Source: Salipaludibacillus sp. LMS25 (GTDB taxonomy: Bacteria; Bacillota; Bacilli; Bacillales; Salisediminibacteriaceae). Taken from it: a DNA stretch of 64,000 bases. A model generated the notes under the pieces. The model was not told the DNA's origin, searched no databases, and was given only the letters and a program-made list of their open reading frames with translations. A program made the position numbers and the translations under genes. The stretch spans positions 3,504,001 to 3,568,000 of the forward strand of contig NZ_CP093299.1 in assembly GCF_024362805.1 (NCBI RefSeq), in the 5' to 3' direction. Positions 1-64,000 of the stretch are shown in pieces; the stretch's first letter is position 1; each line of letters starts with the position of its first letter.

Positions 1-472
1 CCAGGAGATCAAGCTTTTCAATCTGTTTCATAAACTTCGGAAGCGATCCTTTCTGATTTTCTTCAATCAACTTATTAACTAAAGCTGCCACCGTAAAGAA
101 CTTCACACGACTGCCAAAACGATGTATGGCATTTAAGGATATTAACGTTGCCAAATAGGTTTTGCCAGTGCCGACTCCACCATATAAAATGAGGTTTTCC
201 TTCTCTTTAATAAAGCTGCCATTTAATACAGTTGACCGGTCAATTCCTTGTGGAATTTGAATGTGTTCCCACTGGAATGGTTGGGTGCCTGTCTTTGGCA
301 ACTGGGCCTGGCTGAGTAATAAATTAATTTTACGTTCTTCGCGGTTTTCCACTTCTTTTTCAAATAGCTTGAGAAGATATTCTTCGTGTGTATCTGCTTT
401 TATGTCTTTATAGTTCTCTCGAATCCAGCTTAACTTTAGTCGTTTGGCATAATTCTCAATCTGCTCATTCAT
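1..472 (-). CDS. istB: IstB-like ATP-binding helper of IS21, C-terminus beyond the window
   Basis: IstB is the AAA+ ATPase that loads the IstA transposase onto target DNA. The visible 157 codons start at an ATG at 470-472, 8 bases inside the istA stop region, the overlap expected for translational coupling. An AGGAAGG sequence lies upstream. The N-terminal helical part (MNEQIENYAKRLKLSW) is followed by a Walker A motif GGVGTGKTYLA near residue 115. The gene runs off the left edge, so the Walker B and sensor motifs cannot be checked. No frameshift is seen in the visible part. Confidence 0.88.
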   Translation of the reverse strand, partial: MNEQIENYAKRLKLSWIRENYKDIKADTHEEYLLKLFEKEVENREERKINLLLSQAQLPKTGTQPFQWEHIQIPQGIDRSTVLNGSFIKEKENLILYGGVGTGKTYLATLISLNAIHRFGSRVKFFTVAALVNKLIEENQKGSLPKFMKQIEKLDLL

Positions 473-1970
473 TTGCGCCACCACCTTCCTGGAAGAAGGA
501 ATCATAATGAGAGAGCCCCCGAGTCGCTTGTGGGACATCAGGCAGCTTAAATTGTGGCCTGATAGTCTTATAACTTTCATTTTGGTTCAGTAACGAATAA
601 AAACAATGTTTAATCTGGTCGGTGTTCGGATGCCCGTGGAAAGATGCCATCTCTAAAGCTTTATTTAAAAGGGTGAAATCATTATTTTTAAGCAATTTTC
701 CTAAAAGCCGTAAGGCTGATTTTTGTTCTTCCTCCGTACAGTCTTTTAAATATTTTGACCAGGTATAAGGAAAGTGATCGTATATACTTGAATACTTAAT
801 GGCTTTTGGGCGCTTCGAAAGAAGATCAAGATAAGGCTGCCATACCATGGATCTCCTCTTCACACCGTATAAGCGGTGATGTTTCACAATCACCTCGTTA
901 TCCTCGTTCAATACGACAATAGAGTTATAAGTGATCTGTAGTTTTACGCTCTGTCCCGCAAATCGAGGGGAAGTGGAGTATTCCTTGTTGTCCACTGTGA
1001 CAATCCCATATTTATCTGCTTTCGCTTTCTTATAATGTGCACAATCGAAGGGTTTCTCCGGAAGAAGCAGCCACGCTTTCTCATCTTCTCTAAACAACGC
1101 GGATTGTAGACCTTGTTTTTTATAATGCAGTCGTTCCCGATCCTGTTCTGCCAGTCCCCACAAAGTTTCATTAAACGAATCAAGGTTAACGACAGTACAC
1201 TCCGGAAGAAGAAAATTATTACGAACGTACTTAACCATGGCTTCCACATGACCTTTTTCGTTTCCTTTGCCTGGATTACAGAACTCATACTTAAAACCAT
1301 AATGCAGGACAAAGCGTTCAAACGTGTCGGTGAGATCCCGGTTCCCTTTGCTCTTTATCTTTTTCACCGCAGGGGATAAATTATCAAACCGGATTGTTGC
1401 TGGCACTCCGCCCATATGACTAAACATTCGTTGTAATCCTTCTAGTAAGCACTCTGTATTTTCCGAAGGAAACACCTGAAAATAAAACGTATTACTAAAC
1501 GGGAATGACATGACTAAATACGGAAGGTCGATAACCTCTGCTTGATATTTAAAAGGGGCTGTCCCAAAATCCACTTGAGCTGTTCCTGGAATTGATTCAA
1601 GAGGGAGGGCAGCTTCTTTATGATAATCCGCTAGTTCCTTTTTTCGTTTAGAAACATAATCCCTAACTGATCGATCTGAACCTTCGAAACTATGAAACGT
1701 TACTAACTGCTCAAACATTTTCTTAGCCGTACGATGGTTCTTCTTTTTCTTTTTCAGATCCTCCTTGATCCATTTATCTAAAATAGGCTTCACAGGATCC
1801 ATAACTCTTGCTTTACGTTTCTGAGGCTGTCTAGCCTCGAATTCTTCCTTATTTGCATACTTTGTAACCGTACGGGGATCGATCCCCATGCTCTTTGCCA
1901 CACCGGCATACTTTTTACCTTTTTGATTCACTTCATGTCTGATATAATCAATTTGTGCCACTGCTAACAT
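465..1970 (-). CDS. istA: IS21-family transposase IstA
   Basis: The 501-residue protein has the IstA layout: an N-terminal helix-turn-helix (about residues 8-35, KKYAGVAKSMGIDPRTVTKY), then a DDE integrase core. Visible catalytic candidates are Asp in AQVDFGTAP, Asp in IRFDNLSP and Glu in EKGHVEAMVKY. The length is normal for IstA and no internal stop or frameshift is present, so the transposase appears intact. It overlaps the start of istB by 8 bases. Several antisense open frames inside it are shadows and are not listed. Confidence 0.92.
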   Translation of the reverse strand: MLAVAQIDYIRHEVNQKGKKYAGVAKSMGIDPRTVTKYANKEEFEARQPQKRKARVMDPVKPILDKWIKEDLKKKKKNHRTAKKMFEQLVTFHSFEGSDRSVRDYVSKRKKELADYHKEAALPLESIPGTAQVDFGTAPFKYQAEVIDLPYLVMSFPFSNTFYFQVFPSENTECLLEGLQRMFSHMGGVPATIRFDNLSPAVKKIKSKGNRDLTDTFERFVLHYGFKYEFCNPGKGNEKGHVEAMVKYVRNNFLLPECTVVNLDSFNETLWGLAEQDRERLHYKKQGLQSALFREDEKAWLLLPEKPFDCAHYKKAKADKYGIVTVDNKEYSTSPRFAGQSVKLQITYNSIVVLNEDNEVIVKHHRLYGVKRRSMVWQPYLDLLSKRPKAIKYSSIYDHFPYTWSKYLKDCTEEEQKSALRLLGKLLKNNDFTLLNKALEMASFHGHPNTDQIKHCFYSLLNQNESYKTIRPQFKLPDVPQATRGLSHYDSFFQEGGGANE

Positions 1971-2050
1971 CTCCTAATAGCCTCCTGTCGAACGTTGTTG
2001 GTCCAACGAGGAGTTTAAAGTTATTTTGAGAGGTTGGCAAGTGGCTCTTT

Positions 2051-2088
2051 TTAATTTATGCCGGCCCCGCGGGGCCGGCATAAATTAA
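2051..2088. repeat. 38-bp perfect palindrome inside the IS21 end
   Basis: Each 19-base arm reads TTAATTTATGCCGGCCCCG outside-in and the second arm is its exact reverse complement with no loop. The centre is between 2069 and 2070. It lies between the IS tip and the istA start, is GC-rich in an AT-rich setting, and could be a cruciform, an operator, or a terminator shielding istA from outside transcription. No long T-run follows on either strand. Confidence 0.85.
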
Positions 2089-2132
2089 TTGCCATAACCT
2101 ACATTATTAGTTTGCCATAAACACATTAATAA

Positions 2133-2420
2133 CTACAGAAGTTATCATTGTTCGTTTTTATTTTAGATAAAACGACAGAAGCAGCAGAGATATTAGACGT
2201 TTCAAAATCCCGTATTGGTCACATGGTTAATCAATCGAAGAATCTGAAAAGTGTATAGGGTAAGCGGTTATACCAGTACAATCGCCCATCTACCTTAATG
2301 AACGCCTACAAAAAAGTAGACGATCTTCGTTTCAAACATTATATTTTGCGTGAAAAAAATGATGTGTATGAAGCATTAAAATATTTTTTTAAAAAAGAGG
2401 AAGGGGCAGCGGCTTATTAA
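2133..2420 (+). pseudogene. Broken small helix-turn-helix (excisionase/MerR-like) protein
   Basis: One reading frame gives an HTH segment (KTTEAAEILDVSKSRIGHMV), an in-frame TAG at about 2257, then continues in the same frame (GKRLYQYNRPSTLMNAYKKV...) to a TAA at 2418-2420. The motif EAAEILDVSKSRI is typical of small excisionase-type DNA-binding proteins. No ATG with a ribosome binding site is visible at the 5' side, which touches the IS21 end, so truncation by that insertion is likely. A TTG near 2148 is the only possible start and would give a 36-codon peptide. It is probably inactive. Confidence 0.6.
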
Positions 2421-2455
2421 CGGTGTATGTCTTAATAGGTTAAAACGGATTTTAT

Positions 2456-2497
2456 AAAGGGCTTTAACTCTCTAAAAAGTGTGTTAAGCCCTTTTTT
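2456..2497 (+). terminator. Rho-independent terminator
   Basis: AAAGGGC pairs with GCCCTTT, extended by TTTAAC/GTTAA with one bulge, followed by six T. It would end transcription of the broken HTH gene. Confidence 0.75.
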
Positions 2498-2553
2498 AGT
2501 TTCCTAGTGGTTCATATAAAAAACGTTGCCACCACAGGATGTCAAGAGGCTAA

Positions 2554-2724
2554 AGACGCGAAGTTGCATTACAGCTATGCCAGCTGGGAAAGAACGAGTC
2601 CAGGAGCGATAGGCGGTATCTTTGGATCGAAAACAAGAAGAGCCGTCCGCACTTCCAACGACAAAACAATTTACAAGTGGATGGGATTGCAGGGCCACAA
2701 TCGTTTCAGATGTTGTTTAAGTGA
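2554..2724 (+). pseudogene. Frameshifted peptidoglycan-binding domain remnant
   Basis: Three pieces in different frames together spell one PG_binding_1 domain: VALQLCQLG (frame beginning 2554), GIFGSKTRRAVR (next frame, about 2613-2648), and QNNLQVDGIAGPQSFQMLF back in the first frame, ending at TGA 2722-2724. The repeat-like signature DGIFG...AV and LQVDGIAGP.. are typical of cell-wall amidase or endolysin C-termini. No start codon or catalytic domain is present. At least two indels separate the pieces, so this is a decayed tail of a lost hydrolase. Confidence 0.65.
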
Positions 2725-2734
2725 TAGAAAAAGA

Positions 2735-2766
2735 GCAGGGGTTTATTTGCCCCTGCCAATATTTTT
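2735..2766 (+). terminator. Rho-independent terminator
   Basis: GCAGGGG / CCCCTGC with an 8-base loop, followed by an AATATTTTT tract. It sits just after the peptidoglycan-binding remnant, as expected for the original gene's terminator. Confidence 0.75.
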
Positions 2767-2843
2767 ATATAAGTAGTCTGTTGTGATGGGATCTTCTCTA
2801 TAATATAAATCTTGTAGAATTTGGCCAATCAAGGTTTTATCAA

Positions 2844-3092
2844 TTAGTTACTAGAATATTTCTTTATCCAGTCCTCAAGGTCTTGTTCAACATGCAAATA
2901 TTCTTCTGGACTATCTTTTATATCGACTCCAGATACAACTTTAAGAAATTCCCACACTTTCTCATCAATGATATTTGGTTCATCCTGCATTACATATTCA
3001 GAAGCCCAGTCCGCAACTTCTTCTCTTGAAAGTTTTCCTTGTAAAATCACATTTAATTTATAAATAATCTCGTCTTTTGTTGGCTGACCCAT
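2844..3092 (-). CDS. Small acidic protein, possible immunity protein
   Basis: 82 residues (MGQPTKDEIIYKLNVILQGK...), acidic, with no membrane segment; it resembles small soluble proteins that sit beside polymorphic toxins. I do not recognise a named family. The ATG at 3090-3092 is chosen because AAAGTGGTGA, close to the full Shine-Dalgarno complement, lies just upstream. The frame is open further to a TTG at 3204-3206, which would add 38 residues but has no ribosome binding site. A decayed open frame that could be a toxin C-terminus ends about 125 bases upstream, and a SUKH-type immunity gene follows the same strand. Confidence 0.5.
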   Translation of the reverse strand: MGQPTKDEIIYKLNVILQGKLSREEVADWASEYVMQDEPNIIDEKVWEFLKVVSGVDIKDSPEEYLHVEQDLEDWIKKYSSN

Positions 3093-3217
3093 TTTTTCAC
3101 CACTTTCCGATATAATTTCCACTACCATCAAATCGGTAATGACCTTTTGAACCACCTGTAAATTTAACGTCAGGTCTAACTTGCACCGCCTATCGAGAAG
3201 TTTCAATTTTTATGACA

Positions 3218-3397
3218 TTAATGAACGTCGTATGCAATTCTAGTATACTCGACATATCGCCACAAGAATTTATTAGAGATAACCAACTTCTTAGGAAAGT
3301 TTAAAGCATTACCCTTTTTTATTTCATTTTTAGTAACAGAATAAAAGCTATTTCCTCTGTTTGTCTTAATTAGTTCATAGCTTATTATTTTCCCTTC
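3218..3397 (-). pseudogene. Decayed open frame, possible toxin C-terminus
   Basis: A 59-codon frame without a start codon reads EGKIISYELIKTNRGNSFYS, continues through NALNFPKKLVISNKF, and ends RYVEYTRIAYDVH-stop. The mix of charged and aromatic residues looks like coding sequence, and its place directly before a small immunity-like gene matches the toxin-tip/immunity order of contact-dependent or LXG toxins. I cannot name a toxin fold. It could be chance open frame in AT-rich DNA. Confidence 0.3.
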
Positions 3398-3495
3398 TTA
3401 AATCGTCTATTTGCTTATGACTCTTTGACTGCCAGTTTAATGCTCATAAGGTAATTAGAAAAATATCACAGCTGAGGAGAGGAGAACTCTTACTA

Positions 3496-4011
3496 TTATT
3501 TTAATGCAAGTATTTCGTTGCGGTTAAAATCAATCATTGCTAAGAAAAATTCATTAAAATTCTCAAACCGATCAATTTCTTCCCCTGCAAACCATATAAC
3601 CTTACCAGAGATCTCTGAATTTGGCATTCCTAAAACAAATAAATCTTTATCAAAAGAAGTGGCTGCGATGGGTAATGAGTTATATCGTGAAAGCTGGCTC
3701 TCATTTAGTACGTCATCTTCAATAACACCTAATAGTGTTTGAGCGTATTTCATGATGATTGATTGATTTAATTCTTTTGTCCCAAATAGACGGATCGTTT
3801 GATAAAAACCTTTCCATCCATTAGCATACTTAAGAAAACCTCTATAAATAGGATCTAAGTCATAGCCCAATTGCAATTCAAGTGATTCAATATCTTTATC
3901 ACTTGCGGCTACTTCGGGAAAATGATGAGGCCATAAATTTTCTTTGTCAATTTCCATTAATTCTTGCTTTACTAAAACCATGGTTGCTATGTTTTCTTTC
4001 CAATCACACAT
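3496..4011 (-). CDS. SMI1/KNR4 (SUKH) family immunity-type protein
   Basis: The 171-residue protein carries the SUKH signature: an acidic helix followed by ASDKDIESLELQLGYDLDPI and YRGFLKYANGWKGF, then a beta-rich second half ending with FENFNEFFLAMI. In bacteria this superfamily supplies immunity proteins for polymorphic toxins such as nucleases. The start ATG at 4009-4011 has AGAGGAGC about 8 bases upstream. It lies in a region with no complete toxin gene, so it appears to be an orphan immunity gene or the survivor of a decayed toxin module. Its specific toxin target cannot be inferred. Confidence 0.8.
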   Translation of the reverse strand: MCDWKENIATMVLVKQELMEIDKENLWPHHFPEVAASDKDIESLELQLGYDLDPIYRGFLKYANGWKGFYQTIRLFGTKELNQSIIMKYAQTLLGVIEDDVLNESQLSRYNSLPIAATSFDKDLFVLGMPNSEISGKVIWFAGEEIDRFENFNEFFLAMIDFNRNEILALK

Positions 4012-4205
4012 TATTATAGCTCCTCTTATTATGTAACACTGTTGATTTGTATCTTATAGGATATTTATGAGTTTGGCCACTAAGGCATATTGCTTATATA
4101 CATGACTTAGATCATCTTCACACCTCCTCCGAATTGGTGAGACCTTGATCCTAAGTATTAAAGGTCAAGTTCACGCCAAATTTCGAGGATAGTATGACCG
4201 TCTTA

Positions 4206-4352
4206 TCATCCATTTTCAAACAATTCTTTTGATGTTTTAAACGATTGAGAACGGTTATCTCTTACTTTTGTTAAATAGTAGTTATGGTTGCTGTTGCTAA
4301 GCCTTTTTTCTACGATAATAAAATTGAAATTCTTCGCCCATCTCCACTCTTC
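4206..4352 (-). pseudogene. Decayed open frame upstream of the SUKH gene, possible toxin tip
   Basis: A start-less frame reads WRWAKNFNFIIVEKRLSN then HNYYLTKVRDNRSQSF and KTSKELFENG before two stops; a further in-frame stretch DGHTILEIWRELDL follows them. It precedes the SUKH immunity gene on the same strand, the place where a toxin C-terminus would be. No motif identifies a catalytic activity. Treat as a possible remnant only. Confidence 0.28.
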
Positions 4353-4374
4353 TTAAAAAGACCTCTCTCTTTTC

Positions 4375-4605
4375 TCAATAGTTGCCCTTAATTTTTATTT
4401 TAACGCCTGTGTAGTGGTTATTCACGATTAATTTTGGAATTCCACAGCATCTGGAGACAATAAATGCATTGCTGCGACACACATATACTAAGTTAGGTAG
4501 AAAAATGATGTGGGGTATAAATGATTCGTTAATATAAGAGAAAAGAATGAAATTAGAACGTTTCTCTATCTTAAGTCCTTTTTTAAAGTAATTATAGATA
4601 TAAAG
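4375..4605 (-). pseudogene. Open frame without start codon, unrecognised
   Basis: A 76-codon frame bounded by stops reads LYIYNYFKKGLKIEKRSN, then ESFIPHIIFLPNLVYVC and RSNAFIVSRCCGIPKLIV, ending GVKIKIKGNY. It has no ATG or TTG near a ribosome binding site. The length is unusual for random AT-rich DNA and it shares strand and neighbourhood with the immunity-type genes, so it may be part of the same decayed module. I do not recognise the family. Confidence 0.2.
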
Positions 4606-5329
4606 TCACGGAAAAAACACTTCTATAAGTACCATAATATTAAAAAATATCCTTTTTTAATAGCATTAGATAAAAAAGATTAGGTTTTATAGTCATTTAG
4701 GTGTCAAAGTAATTGTGTTATAACGTATAAAGATGTGGAAAATCAGGCCATATTGACTAAATTCAAATGACGGAAATGCGGGCATATATACCTTAATAGC
4801 CATTTATTTCCGCTACATTCATTGTTTTTTCCTAATTTAAGTAGAGCGTCACATTAAATAATACCATTTTTATAGTCCTTTTCGAATAGGAGACGTATAA
4901 AAATAGGGGGTATTTAACAAAAAATCACAATTATCTAGTGGTGGCGAATGAGGGTTAAAGCCAATAATATCAAGGGAATGACAATTTTCTTGTTTTTTTC
5001 TAACTAATAATAAATGAGAGGTAGACCTAATTGACTAATTATAAAGGACTGTTTTAGCGTAAGAGGTAGTTTAGTAAGCTTATACACGTCGTTTATCACA
5101 GAGAGTGAATAGGGAATAATAGATAATTTTGATAATTTAAGTATTTGTACTCATTTACATATTTGAGGGAAAATATTATGATTTAGCTACTACATTCGTA
5201 ATATAGAACATAACGGGGGTGGATTGTCAGGAAGGATGTCAATATAACTAAGGAAATTTGTCGGATATGTCGAATTTACTAGCTATCGTTCGTTATAAGG
5301 AATTAAGTACACATACTATATTATATCAT
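4606..5329. other. AT-rich stretch with no recognised gene
   Basis: About 720 bases with stops in all frames and no recognisable domain. The last part should contain the promoter of the c-di-GMP riboswitch; a TATATTAT-like -10 candidate occurs near 5318-5325, but no convincing -35 is seen. Confidence 0.5.
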
Positions 5330-5430
5330 CTACTCATTCAGAAAAGGCAACCCTATCGAAAGGTCGGGACGCAAAGCTGTGAATCTAAGGGATGAGCACA
5401 TTCTATGATTGCACAGTCGCCTCAATGGAG
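5330..5430 (+). promoter_or_regulatory. Cyclic di-GMP-I (GEMM-I) riboswitch
   Basis: The core matches the GEMM-I aptamer: AAAGGCAACCC, a GAAA-capped first stem (CTATCGAAAGGT), the invariant GGGACGCAAAGC, then the second stem closing with GATTGCACAG. Flanking bases (ACTC near 5331, GAGT near 5427) can close the outer helix. The 3' part contains GCCTC (5419-5423), which is complementary to GAGGC (5441-5445) within the ribosome binding site of the next gene, suggesting translational control; whether ligand turns expression on or off cannot be read with certainty. No terminator hairpin separates the aptamer from the gene. Confidence 0.82.
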
Positions 5431-5452
5431 TGACATAAGGGAGGCTTACCTC

Positions 5453-5584
5453 ATGCTCACTATTAAAAGAGAAGAACAACAAGATCAAGAATGGGTGGCA
5501 CTAATTCAGGCTGCGAAAGAACAAGGTCTGACTCCAGAAGAAGTGCGATCCTTTTTAAAGAAACAGCAAAAAAAACAGCATTAA
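5453..5584 (+). CDS. SinI-like anti-repressor, 43 residues
   Basis: The short protein MLTIKREEQQDQEW.. continues VALIQAAKEQGLTPEEVRSFL, matching the SinI dimerisation domain (DQEW..L...A...G.TPEE.R.FL). SinI peptides bind SinR-type repressors through this helical hairpin and relieve repression of biofilm matrix genes. The ATG at 5453 follows AAGGGAGGC with good spacing and lies about 20 bases after a c-di-GMP-I riboswitch. No SinR partner is in the window. The C-terminal SinI tail is shorter than in Bacillus subtilis (57 residues) and ends KKQQKKQH. Identity as a SinI-domain protein is confident; its target is inferred. Confidence 0.8.
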   Translation: MLTIKREEQQDQEWVALIQAAKEQGLTPEEVRSFLKKQQKKQH

Positions 5585-5872
5585 AGATAAAGGCTATGAG
5601 CTACTTTAATGTTTTTTGTAGTAATAAATCCCTTGATTTAAGGTGTCTTCTCGTACAGATAGGTTCAGCAAATAGGGAGAGTTCAATGTAAACGTTGAAC
5701 ACACACAAGTGGGTTAAGAAGTTAGATAGTGATTGTCTGACATTGTGAAATAACAAAGTAAGCGTTTTTGTTTCGAGGAATATACGTTTGGTGGAAGTTC
5801 ATAAAAAACCTGGAGCAATATATTGAGATTGGGTACATAGAACCAGGCTACTAGTTGTGTAAAGAATGGTTA

Positions 5873-5900
5873 AAGCTCGTCTCTTCGGCGAGTTTTTTTA
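5873..5900 (+). terminator. Rho-independent terminator
   Basis: CTCGTC / GGCGAG stem with a 5-base loop and seven T. It is the first clear terminator after the SinI-like gene; the roughly 290 bases between them hold no recognised gene. Confidence 0.7.
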
Positions 5901-5954
5901 TTTAGGACTAAAACAGAAGTGATAAATAGTGCAACACTATTTTAGTGTCATTAA

Positions 5955-6023
5955 AAAGCCATCTGTCTAACTTCACGGGCGCTGCTTAACAGCGGTGAGT
6001 GAAGTCAGCCGATGGCTTTATTT
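5955..6023. terminator. Long imperfect hairpin, possible bidirectional terminator
   Basis: AAAGCCATC pairs with GATGGCTTT and inner bases extend the stem (ACTTCAC with GTGAGTGAAGT). A-rich and T-rich flanks on either side would allow termination in both directions between the SinI-like gene and the minus-strand gene that follows. Confidence 0.6.
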
Positions 6024-6099
6024 AAACCGATACGTTATCACAAAACATGTGTAGTATTTAATCATTGTATGATCATGTCAACTGAATACGGTTGACTGA

Positions 6100-6348
6100 T
6101 CATTGAACAGGACGTTTTTTATCCAGTTTTTCAGCAATAAATGAAATGAAGCGATAAATACTGAAAAGAATAATGATGGACGTAAGCGACCCAACCATAT
6201 ATCCAGCAGTAAAGTTACGTGGCGAAATCCATTCTTCCTGCCGTCCGACAATAATACCTATAATAACTGATAGCACTAGAATACCGATAATGATACCTGT
6301 TTCAATTCGGTCATTTTGAGACCTCTCTCTTAACTTGGCTGCAATCAT
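6100..6348 (-). CDS. Small two-helix membrane protein, unknown function
   Basis: 82 residues with two hydrophobic helices (about residues 18-36, IIIGILVLSVIIGIIVG, and 50-68, MVGSLTSIIILFSIY) separated by a short polar loop, a charged N-terminus and a basic tail. The ATG is preceded by GGAGGGGAC at good spacing, so it is likely translated. I do not recognise the family. It is a single gene between the hairpin at 5955-6023 and a dispersed repeat at its 5' side. Confidence 0.6.
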   Translation of the reverse strand: MIAAKLRERSQNDRIETGIIIGILVLSVIIGIIVGRQEEWISPRNFTAGYMVGSLTSIIILFSIYRFISFIAEKLDKKRPVQ

Positions 6349-6450
6349 AAATGTCCCCTCCGTCTAATCTTTCATTGATACAATTATATAGTCAAAATGG
6401 TTACTGTGCAATTCCCATTATGAATAGAAGACGTTTTCTTAAGTCAATAC

Positions 6451-6608
6451 TTTATCCCACTCTTAAGGGGCAGTAAAACCCCCACCTGAAAACTTATGAA
6501 GATCGAAACGTTTAGGTGGGGGATAAACTGCCCCTAAAGGTCCCGTAAGTTAAACGAACAATCAGTGGGAGAAGAACAGTAACTCCACTGATTCAAGGTT
6601 CGTTTTAC
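6451..6608 (+). repeat. Two-hairpin dispersed repeat, copy A
   Basis: Begins TTTATCCCACTCTTAAGGGG. Hairpin 1 is formed by GGGGCAG..CCCCCACC and GGTGGGGG..CTGCCCC; hairpin 2 by TCAGTGGG and CTCCACTGA. The 3' end (GGTTCGTTTTA) differs from the GCTTAGCTTTAT end of most copies; in this copy AAACGAAC before hairpin 2 can also pair with GTTCGTTT after it. Confidence 0.9.
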
Positions 6609-6978
6609 TAGCAGGTTTTGTTTTAATCATCACAATGATGATTTTACTCGTTGAACACCTAGCACTTATAGTATAGCAATTGTGATGTTTAATACGTTTG
6701 CATTTAAAAATGAAGAGGTTAGTCAGTAGCGATAATGGTAAGTTAAAGCTACCTGACTTTTAAAAAGTAAGGGCGCTTCAAAGTGTTGTTTTTTCGGCAG
6801 ATACAAGAAACATAGATGGCCGTTCGTGTTTCTGTCGCTTTACTGGCATCATGTAATATTTTCTCACCGTAGCAAATAACGAAAATAATGAAAGAGTATC
6901 ATGACATATAGACAATAAATTTCCCTATTGAGTAAAATAAAGACGACGATAGTGCCTGACGCAAGAAAGGGGAAGGTT
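6609..6978. other. Intergenic stretch without a recognised gene
   Basis: About 370 bases between repeat copy A and the lipoprotein gene. It holds a small AATCATCAC/GTGATGATT-like inverted repeat near 6630-6652 and an AGAAACA/TGTTTCT inverted repeat near 6805-6830, but no terminator with a clear T-run and no coding frame I can support. Confidence 0.4.
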
Positions 6979-7593
6979 ATGATCAATCCGAGAGTTTCGA
7001 TCCTATCGAGTCTTTGTTTAATTTTAGCTTCTTGCAGTCCTCATTCTGAGGAAGTGGCAGAGCCTGATAACACTTCTTTAAACAGGGATGAGTATGCATC
7101 AGAGCCTATACATAATGAAACCGAAAAAAATGAAAATGAAAGATTGGTCGTGTCGGAAACAGATGCTGGTGAGTTTATACTTCGTTTGATCTCCGAAAAA
7201 TCTGTTTATGAATCAGGTGAACCCATTCAGCTAACAGGTAAGCTTCAATATAAAGGGGAGAAAGATGAGCTAGAGATTATTCATGTTGAAAGTCCACTTT
7301 ATTTTGAACTGCTTGAGATAGAACGGGGAGCTGACCTTCTTTACCATCCTTCTAATGAATTGGAAGAGACGACAGTTTTAAAACAAAACGAATGGTATGA
7401 AGAAGACTATATTAAACGTATTTCATACAGTGAGGTTGATGAGCACGTTGATTTCTTCCAATCGTTTATGGAGGAGCCGGGATTTCCCCCAGGTGAGTAT
7501 GAAGTTGAATTGCGTGCAGATTTCGCTATCTTGCAAGAAGAACAGCCTATTACACATCATTATACGACGTCTCTCGTGATCGAAGTGAGATAA
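6979..7593 (+). CDS. Putative lipoprotein with immunoglobulin-like domain
   Basis: A 204-residue protein when started at the ATG at 6979, which follows AAGGGGAAGG; an upstream in-frame start at 6928 would bury the signal peptide. The N-terminus is a lipoprotein signal with lipobox LASC (Cys19), then an acidic linker to about residue 60. The rest is beta-rich (ESGEPIQLTGKLQYKGEKDE ... FPPGEYEVELRADF) and resembles proteinase-inhibitor or Ig-like folds of Bacillus lipoproteins. It is expected on the outer face of the membrane. The gene is followed after 37 bases by sfsA on the same strand, so the two may be co-transcribed. Function unknown. Confidence 0.7.
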   Translation: MINPRVSILSSLCLILASCSPHSEEVAEPDNTSLNRDEYASEPIHNETEKNENERLVVSETDAGEFILRLISEKSVYESGEPIQLTGKLQYKGEKDELEIIHVESPLYFELLEIERGADLLYHPSNELEETTVLKQNEWYEEDYIKRISYSEVDEHVDFFQSFMEEPGFPPGEYEVELRADFAILQEEQPITHHYTTSLVIEVR

Positions 7594-7630
7594 ATCACTA
7601 CTCTAACCTCAAAGAAGGAGGGCTGTAGCT

Positions 7631-8359
7631 TTGCCAAATGTTTTTATCCCATACTCATCATCAATCATAAAGGCTGTATTCATCGAGAGACCGAACCGCT
7701 TCTTAATAAGGTGTCAATTAGTAGAAAAAGGTGACGTGATTGAGGCGCATCTCCCTGATAGTGACCGCTTAAAGGAACTGCTTATACAGGGGAGAGAGCT
7801 GTATTTACTTCCAAATAGCAACCCTGCTCGCAAAACGAAATTTTCGGCGGTGTGTGTGAAAGATTTTACTAGCGGCAATTGGGTGTCTATAAATGCCACA
7901 TTACCTAATAAAGTGGCGGGGCTCGCTTTTGAACAGCATCAATTATCCGAATTTTCTAGTTGGACGCATTTACGCGGTGAATATTCAAAAGGGAACTCCA
8001 GGTGGGACCATCTTCTCGAAAAAGATGGAGAATACATGGTTGTAGAAGTGAAAGGTGTGACACTTGTTAATCGTGAGGGAACAGGTTTCTTCCCTGATGC
8101 TGTAACGTCTAGAGGGACGAAGCATGTACGAGAGCTTTCGCAAATAGCTAAAGAACCGGGATGGCATGCGGCGATTTTATTTGTAGCTCAGCGTAGTGAT
8201 ATTAAAGAACTTCAACCTGCGGCGGAGATAGATCCAGATTTTGCGAATGCTCTTTTAATAGCAAAGCGGGCGGGTGTGACGCTGAGTGCTTGTCGTTGTC
8301 ACGTTACTCCCGATGGTATGCGTCTTCTCGACCAAATTCCAGTGAATCTTAACATCTAA
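7631..8359 (+). CDS. sfsA: SfsA family protein (sugar fermentation stimulation homologue)
   Basis: The 242-residue protein matches SfsA over its full length: an N-terminal OB-like part (RPNRFLIRCQLVEKGDVIEAHLPDSDRLKELL) and a C-terminal nuclease-like core with VVEVKGVTLV, FPDAVTSRGTKHVREL and AILFVAQRSDI. SfsA binds DNA and influences sugar use genes in E. coli; the Bacillales function is not settled. The TTG at 7631 is chosen because AAGGAGGG lies about 8 bases upstream and the family N-terminus starts here. No truncation is seen. Confidence 0.88.
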   Translation: MPNVFIPYSSSIIKAVFIERPNRFLIRCQLVEKGDVIEAHLPDSDRLKELLIQGRELYLLPNSNPARKTKFSAVCVKDFTSGNWVSINATLPNKVAGLAFEQHQLSEFSSWTHLRGEYSKGNSRWDHLLEKDGEYMVVEVKGVTLVNREGTGFFPDAVTSRGTKHVRELSQIAKEPGWHAAILFVAQRSDIKELQPAAEIDPDFANALLIAKRAGVTLSACRCHVTPDGMRLLDQIPVNLNI

Positions 8360-8478
8360 CAAACTTAGACGTGTTTATATATCCCTTTTGAAAAGGTGCT
8401 AGGCCAAGTTATGTAAGGCATATACATTATATTGTAGCGTTGTAGCCGGCCGGCGAAACCGAATATCAGGAGGGATTT

Positions 8479-9375
8479 TTGTTGTTCAAACGAATAGATA
8501 AACTCCAAATAGAATTACCAATGCCGAAAAATCCAGACCCTAATGGTGCTGCAGCCGTACAGGAATTATTAGGTGGAAAATATGGTGAAATGTCCACTTT
8601 AAACAATTATATGTTTCAATCATTTAATTTTAGACAAAAAAATAAACATCGCCCCTTTTATGATTTAATTGCTAGTATAACCGCGGAGGAATTTGGTCAC
8701 GTAGAGCTCGTTTCAAATACGATTAACTTAATGATTACAGGGACAACGTTTCCTGGTGATCCTGATGTGACACCGATGCAAAATGCAAAAGATAAACGAA
8801 ATTCTCACCATTTTATTCAGACAGCACAAACCTCATTGCCGAGTGATTCCATGGGAAGGCCTTGGTCTGGAGATTATGTTTTTAACAGTGGTAATCTTGT
8901 ATTAGATTTACTTCATAACTTTTTTCTTGAATGTGGCGCACGCACCCATAAAATGCGTGTTTATGAAATGACAAATAATCCAGTAGCAAGGGAAATGACT
9001 GGTTACTTGCTCGTCAGAGGTGGGGTTCACATTCTTGCTTACGCTAAAGCACTTGAAGTTATAACAGGGGTCGATGTGAAAAAAATGCTCCCTATACCAA
9101 ATTTAGATAACAGTCAATTCGAAACAACGAGAAAATTTGAAGCGATGGGGTCACAACGAAAATTATATACGTTTAGTGACGATGATTATAAAGAGATTCG
9201 CAAGATATGGAAGGGAGAACATCCAGATGGTGGCCCCCTTGAAGTCATACAAGGCACGCCTGAAGGAGGCCCCATTCCAGATTTAGAAGAGGTTCCTGAA
9301 GAGTTTGCTCCAGGGATAACAGAAGAGATGTTTCAAGAGATTGCTAAACGGCTTCAGCGGTCAGCCGGACTGTAA
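8479..9375 (+). CDS. Manganese catalase
   Basis: A 298-residue dimanganese catalase that converts hydrogen peroxide to water and oxygen. The ligand motifs are present: Glu in GKYGEMSTLNNYM, Glu and His in TAEEFGHVELV, Glu in FFLECGARTHKM, and His in GGVHILAYAKALE. The acidic, proline-rich C-terminal extension (residues about 240-298) is usual for Bacillus members. The start is TTG at 8479 or the next TTG at 8482, both behind AGGAGGG. It is monocistronic, ending in a strong terminator. Confidence 0.93.
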   Translation: MLFKRIDKLQIELPMPKNPDPNGAAAVQELLGGKYGEMSTLNNYMFQSFNFRQKNKHRPFYDLIASITAEEFGHVELVSNTINLMITGTTFPGDPDVTPMQNAKDKRNSHHFIQTAQTSLPSDSMGRPWSGDYVFNSGNLVLDLLHNFFLECGARTHKMRVYEMTNNPVAREMTGYLLVRGGVHILAYAKALEVITGVDVKKMLPIPNLDNSQFETTRKFEAMGSQRKLYTFSDDDYKEIRKIWKGEHPDGGPLEVIQGTPEGGPIPDLEEVPEEFAPGITEEMFQEIAKRLQRSAGL

Positions 9376-9389
9376 ATCTACATGAACTG

Positions 9390-9420
9390 ACACGGTCATT
9401 ACAAATGACCGTGTTTTTTA
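9390..9420 (+). terminator. Rho-independent terminator of the Mn-catalase gene
   Basis: ACACGGTCATT / AATGACCGTGT with a 3-base loop followed by TTTTTT. Confidence 0.9.
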
Positions 9421-9618
9421 GCGCATATTCGGGAGAAGAGACGATAAATAATCTGTAATACTTTCAAAAAGTTCCGTATGATGAACAATTTTTTGGTAAG
9501 ATAGGGGTAAGTTGGTTGTTTTTAAAAAATGATACGTAGAAGGTTTATAATACAAATTTCGATGCGGTTTTACTTGAAAGAGTCTGTTCAAGTAAGTGAA
9601 GTGATAGGAGTGACGGTA

Positions 9619-11448
9619 ATGAAGACTGATAATAATAATATCGAGTCACTTTTAGGCAAAGGAGTTAATGCATCTGATCTCGTTGCTTCTTTCTCTAAGA
9701 CAATGGACCTTCTCTCTGATGGGGTCTTGTACCTCGATGGTAATTGGAAGTTTATGTACATAAACGAAGCAGCGGAAACACATATGAGTATTAATAGAGA
9801 AAGAATGCTTGGGAAAGAATTGTGGGATGAACTTCCTGAATTAGTGAGAACATTCTTCTATGAAGCTTTTCATCATGCTCTTATGAAGGAAACATCCGTG
9901 GAGTTTGATGAATATTATTCAGCGAATGACACGTGGTTTCATGTCCAGGCTTTCCCTAAAAATGGAGGTCTATTAGTTATCTTTCAAGACATCACACAAA
10001 AGCATTTAGCGATGGAAGTGGTGGAAGAAAGCTATAGAACCCTTTTTCAAAAGCATCCAGAAGCTGTTTGTTCTATTGACATGGAAGGGAATATTTTAGC
10101 GATCAATTCAGCATTTAAGAACTTATTTCCTATAGATGAAAAACTATTTTTAGGTAGTCATTATAAAGAATTCGTCCCTCAAAATAAGTTGAAAAGTGTC
10201 GAATATTTATTCAACTATGCTATTAACGGAAAGCCACAAGCGATGGAAATAAATTTCTCAGAAGATGTCAATCACCCGTTCCATTTACTCATTACGACTC
10301 TGCCGATTATTGTTCAGTCAAATATTATCGGAGTTTACGGGATTATTAAAGATATTACGTCAGAGCGTGATAGTCTTGAAAAGTATTTCGAAGTGTCAAA
10401 AATGAATGAACTCATTCTTGAGTCTGTGGAAGAAGGGATCGCCGGTCTAGATAAAGATTTTAAGGTGATAATGTGGAACCATGCAGCAGAAAAGATGACG
10501 GGCTATACAAAAGATGAATTATCAACAGAGGTTTTCCAACAATTATTTATGAAAAACGCAGAAAATAACTTAAAGTTGGGCGAAGGGAATATTCTGACTA
10601 TCGAAAATTTATCTAAGGAGACCATCATTCGAGAAAGTGAAGTTTCGATTTTCCATAAAGATGGCACCCCTATCATTGTTGAATTTGTGTTGAGACCGAT
10701 GATCGTAGCGGATAAGATAGTCGGTATGGTTTGTACGTTTAGAGATATTACCGAGAAGAAAAAATCAGAAGAATTGCTATATCAATCTGAAAAATTATCT
10801 GCTGTTGGCCAATTGGCTGCTGGAATTGCTCATGAAATTAGAAATCCACTCACATCATTAAAAGGATTCCTTCAGCTCATCGAAATGAGTGGGAATGGTA
10901 AAAAGGAATATTTTGATATCATGAATTCTGAATTTAGACGGATAGAGCAAATATTAAATGAGCTGCTTATTATGTCAAAACCGCAAAAGCTTGAAAAGGA
11001 TACCTGTCTATTAAACTCACTTCTTGAGCATATTGTCACGCTTCTTAATACCCAAGCTATTATAAAAAATATCTATATTGAGATTGAAGAAGAGAGTAAA
11101 AATCTTTTCGTTTATTGCATAAGCAATCAAATAAAACAGGTATTTATGAATTTTATTAAAAATGCCATTGAAGCGATGAATAAAGGGAAAATTATCGTCC
11201 GGTTGAAAAAGGATCGATCCTTTGCTGTTGTTGAGGTGATTGATGAAGGTCACGGTATCCCTGAATCGTTGTTAGATCGAGTAGGAGAACCCTTTTTTAC
11301 CACAAAAGAAAAAGGAACTGGCTTAGGTTTAATGGTGTCATTTCAAATAATTGAAGATCATGGAGGAGATATACAGTTGGAAAGTAAAGAAGGGAAAGGA
11401 ACTAAATTCACTGTAAGGCTTCCTCTTCGTGAAGAAAATAGGTCTTAG
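9619..11448 (+). CDS. Triple-PAS sensor histidine kinase (sporulation-kinase-like)
   Basis: From the ATG at 9619 (AGGAGTGA upstream) the protein has 609 residues and no membrane helix, so it is cytoplasmic. Three PAS domains lie at about residues 20-125 (DGVLYLDGNWKFMYINEAAE), 135-255 (AVCSIDMEGNILAINSAF) and 265-385 (EEGIAGLDKDFKVIMWNHAA). The HisKA segment contains GIAHEIRNPLTSLKGF with phospho-acceptor His405, followed by an HATPase domain (NAIEAM, DEGHGIP, GTGLGL). The architecture resembles KinA/KinE-type kinases feeding the Spo0A phosphorelay, but an orphan role in another pathway is possible as no response regulator is adjacent. An in-frame ATG at 9529 lacks a ribosome binding site. 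Confidence 0.88.
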   Translation: MKTDNNNIESLLGKGVNASDLVASFSKTMDLLSDGVLYLDGNWKFMYINEAAETHMSINRERMLGKELWDELPELVRTFFYEAFHHALMKETSVEFDEYYSANDTWFHVQAFPKNGGLLVIFQDITQKHLAMEVVEESYRTLFQKHPEAVCSIDMEGNILAINSAFKNLFPIDEKLFLGSHYKEFVPQNKLKSVEYLFNYAINGKPQAMEINFSEDVNHPFHLLITTLPIIVQSNIIGVYGIIKDITSERDSLEKYFEVSKMNELILESVEEGIAGLDKDFKVIMWNHAAEKMTGYTKDELSTEVFQQLFMKNAENNLKLGEGNILTIENLSKETIIRESEVSIFHKDGTPIIVEFVLRPMIVADKIVGMVCTFRDITEKKKSEELLYQSEKLSAVGQLAAGIAHEIRNPLTSLKGFLQLIEMSGNGKKEYFDIMNSEFRRIEQILNELLIMSKPQKLEKDTCLLNSLLEHIVTLLNTQAIIKNIYIEIEEESKNLFVYCISNQIKQVFMNFIKNAIEAMNKGKIIVRLKKDRSFAVVEVIDEGHGIPESLLDRVGEPFFTTKEKGTGLGLMVSFQIIEDHGGDIQLESKEGKGTKFTVRLPLREENRS

Positions 11449-11529
11449 AACGACTTGATTTTAAGCTTTTTCCCCTTATAATAGATTGAGGAAGCTAAGT
11501 TAGAATGACGGGAAGAGGCGAATCATCCA

Positions 11530-11973
11530 ATGAAAAAATTTCTTATAGTTATTGTTATTGCCGCAGGCCTCATGTATGGCGGTTATCGGTATGCATTATC
11601 CTTTATTTCAGATCAAGTTTTCGATAAAATGACGAGTCAAGTTTTAACGGAAGAGGTAGTGGAAGAGCTAAGTGCTAACCCTCAATTAGTGACCGCTTTT
11701 AAATCATACGCAAGTAAAGCGAAGCGTTCAACCGACACATCATTAGAGGAACTGCCATTTACGACAAAAGAAGAGGCGACGAAAACGGTTCTTAGTAAGT
11801 TCTCTGTAGGTGAAGTTAAGGATATGGCGACACAAGTGACAAAGGGAATGACGTCTGCAGAACAAGCAGAAATTGAACAAAAAGTACTCACGCGGTTAAG
11901 TGAAAAAGAGATAGAAGCTTTATTGATTATCGGACTGGAGGAAATGGATGAGTTACCTTCCCAATGGAATTGA
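11530..11973 (+). CDS. Membrane-anchored conserved protein, unknown function
   Basis: 147 residues: one N-terminal membrane helix (about residues 4-24, FLIVIVIAAGLMYGGYRYAL) and a hydrophilic, largely helical, acidic remainder with heptad-like Leu/Val spacing. An uncleaved signal anchor with an outside domain is likely. GGGAAGAGGCG precedes the ATG. I recognise no family signature. It follows the kinase by 80 bases and ends in its own terminator. Confidence 0.6.
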   Translation: MKKFLIVIVIAAGLMYGGYRYALSFISDQVFDKMTSQVLTEEVVEELSANPQLVTAFKSYASKAKRSTDTSLEELPFTTKEEATKTVLSKFSVGEVKDMATQVTKGMTSAEQAEIEQKVLTRLSEKEIEALLIIGLEEMDELPSQWN

Positions 11974-12021
11974 GGTTCATGAGATCCGATAATAAACATG
12001 GTTATACTCGCTTTGTGAAAA

Positions 12022-12050
12022 CAAACCTGCTCACTGTAGCGGGTTTTTAT
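12022..12050 (+). terminator. Rho-independent terminator
   Basis: AACCTGCT / AGCGGGTT stem with a 6-base loop followed by TTTTTA. Confidence 0.8.
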
Positions 12051-12070
12051 TATATTAGCCTTATTTTTGT

Positions 12071-12161
12071 CACAGATAACGGACGTTAATATTCTGATTT
12101 ACCCAACTATTAATTAGTGGGAGAAGAACGAAACCTCCCACTGATTGAAGGATCGTTTTAT
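12071..12161 (+). repeat. Dispersed repeat, variant copy B (second-type 5' part)
   Basis: Starts CAGATAACGGACGTTAATAT, carries hairpin 2 (TTAGTGGGAG / CTCCCACTGA) and ends GGATCGTTTTAT. It shares the 3' hairpin with copies A and C-G but its 5' part matches the variants at 26545-26670 and 56706-56851 (GGACG.TAAT..TCTGATT.ACNCAACT). Confidence 0.7.
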
Positions 12162-12424
12162 TCCGTGATAAGTATTGAAAGGCCCTCCAGTTACTCGTTT
12201 TTACTTAAGAAGGGATCGTCGGGTGACACTGCGTTGCTTTGTCTTTACCCCTGAAGGAATGAGTCTCTTCTTTTATCTCTTTTGCCCTATAATGCTAAGT
12301 GGAGCATTCCTGTAATGAAGAAATTTGAGTATTGAACAAAAAAGAGCCCTCTTGGTATGATACGAGGTGTCCAAAGCTTCGAAGCAAAAATGGACCCTTA
12401 AATAGTAACCAAGGAGGACTCGTA

Positions 12425-13709
12425 ATGAATTATACTCAAAATCAAAAAATCTCGCAAATCACACCATCAACTCTCATTATTGGCATTGATATTGCCAAAG
12501 ACAAACATGTCGCACGCGCTCAAGATGATCGTGGATTAGACTTTGGAAAGCGTTTGGTCTTTGAAAATCGAATTTTGGGCTTTGAAGCCCTCGTTGAATG
12601 GGCAACGCAACACGAAGAGAAACATAAGAAAGACCGCATTATTTTTGGTGTGGAACCTACAGGGCATTATTGGAAGAGCCTTGCTTATTATTTAACGGCA
12701 AAAGGTTACGACTTTGTCGTCGTTAATCCAATGCACGTCAAGAAAAGTAAAGAGCTTGATGACAATTCTCCAACGAAAAACGATACGAAAGACGCAAAAG
12801 TGATCGCCCAGTTAATCAAAGATGGCCGATACTCTGTACCTAACCTCTTAGATGGCATTTATGCGGAACTAAGAGAATGCGTAAAAATTCGAGATCAGCT
12901 TACGAAACAATTAATGATCACAGAAGGACGCATTCAAAATGTGATTCAACGCTACTTTCCAGAGTTTTTCGATGTATTTGGAGATTGGGAAGGAAAAGCA
13001 GCTCTTTGTACCTTAAAGCTGTTTCCTTTTCCTTCTGATATACAGGAATTGACACCAGAAAAGGTTCTGGAAAAATGGAAGCCTTTTGTACAACGAGGCA
13101 TTGGGATCAAGCGCGCAACAAAGCTTGTAGAAACAGCCAAAAAGAGCATTGGGGTTAAGGTAGGTCTTACGTTTGCCAAGCGCGAGCTTGCCTATCTTAT
13201 TGAACAATATGAGTTGTATAACAAGCAGTTAGAAGAGCTAGACGGTGAGTTAGAAGCTATAGTTGAGACATTACCTGGCGCTCCACAAATGATGGCTATT
13301 TCTGGCTTAGGAGCAGTTACCGTTGGCTTGTTCTTTGCGGAAGTTGGTGGACATTTCAAAGTACTCTCACCCACAACAATTAGTGAATTTAGCAGGGTTA
13401 TCATTACGTGAACATAGTTCAGGTAAATTTAAAGGGCAAACAAGGATTACGAAACGAGGAAGGAAACGATTACGCCCCGCCTTATATTTAGCGATTCGTC
13501 CCCTGGTAGCTCATAATCCAACATTTAAAGCCCTACATCATTACTATACGAAACGTCCTGAACGTCCTTTAAAAAAGCAACAATCTCTCATTGCCTTGTG
13601 TTGTAAGTTACTACGTGTTTTGTTTGTCATTGGTCAAAAACAGTGTGAATTTGATGGTGCGAAACTACTGAAAGATATACCTCAACAGAATTTATTACAG
13701 GCTGCTTAA
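12425..13709 (+). pseudogene. IS110-family DEDD transposase, disrupted by a one-base insertion
   Basis: From the ATG at 12425 (AAGGAGGACTCGTA upstream) the N-terminal RuvC-like DEDD domain is intact: IGIDIAKDKH, FGVEPTGHYW, and NDTKDAKVIAQL. The C-terminal Transposase_20 part switches frame near 13350: GLFFAEVGG runs into a stop at 13409-13411, while DISKYSHPQQLVNLAGL.. continues in the next frame to 13709 through the conserved serine region (SLREHSSGKFKGQTRITKRG). The sequence GGTGGAC looks like GGTGAC with one extra G. IS110 transposases are normally single-frame, so this copy is probably inactive unless corrected by slippage. Confidence 0.82.
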
Positions 13710-13949
13710 CTTTAAACTAACACAAACACCAATAGTGCAGAGTCAGAGTTGATTTTATCCATACGGACATTGATCCAGCAGAGGAGCTTATCTGACCTCC
13801 ACCTCATGGATACGCAGAACGAAGGAAGGTATGGATACCAATCCGGAGAGACATGGGAGGGTTAGCGACCGTGAGTTGTGTGGAGATATTAAGCACGGTT
13901 ATACCTCTTTTTACCACACACTACCAGTTTGGACGTTAGGATGGACCTC
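13710..13949 (+). ncRNA. Candidate bridge/seek RNA region of the IS110-type element
   Basis: About 240 non-coding bases follow the transposase frame and precede the inferred right end. They contain several inverted repeats (for example TCCATAC at 13758 and GTATGGA at 13829; CACCTCATGGATA nearby). IS1111-group elements carry a structured guide RNA on this side, so a bridge RNA is a reasonable expectation. The guide loops were not resolved by eye, hence low confidence. Confidence 0.3.
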
Positions 13950-13953
13950 TTCC

Positions 13954-14059
13954 TGTAAGGTATTTGAATAATATAATTTTTTATCCAGTCAATGCGGTGG
14001 CTTTACTACTTGGTTCTTATGAAATCTTAAGAATACGTGAGTATTCGGAAGGAAATTAA
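13954..14059 (+). pseudogene. 3' fragment of a gene interrupted by the IS110-type element
   Basis: Immediately after the right end a frame reads RYLNNIIFYPVNAVALLLGS then YEILRIREYSEGN-stop, a hydrophobic segment with a charged tail like a membrane protein C-terminus. Before the left end (about 12235-12315) another open piece reads LRCFVFTPEGMSLFFYLFC. Whether both belong to one gene is uncertain because the joined frames do not agree. Family not recognised. Confidence 0.35.
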
Positions 14060-14413
14060 ACTTTATTGAGGGAGGGACAACCTAAACAGCTTTGTCTAAA
14101 GATTTCAATATCATCATGTTATGATTACTTTTGATAAAGAAATCAGAGACAAGAGGACTCCTACTTGGCGGCAAAAGGTTGTTTTTTTTATACGTGCAGA
14201 ACGTTCTTTTAGATTTAAAGTATAGTGATAACGTCCTTATAAAAAATGACGTTATAATTGGAGAATAGGTGTTTTACGAGTTTGAAAAGGAGTCATGTTA
14301 TAAACCAGTTCGTATAAAAGCTTAATTTCCACAGTAAAAAAGGCTTAATTTGAAAAAAAACCTAAAAGATAAATGTTTTGTATGATGTTGGTTATACTTA
14401 TAAGGAGCGGATT
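14060..14413. other. Intergenic stretch upstream of eutH
   Basis: About 350 AT-rich bases with no recognised gene. A direct repeat-like GACGTTATAA / AACGTCCTTATAA pair occurs near 14229-14260, and the region should hold the former eutH promoter. No terminator or riboswitch was recognised. Confidence 0.4.
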
Positions 14414-15637
14414 ATGTGGGTTAATACGGTTATCATTTGGACGCTTATTTTTTTCATGATAGTAGGAATTAGTGATAAAGCGCTAGGAACCAAGCGAGGT
14501 TATGGGAAAGCATTTGATGAAGGGTTTCAGACTATGGGACCGTTAGCTATTTTCATGGTTGGCATGCTTACAGTAGCCCCTATTTTAGCTGAGGGGTTAA
14601 GGCCATTCGTAACACCAGTGTTTCTATGGTTAGGAGTGGACCCGGCCGTGTTTCCAGGGATGATTTTAGCCGTAGATATGGGGGGGTACCCATTGGCAGT
14701 AGAATTGGCATCCTCTCAAGAAGCGGCTAGATTTTCAGGTATTATTCTTGCTACGATGCTTGGACCTACGTTTGTTTTTACTATTCCGATTGCTTTAGGC
14801 GTTATAAATGAAAATCATATCCCCTTTTAGCAAGAGGGATTATGCTTGGACTAATTCCTGTACCAATTGGGGCTTTCCTTGCTGGTGTCCTAGCAGGATA
14901 TTCGCCAACTTTTATTGGTCAACAGCTCATCCCAGTCCTTATTTTTACCGCTATTGTTATAGGTGGACTTATCTTGATAGAAGACTTTATGATAAGAGTT
15001 TCGTTTTTATCCCACTTAAGGGTCAGTAAAACCCCCCACCTCAAAACTTAAGAAGATCGAAAAGTTTAGGTGGGGGATAAACGGCCCCTAAGGTCCCATA
15101 AGTTAAAAATCAGTGGGGGATGAAGGAAAACGCCCACTGATTGAAGCTTAGCTTTATTGGTAAAGTGAGTATGGTATTCGTCACGTCAGTGCTTGCTGTG
15201 GTAGCCATCCAAGAACTTGCAGATATTACTTTAATAATGGGGTTAACCCCATTTAGAGAATCGATGGAAATTGTCGGATTAATTGTCCTAGCTTTAGCTG
15301 CCGCTTTTCCATTTGTCCACTTTCTTCAAAGAAAGGTGATCTCGCTTTGTTCAAAATCATTGATAAAAGCGGAATCAAGGCAGCGATATGGGTTGGACTC
15401 ATGGTATCATTAGCTCATAGTATTCCCATGTTGAAAAAGCATGATGATTTTGATAATCAAGGTAAGCTCATGACTATTGCTTTTTCTGTTAGTGGCGCAT
15501 TTGTTTTTGGTGGCCACTTAGGCTTCACTGCAGCAGTTGAGCCTACTTTAGTGTTTCCCATGATTGCCGGTAAACTCTCCGCGGGCCTATTAGCTGTTAT
15601 GCTTGCCTACCTCTTGTCAGCTAAATTACTTCGCTGA
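14414..15637 (+). pseudogene. eutH: Ethanolamine permease EutH, disrupted
   Basis: Pieces in three frames reassemble an EutH membrane protein. Piece 1 (from ATG 14414, after AAGGAGCGG) reads WVNTVIIWTLIFFM to NENHIPF and stops at 14828 where one T of TTTT seems lost; piece 2 continues LARGIMLGLIPVPIGAF to EDFMIR; then a 150-bp dispersed repeat is inserted (15006-15157); piece 3 reads IGKVSMVFVTSVLAVVAIQE; a further one-base change near 15340 leads to piece 4 (FKIIDKSGIKAAIWVGLM ... LLSAKLLR). Conserved EutH segments such as GGHLGFTAAVEP are readable. No other eut genes are nearby, consistent with loss of the pathway. Confidence 0.88.
15006..15157 (+). repeat. Two-hairpin dispersed repeat, copy C, inserted in eutH
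   Basis: Runs from TTTATCCCACTTAAGGGTCAG to GATTGAAGCTTAGCTTTAT. Both hairpins are present (CCCCCCACC / GGTGGGGG and ATCAGTGGG / CCCACTGAT). The EutH reading resumes at once on each side, so the repeat is a discrete insertion, flanked by TTTAT at both ends. Confidence 0.93.
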
Positions 15638-15877
15638 GTGAGACGTTTCTAAAGAAGGTATGGTCGTTTCTTCGGCCTGAGAAGAAGAATCGTTATCCTT
15701 ATTTGTGTTAGTTGGCTCTTGTTTATTTACCTCATTTAAGAGCTTGGAGGCTAATTCTTCATGCTTTAACATCTTTTTCTCATGTCTAGTACTCCCGTAG
15801 TAATCAGCTTTTGCTGCGTGCCAAAGTGTCCAGAACCGATGCCATTTATAAGCCCACGGTGTTTTTTTGTTAATCAT
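15626..15877 (-). CDS. Small hydrophilic protein, unknown function
   Basis: 83 residues: a basic, aromatic N-terminal half (TPWAYKWHRFWTLWHAAKAD) and a Ser/Thr/Glu-rich, probably disordered tail. The ATG at 15875-15877 follows GGGGAAAGGGGG. It converges on the eutH pseudogene and overlaps its end by 12 bases. Similar short proteins of unknown role occur in Bacillaceae, but I cannot name a family. Confidence 0.5.
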   Translation of the reverse strand: MINKKTPWAYKWHRFWTLWHAAKADYYGSTRHEKKMLKHEELASKLLNEVNKQEPTNTNKDNDSSSQAEETTIPSLETSHSAK

Positions 15878-16265
15878 AAAGAAGCAGACCCCCTTTCCCC
15901 AAGTGTATTCTTAATGTTAGTGTATGCATTCCCTTTTCTAATTAATAAAAACGCGAGATGATTATTGACTAATTTACTTAGTGTTCACATCATTTAATAA
16001 TTTGACATTTTGAGCGTAAGTGCTATTAGAATTTAGATCTCACACAAATCATATCTAAAAACAATGAAAATAGAGAGAAATTACCGAATGCAATGCGGTT
16101 AAATAGGTTTTAGGTAAATGGCTAAAAAATATAAATTTCTATGAAAAAAGTATTTATTATGGTGGGGATTAATGATATATTTAATTCGTATCAAAAAAAC
16201 GTTTTTGATAGAAAAGTATGTCACATTTAGTTGTCTGACATCGTACAAGTGAAAATCTCTACTAT
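15878..16265. other. Upstream region of the nucleoside-binding lipoprotein gene
   Basis: About 390 AT-rich bases without a supported gene. A CAAAAAAACGTTTTTG palindrome near 16193-16208 is cre-like in shape. A short minus-strand open frame here is very Phe/Ile/Lys-rich and lacks a ribosome binding site, so it was not called. Confidence 0.4.
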
Positions 16266-16280
16266 TTGAAAACGTTTTAA
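16266..16280 (+). promoter_or_regulatory. cre-like box before nupN, next to a TATAAT
   Basis: TTGAAAACGTTTTAA matches the CcpA operator consensus (TGNAARCGNWWWCA) except for one position. A perfect TATAAT follows at 16285-16290. Catabolite control of the nucleoside uptake operon is inferred. Confidence 0.45.
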
Positions 16281-16387
16281 GCATTATAATTTTCTTCATT
16301 GTATGTCATAATAATGACATAGCTGTTAGGTAACATAGTGTTATGTTACGACAGAAAAAAACATTATTTTCAAGGGGGATTCTCAGG

Positions 16388-17527
16388 ATGAAAAAGCGTT
16401 TTATGATGCTAGTGTCTTCTGTACTAGCTGCAGGTGCTATTTTAGCTGGCTGTGGCGAAGGGAATGATGACACAACTCCAGTTAATGACGGAGCCGATAA
16501 TGGTAATGAAGTAACTGAAAATGACGGTAATAACGAAGCTGCGGGCGATGGTGAAGGCTTTTCCGCTAAAATGGTTACTGACGTTGGAGGTGTTGATGAC
16601 CGTTCATTTAACGAATCAGCATGGGCAGGGTTAACGATGTTTGGTAATGACTATTCAGATGCAGATGTTGATTACATTCAATCTAGTGATGCTTCTGATT
16701 ATGCGCCTAACTTAAATCGACTTGCTAGAGAAGGTACTGATTTATCATTTGCAATTGGATTTCTAATGCTTGATGATATTCGCACGGTTGCAGAACAGAA
16801 CCCTGAACAAAATTTTGCTCTTGTCGATGATGTTGTAAGAGATGACAATGATGAACTAGTAGAAAATATCGCCAACTTGACTTTTGCAGAACACGAAGGT
16901 TCTTTCTTAGTAGGTGTTGTTGCTGCTATGCATACTGAAACTGACCATATTGGTTTTATCGGTGGCGTGGAAAGCCCACTTATTAAAAAATTCGAAAGCG
17001 GCTTTAAAGCTGGTGTAAAATATGTAAACCCTGATATTGAAATTTCTGTTCAATATGCACAAGATTTCAATGATGCTTCCCGCGGTCAGCAAATCGCAGA
17101 TACGATGTACGGCAATGGTGCTGATATTATTTATCATGCTGCTGGTGGCACTGGAAATGGCTTGTTTACGGAAGCAATTGATCGCGCTCAAAACGGAGAA
17201 AATGTCTGGGCGATTGGTGTTGACCAAGATCAAGCTTTAACAGAAGGTGAATGGGCTGAAGGAAACGTTATTTTAACGTCAATGGTTAAACGTGTAGATC
17301 AAGCCGTATATCAAGTAGCTGAAGATACAATGGAAGGCAATTTCCCTGGTGGAAAAGTGCTAGAGTTTGGTTTAGAAGATGACGGTGTTGGTATTGCAGA
17401 AACACGTGATAATGTTTCAGATGAAGCGATTGAAGCCGTTGAAGAGTATGAAGCAATGATTTTAAACGGTGAAATTGATGTCCCTAAAACTGATGAAGAA
17501 TATGAGGAGTTTGAAGATTCTCTTTAA
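16388..17527 (+). CDS. nupN: BMP-family nucleoside-binding lipoprotein of an ABC importer
   Basis: A 379-residue substrate-binding lipoprotein starting at ATG 16388. The lipobox ILAGC gives Cys22 as the mature N-terminus, followed by an acidic Asn/Asp/Glu-rich linker to about residue 55. The Bmp/Med fold signature TDVGGVDDRSFNESAWAGL and the hinge residues (HAAGGTGNGLF, WAIGVDQDQ) are present. In Bacillus subtilis the related NupN binds guanosine for NupOPQ, and ATPase and two permease genes follow here on the same strand. The neighbouring genes support a purine nucleoside role; other nucleosides remain possible. A strong terminator lies just after the gene. Confidence 0.87.
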   Translation: MKKRFMMLVSSVLAAGAILAGCGEGNDDTTPVNDGADNGNEVTENDGNNEAAGDGEGFSAKMVTDVGGVDDRSFNESAWAGLTMFGNDYSDADVDYIQSSDASDYAPNLNRLAREGTDLSFAIGFLMLDDIRTVAEQNPEQNFALVDDVVRDDNDELVENIANLTFAEHEGSFLVGVVAAMHTETDHIGFIGGVESPLIKKFESGFKAGVKYVNPDIEISVQYAQDFNDASRGQQIADTMYGNGADIIYHAAGGTGNGLFTEAIDRAQNGENVWAIGVDQDQALTEGEWAEGNVILTSMVKRVDQAVYQVAEDTMEGNFPGGKVLEFGLEDDGVGIAETRDNVSDEAIEAVEEYEAMILNGEIDVPKTDEEYEEFEDSL

Positions 17528-17568
17528 TTAAACATTTTTAGTACGTATGAATAAATAATAAGGCACGA

Positions 17569-17600
17569 CAAAGGCTAGTCTTGTACTAGCCTTTGTTCAT
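17569..17600 (+). terminator. Terminator between nupN and nupO
   Basis: CAAAGGCTAGT / ACTAGCCTTTG with a 5-base loop, followed by a weak T-tract (TTCATATACTTTT). It would end or attenuate the nupN message, giving more binding protein than transporter. Confidence 0.75.
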
Positions 17601-18025
17601 ATACTTTTATTTTCATGAACCTCAAAATACGCCAATAGACATGACATAACTTCCTTCTTTGAAGATGACCGTGTCTATACTAAAGGGTTGAATATGACAT
17701 TTTATCCTAGTTTATGCTAGCAATTATCATTACCATTTGGGATTATCTCTTTATTTTTTTACATAGCCGAACATCATTATGAAGCCTTTTATTTAGTATT
17801 AACGCTTCTAGTGAATGGGTGTGCTGATAAATAGCGTTAACTAGAATAAATGTTATTGATACTGAACTGGCGTGTGAGAGTAAAGTGAAATGCCATTAAG
17901 TAAGAGAAGACCTGTCAAATAGTATCTTCACAGTTATACTTTAACCGAGTGTCCATGTTAGCTGTAGATAAGGTGATAGATAACTTCGCCAGGTTTTTCT
18001 TATGAGTCCGATAGGAGTGTTTATA
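17601..18025. other. Intergenic stretch between nupN and nupO
   Basis: About 425 bases, AT-rich, with no gene recognised. The distance leaves room for a second promoter for nupOPQ; no clear -35/-10 pair was picked out. Confidence 0.4.
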
Positions 18026-19555
18026 TTGGAATACGTAATTGAAATGAATAATATAAGGAAAGAATTTCCCGGTATCGTTGCGAATGATAATATTACACTA
18101 CAAGTGAAGCAAGGTGAAATTCATGCATTGTTAGGTGAAAACGGGGCAGGTAAGTCCACATTGATGAATGTCTTGTTTGGTTTGTACCAGCCGGAAAAAG
18201 GTGACATTAAAGTGCGTGGAGAAAAGGTGAACATTACTGACCCTAATGTAGCGAATGACTTAGGAATTGGTATGGTTCATCAACATTTCATGCTCGTACA
18301 AAATTTTACCGTTACTGAAAATATTATTCTTGGGAGCGAGCCAGTAAAAAGGGGTAAGATTGATCATCGCAAAGCTGCGAAAGATGTTGCAGATATTTCG
18401 GATCAATATGGGCTTCGCGTTGATCCTAATGCCAAAATTGAAAATATCTCTGTAGGCATGCAGCAAAGGGTAGAAATACTAAAGACCTTGTATCGAGGGG
18501 CGGATATTCTAATCTTCGATGAACCTACAGCAGCATTAACCCCTCAAGAGATTAAAGAACTTATTCAAATTATGAAGAATCTTATTAAAGAAGGAAAGTC
18601 CATCATTCTCATTACTCATAAACTAAAAGAAATTATGCAAGTGTGTGACCGTTGTACGGTTATCCGTCGTGGTAAAGGGATTGGTACCGTAAACGTGGCT
18701 GATTCTACTGAAAATAGCTTAGCTGAAATGATGGTAGGGCGAGAAGTCACATTTGCTGTAGATAAAACAGATGCTTCTCCAAAAGAGGTTGTTTTGTCAG
18801 TAAAAGATTTACATGTGCAAGATAGTAGAGGCGTGGATATGGTTAACGGCTTAAATCTGGACGTGCGTGCAGGGGAAATCATAGGGGTAGCTGGCGTGGA
18901 AGGGAATGGTCAGTCTGAACTGATTGAAGCGATTACAGGCCTAAACGTCCCTAAAGAAGGAACGATCCACCTTTCTGGAAAAGATATTACATCGTATAAG
19001 CCACGTAAAGTAACAGAGTCTGGTATCGGGCATATTCCGCAAGATCGTCATAAACATGGACTCGTACTTGACTTTACTGTAGGGGAAAATATTTTATTAC
19101 AAACGTATTATCAAAAACCATATACATCTAATGGTATTTTAAATTATCCTAAGATGTATGAAAAGGCACGCCAATTAATTGAAGAGTATGATGTTAGAAC
19201 GCCGAATGAACGAACATTAGCAAGAGCACTTTCTGGAGGAAACCAGCAAAAAGCTATTATTGCTCGGGAAGTGGATAGGTCGCCTGATCTCTTAATTGCA
19301 GCCCAGCCTACACGGGGACTTGATGTAGGTGCAATCGAATTCATTCACAAGAAGCTAGTGGAAGAGAGAGATAAAGGTCGTGCGGTTTTATTAGTCTCTC
19401 TTGAGCTTGATGAAGTATTGAATCTCAGTGATCGTATCGCCGTCATTTATGAAGGTGAGATTGTTGCTCTAGTGGATGCAAAGTCCACAAATGAGAAGGA
19501 ATTAGGGCTACTTATGGCCGGCGGTAAAAAGGAAGCAGGTGAGCCACAGTCATGA
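18026..19555 (+). CDS. nupO: Nucleoside ABC transporter, duplicated ATP-binding protein
   Basis: A tandem ABC ATPase of 509 residues energising nucleoside uptake. The first half has Walker A GENGAGKST and Walker B ILIFDEPTAAL with a signature-like VGMQQRVEI; the second half has a degenerate P-loop GVEGNGQSE, signature LSGGNQQKA and LLIAAQPTRGLD. This asymmetric pattern is typical of the YufO/RbsA-like class. The TTG at 18026 is preferred because TAGGAGTG lies 6 bases upstream and the protein then starts MEYVIEM; an in-frame ATG at 18002 has none. The stop overlaps the next gene by 4 bases. Confidence 0.92.
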   Translation: MEYVIEMNNIRKEFPGIVANDNITLQVKQGEIHALLGENGAGKSTLMNVLFGLYQPEKGDIKVRGEKVNITDPNVANDLGIGMVHQHFMLVQNFTVTENIILGSEPVKRGKIDHRKAAKDVADISDQYGLRVDPNAKIENISVGMQQRVEILKTLYRGADILIFDEPTAALTPQEIKELIQIMKNLIKEGKSIILITHKLKEIMQVCDRCTVIRRGKGIGTVNVADSTENSLAEMMVGREVTFAVDKTDASPKEVVLSVKDLHVQDSRGVDMVNGLNLDVRAGEIIGVAGVEGNGQSELIEAITGLNVPKEGTIHLSGKDITSYKPRKVTESGIGHIPQDRHKHGLVLDFTVGENILLQTYYQKPYTSNGILNYPKMYEKARQLIEEYDVRTPNERTLARALSGGNQQKAIIAREVDRSPDLLIAAQPTRGLDVGAIEFIHKKLVEERDKGRAVLLVSLELDEVLNLSDRIAVIYEGEIVALVDAKSTNEKELGLLMAGGKKEAGEPQS

Positions 19556-20616
19556 CCAATGCGATAAAAAGTAAATTATTTGGATTAGTCATTCCTCTTA
19601 TAGCCATTGGATTTGGTTTTCTGGCAGGAGCCGTCATTATGCTCGTTAGTGGCAACAATCCAATTGATGGTTATGTAGCACTTTTTCAAGGTGTCTTCGG
19701 AGATGCCTATTACTTTGGAGAAACATTACAGCGAATGACCCCGCTTATTTTTTCTGGGCTGGCGGTAGCTTTTGCTTTTAGAACAGGTTTGTTAAATATC
19801 GGGGTAGAAGGTCAGCTGATTGTAGGTTGGTTTACGTCAGTGTTTGTAGGAATTACGGTAGAGGCTCCTATGGCTATCCACCTTCCGCTCTCTTTATTAG
19901 CAGGTGCTCTTGCGGGTGCACTGTGGGGCTTTGTTCCAGGACTTCTGAAAGCACGTTTCCAAGTTCATGAAGTTATCGTAACGATTATGATGAACTATAT
20001 TGCCATGCATGTTGTAAACCATTTTATAAGACATTTTATGCTGGAGTCTGGTCAAAGGACAGCGTTTATTCATAACTCCGCGTCGCTTTCTTCCGATTAT
20101 TTAGCTGCTCTAACGAACTTTTCACGGCTACATTGGGGATTCGTTATCGCTATAGGTGCATGCGTTTTAATGTGGTTTTTACTTTGGAAAACAAAAAAAG
20201 GGTTTGAACTTCGCTCTGTTGGGTACAATCAACATGCCTCATCCTATGCAGGAATGAATGTGAACTTTAATATCATCTTATCAATGTCTGTGTCAGGTGC
20301 ATTCGCTGGGATAGGTGGTGCAATGCTGGGGCTTGGAACATACAATTATGCGAATATACTCCCCTCCTTTACTAATTACGGATTTGACGGAATAGCTGTC
20401 GCGTTGTTAGGCGCTAGCTCTTCAGTCGGTATCTTTCTTTCGGCCTTCCTTTTTGGTGGTTTAAAAGAAGGTGCAAACAATATGCAAGGACAAGCTGGTG
20501 TGGCGCCAGAACTTGTGGAGATTATTATTGCGCTCATTATTTTCTTCGTAGCTTCAAGCTATTTAATTCGTTGGATCTATAGTCGATTTCAAAGCAGTAA
20601 GAAGGAGGGGAAATAA
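19552..20616 (+). CDS. nupP: Nucleoside ABC transporter permease
   Basis: 354 residues, eight to ten predicted membrane helices, BPD_transp_2 family. The conserved segment FRTGLLNIGVEGQL near residue 75 and SVSGAFAGIGGAMLGL near residue 245 identify the branched-chain/nucleoside permease class. It starts by ATGA overlap with the ATPase gene, ends immediately before the second permease, and forms the membrane channel together with it. Confidence 0.9.
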   Translation: MTNAIKSKLFGLVIPLIAIGFGFLAGAVIMLVSGNNPIDGYVALFQGVFGDAYYFGETLQRMTPLIFSGLAVAFAFRTGLLNIGVEGQLIVGWFTSVFVGITVEAPMAIHLPLSLLAGALAGALWGFVPGLLKARFQVHEVIVTIMMNYIAMHVVNHFIRHFMLESGQRTAFIHNSASLSSDYLAALTNFSRLHWGFVIAIGACVLMWFLLWKTKKGFELRSVGYNQHASSYAGMNVNFNIILSMSVSGAFAGIGGAMLGLGTYNYANILPSFTNYGFDGIAVALLGASSSVGIFLSAFLFGGLKEGANNMQGQAGVAPELVEIIIALIIFFVASSYLIRWIYSRFQSSKKEGK

Positions 20617-21582
20617 ATGGATCAATTTTTATTAATCCTGTATACGATTGTACCAGCTGCGTTAATAGCAGCTACCCCTTTACTTCTAACAGCGCTAGGC
20701 GGGTTGTTCAGTGAACGATCAGGAATCGTCAACATCGGTCTCGAAGGCCTAATGGTTATGGGGGCGTTCGCAGGAATTGTGGGTACTCTCTATTTCGAAT
20801 CTCTCGGTTTAGGGGCAGCCTCACCATGGCTCGGGATAATTGTGGCCATTGTTTTAGGCACCATCTTTTCACTTTTTCATGCCGTCGCTTCTATTACATT
20901 TAAAGCAGACCAAATAGTAAGTGGTGTGGCCTTAAATTTTCTTGCTGTCGGCTTGACCGTTTTCATCGTAAGAGAAGTTTTTGAACGAGGTCAAACTGAT
21001 ACGATATCAGCTCGTATCTTTAGAACGAATGTCCCTATATTGAGTGATATCCCAATTATCGGGCCGATGTTCTTTTCAAGAATATTCGCTACGACATATA
21101 TTGCCTTTATTTTGGCGGTCATCGTTTGGTATGTCGTATTTAAAACACCATTTGGATTAAGGCTTCGCTCAGTTGGAGAACATCCTATGGCTGCCGATAC
21201 GATGGGGATTAAGGTTAATCGAATGCGCTATATTGGTGTCATGCTCAGTGGTGCTTTCGGTGGTATGGGTGGTGCTGTATATGCCATTACAACTGCTGGA
21301 AACTTTGCTGGTGGCACGATTGTGGGCCAAGGATTTATGGCATTAGCAGCGCTTATATTTGGGAAATGGCATCCCTTAGGTGCTATGGGCGCAGCTATCT
21401 TTTTCGGTTTTGCTCAAGCATTAAGTATATCTGCTCAACAAATACCGGGATTGGCAAATGTACCCCAAGTGTACATGCTCATTTTACCTTACGTATTAAC
21501 CATTCTTGCTCTTGCAGGGTTTGTAGGTAAATCAGAAGGACCAAAAGCATTGAGTCAACCTTACGAAAAGGGCAGCAGGTAA
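20617..21582 (+). CDS. nupQ: Nucleoside ABC transporter permease
   Basis: 321 residues, BPD_transp_2 family, with SERSGIVNIGLEGLMVMGAF near residue 32 and MLSGAFGGMGGAVYAI near residue 210, the pair of permease motifs also seen in the preceding gene. It starts one base after that gene's stop, behind AAGGAGGGGAAATA. It is the last gene of the operon, followed by a terminator. Intact length. Confidence 0.9.
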   Translation: MDQFLLILYTIVPAALIAATPLLLTALGGLFSERSGIVNIGLEGLMVMGAFAGIVGTLYFESLGLGAASPWLGIIVAIVLGTIFSLFHAVASITFKADQIVSGVALNFLAVGLTVFIVREVFERGQTDTISARIFRTNVPILSDIPIIGPMFFSRIFATTYIAFILAVIVWYVVFKTPFGLRLRSVGEHPMAADTMGIKVNRMRYIGVMLSGAFGGMGGAVYAITTAGNFAGGTIVGQGFMALAALIFGKWHPLGAMGAAIFFGFAQALSISAQQIPGLANVPQVYMLILPYVLTILALAGFVGKSEGPKALSQPYEKGSR

Positions 21583-21597
21583 ATGGATAGTTAAAGT

Positions 21598-21647
21598 AAC
21601 AGAGTGTACTGAAGTGATTTTATATGCTTCATGGACACTCTGTTTTT
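21598..21647 (+). terminator. Terminator of the nucleoside transporter operon
   Basis: AACAGAGTGT / ACACTCTGTT outer stem, with GAAG/CTTC inside, followed by TTTTTT. Confidence 0.88.
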
Positions 21648-22302
21648 TGATGAAAGAATCACAAATATGTCTTTAGTCCTGTTTTTTAGATAAGGGTAAC
21701 ATAACGTGGAAAGCATCAAATCGGCATTAAACCTCTTAAAAGAGCCATACTAAAAGCTAGAGAAGTGGTTTATCCGTCTGAAAAGTGTCATACTACCTTG
21801 ATTTAGTAGGGAGAAAAGCTAACAGAATCAGACATACACATCGAGTTGTAGGACTATTATAGTGTTTGTGAGGAAATTAATATTTCTCCTTTCTTCTTCC
21901 TTCAAGGTCTTTTATACTATTATTATGTTGAAAAACAAATTATACTAACTTAAATATGATAAAAGATACATTATTATCGTATGATAAATGGGTTGGATGC
22001 GAAAAAACAGGGTATATTTTGGCTGATATAAGATAATAACCGTGACTTTAGTAATGTTTTTTCTTGCATCCATATACGAGCAATGTAGCTGTTAATGATG
22101 AATACCGTCATTAAGGTTAGTTAGAAGTTACCTAAGTCAGCGTTAAGGTTAGTCTTCGGGTTATGAATGATGATCAAAAGTAATGCCTTTAAATTATGAA
22201 GCTAGAAAACGAGGCTGTGTTAATAATTATCAATGAGTCAAGAATATGGTGAAACATGTTATCGTCAGGGATATCTTCAAGAAGAAAGGTGAGTGAAGTT
22301 TT
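21648..22302. other. Long intergenic stretch without a recognised gene
   Basis: About 650 bases, AT-rich with stops in all frames. No riboswitch, terminator or conserved coding frame was recognised. It should contain the promoter of the CheX gene. Confidence 0.4.
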
Positions 22303-22767
22303 GTGAACGTTAATCACATCAATGCGGTGTGCCGCGCAGCAAAATCAATTATGAGCAGCCATTTTGGCATAGATATAAGTCCGAATAAACCGACAGCTGG
22401 TCAAGGGGTAGTACCTTCAGATGATGTTTCCGTTGTGTTAGGGGTTCATGGCGAATTATCAGGTCAAATTATTTGTACACTTGGTATTGAGACAGCTAAA
22501 AAGATAGTAGGAACGATGATGGGTGGCATGACGATTGAGGCCATTGATGATATTGGCTGGAGTGCCATTCAAGAATTCGGTAATTGGATTGCAGGTTCAA
22601 CTGCTACAGAATTGTCCAAGGAAGACTGTATTATTGATGTCACCCCTCCTGTGGTTAATGATGGACCTTCCACATATCGATCAACAAAAACATTTATAAG
22701 TATACCTATGGACAGCTCAATAGGAAAAATAAAAATCCACATTTCATTATCTGAAATGGCAAGTTAA
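22303..22767 (+). CDS. Stand-alone CheX-type protein
   Basis: 154 residues matching the CheC/CheX fold: the core motif IGWSAIQEFGNWIAGSTATEL corresponds to the E..N..G catalytic helix of CheX phosphatases, and LSGQIICTLGIETAKKIVGTMMGG matches the first half. CheX dephosphorylates CheY-P, but stand-alone CheX domains also act with other response regulators. No chemotaxis gene is adjacent. The GTG start at 22303 follows AAAGGTGAG. A terminator follows 48 bases after the stop, so the gene is monocistronic. Confidence 0.8.
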   Translation: MNVNHINAVCRAAKSIMSSHFGIDISPNKPTAGQGVVPSDDVSVVLGVHGELSGQIICTLGIETAKKIVGTMMGGMTIEAIDDIGWSAIQEFGNWIAGSTATELSKEDCIIDVTPPVVNDGPSTYRSTKTFISIPMDSSIGKIKIHISLSEMAS

Positions 22768-22815
22768 AGGACTAAAATCTTGAAGATAAGATATAACTAA
22801 TCTAAATGATAAAAG

Positions 22816-22847
22816 AAGATTCCACTTATCAACTGGAATCTTTTTTT
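22816..22847 (+). terminator. Rho-independent terminator after the CheX gene
   Basis: AGATTCCA / TGGAATCT stem with seven T. It rules out the overlapping AT-rich open frame at 22806-23081 as a gene. Confidence 0.88.
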
Positions 22848-23058
22848 GATTATCACGTTATATCATTTTTAAAATTTTCGATTCAAGTAAGGATTCTACC
22901 GGCAGTGTTTTGCTCTAAAGACGAACAATCAAATATAAACGTTGTGTCTATCACTGTTTTAATTTTTTGCAGTTATTGCATCTTTGATGAAAATCCATTA
23001 GATTTAATTAAAGTTTGCATCATTGAAAGAAAATCAGGCCGAGAAAGGATGAAAACGA

Positions 23059-24594
23059 ATGGATCCGTTAGATATGTCTAAATTTGAAACGAGAATTGTT
23101 GTGAGAACGATTAAGCGTGATGATATAGAAAACATTATACAATTGTCGAAAATGTCTTTTCCAAATATGGAACCGTGGAAACGCTCACATTTAATGAGTC
23201 ATCTTGAGATGTTTCCTGAAGGTCAATTTTGTGTAGAAATAGAAGGACAAATTATCGGCTCCTGCTCCAGCCTGATCATCAATTTCGATGAATATGATGA
23301 TCAGCATACGTGGGATGAAATAACTGATGATGGTTACATTACTAATCATGATCCGGATGGCTATAATTTATATGGCATCGAAGTGGCTGTTCATCCTGAT
23401 TTTCGCAGAATGAAGATTGGCCGTAGACTCTATGAGGCAAGAAAAGAGCTAGCAAGAGAAATGAATTTAAAGAGTATTATTATTGGAGGAAGAATTCCTA
23501 ATTACCGTAAACACGCTCAAGATTTAACACCACGGCAGTATGTAGAAGAAGTCATACATCATAATATTTATGACCCTGTATTAACTTTTCAGATAATGAA
23601 TGGTTTTACATTGAAACGAATTAATCGAAATTATCTTATAGATGATAAAGCGTCAATGGAATATGCCACACTTATGGAGTGGAATAATGTTGATTATAGA
23701 CCGACAACAAAGCGGCATTTCAGGACATCTTTTCCTGTTAGAATTTGTGCGATTCAATATATGATGAAAAAAATTAATTCATTTGAAGAATTTGCACAGC
23801 AATGTGACTATTACGCTGACGTCGGGGCTAGTTATACATCAGATTTTGTAGTTTTTCCAGAGATATTCACGACGCAACTTTTATCCTTCATGGAGGAAAA
23901 AAGTGCCAGTCAAGCTATTAGACGGTTGACTGAGTTCACTGAAGATTACATTAATTTATTCAATAATTTGGCAATAAAATATAATGTTAATATAATAGGT
24001 GGTTCGCATTTTGTGGAAGAGGACGGCAAAATTTTTAACATAGCTTATTTATTTCGACGAGACGGTACGATTGAAAAACAATACAAGATTCACATCACGC
24101 CAAATGAACGAAAATTTTGGGGGATTCACGGTGGCGACAAAGTTGAGGTGTTTGATACTGACTGTGGTAAAATAGCTATTCAGATTTGTTATGATATTGA
24201 ATTTCCAGAGCTTGCAAGGATAGCGACTGAAAAAGGAGCAAACATCATCTTTACACCATTTTGTACAGATGAAAGGCAAGGCTATTTGCGTGTGAGATAT
24301 TGTGCACAAGCGAGAGCAGTAGAAAATCAAGTGTATACGATGATCGCAGGAACTGTTGGCAATCTCACTCACGTAGAAAATATGGACATTCAATATGCTC
24401 AATCTGGTATTTTTACTCCGTCAGATTTTGCGTTTCCTAGGGACGGGATTGTAGGAGAATGTCATCCGAACATCGAAACAGTCGTTGTAGGAGATGTGGA
24501 TCTAGAATTACTTCGACGCCATCGTAAATCAGGGAACGTGACACAATGGCGTGATCGAAGAAAAGATTTGTATAGAGTAGAGTATGACTGTTAA
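23059..24594 (+). CDS. yhcX: GNAT acetyltransferase-nitrilase fusion protein
   Basis: The 511-residue protein joins a GNAT domain (about residues 12-210; IEVAVHPDFRRMKIGRRLYEA is the acetyl-CoA loop) to a carbon-nitrogen hydrolase domain (about 228-500). The nitrilase catalytic triad is visible: Glu in VVFPEIFT, Lys in QYKIHITPNE and Cys in IQICYDIEFPE. This arrangement is that of Bacillus subtilis YhcX, an amidohydrolase whose substrate is not firmly known. The ATG at 23059 follows AAAGGATG. It is a single gene closed by a terminator. Confidence 0.9.
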   Translation: MDPLDMSKFETRIVVRTIKRDDIENIIQLSKMSFPNMEPWKRSHLMSHLEMFPEGQFCVEIEGQIIGSCSSLIINFDEYDDQHTWDEITDDGYITNHDPDGYNLYGIEVAVHPDFRRMKIGRRLYEARKELAREMNLKSIIIGGRIPNYRKHAQDLTPRQYVEEVIHHNIYDPVLTFQIMNGFTLKRINRNYLIDDKASMEYATLMEWNNVDYRPTTKRHFRTSFPVRICAIQYMMKKINSFEEFAQQCDYYADVGASYTSDFVVFPEIFTTQLLSFMEEKSASQAIRRLTEFTEDYINLFNNLAIKYNVNIIGGSHFVEEDGKIFNIAYLFRRDGTIEKQYKIHITPNERKFWGIHGGDKVEVFDTDCGKIAIQICYDIEFPELARIATEKGANIIFTPFCTDERQGYLRVRYCAQARAVENQVYTMIAGTVGNLTHVENMDIQYAQSGIFTPSDFAFPRDGIVGECHPNIETVVVGDVDLELLRRHRKSGNVTQWRDRRKDLYRVEYDC

Positions 24595-24604
24595 GTTGAA
24601 ACAA

Positions 24605-24648
24605 AGAGGTCTGGCTGACACACATGGCTGTTAGTCAGACCTTTTTAT
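24605..24648 (+). terminator. Rho-independent terminator after yhcX
   Basis: AGGTCTGGCTGAC pairs with GTTAGTCAGACCT (two G-U pairs), followed by TTTTTA. Confidence 0.85.
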
Positions 24649-24702
24649 TTGAATAGTTTCCCTAACTAAAAATACATGCGTTATGTTATGTGGAAGGTTC
24701 GT

Positions 24703-24854
24703 TTTATCCCACTCTTAAGGGTCAGTAAAACCCCCACCTCAAAACTTAAGAAGATCGAAAAGGTGAGGTGGGGGATAAACAGCCCCTAAAGGTCCCATAA
24801 GTTAAACGAACAATCAGTGGGGATGAAGGAAAACTCCCACTGATTGAAGCTTAG
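24703..24854 (+). repeat. Two-hairpin dispersed repeat, copy D, cut by IS3
   Basis: Begins TTTATCCCACTCTTAAGGG and has both hairpins. Its 3' end stops at GAAGCTTAG where the IS3 element starts; the missing CTTTAT is found directly after the IS at 26236-26241. The intact repeat therefore existed before the IS3 insertion. Confidence 0.93.
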
Positions 24855-24938
24855 TGATGTTAGTCTAAATAACGGACACGGTAAATTGGGGGGAAATCAC
24901 GTATAATGATAACTAACAATTTAACGGGAGTGTCCAAG

Positions 24939-25223
24939 ATGAGAAAAACATATGATAAAGAGTTCAAATTACAAGCCGTTCAGATGGTTAAGGATGGCAA
25001 ACGCATTGCAGAAGTGGCTCGTGAGCTAGATCTGGCAGAACAGACGCTGCATAACTGGGTAAAGAAATATGATCAAAACAAAGCATCTGCTTTCGTAGGC
25101 AGCGGGAATTTAAGTCCTGAAGATAAGGCAAAGCGAGACTCTCAAAAGCGAATTCGAGACTTAGAAGAGGAAAACGCCATCTTAAAAAAGGCTATGGGCA
25201 TCTTCGCAAAAGACCAGAAATAA
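24939..25223 (+). CDS. IS3-family transposase OrfA
   Basis: 94 residues from the ATG at 24939 (GGGAGTG upstream). An HTH_Tnp_1 domain (TYDKEFKLQAVQMVKDGKR, RELDLAEQTLHNWVKKY) is followed by a leucine-zipper-like coiled coil (RDLEEENAILKKAMGI). The heptamer A_AAA_AAG at 25184-25190 lies in codons LKK; a -1 slip there gives GYGHLRKRPEIIYHF and joins OrfB, the usual route to the OrfAB transposase. Confidence 0.92.
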   Translation: MRKTYDKEFKLQAVQMVKDGKRIAEVARELDLAEQTLHNWVKKYDQNKASAFVGSGNLSPEDKAKRDSQKRIRDLEEENAILKKAMGIFAKDQK

Positions 25224-25270
25224 TCTATCACTTTATTAAACAGCACCGACACGAATACCGTGTAGCGAAG

Positions 25271-26104
25271 ATGTGCCAAGTATTAGGTGTATCCAAAAGT
25301 GGGTATTATGCTTGGTTGAAGAGACCTAAGAGTGACCAACGTAAACGACGAGAAAAGTTAACAGCGCGTATAAAAAGAGTTCATTTAGAGTCACGTCAAA
25401 CTTACGGCAGCCCTAAAATCACAAAAGTGTTACACAATGAAGGACTAAACGTGTCTCAAAAAACAGTCACACGTATCATGAAAGACCATCACATTCGCTC
25501 TAAGACAATTAAAAAGTACAAAGCCACAACCAATTCTAAACACACCTTACCTGTTTATCCGAATCTCTTAAACCAAGACTTTCATGTCGAGCGTCCGGGC
25601 CAAGTGTGGGTAGCTGATATCACATATATTTGGACAAGTGAAGGGTGGTTGTACTTAGCCTCGGTGATGGACCTTTATTCAAGGCGTATTATTGGGTGGG
25701 AGATGGCTGAACGCATGAGGAAGGAGCTTGTCGTAACAGCTCTAAAGCGAGCGATGGTGACACAACGACCTAAAGAAGGTCTTATTCACCATTCCGACCG
25801 AGGTAGCCAATACGCTTCAAATGACTATCAAAGGTTGTTGCGTAAAAACGGCATCACACCTAGTATGAGTAGGAAAGGAAACTGTTACGACAACGCTTGT
25901 ATAGAATCATTTCATGGTGTTATAAAAAGAGAACTTGTCTTTCATGAAACTTATAAGACAAGACATCAAGCAAAAAAGAGTATCTTTGACTATATCGTGA
26001 GTTTTTATAATTACAAACGCATTCATTCAACGAATGGTTATCTGTCGCCAATTGCTTACGAAAAAAAGTATAACGAACACTCAAAAACACGTCATGCTAT
26101 GTAG
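25271..26104 (+). CDS. IS3-family transposase OrfB (DDE integrase)
   Basis: 277 residues from an internal ATG; the frame is open back to the slippery site at 25190, so the fusion product is longer. An HTH_21 segment (RQTYGSPKITKVLHNEGLNV) precedes the rve integrase core with catalytic Asp in WVADITYIW, Asp in IHHSDRGSQY and Glu in ACIESFHGVIK. The frame is intact and a 20-bp perfect hairpin lies 9 bases after the stop. Confidence 0.93.
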   Translation: MCQVLGVSKSGYYAWLKRPKSDQRKRREKLTARIKRVHLESRQTYGSPKITKVLHNEGLNVSQKTVTRIMKDHHIRSKTIKKYKATTNSKHTLPVYPNLLNQDFHVERPGQVWVADITYIWTSEGWLYLASVMDLYSRRIIGWEMAERMRKELVVTALKRAMVTQRPKEGLIHHSDRGSQYASNDYQRLLRKNGITPSMSRKGNCYDNACIESFHGVIKRELVFHETYKTRHQAKKSIFDYIVSFYNYKRIHSTNGYLSPIAYEKKYNEHSKTRHAM

Positions 26105-26113
26105 ACCATTTAC

Positions 26114-26159
26114 CCTCTCTGTCAGTGTAAGGGTCTCGTCCCTTACACTGACAGAGAGG
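26114..26159 (+). repeat. Perfect 20-bp stem hairpin after orfB
   Basis: Arms 26114-26133 and 26140-26159 are exact reverse complements (CCTCTCTGTCAG... ) with a 6-base loop TCTCGT. No T-run follows on the plus strand, so it is not a classical terminator. It lies inside the IS3 element and may insulate or stabilise its mRNA. Confidence 0.88.
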
Positions 26160-26392
26160 ACAGCAAGCAGAGCGGGGTAGGGAACAAACACATCTCCCTA
26201 TTCTTTGTGTCCATTTTCTTGACATAATATCATAGCTTTATATAAATCACGTCGTTATAAAGTGGCACACACTTAATTTAAAGGATTAACAGTCTGTATT
26301 CATTCAATGAAATTTCAGTACAACCACCTGTTAACAATCTTTTTTTCTTCGATTTTTTTCTGTACAATAAGAGGTGGAAGGGATCGGAAATT

Positions 26393-26544
26393 TTTATCCC
26401 ACTCTTAAGGGTCAGTAAAACCCCCACCTCAAAACTTAAGAAAAAGTTGAGGTGGGGGATAAACAGCCCCTAAATGTCCCATAAGTTAAACGAACAATCA
26501 GTGGGGATGAAGGAAAACTCCCACTGATTGAAGCTTAGCTTTAT
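26393..26544 (+). repeat. Two-hairpin dispersed repeat, copy E
   Basis: From TTTATCCCACTCTTAAGGG to GATTGAAGCTTAGCTTTAT. Hairpin 1 has a shorter loop (AAGAAAAAGTT) than other copies; hairpin 2 is TCAGTGGGG/CTCCCACTGA. It is close in sequence to copy D, 1.5 kb away. Confidence 0.93.
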
Positions 26545-26670
26545 CACAGATAACCGTCAGAAAAACTCCGGCCTGAAAATAGAGAGGAGAGATAAATCTA
26601 AATATCTAGGAGATAATGGATGCTTATGTCCTGATTCACTCAACTCCCACTGATTGAAGGGACGTTTTAT
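26545..26670 (+). repeat. Dispersed repeat, variant copy adjacent to copy E
   Basis: Starts CACAGATAACCGTC, includes GGATGCTTATGTCCTGATTC and ends CCCACTGATTGAAGGGACGTTTTAT. It shares its middle with the 56706-56851 element and its 3' end with copy B. Joined directly to copy E it may be a composite or a second insertion. Confidence 0.65.
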
Positions 26671-26881
26671 GAGGAAAGGGGTAGTGGGTTTTCATATAAA
26701 TAGAGCAGGCAAACCTTTTACAACCTGAAAAAGATATCTAAAAACCATGTTGAGTAGAACACTTTTTTACGAAAAAGAGCAGACTACTGAAGATGAAAAA
26801 GAAAGCGCTTATATAAATAGTGTAGCTAGAAAAGGACTTATAGAAAATTGAAGAAGGATTGTATAAAAGGAGATGGAGACG

Positions 26882-27901
26882 ATGAAACAGAAAGTGGCTA
26901 CGTTTGAAAATGAAGAGATATTAGCTTATACAATTAAAAATAAAGAAGGTATGATCTTAACAGCATTAAACTACGGGGCAGCCATAACGGAAATTTCCGT
27001 CCCTGATAAGTATGGTAAGAAAGAGAATGTCGTCGTTGCATATGATAATATAGAAGATTACGAAACGAACCCTTATTATCTAGGCGTTGTTGTCGGACGT
27101 ACAGCTGGACGGACGAAAGAAGGGGTATTGACATTTAATGGGGAGTACTATCAGCTAGCGAGAAATGACGGTAATAATCATTTGCATGGTGGCATAACAG
27201 GTCTTGCTAAGCGTGTTTGGAATGTTGAAGAAAATCCATCGTCCCTTATTTTTACATATGTAAGCGAAGATGGTGAAGATGGTTATCCTGGGAAAGTGTC
27301 ATTCAAAATAACGTATGAACTGTCTGATAATCGTGACCTTATTGTCAGTTATTATGCGGAAACAGATTCGCTGACCCCGATTAATTTAACGAACCATACG
27401 TATTTCAATTTAAGTGGAAATAAGAAAAGAGATATACAAGAACATAGCCTTCAAGTGGCAAGCTCACACGTTTATGAGTTAGATAATGAGTCAATACCGA
27501 CGGGAATCGTGTCGGTAGATGAGTTCCCAGAATTCGATTTTAGAAACAGCAAAAAAGTGAAAGAGGCGCTCGTCTCCAATCACGAGCAAATCATAAGAGT
27601 GGGGAAGGGGATTGATCATCCGTTTTTACTTGATGATCATTCAGTAAAAGAAAAAATTATATTAGCAGATCACATGTCAGGAAGACAATTATCAGTAAAA
27701 ACAACAGACCCTGCAGTGGTGATATATTCAGGGAATCAAATTGAATCTACACCTTTATTAAATGGCGGAACTGCAAGTAAATATGATGGGATATGTCTTG
27801 AAACACAGATGCCACCAAACGAAACAGAGCGCTATTTAATAAATAAAGGTGATATCTATCAAAAGCAAACAATCTTCTCTTTCAAGATGCTTCAAGACTG
27901 A
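26882..27901 (+). CDS. galM: Aldose 1-epimerase (mutarotase)
   Basis: 339 residues from the ATG at 26882, 9 bases after AAAAGGAG (an ATG at 26873 overlaps that site). The enzyme interconverts alpha and beta anomers of galactose/glucose. Visible landmarks are NNHLHGG (substrate-binding His region), LTNHTYFNLSG with the catalytic His, IDHPFLL, and the catalytic Glu in GICLETQMPPN near the end. Galactose mutarotases have about this length. It precedes glpP by 70 bases but without obvious functional link. Confidence 0.92.
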   Translation: MKQKVATFENEEILAYTIKNKEGMILTALNYGAAITEISVPDKYGKKENVVVAYDNIEDYETNPYYLGVVVGRTAGRTKEGVLTFNGEYYQLARNDGNNHLHGGITGLAKRVWNVEENPSSLIFTYVSEDGEDGYPGKVSFKITYELSDNRDLIVSYYAETDSLTPINLTNHTYFNLSGNKKRDIQEHSLQVASSHVYELDNESIPTGIVSVDEFPEFDFRNSKKVKEALVSNHEQIIRVGKGIDHPFLLDDHSVKEKIILADHMSGRQLSVKTTDPAVVIYSGNQIESTPLLNGGTASKYDGICLETQMPPNETERYLINKGDIYQKQTIFSFKMLQD

Positions 27902-27971
27902 TCTAGTTATCTTTTCTTATTCATTTTGCTAGAATGAATGTCAGAAAAGTGAGTGAAAATAAGGAGGGGAA

Positions 27972-28529
27972 ATGGTGAATTTGTTAAACGCCACTATATT
28001 ACCAGCCATCCGTGATTTGAAAGATTTAGACAAAGTCGTTCAAACTCACTTTGAATACATTGTCTTATTAAATACTCATATAGGGCAGTTAAAAAGTTTA
28101 GTCAAGATGTTGCATGATCACGACAAAAAAGTATTACTGCATGCGGATCTCGTTCAAGGACTTAAAAATGATGAATATGCCGCCCAATTTTTATGCAGAG
28201 ATATTAGGCCAGAGGGACTCGTGTCTACGAGGAAAAGTGTTTTATTAACAGCGAAAAAAGCAAAGTTACTCACTGTCCAACGCTTATTCCTTTTAGATTC
28301 TCTCGCTTTAGAATCAAGCTATAATATGGTTGACACGATACAACCAGATTGTATCGAAGTCTTACCAGGAATCATGCCCCATATTATAAAAGAAATTTAT
28401 GAAAAAACAAACACACCCGTTATTGCCGGGGGGTTAATCAGAACAGAAGAAGAGGTGAAAGCAGCAATTCAGGCTGGTGCCGCAGCTGTTACAACCTCGA
28501 AAAAAACGCTGTGGGATGCCACTATTTAA
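27972..28529 (+). CDS. glpP: Glycerol uptake operon antiterminator GlpP
   Basis: 185 residues, GlpP family. The protein, activated by glycerol-3-phosphate, binds leader RNA of glpFK and glpD and prevents termination. Landmarks: LLNATILPAIRD at the N-terminus, VLLHADLVQGL, GLVSTRKSVL, PDCIEVLPGIMPHI and TPVIAGGLIRTEEEV (a TIM-barrel phosphate-binding loop). The ATG follows AAGGAGGGGAA. Both expected target leaders are present downstream, before glpF and before glpD. Confidence 0.95.
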   Translation: MVNLLNATILPAIRDLKDLDKVVQTHFEYIVLLNTHIGQLKSLVKMLHDHDKKVLLHADLVQGLKNDEYAAQFLCRDIRPEGLVSTRKSVLLTAKKAKLLTVQRLFLLDSLALESSYNMVDTIQPDCIEVLPGIMPHIIKEIYEKTNTPVIAGGLIRTEEEVKAAIQAGAAAVTTSKKTLWDATI

Positions 28530-28566
28530 ACAAAGATAATTAAATATAGTAATTATGTTCGGAATG

Positions 28567-28595
28567 TTGACAACGCTTTCATAGTTTGGTTAAAT
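28567..28595 (+). promoter_or_regulatory. glpF promoter with overlapping cre box
   Basis: TTGACA (28567-28572), 17-base spacer and TTAAAT (28590-28595) form a sigma-A promoter. TGACAACGCTTTCA (28568-28581) fits the CcpA cre consensus with one mismatch and covers the -35 box, so repression by glucose through CcpA is likely. Confidence 0.7.
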
Positions 28596-28633
28596 AGGAA
28601 GCAAGTTAATATTCTTTTCGATGGAGACACTGG

Positions 28634-28695
28634 AGACCAACGGAAATTAGCTTAGCACACCTAAAAGGCTAAGGATAATTCTGTTGGTCTTTTTT
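28634..28695 (+). terminator. GlpP-controlled leader terminator of glpFK
   Basis: AGACCAACGGAA pairs with TTCTGTTGGTCT, with TTAGC/GCTAA inside, then six T. About 95 bases separate it from glpF. The upstream GGAGACACTGGAGACC part overlaps the stem and is the likely GlpP-bound antiterminator. Confidence 0.85.
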
Positions 28696-28788
28696 CGTTA
28701 AGAATTGTTAACATATTTTTTCCGCTAAATGGGTACAGAAAACTATTACTTCCTGTACCTCTAATTTAAACTAAGGGGGAATAAAGGC

Positions 28789-29634
28789 ATGTCACCATTT
28801 TTAGGAGAAATATTTGGCACGATGATACTGATTATCTTCGGTGCAGGGGTCGTGGCAGGGGTTGTGTTAAAGGGAACAAAAGCGGAGAATGGCGGTTGGA
28901 TTGTCATTACAATGGCTTGGGGGCTAGGTGTTGCGTTAGGGGTATACGCGGTAGGCGAAATTAGCGGCGCCCACTTAAATCCAGCTGTTACAATCGGATT
29001 TGCTTTAATTGGAGAATTTCCATGGGCAGATGTACCATCATATATTACAGCTCAATTGATTGGTGCTTTTATAGGAGCGACCTTAATAGTGTGTCACTAT
29101 TACGCTCACTTTAAAAAGACAGAAGAAACGGGGGTAAAATTAGCTGTATTTAGTACAGATCCAGCGATCAAACATACGCCGTCAAATTATTTTAGTGAAG
29201 TGCTCGGTACATTTGTACTCGTCATTGGTTTACTTTTTATTGGGGCAAATGAATTTACTGAAGGGCTTAATCCTTTAATTGTGGGGTTTTTAATTATTGC
29301 AATTGGTCTCTCTCTTGGGGGAACCACAGGGTATGCTATTAACCCTGCCCGAGATTTAGGGCCGAGAATTGCTCACGCCGTTTTACCTATTCCGGGAAAA
29401 GGTGGTTCTAATTGGGGATATGCCTGGATACCAATTGCCGGTCCAGTTATAGGAGGTGGATTAGGAGCATTATTGTATGCAGCGTTGTTTGAAGGGGTTA
29501 TCTATAGTGCGCTTTGGATATTTATCGGGTTATTTTTCGTATTTTTATTAATCGCTTTCCAATTGCACAAAAAAGACATACGTTTGCATAAAAATAGAAA
29601 GGTTTATCATAATCCGAAAGAAAAACAAGCTTAG
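28789..29634 (+). CDS. glpF: Glycerol uptake facilitator
   Basis: 281 residues of the aquaglyceroporin family, six membrane helices. Both pore motifs are present: SGAHLNPAVT near residue 60 and YAINPARDLGPR near residue 185; Arg after the second NPA and the long loop GKGGSNWGYAW are typical of glycerol facilitators. The C-terminus is basic and cytoplasmic. It lies 12 bases before glpK, with AAGGGGGAAT as its ribosome binding site. Confidence 0.95.
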   Translation: MSPFLGEIFGTMILIIFGAGVVAGVVLKGTKAENGGWIVITMAWGLGVALGVYAVGEISGAHLNPAVTIGFALIGEFPWADVPSYITAQLIGAFIGATLIVCHYYAHFKKTEETGVKLAVFSTDPAIKHTPSNYFSEVLGTFVLVIGLLFIGANEFTEGLNPLIVGFLIIAIGLSLGGTTGYAINPARDLGPRIAHAVLPIPGKGGSNWGYAWIPIAGPVIGGGLGALLYAALFEGVIYSALWIFIGLFFVFLLIAFQLHKKDIRLHKNRKVYHNPKEKQA

Positions 29635-31143
<1,509 letters not shown>

Positions 31144-31229
31144 ATATAATGTGGTCTCGATGAATACAACCAATGATGATATATGTTATAATGGTCATAA
31201 GTTAATCGTAAAGGTCCGGAGATAAGGAG

Positions 31230-31281
31230 AGACCACAGCACTTGAACATGTAAGGCGTGTTCAAGTTGTTGTGGTCTTTTT
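31230..31281 (+). terminator. GlpP-controlled leader terminator of glpD
   Basis: AGACCACAGCACTTGAACA pairs with TGTTCAAGTTGTTGTGGTCT (one bulge) and is followed by TTTTT. The preceding GGTCCGGAGATAAGGAGAGACC is the expected antiterminator-binding part. It sits 39 bases before glpD. Confidence 0.87.
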
Positions 31282-31320
31282 GTCTATTTTGGCCACTGAA
31301 GTTTGAAAGGATGATGTGTG

Positions 31321-32988
31321 ATGGTGAAACCTTTTTCTGCCGTACAAAGAGAGACTTATTTACAACAAATGAATGGTGATTCTGAACTAGATATTTTAGT
31401 GATTGGCGGAGGAATTACAGGTGCAGGTATTGCACTTGATGCAACGACAAGGGGATTATCAATAGGGTTAGTTGACATGCAAGATTTTGCAGCTGGTACT
31501 TCCAGCCGCTCTACTAAACTTGTTCATGGGGGTTTAAGATATTTAAAACAGTTAGATTTTAAAATTGTAGCAGAGGTTGGGAAAGAACGGGCGATCGTTT
31601 ATGAAAATGCCCCCCATGTGACGAATCCTGAATGGATGCTCCTTCCGATTATTAAAGGAGGTACCTATGGTAGATTAGCCTCTTCTGTCGGCTTAAAAGT
31701 TTACGATTTTCTAGCGGGTGTCAAACGAAAAGAACGCCGAAATATGCTTAATAAGCAGGAAACAATTGAAAAAGAACCTTTATTGAAGAGAGATACCTTA
31801 AAAGGTAGCGGTATTTATGTGGAGTATAAGACGGATGATGCCCGTCTTACACTCGAAATATTAAAAGAAGCTGTTCATCGAGGAACGACGGCAGTTAACT
31901 ATGCTAAAGCTGAAACGCTTATTTACAACAATGGAAAGGTAGCAGGAGTAAAAGTGAAAGATTTAGTAAGTGGTAAAACATATAATATACGAGCTAAAAA
32001 AGTAATTAATGCAGCAGGGCCTTGGGTGGATGACTTACGAGAAAAAGACAACTCCAAAAAGGGAAAATACCTTCATTTAACTAAAGGTGTTCATATTGTG
32101 ATCGATCAGTCCCGTTTTCCTCTAAAGCAAGCTGTTTACTTCGATACAAAAGACGATGGTCGTATGGTATTTGCTATACCGAGAGACGGGAAAACATACG
32201 TTGGAACGACAGACACACATTATACAGAAGACATAGAGTCACCACGTATGACAGAGCATGATTTGACTTATTTAATTAACGCGACAAATTATATGTTTCC
32301 TACTGTTCAACTTAAGCGAGAAGATGTGGAATCTAGTTGGGCAGGATTGAGACCGCTTATTCATGAAGAAGGTAAAAGTGCTTCTGAAATCTCACGAAAA
32401 GATGAAATCTTTGAATCTCAATCAGGACTCTTATCGATCGCTGGGGGAAAACTAACAGGTTATCGAAAAATGGCAGAACGTATCGTCGATATTGCAGCCA
32501 ATGAATTAGGCATTAAAGGAAAAAGTGCAACTGAGAAAATAGTTCTTTCTGGTGGAGATGTCGGTGGCGCAGATAACTTAACTAGCTTCATAGAGACGTG
32601 GACAGCCAAAGGAAAAGCAGTTGGGTTAAGTGAGAAAGAAGCTAAAAGATTAGCTAGTTTGTACGGATCAAACGTTAAAAGATTACTAGAAATTATTAAA
32701 ACATCCGGGAGTGAAAGTAAGCACTATCGTTTACCAGAAAGTGTATTTGCCTCGCTCATCTATGGAATCGAAGAAGAAATGGTCGTTTCTCCAATCGATT
32801 TCTTTAATAGACGGACAAGTGACGTGATTTTCGATATAGACGCCGTACACCGTCATAAAGAAGGAGTGATTAAGTATATGAAAGATCGTTTTCATTGGAG
32901 CATCGAAGAAAAGGAATATCATGAACAAATACTGGATGAAGAATTATACTATGCCACACATCCTATTGAAACCCGAGATAAAAACTAA
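31321..32988 (+). CDS. glpD: Aerobic glycerol-3-phosphate dehydrogenase
   Basis: 555 residues, FAD-dependent, oxidising glycerol-3-phosphate to DHAP at the membrane and feeding electrons to quinone. Visible features: dinucleotide-binding DILVIGGGITGAGIALDATTRG, SSRSTKLVHGGLRYL, KGVHIVI, YVGTTDTHYTEDI and LLSIAGGKLTGYRKMAERI; the C-terminal DAO_C part follows. The ATG at 31321 is preferred over the GTG three bases earlier because of AAAGGATG spacing. It has its own GlpP leader. Confidence 0.95.
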   Translation: MVKPFSAVQRETYLQQMNGDSELDILVIGGGITGAGIALDATTRGLSIGLVDMQDFAAGTSSRSTKLVHGGLRYLKQLDFKIVAEVGKERAIVYENAPHVTNPEWMLLPIIKGGTYGRLASSVGLKVYDFLAGVKRKERRNMLNKQETIEKEPLLKRDTLKGSGIYVEYKTDDARLTLEILKEAVHRGTTAVNYAKAETLIYNNGKVAGVKVKDLVSGKTYNIRAKKVINAAGPWVDDLREKDNSKKGKYLHLTKGVHIVIDQSRFPLKQAVYFDTKDDGRMVFAIPRDGKTYVGTTDTHYTEDIESPRMTEHDLTYLINATNYMFPTVQLKREDVESSWAGLRPLIHEEGKSASEISRKDEIFESQSGLLSIAGGKLTGYRKMAERIVDIAANELGIKGKSATEKIVLSGGDVGGADNLTSFIETWTAKGKAVGLSEKEAKRLASLYGSNVKRLLEIIKTSGSESKHYRLPESVFASLIYGIEEEMVVSPIDFFNRRTSDVIFDIDAVHRHKEGVIKYMKDRFHWSIEEKEYHEQILDEELYYATHPIETRDKN

Positions 32989-33069
32989 CAAATTTCTCTT
33001 TACTAAAGGCATGAAAATGCGTATAACTATACGTAGAAGTAGTGCCTTTAGCAAAGAGGAGGAAATAAC

Positions 33070-34803
33070 ATGAATTGGAAGAAGCAGTACGAACGCTGGC
33101 AAAAAAAACAAAATTTGGACAAAGCACTAAAAGATGATTTGTTGGCACTAGCCGATTGTGAGACAGATTTAGAAGATTGTTTTTACAAAAACTTGGAGTT
33201 TGGAACAGGTGGTATGCGTGGTGAGATCGGCCCTGGTACAAATCGTATGAACATCTATACGGTTCGTAAAGGCGCACAAGGGCTTGCTCAGTATATAAAG
33301 GAAGCAGGATCTGAGGCGGCAAAGAAAGGTGTTGTGATTGCTTATGACAATCGTCGCATGTCTAAAGAGTTTGCACTTGAAGCGGCATGCACGTTAGGAG
33401 CTAATGGGGTTAAATCATATGTTTTTAAAGCGTTAAGACCGACTCCAGAACTTTCATTTGCTGTACGAGAATTAGACTGCCATTCAGGTATTATGATTAC
33501 TGCAAGCCATAATCCCCCAGAATATAATGGGTTTAAGGTGTATGGTGAAGATGGAGGACAACTCGTACCAGAAGATGCAGACCGTTTAATTACTATGGTA
33601 AATGCTGTTGAGGATGAACTGGAGGTTGTAACAGCTGAGGCCACACAGTTAGAACGAGATGGTTTACTTGAATGGATACTTGAAGAATTAGATGACGCTT
33701 ACCTTAAACAAATGAGTAAAGTTGTGATGGACCAGGCATTGATTGATGAGATGGGGAATGATATCACAATTGTTTTCACACCGCTTCATGGAACCGCTTA
33801 TTTTCCGATGACTGAAGCTCTCAAACAGGCAGGATTTTCTAATGTTCACGTTGTTAGTGAGCAGGCAGAGCCAGATACTGAATTTTCAACAGTGCGCTCG
33901 CCTAATCCAGAAGAGCGTGATGCTTTCGAATTAGCTATGAAGCTAGGGAAAGAGAAAAATGCAGATGTACTTATTGCAACAGATCCAGATGCCGACCGAA
34001 TTGGGTTGGCTGTTAAGAGGGAAGAGGGAGACTACCAAGTTTTATCTGGTAATCAAACCGGTGCACTGTTACTTGATTATTTGTTAAAAAAGAAACAAGA
34101 AATGAATACAGTGCCAAGTAATGGGGTCGTTATTAAAACGATTGTCACATCAGAACTCGGTAGAGCAATTGCGGACAGCTATAATTTGAAAACGCTTGAT
34201 GTTTTAACAGGGTTTAAATTTATAGGAGAAAAAATTAGACAATTTGAACATTCTGATAAGGCGACCTTTCTATTCGGCTATGAAGAAAGCTTCGGCTATT
34301 TAATTGAACCATTTGCAAGGGATAAAGATGCGATCCAACCAGGCCTTTTAGCCGCCGAAATGTGTGCTTATTATAAAAAACAAAATATGACACTTTATGA
34401 TGGTTTAGTTAACATTTTTGAAAAATACGGTTATTATGTCGAAGACCTTGCATCGTTTGTTTTTAAAGGAAAAGAAGGGGCAGAAAAAATTGACCGTATT
34501 ATGACAACTTTCCGTTCGGATATTTCAGATGGCAACGTATCTGATGAAGTAGTTAGCATTGAAGATTATAAAACTGGAATAAAGCATTTAATTGCCAGTA
34601 AGCAAAAAGAAGAAATCGACTTGCCAACATCTAATGTTCTTAAGGTTAGTCTAAAAGACGGTTCATGGTATTGTTTGAGACCTTCAGGCACTGAACCAAA
34701 GATCAAATGTTATTTTGGAGTAAAGGAAAGGTCCTTTGAGCGTGCGGTAGAACGATTAGAAGCAATTAAGAGTGACGTATTACAGAAAGTCCAATCGTTA
34801 TAA
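33070..34803 (+). CDS. pgcA: Alpha-phosphoglucomutase / phospho-sugar mutase
   Basis: 577 residues of the alpha-D-phosphohexomutase family. The phospho-serine loop ITASHNPPEYNGFKVYG, metal loop ATDPDADRIGLA, sugar loop GYEESFGYLI and the phosphate loop RPSGTEPKIKCYF are all present in order. In Bacillus PgcA makes glucose-1-phosphate for UDP-glucose and teichoic acid/lipid anchors. AAAGAGGAGGAAATAAC precedes the ATG. It is closed by a terminator. Confidence 0.94.
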   Translation: MNWKKQYERWQKKQNLDKALKDDLLALADCETDLEDCFYKNLEFGTGGMRGEIGPGTNRMNIYTVRKGAQGLAQYIKEAGSEAAKKGVVIAYDNRRMSKEFALEAACTLGANGVKSYVFKALRPTPELSFAVRELDCHSGIMITASHNPPEYNGFKVYGEDGGQLVPEDADRLITMVNAVEDELEVVTAEATQLERDGLLEWILEELDDAYLKQMSKVVMDQALIDEMGNDITIVFTPLHGTAYFPMTEALKQAGFSNVHVVSEQAEPDTEFSTVRSPNPEERDAFELAMKLGKEKNADVLIATDPDADRIGLAVKREEGDYQVLSGNQTGALLLDYLLKKKQEMNTVPSNGVVIKTIVTSELGRAIADSYNLKTLDVLTGFKFIGEKIRQFEHSDKATFLFGYEESFGYLIEPFARDKDAIQPGLLAAEMCAYYKKQNMTLYDGLVNIFEKYGYYVEDLASFVFKGKEGAEKIDRIMTTFRSDISDGNVSDEVVSIEDYKTGIKHLIASKQKEEIDLPTSNVLKVSLKDGSWYCLRPSGTEPKIKCYFGVKERSFERAVERLEAIKSDVLQKVQSL

Positions 34804-34812
34804 TCATGACTT

Positions 34813-34852
34813 AAAATAAACAGAGGTCACTCACGACTTCTGTTTATTTTTG
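34813..34852 (+). terminator. Terminator of pgcA
   Basis: AAATAAACAGA / TCTGTTTATTT stem with T-rich tail. Confidence 0.87.
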
Positions 34853-35134
34853 CGGAAATAGCCAAAAATAATCAGTTTATTTCAAAAGTTATTTGATAAA
34901 ATGTATGTTAATAAGATGTTTTTAGTGAGTATTTTGTATATTTGTCATAAAACTTACGAAATTCGACGTTTTTACATGGAAATGATGTGGGAGTCTGTGG
35001 TAAGATTACGATTACAGTAATACTAAAATCTAGTTTGGCATTTACTTAATTTAACATCCATCGCGGTTAAGTCACAAAGACCTGAATGAAAAGACTATAA
35101 ATATACTTGTAATTAATGTGAGGCGAATAGACAA

Positions 35135-35317
35135 ATGGGTTTTGAACAGTCATTAAAAGCACAAATGGAAGTCAAACGAGAATTAATGATCGTATCTGCG
35201 AATAAATATGGCTTTACTTCCACTGAAGCGCTTCGGTATAGTCAAGAGCTTGACCAACTGATGAATATTTATCGAAAAGTAACTGAAGGTAAAAACACCC
35301 CTGTTTGTATAGACTGA
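35135..35317 (+). CDS. Spo0E-like aspartyl-phosphate phosphatase
   Basis: 60 residues with the Spo0E family signature SQELDQLMNIY (residues about 40-50) after a first helix (EVKRELMIVSANKYGFTSTEALRY). Such proteins dephosphorylate Spo0A-P and tune entry into sporulation or biofilm formation. The ribosome binding site before the ATG at 35135 is weak (GTGAGGCG); the ATG at 35165 is an alternative start. It is followed by a strong hairpin terminator. Confidence 0.85.
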   Translation: MGFEQSLKAQMEVKRELMIVSANKYGFTSTEALRYSQELDQLMNIYRKVTEGKNTPVCID

Positions 35318-35341
35318 TCTAGACAGTAATAGAACACCTTC

Positions 35342-35393
35342 CTAGACTAGCCATATCACCAAACTCTATTGGTGTGATAGTAGCCTAGTTTTA
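35342..35393 (+). terminator. Terminator after the Spo0E-like gene
   Basis: CTAGACTAGCCATATCACC pairs with GGTGTGATAGTAGCCTAG with small bulges, followed by TTTTATT. Confidence 0.8.
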
Positions 35394-35399
35394 TTAGAT

Positions 35400-35880
35400 G
35401 CGCTTTTCGTTATAAGACGTCATAAAAGGATCTACACGATCCTTTACTTCTTCTAAAGACAAAGAAGTGAATTTACATACTGAAATTCTTCTGATTTCAG
35501 GTTCGAATGGAAAGACTCAATGACTGCGTTGTCTCAACAGTTTACCCGACGTGACAGGCTACTGACTAAAATTCTTTTCTTTAATCCGATTTTGATAAGC
35601 ATAAGAAGAATAGACACTTCCTTGATCTGAATGGATGATGACTCCTTTAGGGTTTACTCGCTCTTATAGTGTTTCGCCCAACGTATCAATTACCAAAGGG
35701 ATTTGTTGATGAGGATAAAGCTTATAAGCAACGATTTGATTATTAAACAAGTCTATGATTGTTGATAAATATAAAGTGTCTGGATCATATTGAATGTAGG
35801 TAAAGCCGTTATCCACTTTTGGTTAGGTATGCTTGCGTGAAACTCCGCTGTAATAAGAATGACGTGATAGCGACAGATTC
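35400..35880 (-). pseudogene. Degenerate IS3-family orfB remnant
   Basis: Read on the minus strand the region gives transposase pieces with several stops: NQKWITAFTYIQYDPDTLYL, STIIDLFNNQIVAYKL, VIIHSDQGSVYSSYAYQNRI. The second DDE aspartate region HSDQGS is recognisable. No terminal repeats were found. It is a different, older element from the intact IS3 copy at 24855-26232. Confidence 0.75.
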
Positions 35881-35888
35881 TCCTATAT

Positions 35889-36190
35889 GTTAATTCCTAT
35901 TCACATTGTCGTGGTAATGGACGAAGATCCCCGCCAAAAACAATGGGATGGAGACTTTGCAACGGCAGTGGTTATTCAAAATTTCCAGCTCCTTGCATGG
36001 AAAGATGGACTTGGAGTCGTTTGGAAAACAAATAATTACAGCTGCCATCCAAGTTTTCGCTAGCGTATAGGGGGATTCAGCAGGAGAAAAAGTTGTTGAA
36101 ACACTACATGTAGGTTACATTAAAACGACTCCAAAAGCCAAGACGAGAACAGAAGCTGAGAAAAAACTTACCATCATTTCTGAAGCCTAA
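35889..36190 (+). pseudogene. C-terminal remnant of a nitroreductase-family gene
   Basis: Frames without a start give PIHIVVVMDEDPRQKQWDGD, AVVIQNFQLLAWKDGLGV, VWKTN, then after a stop and shift GEKVVETLHVGYIKTTPKAK ending TIISEA-stop. This matches the C-terminal half of flavin nitroreductases related to YdjA/YfkO. The N-terminal half is missing, cut off where the IS3 remnant ends, suggesting insertion followed by decay. Confidence 0.72.
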
Positions 36191-36206
36191 GTAAGAACTG
36201 ATTCTA

Positions 36207-36242
36207 GAACCATCCTCCAGTATTAGACGATGGTTCTTTCAA
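36207..36242 (+). terminator. Terminator after the nitroreductase remnant
   Basis: GAACCATC / GATGGTTC stem followed by TTTC; probably the original gene's terminator. Confidence 0.65.
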
Positions 36243-36338
36243 TTTTGAGAAATTGAGTCAGTGCTATTCAACGTAGCTCGAACTTCTTTAAAATGATAAG
36301 ATGAGATGAAATAATAAGTAGGAATGATTGATAACGTT

Positions 36339-37052
36339 TTAGTTATTATTACTTGTTGAATCGCCCATTAAATGATGAATTCCGATTGTCTGCTCAATTG
36401 GCAGTACAAACGAAATCCCTTTTCCAGGCTCGTTAATTTTCACATCTGTTTCTAGTGCTGATAAGACGTCTTTTGTCTTCGCTTTTTTTATAAGGGTTAG
36501 TACGATATCTTTTTCTGGCTCAATAGCAATAGATAATAGTTTGGCTTTTTCATGGATGCCGCTTCCACGTCCATTAATCACTGTTCCGCCTTCAGCACCG
36601 GCTTTAGTAGAAGCATCGATGACTTTACTTGCATCACCTTTGTTAACAATCGTGATAATGAGATCAAAGCCATCATGTTTAACTGTATCGGTCATTGTAT
36701 TAATATCCTCCTTTTCTTTCTCTTCATAGGGCATGTGGGCAATACCAATCGTTTTTTTAATATCTATAATAAACCCGATACCTTGCCCTTTTTGATTTAA
36801 TTTTGCTTCACAGGTAATACTTTCGAGCACTGAAGGCAATATATCGCTGGGTACAAGATTAAGTACTAATTCTTTTTCGTAAAGGGCGTCGAGACCGAAG
36901 ACTTTCTCCTTTTCTCGAATACCGCGTCCGCTTCCGAATAAAATGGTGCCTCCTTCAGCACCGGAGCTTTTAGCTGCTTTCATAATTTTTTTAGCTTTTC
37001 CTTTTTTGATAATTGTCACTAAGAGCTTATGGTCTTTTCTTACTTTAGTCAT
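36339..37052 (-). CDS. Tandem PII-like regulatory protein
   Basis: 237 residues made of two PII/GlnB-like domains (about 8-108 and 128-228), each with KLLVTIIKKGKAKKIMKAAK or DLIITIVNKGDASKVIDAST, a GAEGGT..GRG loop and a closing GKGI.F..P...TIGI strand. A 20-residue charged linker joins them. PII proteins bind nucleotides and often gate a membrane transporter encoded beside them. Here it is the last gene of a three-gene operon after two DUF1538 membrane proteins, overlapping the previous stop by 8 bases. No uridylylation tyrosine of the GlnB type is obvious. Confidence 0.82.
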   Translation of the reverse strand: MTKVRKDHKLLVTIIKKGKAKKIMKAAKSSGAEGGTILFGSGRGIREKEKVFGLDALYEKELVLNLVPSDILPSVLESITCEAKLNQKGQGIGFIIDIKKTIGIAHMPYEEKEKEDINTMTDTVKHDGFDLIITIVNKGDASKVIDASTKAGAEGGTVINGRGSGIHEKAKLLSIAIEPEKDIVLTLIKKAKTKDVLSALETDVKINEPGKGISFVLPIEQTIGIHHLMGDSTSNNN

Positions 37053-37779
37053 TGTCCAGCCGCTCCTTTTGTTTGTAGATTAGTCCTAATATAAGCACAG
37101 ATAAAATAGGTGTTAAAGCGACGAGAGCGATCATCCCGAAACCGTCCATCATTGGATCACGTCCCTCAGTAACAGAGGCAACCCCTACTGCAATCGCCAT
37201 AATAAACGTGACTGTCATTGGGCCAGTTGCTACTCCTCCTGCGTCAAAGGCGATAGAAATAAACCGATCTTTGGAGATGAACAGAAGTAAAAGAGCAAAT
37301 GCATACCCGGGAATGAGGAGCCACCATAGCGGAAAACCGATGACGATTCTTAACATGGAGAGGGCGATTGAGACCCCAACCCCCAATGACAACGTGATAA
37401 GCATGACATTTTTTGAAATGGAACCAGCTGTGACTTTTTCTACTTCATAATTTAAAATGCGAATAGCTGGTTCGGCAAATGTAGCGACTAGTCCGAAAAG
37501 AAAGCCAAGAAAGGGTAAGAGGATAATCGTGTTATCTCGTTCTCCTAACAATTCGCCGATTGCTTCACCAGCAGGGAAGAAGCCTACCTCCACACCTTGT
37601 AAAAATAATACAAGGCCGACGAACGTAAAAATTAAGCCAATAAAAATACTTTTTATTTTCTTTTTGTCTAATTTTAAAAAGAAAAATTGAAACACAAGGA
37701 AAAAGATGAGCAGTGGCACAACTGCCATGGCAACTTCTATCATAACATGATCAATATTTTCAAACAGGGCACTTATCAT
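37045..37779 (-). CDS. DUF1538 membrane protein, second copy
   Basis: 244 residues with about seven hydrophobic helices. Landmarks shared with the neighbouring paralogue: GLVLFLQGVEVGFFPAGEAIGE, ATFAEPAIRIL and the signature SIAFDAGGVATGPMTVTFIM. The function of the family is not established; conserved Asp/Gly motifs in membrane helices suggest a transporter. It overlaps the preceding DUF1538 gene by 4 bases and the PII gene by 8, so the three products are translationally coupled. Confidence 0.82.
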   Translation of the reverse strand: MISALFENIDHVMIEVAMAVVPLLIFFLVFQFFFLKLDKKKIKSIFIGLIFTFVGLVLFLQGVEVGFFPAGEAIGELLGERDNTIILLPFLGFLFGLVATFAEPAIRILNYEVEKVTAGSISKNVMLITLSLGVGVSIALSMLRIVIGFPLWWLLIPGYAFALLLLFISKDRFISIAFDAGGVATGPMTVTFIMAIAVGVASVTEGRDPMMDGFGMIALVALTPILSVLILGLIYKQKERLDND

Positions 37780-38468
37780 CCAAAAATCACTCCTAATATC
37801 ATGACTGAAATAATTGGCCCAATGGATGCTAAAGCAACAAGGCCAAAACCGTCACTAGTAGAGGATTTACCTTGTAGGACAGAGGCGACTCCCACTCCGA
37901 GAGCCAATATAAAAGGCACTGTCATTGGTCCAGTCGTGACTCCTCCGGCATCAAATGAGATAGGTAAGTAACTTTGAGGTGTAAAAAGTGCAAGGATAAA
38001 TACGATGCTATAACCGCCCACTAACAAATATTTTAGGGGAATACTAAAGATCGTCCTTGCCATTGCCACAGTCACAAATATCCCAACTCCGATGGCAACG
38101 GAATAGACGAGCATTAAGTTAGAAATTTCCCCTTCTGATACTTGGTCAATTTGAGAGGCAAGAACACGGACGTCAGGTTCAGCAACTGTCACAACGAATC
38201 CGAGAATGAAGCCGGTAATGAGAATAAGCCATGGTTTGTTTGTTTTAGGTAAAGTAGAACCGATTAATTCACCGATAGGTAAAAGCCCGATATGTACCCC
38301 GACGAGAAAAAGAAATAAACCAAGGCCAACCATAACAACGCCTGCAAGAAAGCGAATAAACAAATCAGTAGGTAATCCTATAACGGTATACTGTAAGATA
38401 ATAATTAACAGTGTCATCGGAAGGATAGCCATAACTACTTCCTTAAGTTGTTCCAAGACGTCTCTCAT
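37776..38468 (-). CDS. DUF1538 membrane protein, first copy
   Basis: 230 residues, about seven hydrophobic helices, with GLGLFLFLVGVHIGLLPIGELIG, VTVAEPDVRVLA and PISFDAGGVTTGPMTVPFI. It is clearly paralogous to the next gene; in other bacteria the two halves may be one polypeptide. The ATG at 38466-38468 follows a G-run (GGGGGGATTAA). It opens the operon that ends with a tandem-PII gene. Substrate unknown. Confidence 0.82.
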   Translation of the reverse strand: MRDVLEQLKEVVMAILPMTLLIIILQYTVIGLPTDLFIRFLAGVVMVGLGLFLFLVGVHIGLLPIGELIGSTLPKTNKPWLILITGFILGFVVTVAEPDVRVLASQIDQVSEGEISNLMLVYSVAIGVGIFVTVAMARTIFSIPLKYLLVGGYSIVFILALFTPQSYLPISFDAGGVTTGPMTVPFILALGVGVASVLQGKSSTSDGFGLVALASIGPIISVMILGVIFG

Positions 38469-38472
38469 TTAA

Positions 38473-38993
38473 TCCCCCCATTGTTATCAGTGAGTAAGCT
38501 TGATGATAATAATAGTCTTTACCCGATAGTTAACATTTTAATGCGTTAAAAAAATGCGTGTTATCACTGTTGAATGTTATTTCCGTGAAAATGGTCTTGT
38601 TTGTAATAAAGCATGTTATCTTTCATAAAAATTTTCCTTACTGCTTTCTCATACATGTTTCGTATACCAACAGTAAATGTCACACGCTTATTATGGGATA
38701 TTACACGAAATGATCTTACACGTCTTTATCTGTCATTATACTATAACTAACTGAATTATCAGATTAAAACAGGTAAAGGCGATCACCTCTAAGTAAGAGA
38801 TAACCGTCTTTTTATTTTTAGGAAGAGCGCAAAGGGGAGAGATTTCCGGTAGGAAAAGCATTGTATTTTAAAGATGTCTCTAGTAATTACATTATATAAA
38901 AACCGTTAGTGTATGCGATTTCCACTGTAATGTGTGGCAACTAGATCATAGCCATTAGTTCTAACATTGTCAGAATTAGTTTCTCTTTATTAA
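38473..38993. other. Intergenic stretch between prfC and the DUF1538-PII operon
   Basis: About 520 bases with no gene. A hairpin GGCGATCACCTCT / AGAGATAACCGTC followed by TTTTTA at about 38778-38818 could end plus-strand transcription. The promoter of the DUF1538 operon should lie near 38490-38560, but no box was picked with confidence. Confidence 0.4.
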
Positions 38994-40541
38994 CTATTCA
39001 AGGATGTCCCAGCCTGAAGATAACTCAATATCTGGGTGTTTATCAGTAAACCAACGTAAGGCAAAGTCGTTTTCAAATAATAAGACAGATCGTCCTTGCT
39101 GATCATTAACAAGCATTTTCCTACTGTCTGTCATATCATCGGAGACGGTCCCTTTCGTTACCCAACGAGCAAGCTCGTGTGTCATGTGATTAAATTCGAT
39201 ATCCACTTTGTATTCATTTTTCATCCGATATTCAAAAACCTGGAACTGAAGTTCACCTACTGCACCGATAATGTAATCTTCAAAGTAAGGTGTTTTATAA
39301 AGCTGAATGGTCCCTTCCTGAACGAGCTGTTCAATTCCTTTATGGTATTGTTTGTGTTTCAGGGCATTTTTAGCCGTAATTTTAGCAAATTTTTCTGGTG
39401 GGAATTGTGGCATTTCTTCATATTGGAGAAGTTCACCACCACCTACAATGGTGTCACCAACTTGGAAGTTACCTGAATCATAGATACCTACAATATCACC
39501 AGGCATAGCTGTATCTACGGTTTCTCTTTCAGATGCAAAAAAGGAATGAGATTGATTCAGTTTCATTTTCTTACCAGTACGTGAAAGAACTACTTCCATT
39601 CCACGATCAAATTTTCCTGAACATACACGTAAAAAAGCAATGCGGTCTCGATGGTTAGGATTCATATTTGCTTGTATTTTAAAGATGAATCCTGAAAAAG
39701 CTTTACGTTCTGGATCAATAGATTCTCCAGACGCTTTCCTTGGTTGTGGAGGGGCGGCAAGCTTAACGAATTGATCAAGAAATGACTGTACACCAAAATT
39801 AGCGAGAGCACTTCCGAAGAAGACCGGTGTTAATGACCCGTTTTGAACTTTTTCTATAGAAAATTCATTTCCTGCTTCTTCAAGTAGAAGTGTTTCCTCT
39901 TCTAGTGTTTCACGTTCATAATCAGCTAATGAGTTATCATCAGCGAGGGGAATAATCTCTCTCTCGTGTGAGTCATTATATTTTTCAATCGTATCATCAG
40001 AAAGGTCATATATGCCTTTTAATCGTTTACCCATACCGATTGGCCAATTCATTGGATAGGTTTCCATCTCAAGTGTCTCCTCAATTTCTGATAGGAGATC
40101 AAGAGGCTCCTTACCTTCTCGGTCAAGCTTATTAATAAACGTTAAGATTGGAATACCACGCATTCGACAAACTTTAAACAGTTTTAACGTTTGCGCCTCA
40201 ATTCCTTTCACGCTATCGATGACCATAACCGCAGTATCAACGGCGGTGAGAGTACGATAAGTATCTTCACTAAAATCTTGGTGTCCTGGTGTATCAAGAA
40301 TGTTGATTTGGACGTCTTTATATAATAATTGCATGACACTAGAGGTCACTGAAATACCACGCTGTTTTTCTATTTCCATCCAATCGGATGTGGCGTACTT
40401 TCCAGATTTTTTCCCTTTCACAGTTCCTGCACTTCGAATTCCGCCCCCTAGGAGAAGAACTTTTTCAGTAAGTGTTGTTTTACCGGCATCCGGGTGAGAA
40501 ATAATAGCGAACGTTCGTCTTGGTGTATCCACAGACATCAT
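38994..40541 (-). CDS. prfC: Peptide chain release factor 3
   Basis: 515 residues, a translational GTPase that recycles RF1/RF2 from the ribosome. GTP-binding motifs are clear: [14 protein letters not shown] (G1), RGISVTSSV (G2), [15 protein letters not shown] (G3) and TFINKLDRE (G4). The C-terminal RF3 domain ([19 protein letters not shown]) is present. Of three clustered ATGs, the one at 40539-40541 is 8 bases after AAAGGG and is preferred. Single gene. Confidence 0.93.
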
Positions 40542-40735
40542 TAACATAACCCTTTCTATCGTAAATTAATAACTACCTTGATCTTTTATAAATAAACGTG
40601 CTCCAATTAACTATTATAACGAAAAAGTTGGAAATTAGCTAAACGCTTTTAATGATTTTTTGCGAGGGTTTCTGCCGTTCCAGTTTATTTTCAGTGTCAT
40701 AACGTATTAACAAGAAAAGAAAGGAGGGGAAAAGG

Positions 40736-40846
40736 ATGTCTTATTGCCCACCACATGATTGTAAAAAGGGACATGGGGAAGGGTTTGTGTTGCTCGTCGT
40801 TCTTTTTATTTTACTAGTCATTATCGGTACGGCTTACGTTTGTTAA
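40736..40846 (+). CDS. YjcZ-type small hydrophobic sporulation peptide
   Basis: 36 residues: a Cys/His/Gly-rich head (MSYCPPHDCKKGHGEGF) and one hydrophobic helix (VLLVVLFILLVIIGTAYV). This head-plus-helix pattern with a FVLLVVLFILLVIIG stretch is that of YjcZ/SscA proteins made in the sporulating cell. The ATG follows AAGGAGGGGAAAAGG, an excellent site. A terminator follows at 40856. The unusual feature is a CxxxxxxC pair in the head. Confidence 0.75.
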   Translation: MSYCPPHDCKKGHGEGFVLLVVLFILLVIIGTAYVC

Positions 40847-40855
40847 ACGTGAATG

Positions 40856-40889
40856 AAGCCGTCGACTTTTTATGGTCGGCGGCTTTTTA
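40856..40889. terminator. Terminator after the YjcZ-type gene
   Basis: AAGCCGTCGAC / GTCGGCGGCTT with TTTTT after; A-rich upstream bases may let it serve leuD from the other strand as well. Confidence 0.82.
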
Positions 40890-40925
40890 TATGTCAGTTT
40901 CGTTAAAACGTCGGGAACATGTCAA

Positions 40926-41510
40926 TTACCCATGAGTTTCCTCAAACGAACTGATTTTGTCTTGATGCGTTAGTGTTACAGCGATTTCATCCCATCCATT
41001 TAACAACATCTCCTTTAAATAGCTAGCTAGTTCAAAGGTAGCATTGAAGCCATGATTGTCAGTAATGAGTTGGTTTTCTAAATCGACAGTTAGATTGTAT
41101 TCAGCCCCTTCAGCGTTAGTGACAAGTTCAGTTACTTTTTCTTCAGGTAATTGGATGGCTAGAATCCCATTCTTCCCACAGTTACTGTAAAAAATATCGG
41201 CGTAACTAGGGGCAATAACGATTCGAAATCCATAATCTTGAATAGCCCAGGGCGCATGTTCTCTAGAAGACCCACAGCCAAAGTTTTCACCTGCTACGAG
41301 GATAGAAGCTTCTTTATAAATAGGGTGATTTAATGAAAAATCTTCCCGTGGTTCACCGTCTTCGTCAAAGCGCCAATTATAAAATAAAAATTGCCCAAAA
41401 CCTTGCCGTTCAATTCGTTTTAAGAATTGTTTTGGAATAATTTGATCTGTATCAATGTTAGACCGATTTAAAGGATAGACCTTTCCGGTATGCTGTTTTA
41501 TAGGTTCCAT
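40926..41510 (-). CDS. leuD: 3-isopropylmalate dehydratase, small subunit
   Basis: 194 residues forming the swivel domain of isopropylmalate isomerase with LeuC. Signature: NRSNIDTDQIIPKQFLKRI, GENFGCGSSREHAPWAI and SYADIFYSNCGKNGIL. It is the last gene of the ilv-leu operon, 93 bases after leuC, with CAGGAGGCC before the ATG. Confidence 0.95.
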   Translation of the reverse strand: MEPIKQHTGKVYPLNRSNIDTDQIIPKQFLKRIERQGFGQFLFYNWRFDEDGEPREDFSLNHPIYKEASILVAGENFGCGSSREHAPWAIQDYGFRIVIAPSYADIFYSNCGKNGILAIQLPEEKVTELVTNAEGAEYNLTVDLENQLITDNHGFNATFELASYLKEMLLNGWDEIAVTLTHQDKISSFEETHG

Positions 41511-41603
41511 CAGATGGCCTCCTGTTTATTCTTAATTAATCTGTAAAAAGTGAAGGGGGACTAACCTTTCCCTTAAAACTGATAGGCTAAGGGTATCGTT
41601 ATG

Positions 41604-43019
41604 TTAAACAGGTGTTGCGAGATAGTTTCTCACATCCACAAAATGACCTTCAACAGCAGCCGCCGCCGCCATTTCAGGACAGACGAGATGGGTTCTCGCC
41701 CCTGTACCTTGTCGTCCTTCAAAGTTACGGTTGGACGTAGATGCACACCTTTCACCTGCTGGCACAATGTCATCATTCATGGCAAGACACATACTACAGC
41801 CTGCATCACGCCATTCAAAGCCCGCTTCAATAAAAATTTTGTCCAATCCTTCGTCTTCAGCTGCTTTTTTAACAGTCTGTGAACCAGGTACAACCATGGC
41901 CTTGACAGAAGGGTGGACTTTTCTACCTTCAATAATGTTTGCAGCTCTTCTCAAGTCACTTAGTCGTGAGTTTGTACATGAGCCAATGAAAACATGATCG
42001 ATTGTCACTGAAGAAATAGGTTGGCTAGCTTCGAGACCCATGTAGTCAAGTGCTCGTTCAATTTCTTCTTTTTCTGCAGGAGAATGACCATCTTCTGGAG
42101 AAGGAACATGACCACTTATAGGGATACACATGCTTGGGTTTGTGCCCCATGTTACTTGAGGCTCTACTTCCTGAGCATCAATTTCCACTGTAGCATCGTA
42201 ATGTGCCCCTTCATCTGTTTGGAGAGATTTCCAATACGTGACTGCTTTGTCGAAGGCATCTCCTTGAGGGACGTGACGACGTCCTTTCAAGTAGTTAAAT
42301 GTTGTGTCATCCGGACTGATTAAACCAGCACGAGCACCTGCTTCAATCGACATATTACAGATGGTCATCCGTTCTTCCATCGTCAAGTTACGGATCGCTT
42401 CACCTGTGTATTCTAATACGTATCCTGTGCCAAATTTAACGCCAAATTTTGCGATAATAGCGAGTATTAAATCTTTAGCGGTTACAGCAGGACTAAGGCG
42501 ACCATTAACTTTCACATTCATCGTTTTTGGTGGTGTTTGCCATAACGTTTGCGTGGCAAGGACATGTTCTACTTCACTCGTTCCGATACCGAATGCCAAT
42601 GCCCCAAATGCTCCGTGTGTAGACGTATGACTGTCGCCACAAACAATTGTTTTCCCAGGTTGGGTTAAACCGAGCTCTGGACCGATAACATGAACTATAC
42701 CTTGGTCAGGGTGGTCGATATCGGCTAAAGATACACCGAACTCTTCACAGTTTTTCTTTAATGTTTCCATTTGTTTTTTTGAAATAGGATCATTAATAAT
42801 ATGCCGTGCGATAGTAGGAACGTTATGGTCCATAGTAGCAAATGTGCGATCTGGTCTCCGCACTTTACGTCCTTTCATGCGGAGGCCTTCGAAAGCTTGA
42901 GGTGACGTTACTTCGTGCACGAGCTGTAAGTCAATGTATAACAAATCTGGTTTGTTCTCTTCTCGATGGACAACATGATCTTGCCAAATTTTCTCTACAA
43001 TTGTTTTTGGCTCTGGCAT
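41604..43019 (-). CDS. leuC: 3-isopropylmalate dehydratase, large subunit
   Basis: 471 residues, aconitase-type [4Fe-4S] subunit isomerising 2- to 3-isopropylmalate. Cluster cysteines are in [13 protein letters not shown] and [30 protein letters not shown] is the substrate-binding segment. GAAGGAGTGAGTAAAA precedes the ATG. It starts 14 bases after leuB. Confidence 0.95.
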
Positions 43020-43033
43020 TTTTACTCACTCCT

Positions 43034-44140
43034 TCACGCATAACAGCTCATGATGCTGTTGGTGGCACTATTTGATTTTATATAATCTACGACACGTTCA
43101 GTCATTTTTTCGGTGCCGACTTTTTGACCGTCTATGATGTTCAAATCACCAGTATGGTATCCTTGCTCTAAGACATTTTGTACGGCTGATTCGACAATAC
43201 GTGCTTCATTATCTAGATTAAATGAATGACGTAATAGAAGAGCGGCTGATAAAATCATCGCGAGGGGATTAGCGATGCCTTGACCAGCGATGTCAGGGGC
43301 TGAACCATGGACAGGTTCATAAAGGCCAAAGCTGTCTTCTCTTAGGCTGGCAGATGGCAACATCCCAAGTGAACCGGTAAGGACGGAAGCTTCATCACTT
43401 AAAATATCTCCGAACATGTTTTCTGTAACGATCACATCAAAGTGTGATGGATTCGTAATGAGGCGCATAGCAGCGGCATCAACGAGCATATGCTCAACTG
43501 TTACGTCCGGGTAATTTTCTTTTTTCTCTTCGACAATTTCACGCCATAATTTACTAGATTCAAGGACATTCGCTTTATCAACTGACGTTAAATGTTTACG
43601 TCTAATACAGGCTGCTTGAAACGCTTTATCAACGATACGTTCAATTTCAGCTCGTTCATAAGCAAGGGTATCCACGACAGAATTGCCATTATTTCGACGT
43701 TCACTTGGTGTACCAAAATATAAGCCACCAGTCAATTCTCGCACGATAAGTAGGTCACTTCCTTTTACAACCTCTTCTTTTAACGGAGAAGCGTGTAAAA
43801 GGTTATTGAAGCCTTGAATAGGGCGTAAATTGGCAAATAAATCGAGTGCTTTTCGAATGCCTAACAGTCCTTTTTCTGGACGGAGGTGGGAAGGATTTTG
43901 ATCCCATTTAGGTCCACCAACTGCTCCTAGCAAGACAGCATCGGCTGATTTACAGGCGGCTGTAGTCTCATCAGGAAGAGGTGTGCCATGCTCATCTATA
44001 GCACTTCCTCCGATTGCATGTGTTTCATAGGAAAATGTATGATTATATTCCTCTGCAATGGCTTCAAGCACTTGTTTAGCTGAATCAATAACTTCTGCGC
44101 CGATTCCGTCACCAGGCAGAAGGACAATTTTTTTAGACAT
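43034..44140 (-). CDS. leuB: 3-isopropylmalate dehydrogenase
   Basis: 368 residues from the ATG at 44138-44140, which follows AAAGGAGGCAACAACGCG; the frame is open further upstream but inside leuA. The enzyme oxidatively decarboxylates 3-isopropylmalate with NAD. Motifs: VLLPGDGIGAEV, VREL-TGGLYFG, DAAAMRLI, VTENMFGDILSDEASVL and GSAPDIAGQGIANP. The C-terminal tail (NSATNSIMSCYA) is unusual but short. Confidence 0.94.
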   Translation of the reverse strand: MSKKIVLLPGDGIGAEVIDSAKQVLEAIAEEYNHTFSYETHAIGGSAIDEHGTPLPDETTAACKSADAVLLGAVGGPKWDQNPSHLRPEKGLLGIRKALDLFANLRPIQGFNNLLHASPLKEEVVKGSDLLIVRELTGGLYFGTPSERRNNGNSVVDTLAYERAEIERIVDKAFQAACIRRKHLTSVDKANVLESSKLWREIVEEKKENYPDVTVEHMLVDAAAMRLITNPSHFDVIVTENMFGDILSDEASVLTGSLGMLPSASLREDSFGLYEPVHGSAPDIAGQGIANPLAMILSAALLLRHSFNLDNEARIVESAVQNVLEQGYHTGDLNIIDGQKVGTEKMTERVVDYIKSNSATNSIMSCYA

Positions 44141-44156
44141 CGCGTTGTTGCCTCCT

Positions 44157-46731
<2,575 letters not shown>

Positions 46732-46852
46732 TCAGTCATCCTTCCATTTGTCATTTTTGAAATTTTAGGCTTTAGCCGTAAAAGGCAGCGAGCCTGTTTC
46801 GCGTCTAACTGTCATACTTTTTAAATTATATTATTAAGCAAGGGAGAGTCCC

Positions 46853-47374
46853 TTACTTTAATAGTGAATAGGAGGTGAATTCTGTCACTTGGGGTTGGTG
46901 TCCCCGAGCAAATGCTGTTAGTCCTGTTCGGGCAATGTCTTTAATGCCATATGGGCGTAACAGTTCAATGAGTGCTTCAATTTTATCTGGCTTACCAGTC
47001 ACTTGAATGGCTAAACTGTCTTTACTTACATCGATAATTGACGCCCTGAAAGGCTCTATAATGCCTTGAATTTCATTACGAAGCTGTGCATTACTCACGA
47101 CTTTGATGAGTGCCAGCTCCCTTGCTACAATCGCCTTATCAGAAAGGTCGGTTACTTTCAAGACATCTATTTGTTTATGAAGTTGTTTCGTTAATTGCTC
47201 TAGTTTCTGATGATCGTCGACATGGACAACGAAGGTCATTTTCGAAATGCCTTCAGTTTCCGTTCGACCGACTGAAATACTCTCAATATTGAATTGGCGC
47301 TTCTGCATAAGGCCCGTGACGCGATTTAAAACACCGCTTCTGTTTTGAACGACAGCCGTTATGATACGTTTCAT
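46853..47374 (-). CDS. ilvH: Acetolactate synthase, small regulatory subunit
   Basis: 173 residues: ACT domain ([20 protein letters not shown]...[11 protein letters not shown]) and a C-terminal ALS_ss_C domain. It binds branched-chain amino acids and confers feedback inhibition on IlvB. The ATG overlaps the ilvB stop by 4 bases (coupled translation). Confidence 0.95.
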
Positions 47375-49092
47375 GGTTTCACTCCTATCATTTCATGGAT
47401 ACCTTTTCCTGGTGGGACCATAGGATAGACATTTTCTTGCTGTAAGACACGACAATCCATAAGTACTGGCCCGTTATAGTCCATAATTTCTTTAATGCTG
47501 TCGTTAAATTGCTTCTGTGTTTCAATTTTCATACCACGAATGTTATAACTTTCAGCGAGTTTCACAAAATCAGGTTGGACGCTGACAATGGACTCTGAAT
47601 AGCGCTTATCATAAAAAGCTTCTTGCCATTGTCTTACCATACCTAATGCTCCATTATTCACGATAATAATTTTTACAGGAAGTCCTCGCTCTTGGAGGAC
47701 AGAAAGCTCTTGTAATGTCATTTGAAACCCACCGTCCCCAACGACGGCTACAACTGGCTCTTCTGGTGCTGCTAGTTGAGCTCCGATGGCAGCTGGGAAG
47801 CCAAATCCCATCGTTCCTAGTCCACCTGATGTGACCCATTTATTTGGTTGAGCAAATGTGTAATATTGTGCTGTCCACATTTGATGCTGTCCCACATCCG
47901 TTGTAACAATAGCTTCTCCATTTGTGGCATCATGCAGTGATTTAATTAACCATTGTGGAATCATATCTTCAGTCGGATTATTATACCAAAGCGGAAAACT
48001 GACTTTGTTTTCTTTCAAATGTGTGATCCAATCACCATGATCAGGTTTGCTAGTCACTTGCTTCTTTAATTCTTCTAATGCGGCTCGAGAATCAGACACA
48101 ATTGGTATATGAGTGGTTACATTTTTGCCAATTTCCGCAGGGTCAATATCAATGTGAGCCACTGTTGCATTTGTAGCAAAATGCTCAAGGTTCCCTGTCA
48201 GCCTATCGTCGAAGCGAGCGCCGATATTTATAAGTAGGTCACATTCCGAGATAGCCATATTTGACGTGTAAGTGCCATGCATACCTGCCATACCTAGGAA
48301 TAACTCATGATTCCCTGGAAAAGCACCAAGCCCTAGTAAAGTAGATGTAACAGGGATTTCGTAGGCTTCGACAATGTCGATCAATAGGTCGGAAGCTTTA
48401 CCGTGAATGACGCCAGCACCTGTTAGAATTAATGGTTTCTTTGATTTCTTCAACGCTTCAGTTAATTTTTTAATTTGTAGCGGGTTCGGCTTAATAGTCG
48501 GTTGGTACCCTGGCAAATGGAAGTCGGATTCATCTGTTTTTAAACAAGGGTTAGCCGAAATATCTTTCGGAATATCCACTACGACAGGTCCAGGACGTCC
48601 TGTGGAGGCGATATGAAAAGCCTCTTTAATGATCCGTGGAATGTCATAGCTGGACTGGACTTGATAGTTATGCTTTGTAATTGGCGTAGTAATCCCCATC
48701 ACGTCGGCCTCTTGGAAAGCATCGGTTCCTGTAACTGATGTGGCAACTTGACCGGTAATGACCACGAGTGGCAACGAGTCCATCATGGCATCTGCAATGC
48801 CTGTGATAAGGTTAGTGGCTCCCGGACCCGATGTCGCTAAAACGACACCTGGTCGTCCTGATACTCTCGCGTATCCCTCTGCAGCATGAATGGCACCTTG
48901 TTCATGCCGTGTTAAAATGTGTTCAAAGTCACCATCTGAACGATATAAAGCATCATAAATTGGTAAGACTGCCCCTCCAGGGTATCCAAAAATCGTCTCT
49001 ACCTTTTGTTCCATTAATGCCTCAACTAAAATATCCGCACCTGTTTTTACTGCCGCTTTCGGCTTAGTTTTAGGTTTAGTTTCCACGTTCAC
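47371..49092 (-). CDS. ilvB: Acetolactate synthase, large catalytic subunit
   Basis: 573 residues, thiamin-diphosphate and FAD dependent. [24 protein letters not shown], catalytic Glu in [28 protein letters not shown], and ThDP motif [14 protein letters not shown] are present. The GTG at 49090-49092 follows AGGAGGG by 7 bases. First gene after the T-box. Confidence 0.95.
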
Positions 49093-49147
49093 CTGTCATC
49101 CCTCCTGTAATAATCAATTGTGATTGTTAGTTTAATGAAGCGAAATC

Positions 49148-49498
49148 CATAGAAAAAGACCTTTTTCCCCCGTGAACTTTTTTCACACCATGACATATAT
49201 GGCATGTAGAAGGTTCAACGGGGAGAAAAGGCCTTTCATTTTCTCGGTACCACCCGGTTTTTCAATATCTTCACAGATATTGACTCACGAAGCTGCTAAG
49301 AGCTGCTCCTTTTGATAACAGGTATGTTTAATACCTGGTTAAGCCTACTAGACATCGTCGTTCAACAAAACACTCAGGGGAGATGTCGGATTAAGCTGTA
49401 TTTCCGGGCTTCCAGCAACCCCGGCTCTCTGTGAATACAGACCCTTAAACCTTTTTTCCCGTCATCGCTTTAACGGCTATTTAACTGTGAGTTATTCT
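49148..49498 (-). promoter_or_regulatory. T-box leader of the ilvB-leuD genes
   Basis: On the minus strand the leader shows stem I with AGAGAGCCGGGG and TTGCTGGAAGCCCGG, the T-box GGGTGGTACC (49246-49255) and a long terminator pairing GGCCTTTTCTCCCCGTTGAACC with GTTCACGGGGGAAAAAGGTC (49148-49222). The specifier is probably CTC (Leu) at 49380-49382, just before CCCTGAGTG; ATC (Ile) one step earlier is the alternative. It begins within 10 bases of the ilvE stop. Confidence 0.88.
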
Positions 49499-49501
49499 TT
49501 C

Positions 49502-50416
49502 TCAACTGACGACCGCTTTCCCGCTTGGTGAGGAAGACTCATAACAGGCGACCCCATCAGTACGAACCACTTTTCTGAATTCATTGAGTAAATGATTCGT
49601 AATTTTTCCAGGCTTACCATCGTGAATTTGACGCCCATCCACTTCAACAACAGCAATCACTTCGACAGCTGTTCCTGTAAGAAATACTTCATCAGCCACA
49701 TACACATCGTGTCTTGTGAATGGGGCTTCTTTCATATCATAGCCATGCTTATGAGCTAGGTCTATGATAGCGTTACGTGTAATTCCTTCCAATGCACCGA
49801 GATAGACTGGGGGTGTGTAAATGACATTATTTTTAACAATAAAAATATTATCAGCAGATCCTTCTGTTACGTAACCTTGATCATTTAACATCAGAGCTTC
49901 GTCAACCCCAGCTTGGTTTGCTTCAAGTTTAACGAGTATATTATTTAAATAGTTTAATGATTTAACTTGAGGGCTTAAGACGTCAGGTCTATTTCGCCTA
50001 CTGGCAACAGAACCGATTCGTAACCCTTTCTGGTAAAGTTCTTTAGGAAAAAGAGCGAGTGCCTCAGCTATGACAATGACTTGAGGATTTGAGCAAAAGG
50101 TAGGGTCAAGCCCTAGGTTTCCCGGCCCCCGTGAGACAACAACTCGGATATAAGCAGTGTCTAGTTTATTCTTCCGGATTGTGTCCACAATAATTCGTGT
50201 TAATTCCTCCTTATCGTATGGGATGTTTAACATAATTGATTGTGCTGATTCATAGAGACGTTGGAGGTGCTCATTGAGCTTAAACACATTACCACTGTAC
50301 ACGCGAATTCCTTCAAAAACACCATCTCCGTATAAAAAACCATGGTCATAAACAGAAATGACAGCATCTTCTTTTTTAACGAATTCGTCTCCGAGAAAAA
50401 TCCACTGGCTACTCAT
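49502..50416 (-). CDS. ilvE: Branched-chain amino acid aminotransferase
   Basis: 304 residues, class IV PLP aminotransferase. Landmarks: YDHGFLYGDGVFEGIRVY, the PLP lysine region SPQVKSLNYLNNILVK, EALMLNDQGYVTEGSADNIFIV and EVFLTGTAVEVIAV. It performs the last step of Val/Leu/Ile synthesis. GAAAGGAGTGGATCGGT precedes the ATG. Unusually it lies upstream of the T-box, with no visible promoter between. Confidence 0.93.
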   Translation of the reverse strand: MSSQWIFLGDEFVKKEDAVISVYDHGFLYGDGVFEGIRVYSGNVFKLNEHLQRLYESAQSIMLNIPYDKEELTRIIVDTIRKNKLDTAYIRVVVSRGPGNLGLDPTFCSNPQVIVIAEALALFPKELYQKGLRIGSVASRRNRPDVLSPQVKSLNYLNNILVKLEANQAGVDEALMLNDQGYVTEGSADNIFIVKNNVIYTPPVYLGALEGITRNAIIDLAHKHGYDMKEAPFTRHDVYVADEVFLTGTAVEVIAVVEVDGRQIHDGKPGKITNHLLNEFRKVVRTDGVACYESSSPSGKAVVS

Positions 50417-50709
50417 ACCGATCCACTCCTTTCTTTAAAGTATAGACGCTTTAATGTGCTAAAAAAACTAAAATAGAATATGAACCTTACGACCATTTTG
50501 TTTAATGTAGTAGGTTAAAGAAGCAACCTCTCTAAATGAGCTAAAATGACCAAAGGTTTTGAATGACATTCAAGTTGTTATGATTGTGCTTTCTAAAATC
50601 AAAACGAGTAAATAAAAGATGATATTGACGCCAATATTACAGCCAAAAATGGGGTAGGTCAACAGTTATTTGTGAAAAATTCTAACATTTCAAAACAATC
50701 ACGCATGTA

Positions 50710-50721
50710 GAAAGCGCTTTC
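50710..50721. promoter_or_regulatory. cre-like palindrome 1 between ilvE and spoVR
   Basis: GAAAGCGCTTTC, a perfect palindrome matching the core of a CcpA operator. It is about 290 bases upstream of ilvE and 190 upstream of spoVR. Confidence 0.65.
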
Positions 50722-50748
50722 CAACCAGTGGTTGTCACTAAATAATTA

Positions 50749-50764
50749 AATTTTCAGATAAATT
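50749..50764. promoter_or_regulatory. CodY-like motif
   Basis: AATTTTCAGATAAATT differs at two positions from the CodY consensus AATTTTCWGAAAATT and lies between two cre-like palindromes. CodY commonly controls branched-chain amino acid genes. Confidence 0.35.
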
Positions 50765-50774
50765 GTAAATTTTT

Positions 50775-50788
50775 TTAAAGCGCTTTCA
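50775..50788. promoter_or_regulatory. cre-like box 2 between ilvE and spoVR
   Basis: TTAAAGCGCTTTCA matches the strong cre TGAAAGCGCTTTCA at 13 of 14 positions. Together with the first box it suggests CcpA control of ilvE or spoVR. Confidence 0.65.
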
Positions 50789-50899
50789 TAAACGAGGTGT
50801 GTTAGGCTATTTCTCTAGGTTTCCCTTTACATGTCTCATCATTTTAGAAGTTTTTACATAAGTTGTATTAATTGACCGCTGAAGGAGGTGCACACACAA

Positions 50900-52330
50900 A
50901 TGACGGATAATAAGCTATTAACAGATGCCATCAATGAAATAACAGATATTGCTAAAGGATTTGGACTTGATTTTTATCCGATGCGCTATGAAGTCTGCCC
51001 GGCTGATATTATTTACACGTTTGGGGCTTATGGAATGCCTACACGATTTAATCATTGGAGTTTCGGTAAACAGTTTCGTAAAACGAAATTACAATATGAT
51101 TTAGGGTTGAGCAAAATATATGAGTTAGTGATTAATTCAGATCCTTGCTACGCGTTTTTACTTGATACGAACTCGCTTATTCAGAATAAGTTGATTATTG
51201 CTCACGTGCTGGCACATTGCGATTTTTTTAAGAATAATGCTCGTTTCGCCCATACAAGACGAGACATGGTTGAAAGTATGACAGCCACTGCGGAACGAAT
51301 TCATCACTATGAAATGGTACACGGAAAAAAAGAAGTAGAAGTTTTTCTTGATGCAGTATTGGCTATACAAGAACATATTGATCCGAGTATTCAACGCTCA
51401 AAATTAAATTGGACGATGGAGGATGTCTGGGTAGATGTAGAAAAGGAGAATGATAAGGGAGTAGTTCCCCCTTATGATGATTTATGGCAGTTAGATAAAG
51501 ACAAAAAGGGTGCTCAAACGGTAAAGAAATCTAAAAAGAAAAAGCAGTTTCCACCAGAACCAGAAAAGGATCTTCTATTATTTATTGAACATTATAGTAA
51601 AGAGCTTGAAGATTGGCAACGGGATATTTTAACGATGATGCGCGAGGAGATGCTTTACTTTTGGCCACAACTTGAAACGAAAATTATGAATGAAGGGTGG
51701 GCAACTTATTGGCACCAACGGATTTTAAGAGAAATGACATTGTCGACTGATGAGGTAGTGGAGTTTGCAAAGTTGAATGCTGGAGTAGTACAGCCGTCAA
51801 CCACACAGATCAATCCTTACTACCTTGGTTTGAAGGTTTTTGAGGATATTGAGAAGCGTTATGATAACCCCACGGCACATATGATTGAAAAACAAAAAAT
51901 TAAACGAGGAAGTGGCCGTGATAAGATTTTTGAAGTGAGAGAAATTGAATCCGATATTTCGTTTATCCGTAATTATTTAACGAAAGAATTAGTGGCCGAA
52001 GAGGATATGTATTTATTTCAGAAAGATGGTAGGGAGTACAAAATCATTGATAAAGAATGGGAGCATGTACGTGATCAGTTAATTTCAAGCAGAATCAATG
52101 GTGGTTTCCCGTTTATTAATGTCATAAATGGTGATTACCTTAAGGCAGGAGAACTTTATTTATCTCATGAATATGAAGGAGTGGAACTGGACACGATCTA
52201 CTTGGAGAAAACGCTACCCTATATTTATCAACTTTGGGGTAGGCCCGTGCATTTAGAAACAGTTTTAGCTGATAGGCCGATCGTGTTTTGCTGTGATGGC
52301 AAAAAAATAAATAAACGTTACGTCACGTGA
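50900..52330 (+). CDS. spoVR: SpoVR family protein
   Basis: 476 residues from the ATG at 50900 (GAAGGAGGTG upstream). Full-length Spo[29 protein letters not shown]-like [55 protein letters not shown]. In Bacillus subtilis SpoVR is needed for normal spore cortex; in other bacteria it occurs with YeaH/PrkA. It is alone here, divergent from ilvE and closed by a terminator. Confidence 0.94.
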
Positions 52331-52342
52331 AAAAAGAAGGAA

Positions 52343-52381
52343 ATTCCGGGGAGAAACATTTCCCCGGAATGTTGCATTTTT
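52343..52381 (+). terminator. Terminator after spoVR
   Basis: TTCCGGGGA / TCCCCGGAA stem with T-rich tail GTTGCATTTTT. Confidence 0.85.
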
Positions 52382-53045
52382 ATACTGGCCATGCTTGTTG
52401 TTTATAAGCCATGTCAAAGAACATATATTCCATTTTGCATCCATTTACAAAGTGGTGACGCATCCTGTCACATTCAGCTTTGCCAGCCTCTTCAGCTAAT
52501 TCATCAAGCCAGCTCAACGTTTCGGTAAGACTTGATTTATCCATAGTGCCATAAAAAGAGATCCAAGGATAAAAAGGGTGACTCTTATCAGGTTTTATCT
52601 CATTCATAAGCCTCTCGCCAATGTCTAAGTAAATCCATGGGCATGGAAGGGCCACAGCGAGCGCTTCTCCTAATGATCCGCTTTGGGATACTTGTAGCAT
52701 GTAGCAACTATAATGGTGAGCATTTGGTGCGAGGTTCTCTCCTTGGAGGGCTTCATAATTAACCCCTGCTACGTCACAAAAATTATGATGAGGATGGGTT
52801 TCATCAGATAAAATGAACGAAATACCTTCATTTAGAAAAGCCATCTTATCTCGACTCGTGCACTTAGCCATCGTATACGCTCTCGTTTGAATCATGGCAT
52901 TCAAATATTCAAAATCTTGTTTGACGTAGTGAATAAGCTGGTCCTTTGATAATTCGCCCTTGCCGATCCCTTGTACGAAAGGGTGCTGATAGCAAGCATC
53001 AAATAAGTGATTCGTTTCTTTACGCAGTGTAGATGTAAAGCTCAT
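52380..53045 (-). CDS. tenA: Thiaminase II / aminopyrimidine aminohydrolase
   Basis: 221 residues, TenA family; salvages aminomethyl-pyrimidine from degraded thiamin. Conserved: PFVQGIGKGELSKDQLIHYVKQDFEYL, the catalytic Cys in ALPCPWIYLDIGE and the C-terminal helix with Glu. CTTAAAGGAGGCAAATC precedes the ATG. The TPP riboswitch upstream supports the assignment. Confidence 0.93.
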   Translation of the reverse strand: MSFTSTLRKETNHLFDACYQHPFVQGIGKGELSKDQLIHYVKQDFEYLNAMIQTRAYTMAKCTSRDKMAFLNEGISFILSDETHPHHNFCDVAGVNYEALQGENLAPNAHHYSCYMLQVSQSGSLGEALAVALPCPWIYLDIGERLMNEIKPDKSHPFYPWISFYGTMDKSSLTETLSWLDELAEEAGKAECDRMRHHFVNGCKMEYMFFDMAYKQQAWPV

Positions 53046-53189
53046 GATTTGCCTCCTTTAAGTGAGTCAAAATCCAATTAGAAGGTAGCCAATTTAGCCT
53101 TAAGAAAGACAAGGTGACAGCGAAAAGACGAACTTAGAGCCCTAAAAATTCAATACGTTTTTATACACTTAAAGTTAATAAACGAACAA

Positions 53190-53228
53190 GTATAAAATAA
53201 AACGTCATTCCTTCCAAAGGAATGACGT
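53190..53228 (-). terminator. TPP-controlled leader terminator of tenA
   Basis: On the minus strand ACGTCATTCCTT / AAGGAATGACGT followed by TTTATTTTA. It lies between the TPP aptamer and tenA and would stop transcription when thiamin diphosphate is abundant. Confidence 0.87.
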
Positions 53229-53267
53229 GATCAATAACAATACAAGACTCTTTAAAATAAACTGAGT

Positions 53268-53362
53268 TATCGCTACGCCACTTTCCTACGCTAGTATGAA
53301 CTAGATCAGGTTCAAAGGGATTAGGATTGCATACCTATCTCAGCCAAAAGGCACCCCTAGTG
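53268..53362 (-). promoter_or_regulatory. TPP (THI-box) riboswitch
   Basis: The minus strand reads GGGGTGCC...GGCTGAGATAGG, then CCCTTTGAACCTGATCTAG and GTTCATACTAGCGTAGGAA, the two conserved thi-box blocks. Confidence 0.95.
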
Positions 53363-53429
53363 GATTTTGTCTATGAAATTATAAGTTTAGTCTACCATGA
53401 CTTGCCAAGGGAATCAATGCCAATGTATA

Positions 53430-53588
53430 TTTATCCCACTCTTAAGGGGCAGTAAAACCCCCACCTCAAAACTTAAGAAGGTCGAAACGTTTAGGTGGGG
53501 GATAACCTGCCTCTAAAGGTCCCATAAGTTAAACGAACAATCAGTGGGGGATGAAGGAAAACGCCCACTGATTGAAGCTTAGCTTTAT
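53430..53588 (+). repeat. Two-hairpin dispersed repeat, copy F
   Basis: From TTTATCCCACTCTTAAGGGG to GAAGCTTAGCTTTAT with both hairpins. It sits on the 3' side of pgeF (minus strand) and is a direct repeat of copy G on the other side. Confidence 0.93.
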
Positions 53589-53768
53589 GATTCCCCGATG
53601 AACAATGTAGGATGACTCCGTAACTAAACAGCATTGTGTCAATTGACAGGACAATGGCTCGGGGACGCTTGATTTTGAAAACTGGTGGATATGATACTAA
53701 TCGTATAATCCTTAAATGTTTTAAGGGTTCTAGTTGTTCCAGCTGGCTGAAACGAGTTCGCAAAGGGT

Positions 53769-54599
53769 TTAACTCTTAAAACCTATAAAGCTGAGCATTC
53801 TACCAGTTTTTCCTTTATCCCTGCGATGAGAGAAAAATAAATTTTTTTCACAACTCGTGCAGTATTGAGAGACGAGAATGTTAGCTCTATCAATGCCAGC
53901 ATTAAGTAGTAATAACAAATTTAATTTTTTTAAATCGAGACTGTATTGACCATCACTTACTTTTTGATAAGGTGAATCGAAAGTATCACTAGAAGAGAGT
54001 ATGTTATCCACTTCCGTTATGACTCTGTCGTCTACTTTGTAACAACACTTGCCGATCGATGGCCCGATAGCGACATGAACATTAGCGGTAGGGATAGATT
54101 CATTAAGTTTCCAAAGTTGCACCATTTTTCCAGCTATGTTTTTAACCGACCCTTTCCAACCAGCATGGGCGATGCCTATTGTATGATGTTCGGGAGCTAC
54201 ATAATAAATAGGGACACAATCTGCATAACAAAGGGTCAGAAGGATGTCTTTATCTGTCGTGTAAAAACCGTCGGTGCCTTTAATACTGTCGTTGTAATTA
54301 AGGGCGCCATACCCCGTAAGGTCTCTTGATATTTTGACAATATGATCTTCGTGTACTTGATCAGCACATGCCCAGGTTTCTATAGGAAACTGAAGCGAGT
54401 CAGCAAGCCGCCGCCGGTTTTCTCTCACATGAAGTTCGGTGTCGTTCACGTGTAGACCAAGATTGTTTGAGGTGAAAGGTCCACTACTTGTACCACCATG
54501 CTTTGTCGTAAAACCAGCTAATACATGAGGGGATAGGTTACCCCAGTCTTGCAACATCGTTAATGCATCTGATTGAAGTTGAAATGGTTCTGTTGTCAT
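53769..54599 (-). CDS. pgeF: Multicopper-oxidase-like peptidoglycan editing factor / purine nucleoside phosphorylase (YlmD/PgeF family)
   Basis: 276 residues from the ATG at 54597-54599 (AAGGAGAG upstream). Metal-binding motifs of the DUF152/laccase-domain family: TTKHGGTSSGPF, CADQVHEDHI, LLTLCYADCVPIYY and IGIAHAGWKGSVKNI, plus GPSIGKCCY. Family members are reported as purine nucleoside phosphorylases/adenosine deaminases and as peptidoglycan editing factors. It is flanked by direct repeats F and G, unlike the usual ylm cluster location. Confidence 0.9.
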   Translation of the reverse strand: MTTEPFQLQSDALTMLQDWGNLSPHVLAGFTTKHGGTSSGPFTSNNLGLHVNDTELHVRENRRRLADSLQFPIETWACADQVHEDHIVKISRDLTGYGALNYNDSIKGTDGFYTTDKDILLTLCYADCVPIYYVAPEHHTIGIAHAGWKGSVKNIAGKMVQLWKLNESIPTANVHVAIGPSIGKCCYKVDDRVITEVDNILSSSDTFDSPYQKVSDGQYSLDLKKLNLLLLLNAGIDRANILVSQYCTSCEKNLFFSHRRDKGKTGRMLSFIGFKS

Positions 54600-54630
54600 G
54601 CTCAACTCTCCTTAAAAATAATCTTCTTTC

Positions 54631-54785
54631 TTTATCCCACTCTTAAGGGGCAGTAAAACCCCCCCTCAAAACTTAAGAAGGTCGAAACGTTTAGGTGGGG
54701 GATAAACAGCCCCTATAGGTCCCATAAGTTAAACGAACAATCAGTGGGGGATGAAGGAAAACGCCCACTGATTGAAGCTTAGCTT
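54631..54785 (+). repeat. Two-hairpin dispersed repeat, copy G
   Basis: Starts TTTATCCCACTCTTAAGGGG; hairpin 1 lacks one A (CCCCCCCTC), hairpin 2 is intact; the 3' end is cut to GAAGCTTAGCTT. Confidence 0.92.
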
Positions 54786-54911
54786 GATGTGATTAAGGGC
54801 AAATATACCAGTAAAAGTCATGTTAGTGTATGTTTGGACTAGCGAAAAAGTGTGAATGACGAAAAACGAAGAAATGGCTCTTTCTCCGTTTTTTGTACAA
54901 GTAGGGTGACG

Positions 54912-55097
54912 TTACTTTTTTTTCTCATTAGCACCATACATATCATAAACTTTTGGTGTGTCTTTCCGAGCTGCTTTTTTAGTTGATTTCTTTAATTTAT
55001 AAACAGTGAATGAAGCGGCAGCAAATACCACTATCATAGCAATATAAGCGTATCCCATACCACTGTCAGAAGGGTCTGGCATAGTGAAAATATCCAT
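54912..55097 (-). CDS. Small single-helix membrane protein
   Basis: 61 residues: short acidic N-terminus, one membrane helix (YAYIAMIVVFAAASFTVYKL) and a Lys-rich cytoplasmic tail. AAAGGGGCG precedes the ATG. It follows the broken MFS gene on the same strand after 77 bases and may once have been its small companion. Function unknown. Confidence 0.55.
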   Translation of the reverse strand: MDIFTMPDPSDSGMGYAYIAMIVVFAAASFTVYKLKKSTKKAARKDTPKVYDMYGANEKKK

Positions 55098-55174
55098 GGC
55101 AAACGCCCCTTTCTAAAAAACTTTATTTGATTATTATAACAAGTTTAGCCGGTTTTTTCTCCTTTGGAATGGGA

Positions 55175-56244
55175 TCACGTTAATTTGACGGGTTTAGGGC
55201 TGAATAAACAAGCGATCACTCCTAGTACTGGAAAACTGAGAATAGCTAAAAGTATTTCTTGATAGCCGCCAAAAAGATCAAAAGCAAGCCCGAACGGAAG
55301 AGGTCCGAATGCGGAAGCCATGACAGTGACTGTTGTGGCAACTCCTTTAATACTTCCTATATGTTTTCTCCCGAAGTAATTTGGTAAGATCATGGAGATG
55401 ACAATTCTTTCAATTCCCCCGATCAGTCCCCATGTAATACCGAAGGCGAGCGCCCACATATAAGAATGAGTAAAATAAAGCAAAAGAATAAAACCAATTT
55501 GTCCTACAAAAACAAAAGCGAACATCTTATTTACTTTCATACGTTCCAGTAAAAATCTTGCAAGCATGGTGATTGGGAAAACGACTATCGCCATAAGGCT
55601 TAATACAAAAGCAGCGCCTCCAGGCGATACACCTCTGAATTTTCAGGTTTATTTCTCATCACAAAGTAGACGGCTGGAACAAAGATGACTAAAATCAACG
55701 CTCCTAAGATCCTCCAAGCATTTTCCCATCCGTATTCATTAATTAACCAGGCATTAAAGGGAGGGAACAGTGTAGAGCTGAGAAAACCGCCGATCATCAT
55801 TAGACTGAAAGCGCGACCACGTTTTTCAATAAACCATTAGGGAATCAGAGTATTTGGTACTAGAGTCATAGAGCCCTGTCCTAGTAATCTGATTAGGAAA
55901 AAGCCGATGAAGAGCATCCACGGACTAATAACGAAGCTATTCCAGATACAAGCTCCAGCGAGAAGAATACTGACAGTGAGTGACACGGGCCTTTGTCCAA
56001 ATCTGTCTATTGAATGTCCTATGAGAAACAGAAGTAATCCCGCAGTCAATGTAGCGGCGGAAAATATCCCGGTAACGAGAGAGCGCTCCCAATTGAAGTC
56101 CAAAATATAAAAATCAATAAAGATCGCGTTTGAATAAGTTTGACCAGGTCCAGAAAAAAATAAGCTCATAGCACCTATAAATACGATGTACCAACCATAG
56201 AAAAATGAGGGACGAGACTGATTTACCAGTTGTTTGTCTATCAT
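55175..56244 (-). pseudogene. MFS transporter, broken by stop and frameshift
   Basis: The start (ATG 56242-56244, after AAAGGATG) gives RPSFFYGWYIVFIGAMSLF and IGHSIDRFGQRPVSL (MFS loop), up to NTLIP-stop at 55837, where CAA appears changed to TAA; the same frame continues WFIEKRGRAFSLMMIGGF to NKPENSEVYR. After about 55620 another frame takes over with GGAAFVLSLMAIVVFPI to KPVKLT. Around 50 residues of the central loop seem missing. It resembles oxalate/formate-type MFS proteins. Not functional as written. Confidence 0.85.
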
Positions 56245-56332
56245 AGTCACATCCTTTCGTGTTAAGCTTTGAAGAGAAACAGACCATTTTTTAATTGTAT
56301 CACAACCTTGAAGTAATGGGATTTAAACAAAC

Positions 56333-56360
56333 GAAAACACCTAACGGATAGGTGTTTTTG
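56333..56360. terminator. Hairpin terminator
   Basis: AAAACACCTA / TAGGTGTTTT with a 5-base loop and T-tract; symmetrical enough to act on either strand. Confidence 0.72.
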
Positions 56361-56705
56361 AAAGGGATTTCATACTTGTGACCCTGATGGTTTTTAACAG
56401 AGATATTTCGCTTTACATGACATGAATGAATAAATAAGCGTCATGATAAAGAGAGGCGTATTACAAGTTAGGTAAAAAATGACCCACAATAGCAAAGAAG
56501 AAGACGATACTAAAGCCCAATAACGTTTTTTAAATGATGCTCATCCCCTTTTTTACAAATAGTGTTTAAGGATCAAAATCAGGACTAAACAGGTATATAA
56601 CATCATTGATAGAGATTAAATGTATGTAACATAATATATCGCGCCATATCGGCTTTATAATATATCTCGCTGTATGTGAAGGGGTTTTTATGAGATTTAT
56701 ACAGA

Positions 56706-56851
56706 TAAGCGTCCGTAAACCTCCCGCTTCAAAATAACGAGAAGAGCTAACTCTATTTAGGAGGGAGCTAACGGACGCTAATGTCCTGATTCACTCAACT
56801 ACCACTCAGTGGGATAAGTATGAAAACTCCCGCTGAATGGTGGCGTTTCAT
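56706..56851 (+). repeat. Dispersed repeat, divergent copy H
   Basis: Two hairpins again: AGCGTCCGT / ACGGACGCT enclosing CTCC/GGAG, then CCACTCAGTGGGA / TCCCGCTGAATGGTGG. The linker CTAATGTCCTGATTCACTCA is shared with the variant at 26545-26670. The rest of 56361-56705 holds no supported gene. Confidence 0.65.
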
Positions 56852-56932
56852 TAGAAGGATACGACGCACAGTTCCTGAGGATCTTCAAGTGTGATACATT
56901 ATTGGCACAAGGATGTTTATAAGGAGGAAGTT

Positions 56933-57244
56933 ATGACTTTGCTTGCCACACAGCCTTATTATAAGGTTGAAAGAGAAGTGAATAGTATTGAACAACGGCA
57001 TGTAGAATATGAAAGAATGATGTATTTGTATGAAGATAAGCTTGTGACGAAGCGGCGGGAATTTCCTGCTGATAAAATTTTTGACATGTCTTATAGAGAA
57101 CTGCCAGGGGATGAAGGTCTGCTTTATGTTCATACAAGTCAAGGCGTATTCTCTTACACGGTAAAAACGGATCCAACTCCTTTTATTAAAACGTTTAAAA
57201 AACGAGAGAAAGAAATACTGGATGAGCTAAAAAGAGAGGATTAA
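56933..57244 (+). CDS. Conserved soluble protein, unknown function
   Basis: 103 residues from the ATG at 56933, directly behind AAGGAGGAAGTT; an upstream in-frame start lacks a site. The chain alternates short strands (YKVEREVNSIEQRHVEYERM, LYVHTSQGVFSYTVKTDPTP) and ends in a Lys/Glu helix, a layout like bacterial PH-type domains. No family named. It precedes an aldo/keto reductase by 61 bases on the same strand. Confidence 0.65.
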   Translation: MTLLATQPYYKVEREVNSIEQRHVEYERMMYLYEDKLVTKRREFPADKIFDMSYRELPGDEGLLYVHTSQGVFSYTVKTDPTPFIKTFKKREKEILDELKRED

Positions 57245-57305
57245 TTAAGTTGGGGAGACCTAGATAGGGAGACAAGGTTGTTCATGAAGCCATAAGGAGG
57301 ATGTA

Positions 57306-58289
57306 ATGAACTATCGCCGATTAGGAAGTACAGACTTAAAGGTTAGTGAATTAAGCTTCGGGACGTGGGCCATAGGTGGATCGTGGGGGAAGACGAGTGA
57401 TAAAGAGGCGCTGGAAGGATTAGATAAAGCTATTGATCATGGTGTTAATTTTTTTGATACAGCCGACGTTTATGGGGATGGGCATAGTGAAAAATTATTG
57501 GCAAAAGCCACAAAAGGAAAAAAACATGATATCTATATTGCGAGCAAATTTTGTCGTGCAGGAGATATCCATGATCCTCTAACTTATTCGGAATCATCCG
57601 TCCGCCATTACTTAGAAAAGTCCCTTAAACGTCTTAATCGAGAGTGTATTGATTTATATCAGATTCATTGTCCGCCAATTAAGATTTTGCAAGAAGGCAG
57701 TGTGTTTCATGTCCTTGATAAGCTGCAGAAGGAAGGGAAAATCCGGTATTACGGTGTGAGCGTGGAAACGGTAGAAGAAGGATTGCTATGTTTAGAGCAG
57801 CAAAATGTCAGGGCGCTGCAAGTTATTTTTAATATATTTAGGCAAAAGCCGGCTATGGATTTATTCCCGAAAGCAATTGATAAAGGGGTAGGCATCTTGG
57901 CAAGAGTACCATTAGCTAGTGGGTTATTAACTGGGAAATTCTCTGAAGGACATCAATTTTCAGAGGACGACCATCGTCAATTCAATAAAAATGGTGATCA
58001 ATTTAACGTAGGAGAAACATTTGCTGGAATTCCCTTTGATAAAGGGGTGAAACTAAGCAAAGATCTCATGTGGATCACTCAAAAGAGGGAGAGTATGGCA
58101 ACAGCTTCCTTGAAATGGATATTAGAGCATCATGCCGTTTCCGCCGTCATTCCAGGTTTTAAAACAGCAGATCAAGTTGAAAAAAATTTAAAAGCTGTTT
58201 ACGAAAAGAAGTTTTCCCAAATGGAGATGTCGAAGCTGGCAGAATTTTATAAACGCGATGTACATGATCATATACGTGGGCCTTATTAA
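57306..58289 (+). CDS. Aldo/keto reductase
   Basis: 327 residues, NADPH-dependent oxidoreductase barrel. Catalytic tetrad candidates: Asp and Tyr in FFDTADVYGDG, Lys in YIASKFC, His in LYQIHCPPI. The C-terminal NADP-binding strand HHAVSAVIPGFKTADQVEKN is present. AAGGAGGATGTA precedes the ATG. Substrate unknown; the class includes YhdN/IolS-like enzymes. Confidence 0.9.
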   Translation: MNYRRLGSTDLKVSELSFGTWAIGGSWGKTSDKEALEGLDKAIDHGVNFFDTADVYGDGHSEKLLAKATKGKKHDIYIASKFCRAGDIHDPLTYSESSVRHYLEKSLKRLNRECIDLYQIHCPPIKILQEGSVFHVLDKLQKEGKIRYYGVSVETVEEGLLCLEQQNVRALQVIFNIFRQKPAMDLFPKAIDKGVGILARVPLASGLLTGKFSEGHQFSEDDHRQFNKNGDQFNVGETFAGIPFDKGVKLSKDLMWITQKRESMATASLKWILEHHAVSAVIPGFKTADQVEKNLKAVYEKKFSQMEMSKLAEFYKRDVHDHIRGPY

Positions 58290-58322
58290 TGGGACCGAGT
58301 TTAAAAAATCGCCATTCCGATA

Positions 58323-58357
58323 GTGGTAAGAGGGGGGCATTTCCGCCCTCTTACCAT
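58323..58357 (+). terminator. Terminator after the aldo/keto reductase
   Basis: GTGGTAAGAGGG / CCCTCTTACCAT hairpin; no long T-run, so it may act in both directions or stabilise the 3' end. Confidence 0.6.
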
Positions 58358-58393
58358 AGAACAAATGAATCGAGCAGTTACTCTAACATTGCG

Positions 58394-60094
58394 TTAGTTT
58401 AAGTCAGTGACTGCTGCCAGTTCGTCCTCTAGAAAACGCATTAATTCTTTAATCATCGTTTCAGAAAAGTCAAAGGTAATCCCTGCAGCAGCATAAACAT
58501 CAGGTAGAGAGCGGGAGGAACCAAGCTTCAGAGCTTTTTTATAATTTTTCATTGCTCGTTCGGGATTTTCTCGATACTGCTTATACATTTGGAGGGCACC
58601 TAACTGGGCAATCACATACTCAATAAAATAAAAGGGGACTTCAAAAATGTGAAGAATACGCAGCCAAGCACTTTCAGCCCATGTCTCGTAGCCACTCCAA
58701 TCAACAACAGAGGAGTTATAATATTTTTGTAGCTCAAAAAATTTAGCATTTCTTTCTGCGACTGAATGCGATGGATTTTCATAGAGCCAATGTTGGAATT
58801 GATCGACGACAACGCCCGTAGGAAGAAAATTAATAATTCCTTTTAACTGCTCTTTTTTTGCCCGCAAGAAGTCGGTTTTATTCTCGTAAAACTCATCCCA
58901 CTGGTCCATTGTTAACAGTTCCATACTCATACTAGCTAATTCACTGGATTCCATCGGTGTGTCACGGTATTTGTTCAGCTTTAAATTCTTTTTTAAATCA
59001 TTATGAATACAATGCCCCATTTCATGAAGAAGGGTGATCATATCATCGTGTGTTTGTGATGCATTCATAAATATAAAAGAAAGCTTTGAAACTGGTAGCG
59101 GGGTACAAAATCCTCCAGGTGACTTTCCTTTTCGCGTTGTCAAATCAAGCATTTGGCGTTCATCCATTGTCGTTAGTAGTTCAGCAAATCGGCTGTCCAT
59201 CTTAGAAAAGATGTTAGTGGTTCTCTGAACGAGCTCACCTCTCGTATTAAAGGGCTTTAATGGCAACTCTCCTTTCGCGACACCATTCGTATCCCACGGC
59301 CGGTAAAGGTCAACACCTAATTCGCTTTTATGGGCTGTTTGAAGCTTCTCTTTAAGAGGGGTGACATGTTTACGTACTGCCTCAGCTAATGTTTTACAAT
59401 CTTCTGGCGTGTAGTCAAACCGTTCATATTTCTTAAACATATAGTCGCGATAATTATCTAAACCTGAATTTTTTGCTTTTTTTTGTCTAATTTGAATGAG
59501 GTCATCCATAATTTTTTGTAAAGGTGTTTCGATTGTTATAAAAGCTTCAGCAATGTGTGAGAAAGCTTCTTTTCGAACGGCTCTTTCTTCATTTTCCAAA
59601 TAAATAGAGAGCTCACTCAATGTTTTCTCTTCTCCATGCCAATCCACTGTTAAATGACTTGTATATTCGAAATAGTTAGTTGCTAATCGGTCCTCATCCA
59701 CTTCAAGACTAATATTTTCTTCTCTAAATAACGCTTTAGCGTTCTGTTTACATTTAATAAATTGTGCATAATCACTTGAATTTAACTCCTCTTTATAGGG
59801 AGAAGCAAGAAATTTCTCATCCAACAGTGCGTTGTATTTTTTAACGAGAGGCTCAATCATTTGCTGATCGTATTCAAACTGCCGTTTCTTCTCTTCAGAA
59901 TGACTATAGCATTGGAAATCTATGTAATGGCCTGTTAAACCTTCTTCTATTTCATCCAAAAACGTCGATTGTTCGATTAACCAGCTTTCTAAATTGTGTG
60001 CGGAATTAATAGGTGTATTAAGTAGTTTTGTAAACCTCGCTTCAATGGCCTTAAGGTTATGAAAATCAATTTTTTCTTTATAATAGGTAGCCAT
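58394..60094 (-). CDS. pepF: M3-family oligoendopeptidase F
   Basis: 566 residues, cytoplasmic zinc peptidase that cuts peptides of roughly 7-17 residues. The zinc site is ITLLHEMGHCIHNDL with the third ligand Glu in MESSELASMSMELL. The N-terminal helical domain and the C-terminal YYNSSVVDWSGYETWAESAW segment are complete. AAGGAGGAAGGAAC precedes the ATG. Confidence 0.93.
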   Translation of the reverse strand: MATYYKEKIDFHNLKAIEARFTKLLNTPINSAHNLESWLIEQSTFLDEIEEGLTGHYIDFQCYSHSEEKKRQFEYDQQMIEPLVKKYNALLDEKFLASPYKEELNSSDYAQFIKCKQNAKALFREENISLEVDEDRLATNYFEYTSHLTVDWHGEEKTLSELSIYLENEERAVRKEAFSHIAEAFITIETPLQKIMDDLIQIRQKKAKNSGLDNYRDYMFKKYERFDYTPEDCKTLAEAVRKHVTPLKEKLQTAHKSELGVDLYRPWDTNGVAKGELPLKPFNTRGELVQRTTNIFSKMDSRFAELLTTMDERQMLDLTTRKGKSPGGFCTPLPVSKLSFIFMNASQTHDDMITLLHEMGHCIHNDLKKNLKLNKYRDTPMESSELASMSMELLTMDQWDEFYENKTDFLRAKKEQLKGIINFLPTGVVVDQFQHWLYENPSHSVAERNAKFFELQKYYNSSVVDWSGYETWAESAWLRILHIFEVPFYFIEYVIAQLGALQMYKQYRENPERAMKNYKKALKLGSSRSLPDVYAAAGITFDFSETMIKELMRFLEDELAAVTDLN

Positions 60095-60350
60095 GTTCCT
60101 TCCTCCTTAAAATAGTACTCGTTTCTACAAGGATAATATATATCGTGATAAACGTCTAAAGAAATGGCAAATCAATACGTATAGAGATAATCTTCAAAAC
60201 CAATAAGCTTTCTATATTTGTGTAGTGAAGGAGATTGCAATTCGTCTTAAAAGGCTGTGAAGCATTAGTGACATTGATTAAGATCTAACAGGAAATCATC
60301 GATCGAATGTGGAAAAAGTTAATGACGTGAAAAAGAGGAGGATGAAAAGC

Positions 60351-61268
60351 ATGAAAATATTAGTTTTAGGTGCTGGAGCAACTGGGGGGTATTTCGGTGG
60401 ACGGCTTCTAGAAAAAGGGGAGGATGTGACGTTTCTTGTAAGAGAAAGGCGTCATAAACAGATAAAAGAAGAAGGATTAGTGATAAAAAGTGTCCATGGG
60501 AATGTGACGTTAAAGCCGCGGACACTTCTGCCAGGAAGTGGTGATGAACCATTTGATGTGGTTATTATGGCTACAAAATCATATCATCTTCATGAAGCTT
60601 TACAAACAGTGGAGCCGTTCGTTAGAGAATATACCACGATTATTCCATTACTTAACGGTATAGAGCATGTGGACGAGTTAACTAGGTATTATTCAAAAAA
60701 TCAAGTGATGGGAGGGCTTTGTTTTATAGAGTCTACATTAGACGAAAGAGGTCATATAATTCAATCGAGCAGCACGCATGAATTAACTTACGGAGAGTGG
60801 TCAGGGAGAAGGTCTCGTCGAACAGAGGAACTAGAGGCGATTTTTTCTGGAACGAAAGCATCTTTTCGTTTAAGTGATCATATCGAACGAGATATGTGGC
60901 ATAAATATTTGTTCATTACGGTGCTTTCGGGTATCACATCTTTAATGCGTTCTGCTATAGGGCCTATTCGAGATACACTTGAAGGAAGGACCTATATTCA
61001 GCAATTATTTGAAGAAGTGAGACTTACGATGACTGAGGAAGGGGCTCCGTTAGCTAACGGTATAGTAGAAAAACAAATGGGGTTGATTGATCGTGCTGAC
61101 TTTTTTATGAAATCATCGATGCTGAGAGATATTGAAAAGAATCATTATATCGAGGCAGATCATATACAAGGTTATCTGTTGTTGTTAGCAGAGAGATTAG
61201 GGATTGAAACACCCCTTTTAAGGCTGACTTATCAGCATTTGAAAGTATATGAGAAGAATCTTGATTAA
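60351..61268 (+). CDS. 2-dehydropantoate 2-reductase family protein
   Basis: 305 residues from the ATG at 60351, 9 bases after GAGGAGG (two ATGs lie just before). NADPH motif MKILVLGAGATGGYFGGRL, catalytic Lys in VIMATKSYHL, and ApbA_C domain with DMWHKYLFITVLSGITSL and SSMLRDIEKNHYIEADHIQG. PanE reduces ketopantoate in pantothenate synthesis; several paralogues exist in Bacillaceae, so the physiological substrate is not certain. Confidence 0.87.
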   Translation: MKILVLGAGATGGYFGGRLLEKGEDVTFLVRERRHKQIKEEGLVIKSVHGNVTLKPRTLLPGSGDEPFDVVIMATKSYHLHEALQTVEPFVREYTTIIPLLNGIEHVDELTRYYSKNQVMGGLCFIESTLDERGHIIQSSSTHELTYGEWSGRRSRRTEELEAIFSGTKASFRLSDHIERDMWHKYLFITVLSGITSLMRSAIGPIRDTLEGRTYIQQLFEEVRLTMTEEGAPLANGIVEKQMGLIDRADFFMKSSMLRDIEKNHYIEADHIQGYLLLLAERLGIETPLLRLTYQHLKVYEKNLD

Positions 61269-61292
61269 AGTGGTTGGCTCATGAAGCAAGCA

Positions 61293-61319
61293 AGGAGGTT
61301 GTCTGGATGACAACCTCCT
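61293..61319. terminator. Hairpin between convergent genes
   Basis: AGGAGGTTGTC / GACAACCTCCT with a 5-base loop; lies between the reductase and the minus-strand 3D-domain gene. No strong T-run. Confidence 0.6.
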
Positions 61320-61329
61320 CAGCGTCGCA

Positions 61330-62286
61330 TTATGGAGTTTCAATTATAGTGACTTGCACATTTTGCCGTCCAAAGGCGATTGCTTCTTCCTGAGACGGGA
61401 CATGTAAGTCGATGCGTTGTCCTGTGATAGCGCCACCTACATCACCGGCAATAGCCCGGCCATAACCTTCAACTTCTACAATTGATCCTAAAGGTATAAC
61501 GGAAGGGTCTACCGCGATAACTTTTTCATCAGGATTATTTCTTAAGTCAATACCTGTTGCTGTAATGCCTGAGCAACCATCACAGTAAGCAGTGTATGCT
61601 GTTGCTTCCATCGTTAGTGTACCTTCAGTTTCTGTGTTAGATGGTGTTTCTTCATTATTGTCTTCATCCTCAACTGATACATCAGGAGAATAAGGTGATG
61701 TGTCAACTGTTTCGGATTGGTTTGTATCTTGATTATGATTGTATCTGCTAGTCACGTCATGTAAAGTTGCATAAGTATGTGGGCCTGCAATGCCTTCCTC
61801 ATCTTCAACATCCTCTTCTTGTTGAAAGTGAATGAGCGCTTCTTCTGTAAGCGGGCCAAACTTACCGTCCTGATCACTATTATAATAACCTAATTCAGCT
61901 AAGTCTTCTTGTAAGGCAAGAACGAGGTCATTTTCGTCTCCTCGTTCGAGTCCGAGGAGTGCTCCCACTGTTTGAACACCTGCTAGCCCGTCAACTAGCA
62001 AATCGTATTCTTCTTGATAATCTTTAATAGCTTCCTCCGTGTTGGCATCAAATTCAGAACTCCATTCATCATTGCCCTCAGGTTTTTCAAGAAGTTCGTT
62101 TTCTTCTAGAAGCTCTTTCAGTTCCACGACATGCTCGTGGGACTTTCCTTTATATAGTAGTTTTTCACCTAATTCTTGCTCGCCATCAGCTGCTTGAGCC
62201 TCTGTGCCCGTAAAGAAAATGGCGCCGGCTGCCACCGCTGAGATGCCCAATCGTTGAAATGATCGGATTTTAGTATTTGGTTTCAT
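61330..62286 (-). CDS. Secreted cell-wall protein with two peptidoglycan-binding motifs and a 3D domain
   Basis: 318 residues from the ATG at 62284-62286, behind GAAGGAGGTT. A signal peptide (to about residue 32, TEAQA) is followed by two PG_binding_1 units (about 45-115, LLVDGLAGVQTVGALLG; 118-180, GYYNSDQDGKFGPLTEEAL), an acidic Asn/Glu/Ser linker, and a C-terminal 3D (lytic transglycosylase-like) domain with AVDPSVIPLGSIVEV and DVGGAITGQRIDLHV carrying the three aspartates. It is very acidic. Related to YocH/YabE-type muralytic proteins. Confidence 0.88.
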   Translation of the reverse strand: MKPNTKIRSFQRLGISAVAAGAIFFTGTEAQAADGEQELGEKLLYKGKSHEHVVELKELLEENELLEKPEGNDEWSSEFDANTEEAIKDYQEEYDLLVDGLAGVQTVGALLGLERGDENDLVLALQEDLAELGYYNSDQDGKFGPLTEEALIHFQQEEDVEDEEGIAGPHTYATLHDVTSRYNHNQDTNQSETVDTSPYSPDVSVEDEDNNEETPSNTETEGTLTMEATAYTAYCDGCSGITATGIDLRNNPDEKVIAVDPSVIPLGSIVEVEGYGRAIAGDVGGAITGQRIDLHVPSQEEAIAFGRQNVQVTIIETP

Positions 62287-62443
62287 AAGTCGAAAACCTC
62301 CTTCATGTGTTTCCTCTTTCAACGATGCCTATCGTATCAGCCCCTGGATAAAGGATCAATGGTTTCGGCTATGATTTAATGATTTGCAAAGGGATTGTCA
62401 AGGTCTGAAATGTTCCTGTCATTTATAAGAGAATGTTTCAAGG

Positions 62444-62865
62444 TTATTCATGATTTAACGACAATGCTCGCCACTCATGTTCAAGAATACTCATCTCATA
62501 CATTCCCCAATAGGCATTATCCACATTCACGTGATCACGAAAATAGCCTTCTTGAATAAACCCAAACTTTTCGTAAATATATTTTGCCCGTAAGTTTGTA
62601 TCAAAAACGCCTAATGAGACTTTATGTAGTTGTAATGTGTTAAAGGCATATGAAAGTACTTTTTTTAATAAAACAGGAGTATACCCATGCCCACGTGCTT
62701 CAGGAGCCAGCAATACTTTTCCAATACGGGCAGATCGATGCTGTAGATTCAGTTTTCCTAATGATATATGACCGATAGGAGAAGCAGTAGTTTGAGAGAG
62801 GACGGTAAATATGTGGCCTTCCTATAGACCGAATGTTCGTCAGCGTAGCCAACAAGTTTAATCAT
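62444..62865 (-). pseudogene. GNAT N-acetyltransferase, N-terminus broken
   Basis: The C-terminal two thirds is intact: IGHISLGKLNLQHRSARIGK, VLLAPEARGHGYTPVLLKK (acetyl-CoA loop), YAFNTLQLHKVSLGVFDTN, IYEKFGFIQEGYFRDHV. It has no start in this frame; an ATG at 62863-62865 begins MIKLVGYADEHSVYR in another frame that soon stops. A deletion and frameshift in the N-terminal third is inferred. A short protein starting at ATG 62711-62713 would lack the first strands. Confidence 0.75.
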
Positions 62866-63427
62866 GTCAGTCACTCCTTGTTTAAGTTTAATTGTATGTG
62901 CATAAATTCAATTATACAGGAATTGTTATCCGGAGAAGCTTGTTATGACGAATAAACAGTTTGATTTAAAAAGAAGTATCTTCGGTTAAAAAATGATGGT
63001 GTTTAGTTGATTGAGAAGGGAAATTATTGGTATGATAGACCTTGATATAGTAGGGACTGATGTCGTGTGTGAGGCTTACTGCACGTTTTTGTAATAAAAA
63101 AAACTTCGAATAAATGAAACAATAATCTGAAGGTGAGGGAAAAGAATTTTACTAAAGGTGAAATCAGAGCAAAATGGCAGACTCTAAAAGGGTCTATGTA
63201 TCTCATCTAGGCTAAATTGTAGGTGATTGTAAGAAGGAACGCTCTCTTCACCACTAGACGTGAAGATTAAAAAAGGATGTTCTGCACATGTAATGTACTC
63301 TTACAGTTAAATAGTGATGAGATATCATACATAGGACGAATTGATGCAGTTAGTTACATGATATAGTTTTTAACATATAGTGAACTAATTAATTGGTTAT
63401 GTAATAAATGGTTAAAGGAGACGAGAG
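62866..63427. other. Intergenic stretch before the methionine aminopeptidase gene
   Basis: About 560 AT-rich bases. No coding frame, riboswitch or strong terminator could be supported. Confidence 0.4.
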
Positions 63428-64000
63428 ATGATTCAAAGAAAATCGGCACGAGAGATTGAATTGATGAAAGAGGCAGGGAAGCTAGTGGCAAGTATCCACC
63501 GTAAATTAGCAACGCTGATAGAACCAGGTATTACAACCCTTGAATTAGACGCATATGTAGAAAAAACCTTAACACAATTTGAAGCCAAACCGGCTCAAAA
63601 AGGCTATCAAGGCTATAAATTTGCTACGTGCGCCTCGATCAATGATGAGATATGCCATGGTTTTCCAAGAAAAAGTCCTCTGAAAGAAGGAGATGTGGTG
63701 ACAATGGATTTTGTTGTCGATTTTAATGGGGGGCTCGCTGATTCTGCTTGGACTTATACGGTAGGAGAGGTGACGGAGGAAATTAAACAATTGAACAGTG
63801 TGACAGAGGCAGCTTTATACAAAGGGATTGACGTAGCGGTTGCCGGGAATAGAGTAGGCGATATTGGAGCAGCAATCCAAGCTTATGTAGAGCCTTTTGG
63901 TTACGGGATCGTTCGCGATTTTGCCGGACACGGTATCGGTCCAACGATTCATGAAGAGCCTAATATCCCACACTTTGGCTTGCCTGGGAAGGGAAAACGA
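63428..64000 (+). CDS. map: Type I methionine aminopeptidase, C-terminus beyond the window
   Basis: 191 codons visible from the ATG at 63428, behind AAAGGAGACGAG. MetAP landmarks: MIQRKSAREIELMKEAGKLV, SINDEICHGFP, metal-ligand aspartates in VTMDFVVDFNGGLADSAWTY and His in DFAGHGIGPTIHEEP. It removes the N-terminal Met from new proteins. It lies away from the secY/adk cluster and resembles the second MetAP of Bacillales rather than the essential copy. The right window edge cuts the gene before the last Glu ligands. Confidence 0.92.
   Translation, partial: MIQRKSAREIELMKEAGKLVASIHRKLATLIEPGITTLELDAYVEKTLTQFEAKPAQKGYQGYKFATCASINDEICHGFPRKSPLKEGDVVTMDFVVDFNGGLADSAWTYTVGEVTEEIKQLNSVTEAALYKGIDVAVAGNRVGDIGAAIQAYVEPFGYGIVRDFAGHGIGPTIHEEPNIPHFGLPGKGKR

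Follow-up and report, generated by a model that had tools for sequence, protein, structure and literature searches.

A 64,000-nucleotide stretch of the Salipaludibacillus sp. LMS25 genome, hereafter the window, carries a c-di-GMP-I riboswitch that probably acts as a translational ON switch for a SinI-type anti-repressor, a reading to which we assign a probability of roughly 70%. Without ligand, the RNA at 5429–5461 would fold back on itself, hiding both the ribosome-binding site and the start codon in a hairpin. Binding of c-di-GMP would stabilize the P1 helix (5331–5338 with 5424–5432), which would take nucleotides 5429–5432 from the hairpin and thereby open the start site. The SinI protein produced would then bind SinR, of which the genome has a single copy, and relieve its repression. 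If the pairing works as read, a single small RNA would link c-di-GMP to the matrix repressor in many bacteria related to Bacillus subtilis, a species in which, to our knowledge, the second messenger is not regarded as a direct input to SinI/SinR.

The aptamer and the gene behind it

The Rfam covariance model RF01051 (c-di-GMP-I, GEMM-I) aligns over its full length (model positions 1–87 of 87) with an E-value of 1.5e-07. The GEMM core that the initial annotation had read from the letters is in place, with GGGACGCAAAGC at 5366–5377, the GAAA loop at 5358–5361 and GCC at 5419–5421. The elements of the leader and the gene, all on the forward strand, are as follows.

5331–5338, forward: 5' strand of P1, UACUCAUU, pairing with 5424–5432
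5336–5424, forward: c-di-GMP-I (GEMM-I) riboswitch aptamer, RF01051 at 53.1 bits (gathering score 35)
5424–5432, forward: 3' strand of P1, AAUGGaGUG, sharing 5429–5432 with the predicted sequestering hairpin
5429–5461, forward: predicted start-codon hairpin (sequestor), AGUGACAU..AUGcUCACU, pair probabilities 0.85–0.95
5439–5444, forward: SD-like GGGAGG, 8 nt 5' of the ATG
5453–5584, forward: SinI-domain gene of 43 aa, PF08671 at 49.6 bits, PDB match 1b0n_B

The specificity position 20 is a G at window position 5346, as it is in 58 of the 60 riboswitch-sinI leaders collected from the family (see below). The remaining two, L086 and L134, carry an A at this position, as cGAMP-type variants do; some SinI genes may therefore answer to cGAMP.

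Downstream on this strand, the first gene begins 28 nt after the aptamer ends, farther than the approximately 20 bases of the initial annotation. Its assignment as a 43-codon gene with a SinI motif was borne out by the Pfam domain PF08671, which scores well above its cut-off of 31.4 bits in this stand-alone protein, and the top PDB matches are SinI chains (1b0n_B, E 7.6e-06, and 5tmx_A). The NCBIfam model for the SinI equivalog, NF046031, scores 42.9 bits against a cut-off of 80, and we therefore term the protein SinI-type rather than an equivalog of B. subtilis SinI. An alternative start at ATG 5405, giving 59 aa, lies inside the aptamer with no visible SD and was judged unlikely. Elsewhere in the window, a TPP riboswitch (RF00059, 81.2 bits) occupies 53266–53368 and a frame resembling an IS21-type transposase, identified by eye, occupies 465–1970, both on the reverse strand.

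Leader fold and direction of control

Across the 60 family leaders, the gap between aptamer and start codon is 19–44 nt (median 31.5). Since these gaps are short and leave little room for a terminator, control at translation, which the initial annotation had proposed, is most likely as judged from the leaders. In line with this mode, a forward-strand scan covering the window leader (5000–5800) found no intrinsic terminator. The sole terminator-like match lies on the reverse strand at 5348–5366, over the GAAA-capped stem of the aptamer, and a terminator was rejected as the expression platform.

The translational platform originally suggested was a pairing of GCCTC in the aptamer with GAGGC at the ribosome-binding site. 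Both motifs exist, at 5419–5423 and 5441–5445, yet their base-pairing has a probability of 0.001 in the folded leader (5316–5473), and we rejected it as the main platform. The fold favors instead the hairpin at 5429–5461, in which the start codon is buried. Compared with shuffled sequences, this start hairpin is more stable in the window (z -2.3) and in relatives L078 (-3.6) and L125 (-4.7); in the orthologue-like leader L086 it is not significant (z +0.5). Its 5' arm and the 3' strand of P1 overlap at 5429–5432 and are predicted to be mutually exclusive; binding of the ligand is therefore expected to free the start site.

Comparison of seven orthologue-like leaders shows changes on both sides at two of the eight P1 pairs. 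For the window sequestor, no pair is changed on both sides among the seven, and in three of them the four outer pairs do not form in this register. A different sequestor, of 10 bp, would serve the same purpose in 17 named relatives: CCUGAAAUAC/GUAUUUUAGG, which takes up the conserved CC of the aptamer together with the first half of the SD. Of 170 cells in this pairing 99.4% are paired, against 33–51% when the strands are slid. The variation consists of U-A to U-G and A-U to G-U changes and one unpaired cell, with no pair changed on both sides.

We also folded the leaders with and without a ligand constraint, as the initial annotation had suggested. With aptamer and P1 imposed, opening the ribosome-binding site became cheaper by a mean of 3.46 kcal/mol, with 49 of 60 leaders above 1 kcal/mol and none below -1. 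Platforms swapped between leaders behaved alike, however, with a mean of 3.13 kcal/mol over 720 swaps (Wilcoxon p 0.13). In the window leader, for which the script picked a P1 register other than the covarying one, 8 of 12 swapped platforms were equal to or better than the native one. As native and swapped platforms are nearly equal, the energy test does not show the direction of the switch and was rejected as proof of an ON switch. A run without P1 imposed gave a weak difference in SD openness, 0.30 free and 0.37 bound.

These results bear on the opposite polarity, in which the ligand would leave a GAGG/CCUC hairpin over the ribosome-binding site, SinI would fall and SinR would stay active. 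The modelled bound window leader does keep a small GAGG-CUUA-CCUC hairpin over the SD, and an OFF switch is compatible with the energy test given its swapped-platform control. Nonetheless, without ligand these nucleotides are predicted to fold as part of the larger hairpin, the outer arm of which is in competition with P1, and the sequestor of the 17 named relatives, by taking the conserved CC of the aptamer, fits an ON switch. Moreover, for none of the 60 leaders did opening cost over 1 kcal/mol more in the bound state, although the measure itself leans that way. High c-di-GMP generally favors sessile life, which also speaks against SinI falling upon ligand binding. Taken together, we consider an OFF switch unlikely.

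Recurrence of the pairing

The initial annotation had proposed looking for a SinR homologue and for the same pair in related genomes, and both were found. Within the 4.5-Mb genome, PF08671 has four matches, one in SinR, a protein carrying both HTH_3 and a SinI domain (L039:5513-5836), and three in stand-alone proteins. RF01051 likewise has four matches, and all three stand-alone SinI genes have a c-di-GMP-I riboswitch directly upstream. With three of three SinI genes preceded by one of only four riboswitches in 4.5 Mb, the pairing is far beyond chance. The genome also has nine GGDEF matches, and means to make c-di-GMP are therefore present.

One of the three pairs adjoins sinR: its sinI faces an HTH gene lacking a SinI domain, followed by sinR, both on the opposite strand. 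At this locus (L005, 1623–1636), an SD-like run precedes a mini-ORF, ATGCAATTATAA, that ends in a stop codon overlapping the sinI start codon (TAATG), an arrangement that suggests coupled translation. The fourth riboswitch of the genome (G000:C1:1608697-1608785) has, by eye, a terminator-like hairpin behind it, and the genes that follow, also named by eye, are PLP-decarboxylase-like and chemotaxis-receptor-like.

The genomic context also informs on the partner of the protein. The aptamer could bind its ligand while the SinI-domain protein serves a partner other than SinR or acts as a decoy, a possibility compatible with the ON switch. The low NF046031 score and the presence of three SinI paralogues in one genome fit this view. 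On the other hand, the only PF08671 match joined to an HTH is that of SinR, the other three residing in proteins of 41–54 aa, and sinR itself lies next to one of the three SinI genes with a riboswitch; such an alternative thus seems to us slightly less likely again than an OFF switch. A profile search of the genome for PF12389, the family of TasA, a classic SinR target, gave zero matches, and a biofilm outcome is therefore an assumption.

In the family to which the genome belongs, a c-di-GMP-I riboswitch precedes 60 of the 81 stand-alone SinI genes. The sample comprised 35 genomes, of which 29 contain PF08671, with 115 matches; 31 SinR-like frames were set aside, 81 matches were fetched in 80 stretches, and three belong to the LMS25 genome itself. 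In 57 of the 80 fetched stretches, Rfam models place a c-di-GMP-I riboswitch just upstream on the same strand, and in seven of these (L067, L106, L110, L123, L137, L139, L148) the GGC variant RF03167 scores better than RF01051. Leaving out L121, L129 and L146 as SinR-like and including the three genes of LMS25, 60 of 80 genes are paired; a second SinI match at L089, without an aptamer of its own, was counted as unpaired and gives 60 of 81. Start codons were chosen by script and re-chosen at a few loci. Each of the 29 genomes with PF08671 has at least one pair, and among family SinI genes less than 5 kb from a SinR gene, 16 of 18 are paired.

Of the 30 stand-alone SinI genes in the genus, 26 have a riboswitch in front. 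The reading, if true, would explain the site of action of many c-di-GMP riboswitches of this lineage, as 26 lie before SinI genes and the eight genus genomes have 46 c-di-GMP-I matches in total, a count made with stricter filters than that of the paired genes. An orthologue-like counterpart of the window gene, with aptamer, occurs in seven of the eight genomes, which, together with the kept core nucleotides and a P1 maintained by changes on both sides, makes it very unlikely that a decayed aptamer, no longer responsive to ligand, has left the pairing as a relic, even though the window aptamer is the weakest of the four in the genome (53.1 against 69.4–79.8 bits), its GAAA-capped stem has one mismatch, and the orthologue-like aptamer at L086 scores 47 bits.

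Outside the family but within the same order, 36 of 125 PF08671 matches, a total that includes SinR-like ones, have a riboswitch at most 250 nt upstream. These pairs are spread over 29 of 65 genomes (41 with PF08671) and 23 of 46 family codes. A further 36 matches with frames below 105 aa are unpaired, and 53 have longer frames. At this level stand-alone and SinR-like proteins were split by a frame length of 105 aa, with one paired match at 111 aa; 38 riboswitch positions were picked by eye, and the unpaired matches were compared by eye with the full lists. The 17 named relatives come from a DNA-pattern scan of named genomes with 25 matches, 17 before SinI-like genes and eight not. They comprise eight Jeotgalibacillus, four Sutcliffiella, Bacillus tianshenii, Bacillus sp. 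RO1, RO2 and FJAT-29814, and Neobacillus niacini. Sixteen of the 17 proteins score above the PF08671 cut-off, with L182 below it at 28.8 bits.

Upstream sites and relation to known systems

Upstream of the aptamer lie two further elements.

5268–5274, forward: perfect TGTCGAA, with a near copy, TGTCGGA, at 5259–5265
5288–5303, forward: GTTC-N8-GAAT, one mismatch from GTTC-N8-GAAC, a candidate SinR operator

The heptamer TGTCGAA, a 0A box (Spo0A site), occurs in 11 of the 60 stretches upstream of riboswitch-sinI pairs, where 0.87 are expected from shuffles. One of 300 permuted heptamers matched this count, and all but one of the 11 loci belong to two sets of related genes.

GTTC-N8-GAAC is an inverted form of the SinR motif published as GTTCTYT (PMC3163267). 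The exact dyad is found at 4 of the 60 loci, with 0.04 expected from shuffles and 0.15 from other parts of the loci. At up to one mismatch there are 21 sites, with 2.6 and 5.7 expected, respectively. The window has a second one-mismatch dyad at 5194–5209, and dyads upstream of sinI occur also at L078, L086, L125 and L126, the last two being near copies. Genome-wide, the exact dyad is rarer than its control (62 versus 97, forward strand), so only the local excess is meaningful, and the GTTCTYTNNARAGAAC pattern at two mismatches showed no enrichment (118 versus 119 in the control). These sites hint at a Spo0A input and at feedback of SinR on the gene of its own anti-repressor.

Among the genome-wide dyad matches listed, three exact copies fall within 134 bp (G000:C1:2888446-2888579; L204, L232), upstream of a lone gene for a CpaF/VirB11-like ATPase, named by eye, which is a candidate SinR target. 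A pilus operon behind this ATPase was considered and dropped, as inspection by eye found no pilus genes among the listed frames.

More tentatively, and short of even odds, SinI/SinR may be a c-di-GMP effector circuit in much of the order, with several riboswitch-controlled SinI proteins converging on one SinR. Each of these SinI genes would have a riboswitch to itself and might thus have its own c-di-GMP threshold. Some of these genes might also be under Spo0A, through 0A boxes, and under SinR, through GTTC-N8-GAAC, so that the decision for sessile life would be made by an AND gate with a double-negative loop. B. subtilis would then stand apart, having lost the RNA input or never acquired it.

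The component parts are of known kinds, and at least one publication already contains the pairing, as an annotation. The initial annotation had known of no described riboswitch-SinI pairing, but a 2015 table for Bacillus methanolicus MGA3 lists (c-di-GMP)-sinI at BMMGA3_08510, an assignment obtained by searching mapped 5'-UTRs with Rfam (PMC4342826). The likeness to the present case is close, namely an Rfam-annotated c-di-GMP riboswitch in a mapped sinI 5'-UTR. The available portion of that paper devotes to it a table row and a sentence, with no test of switching (PMC4342826), whereas we describe three paired paralogues, wide conservation and a platform model. None of the literature matches listed examines a c-di-GMP riboswitch on sinI by experiment, and the available portions of PMC3971182, PMC12747935 and PMC6143707 contain nothing on a riboswitch-sinI pair. 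New here are the breadth of the pairing and its multiplicity per genome, neither found in print among the matches listed, as well as the platform model and the hints of control by Spo0A and SinR.

Several known systems share individual features with the one proposed. In Bacillus thuringiensis 407, raised c-di-GMP goes along with raised sinI expression, and the available text does not claim a riboswitch at sinI (PMC7793685). The Bacillus cereus group riboswitches Bc1, reported with two terminators, and Bc2, which controls a collagen adhesion protein, belong to the same aptamer class and likewise occur in Bacillales (PMC11218506, PMC4933901); in contrast to these, the target here is an anti-repressor, the gap is short and no terminator was seen. 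The B. subtilis sinI-sinR locus, where the switch is fed by Spo0A, resembles ours in a small SinI-hook protein expected to disarm SinR and in a Spo0A-type site upstream (PMC3163267). It differs in that the B. subtilis genome among our 14 controls contains SinI without an RF01051 match. In Paenibacillus, a c-di-GMP-I riboswitch has been proposed antisense to a SinR-like gene (PMC9943018), which likewise links this RNA class to the Sin circuit; that RNA runs antisense to the repressor gene, whereas the one described here is the sense leader of the anti-repressor.
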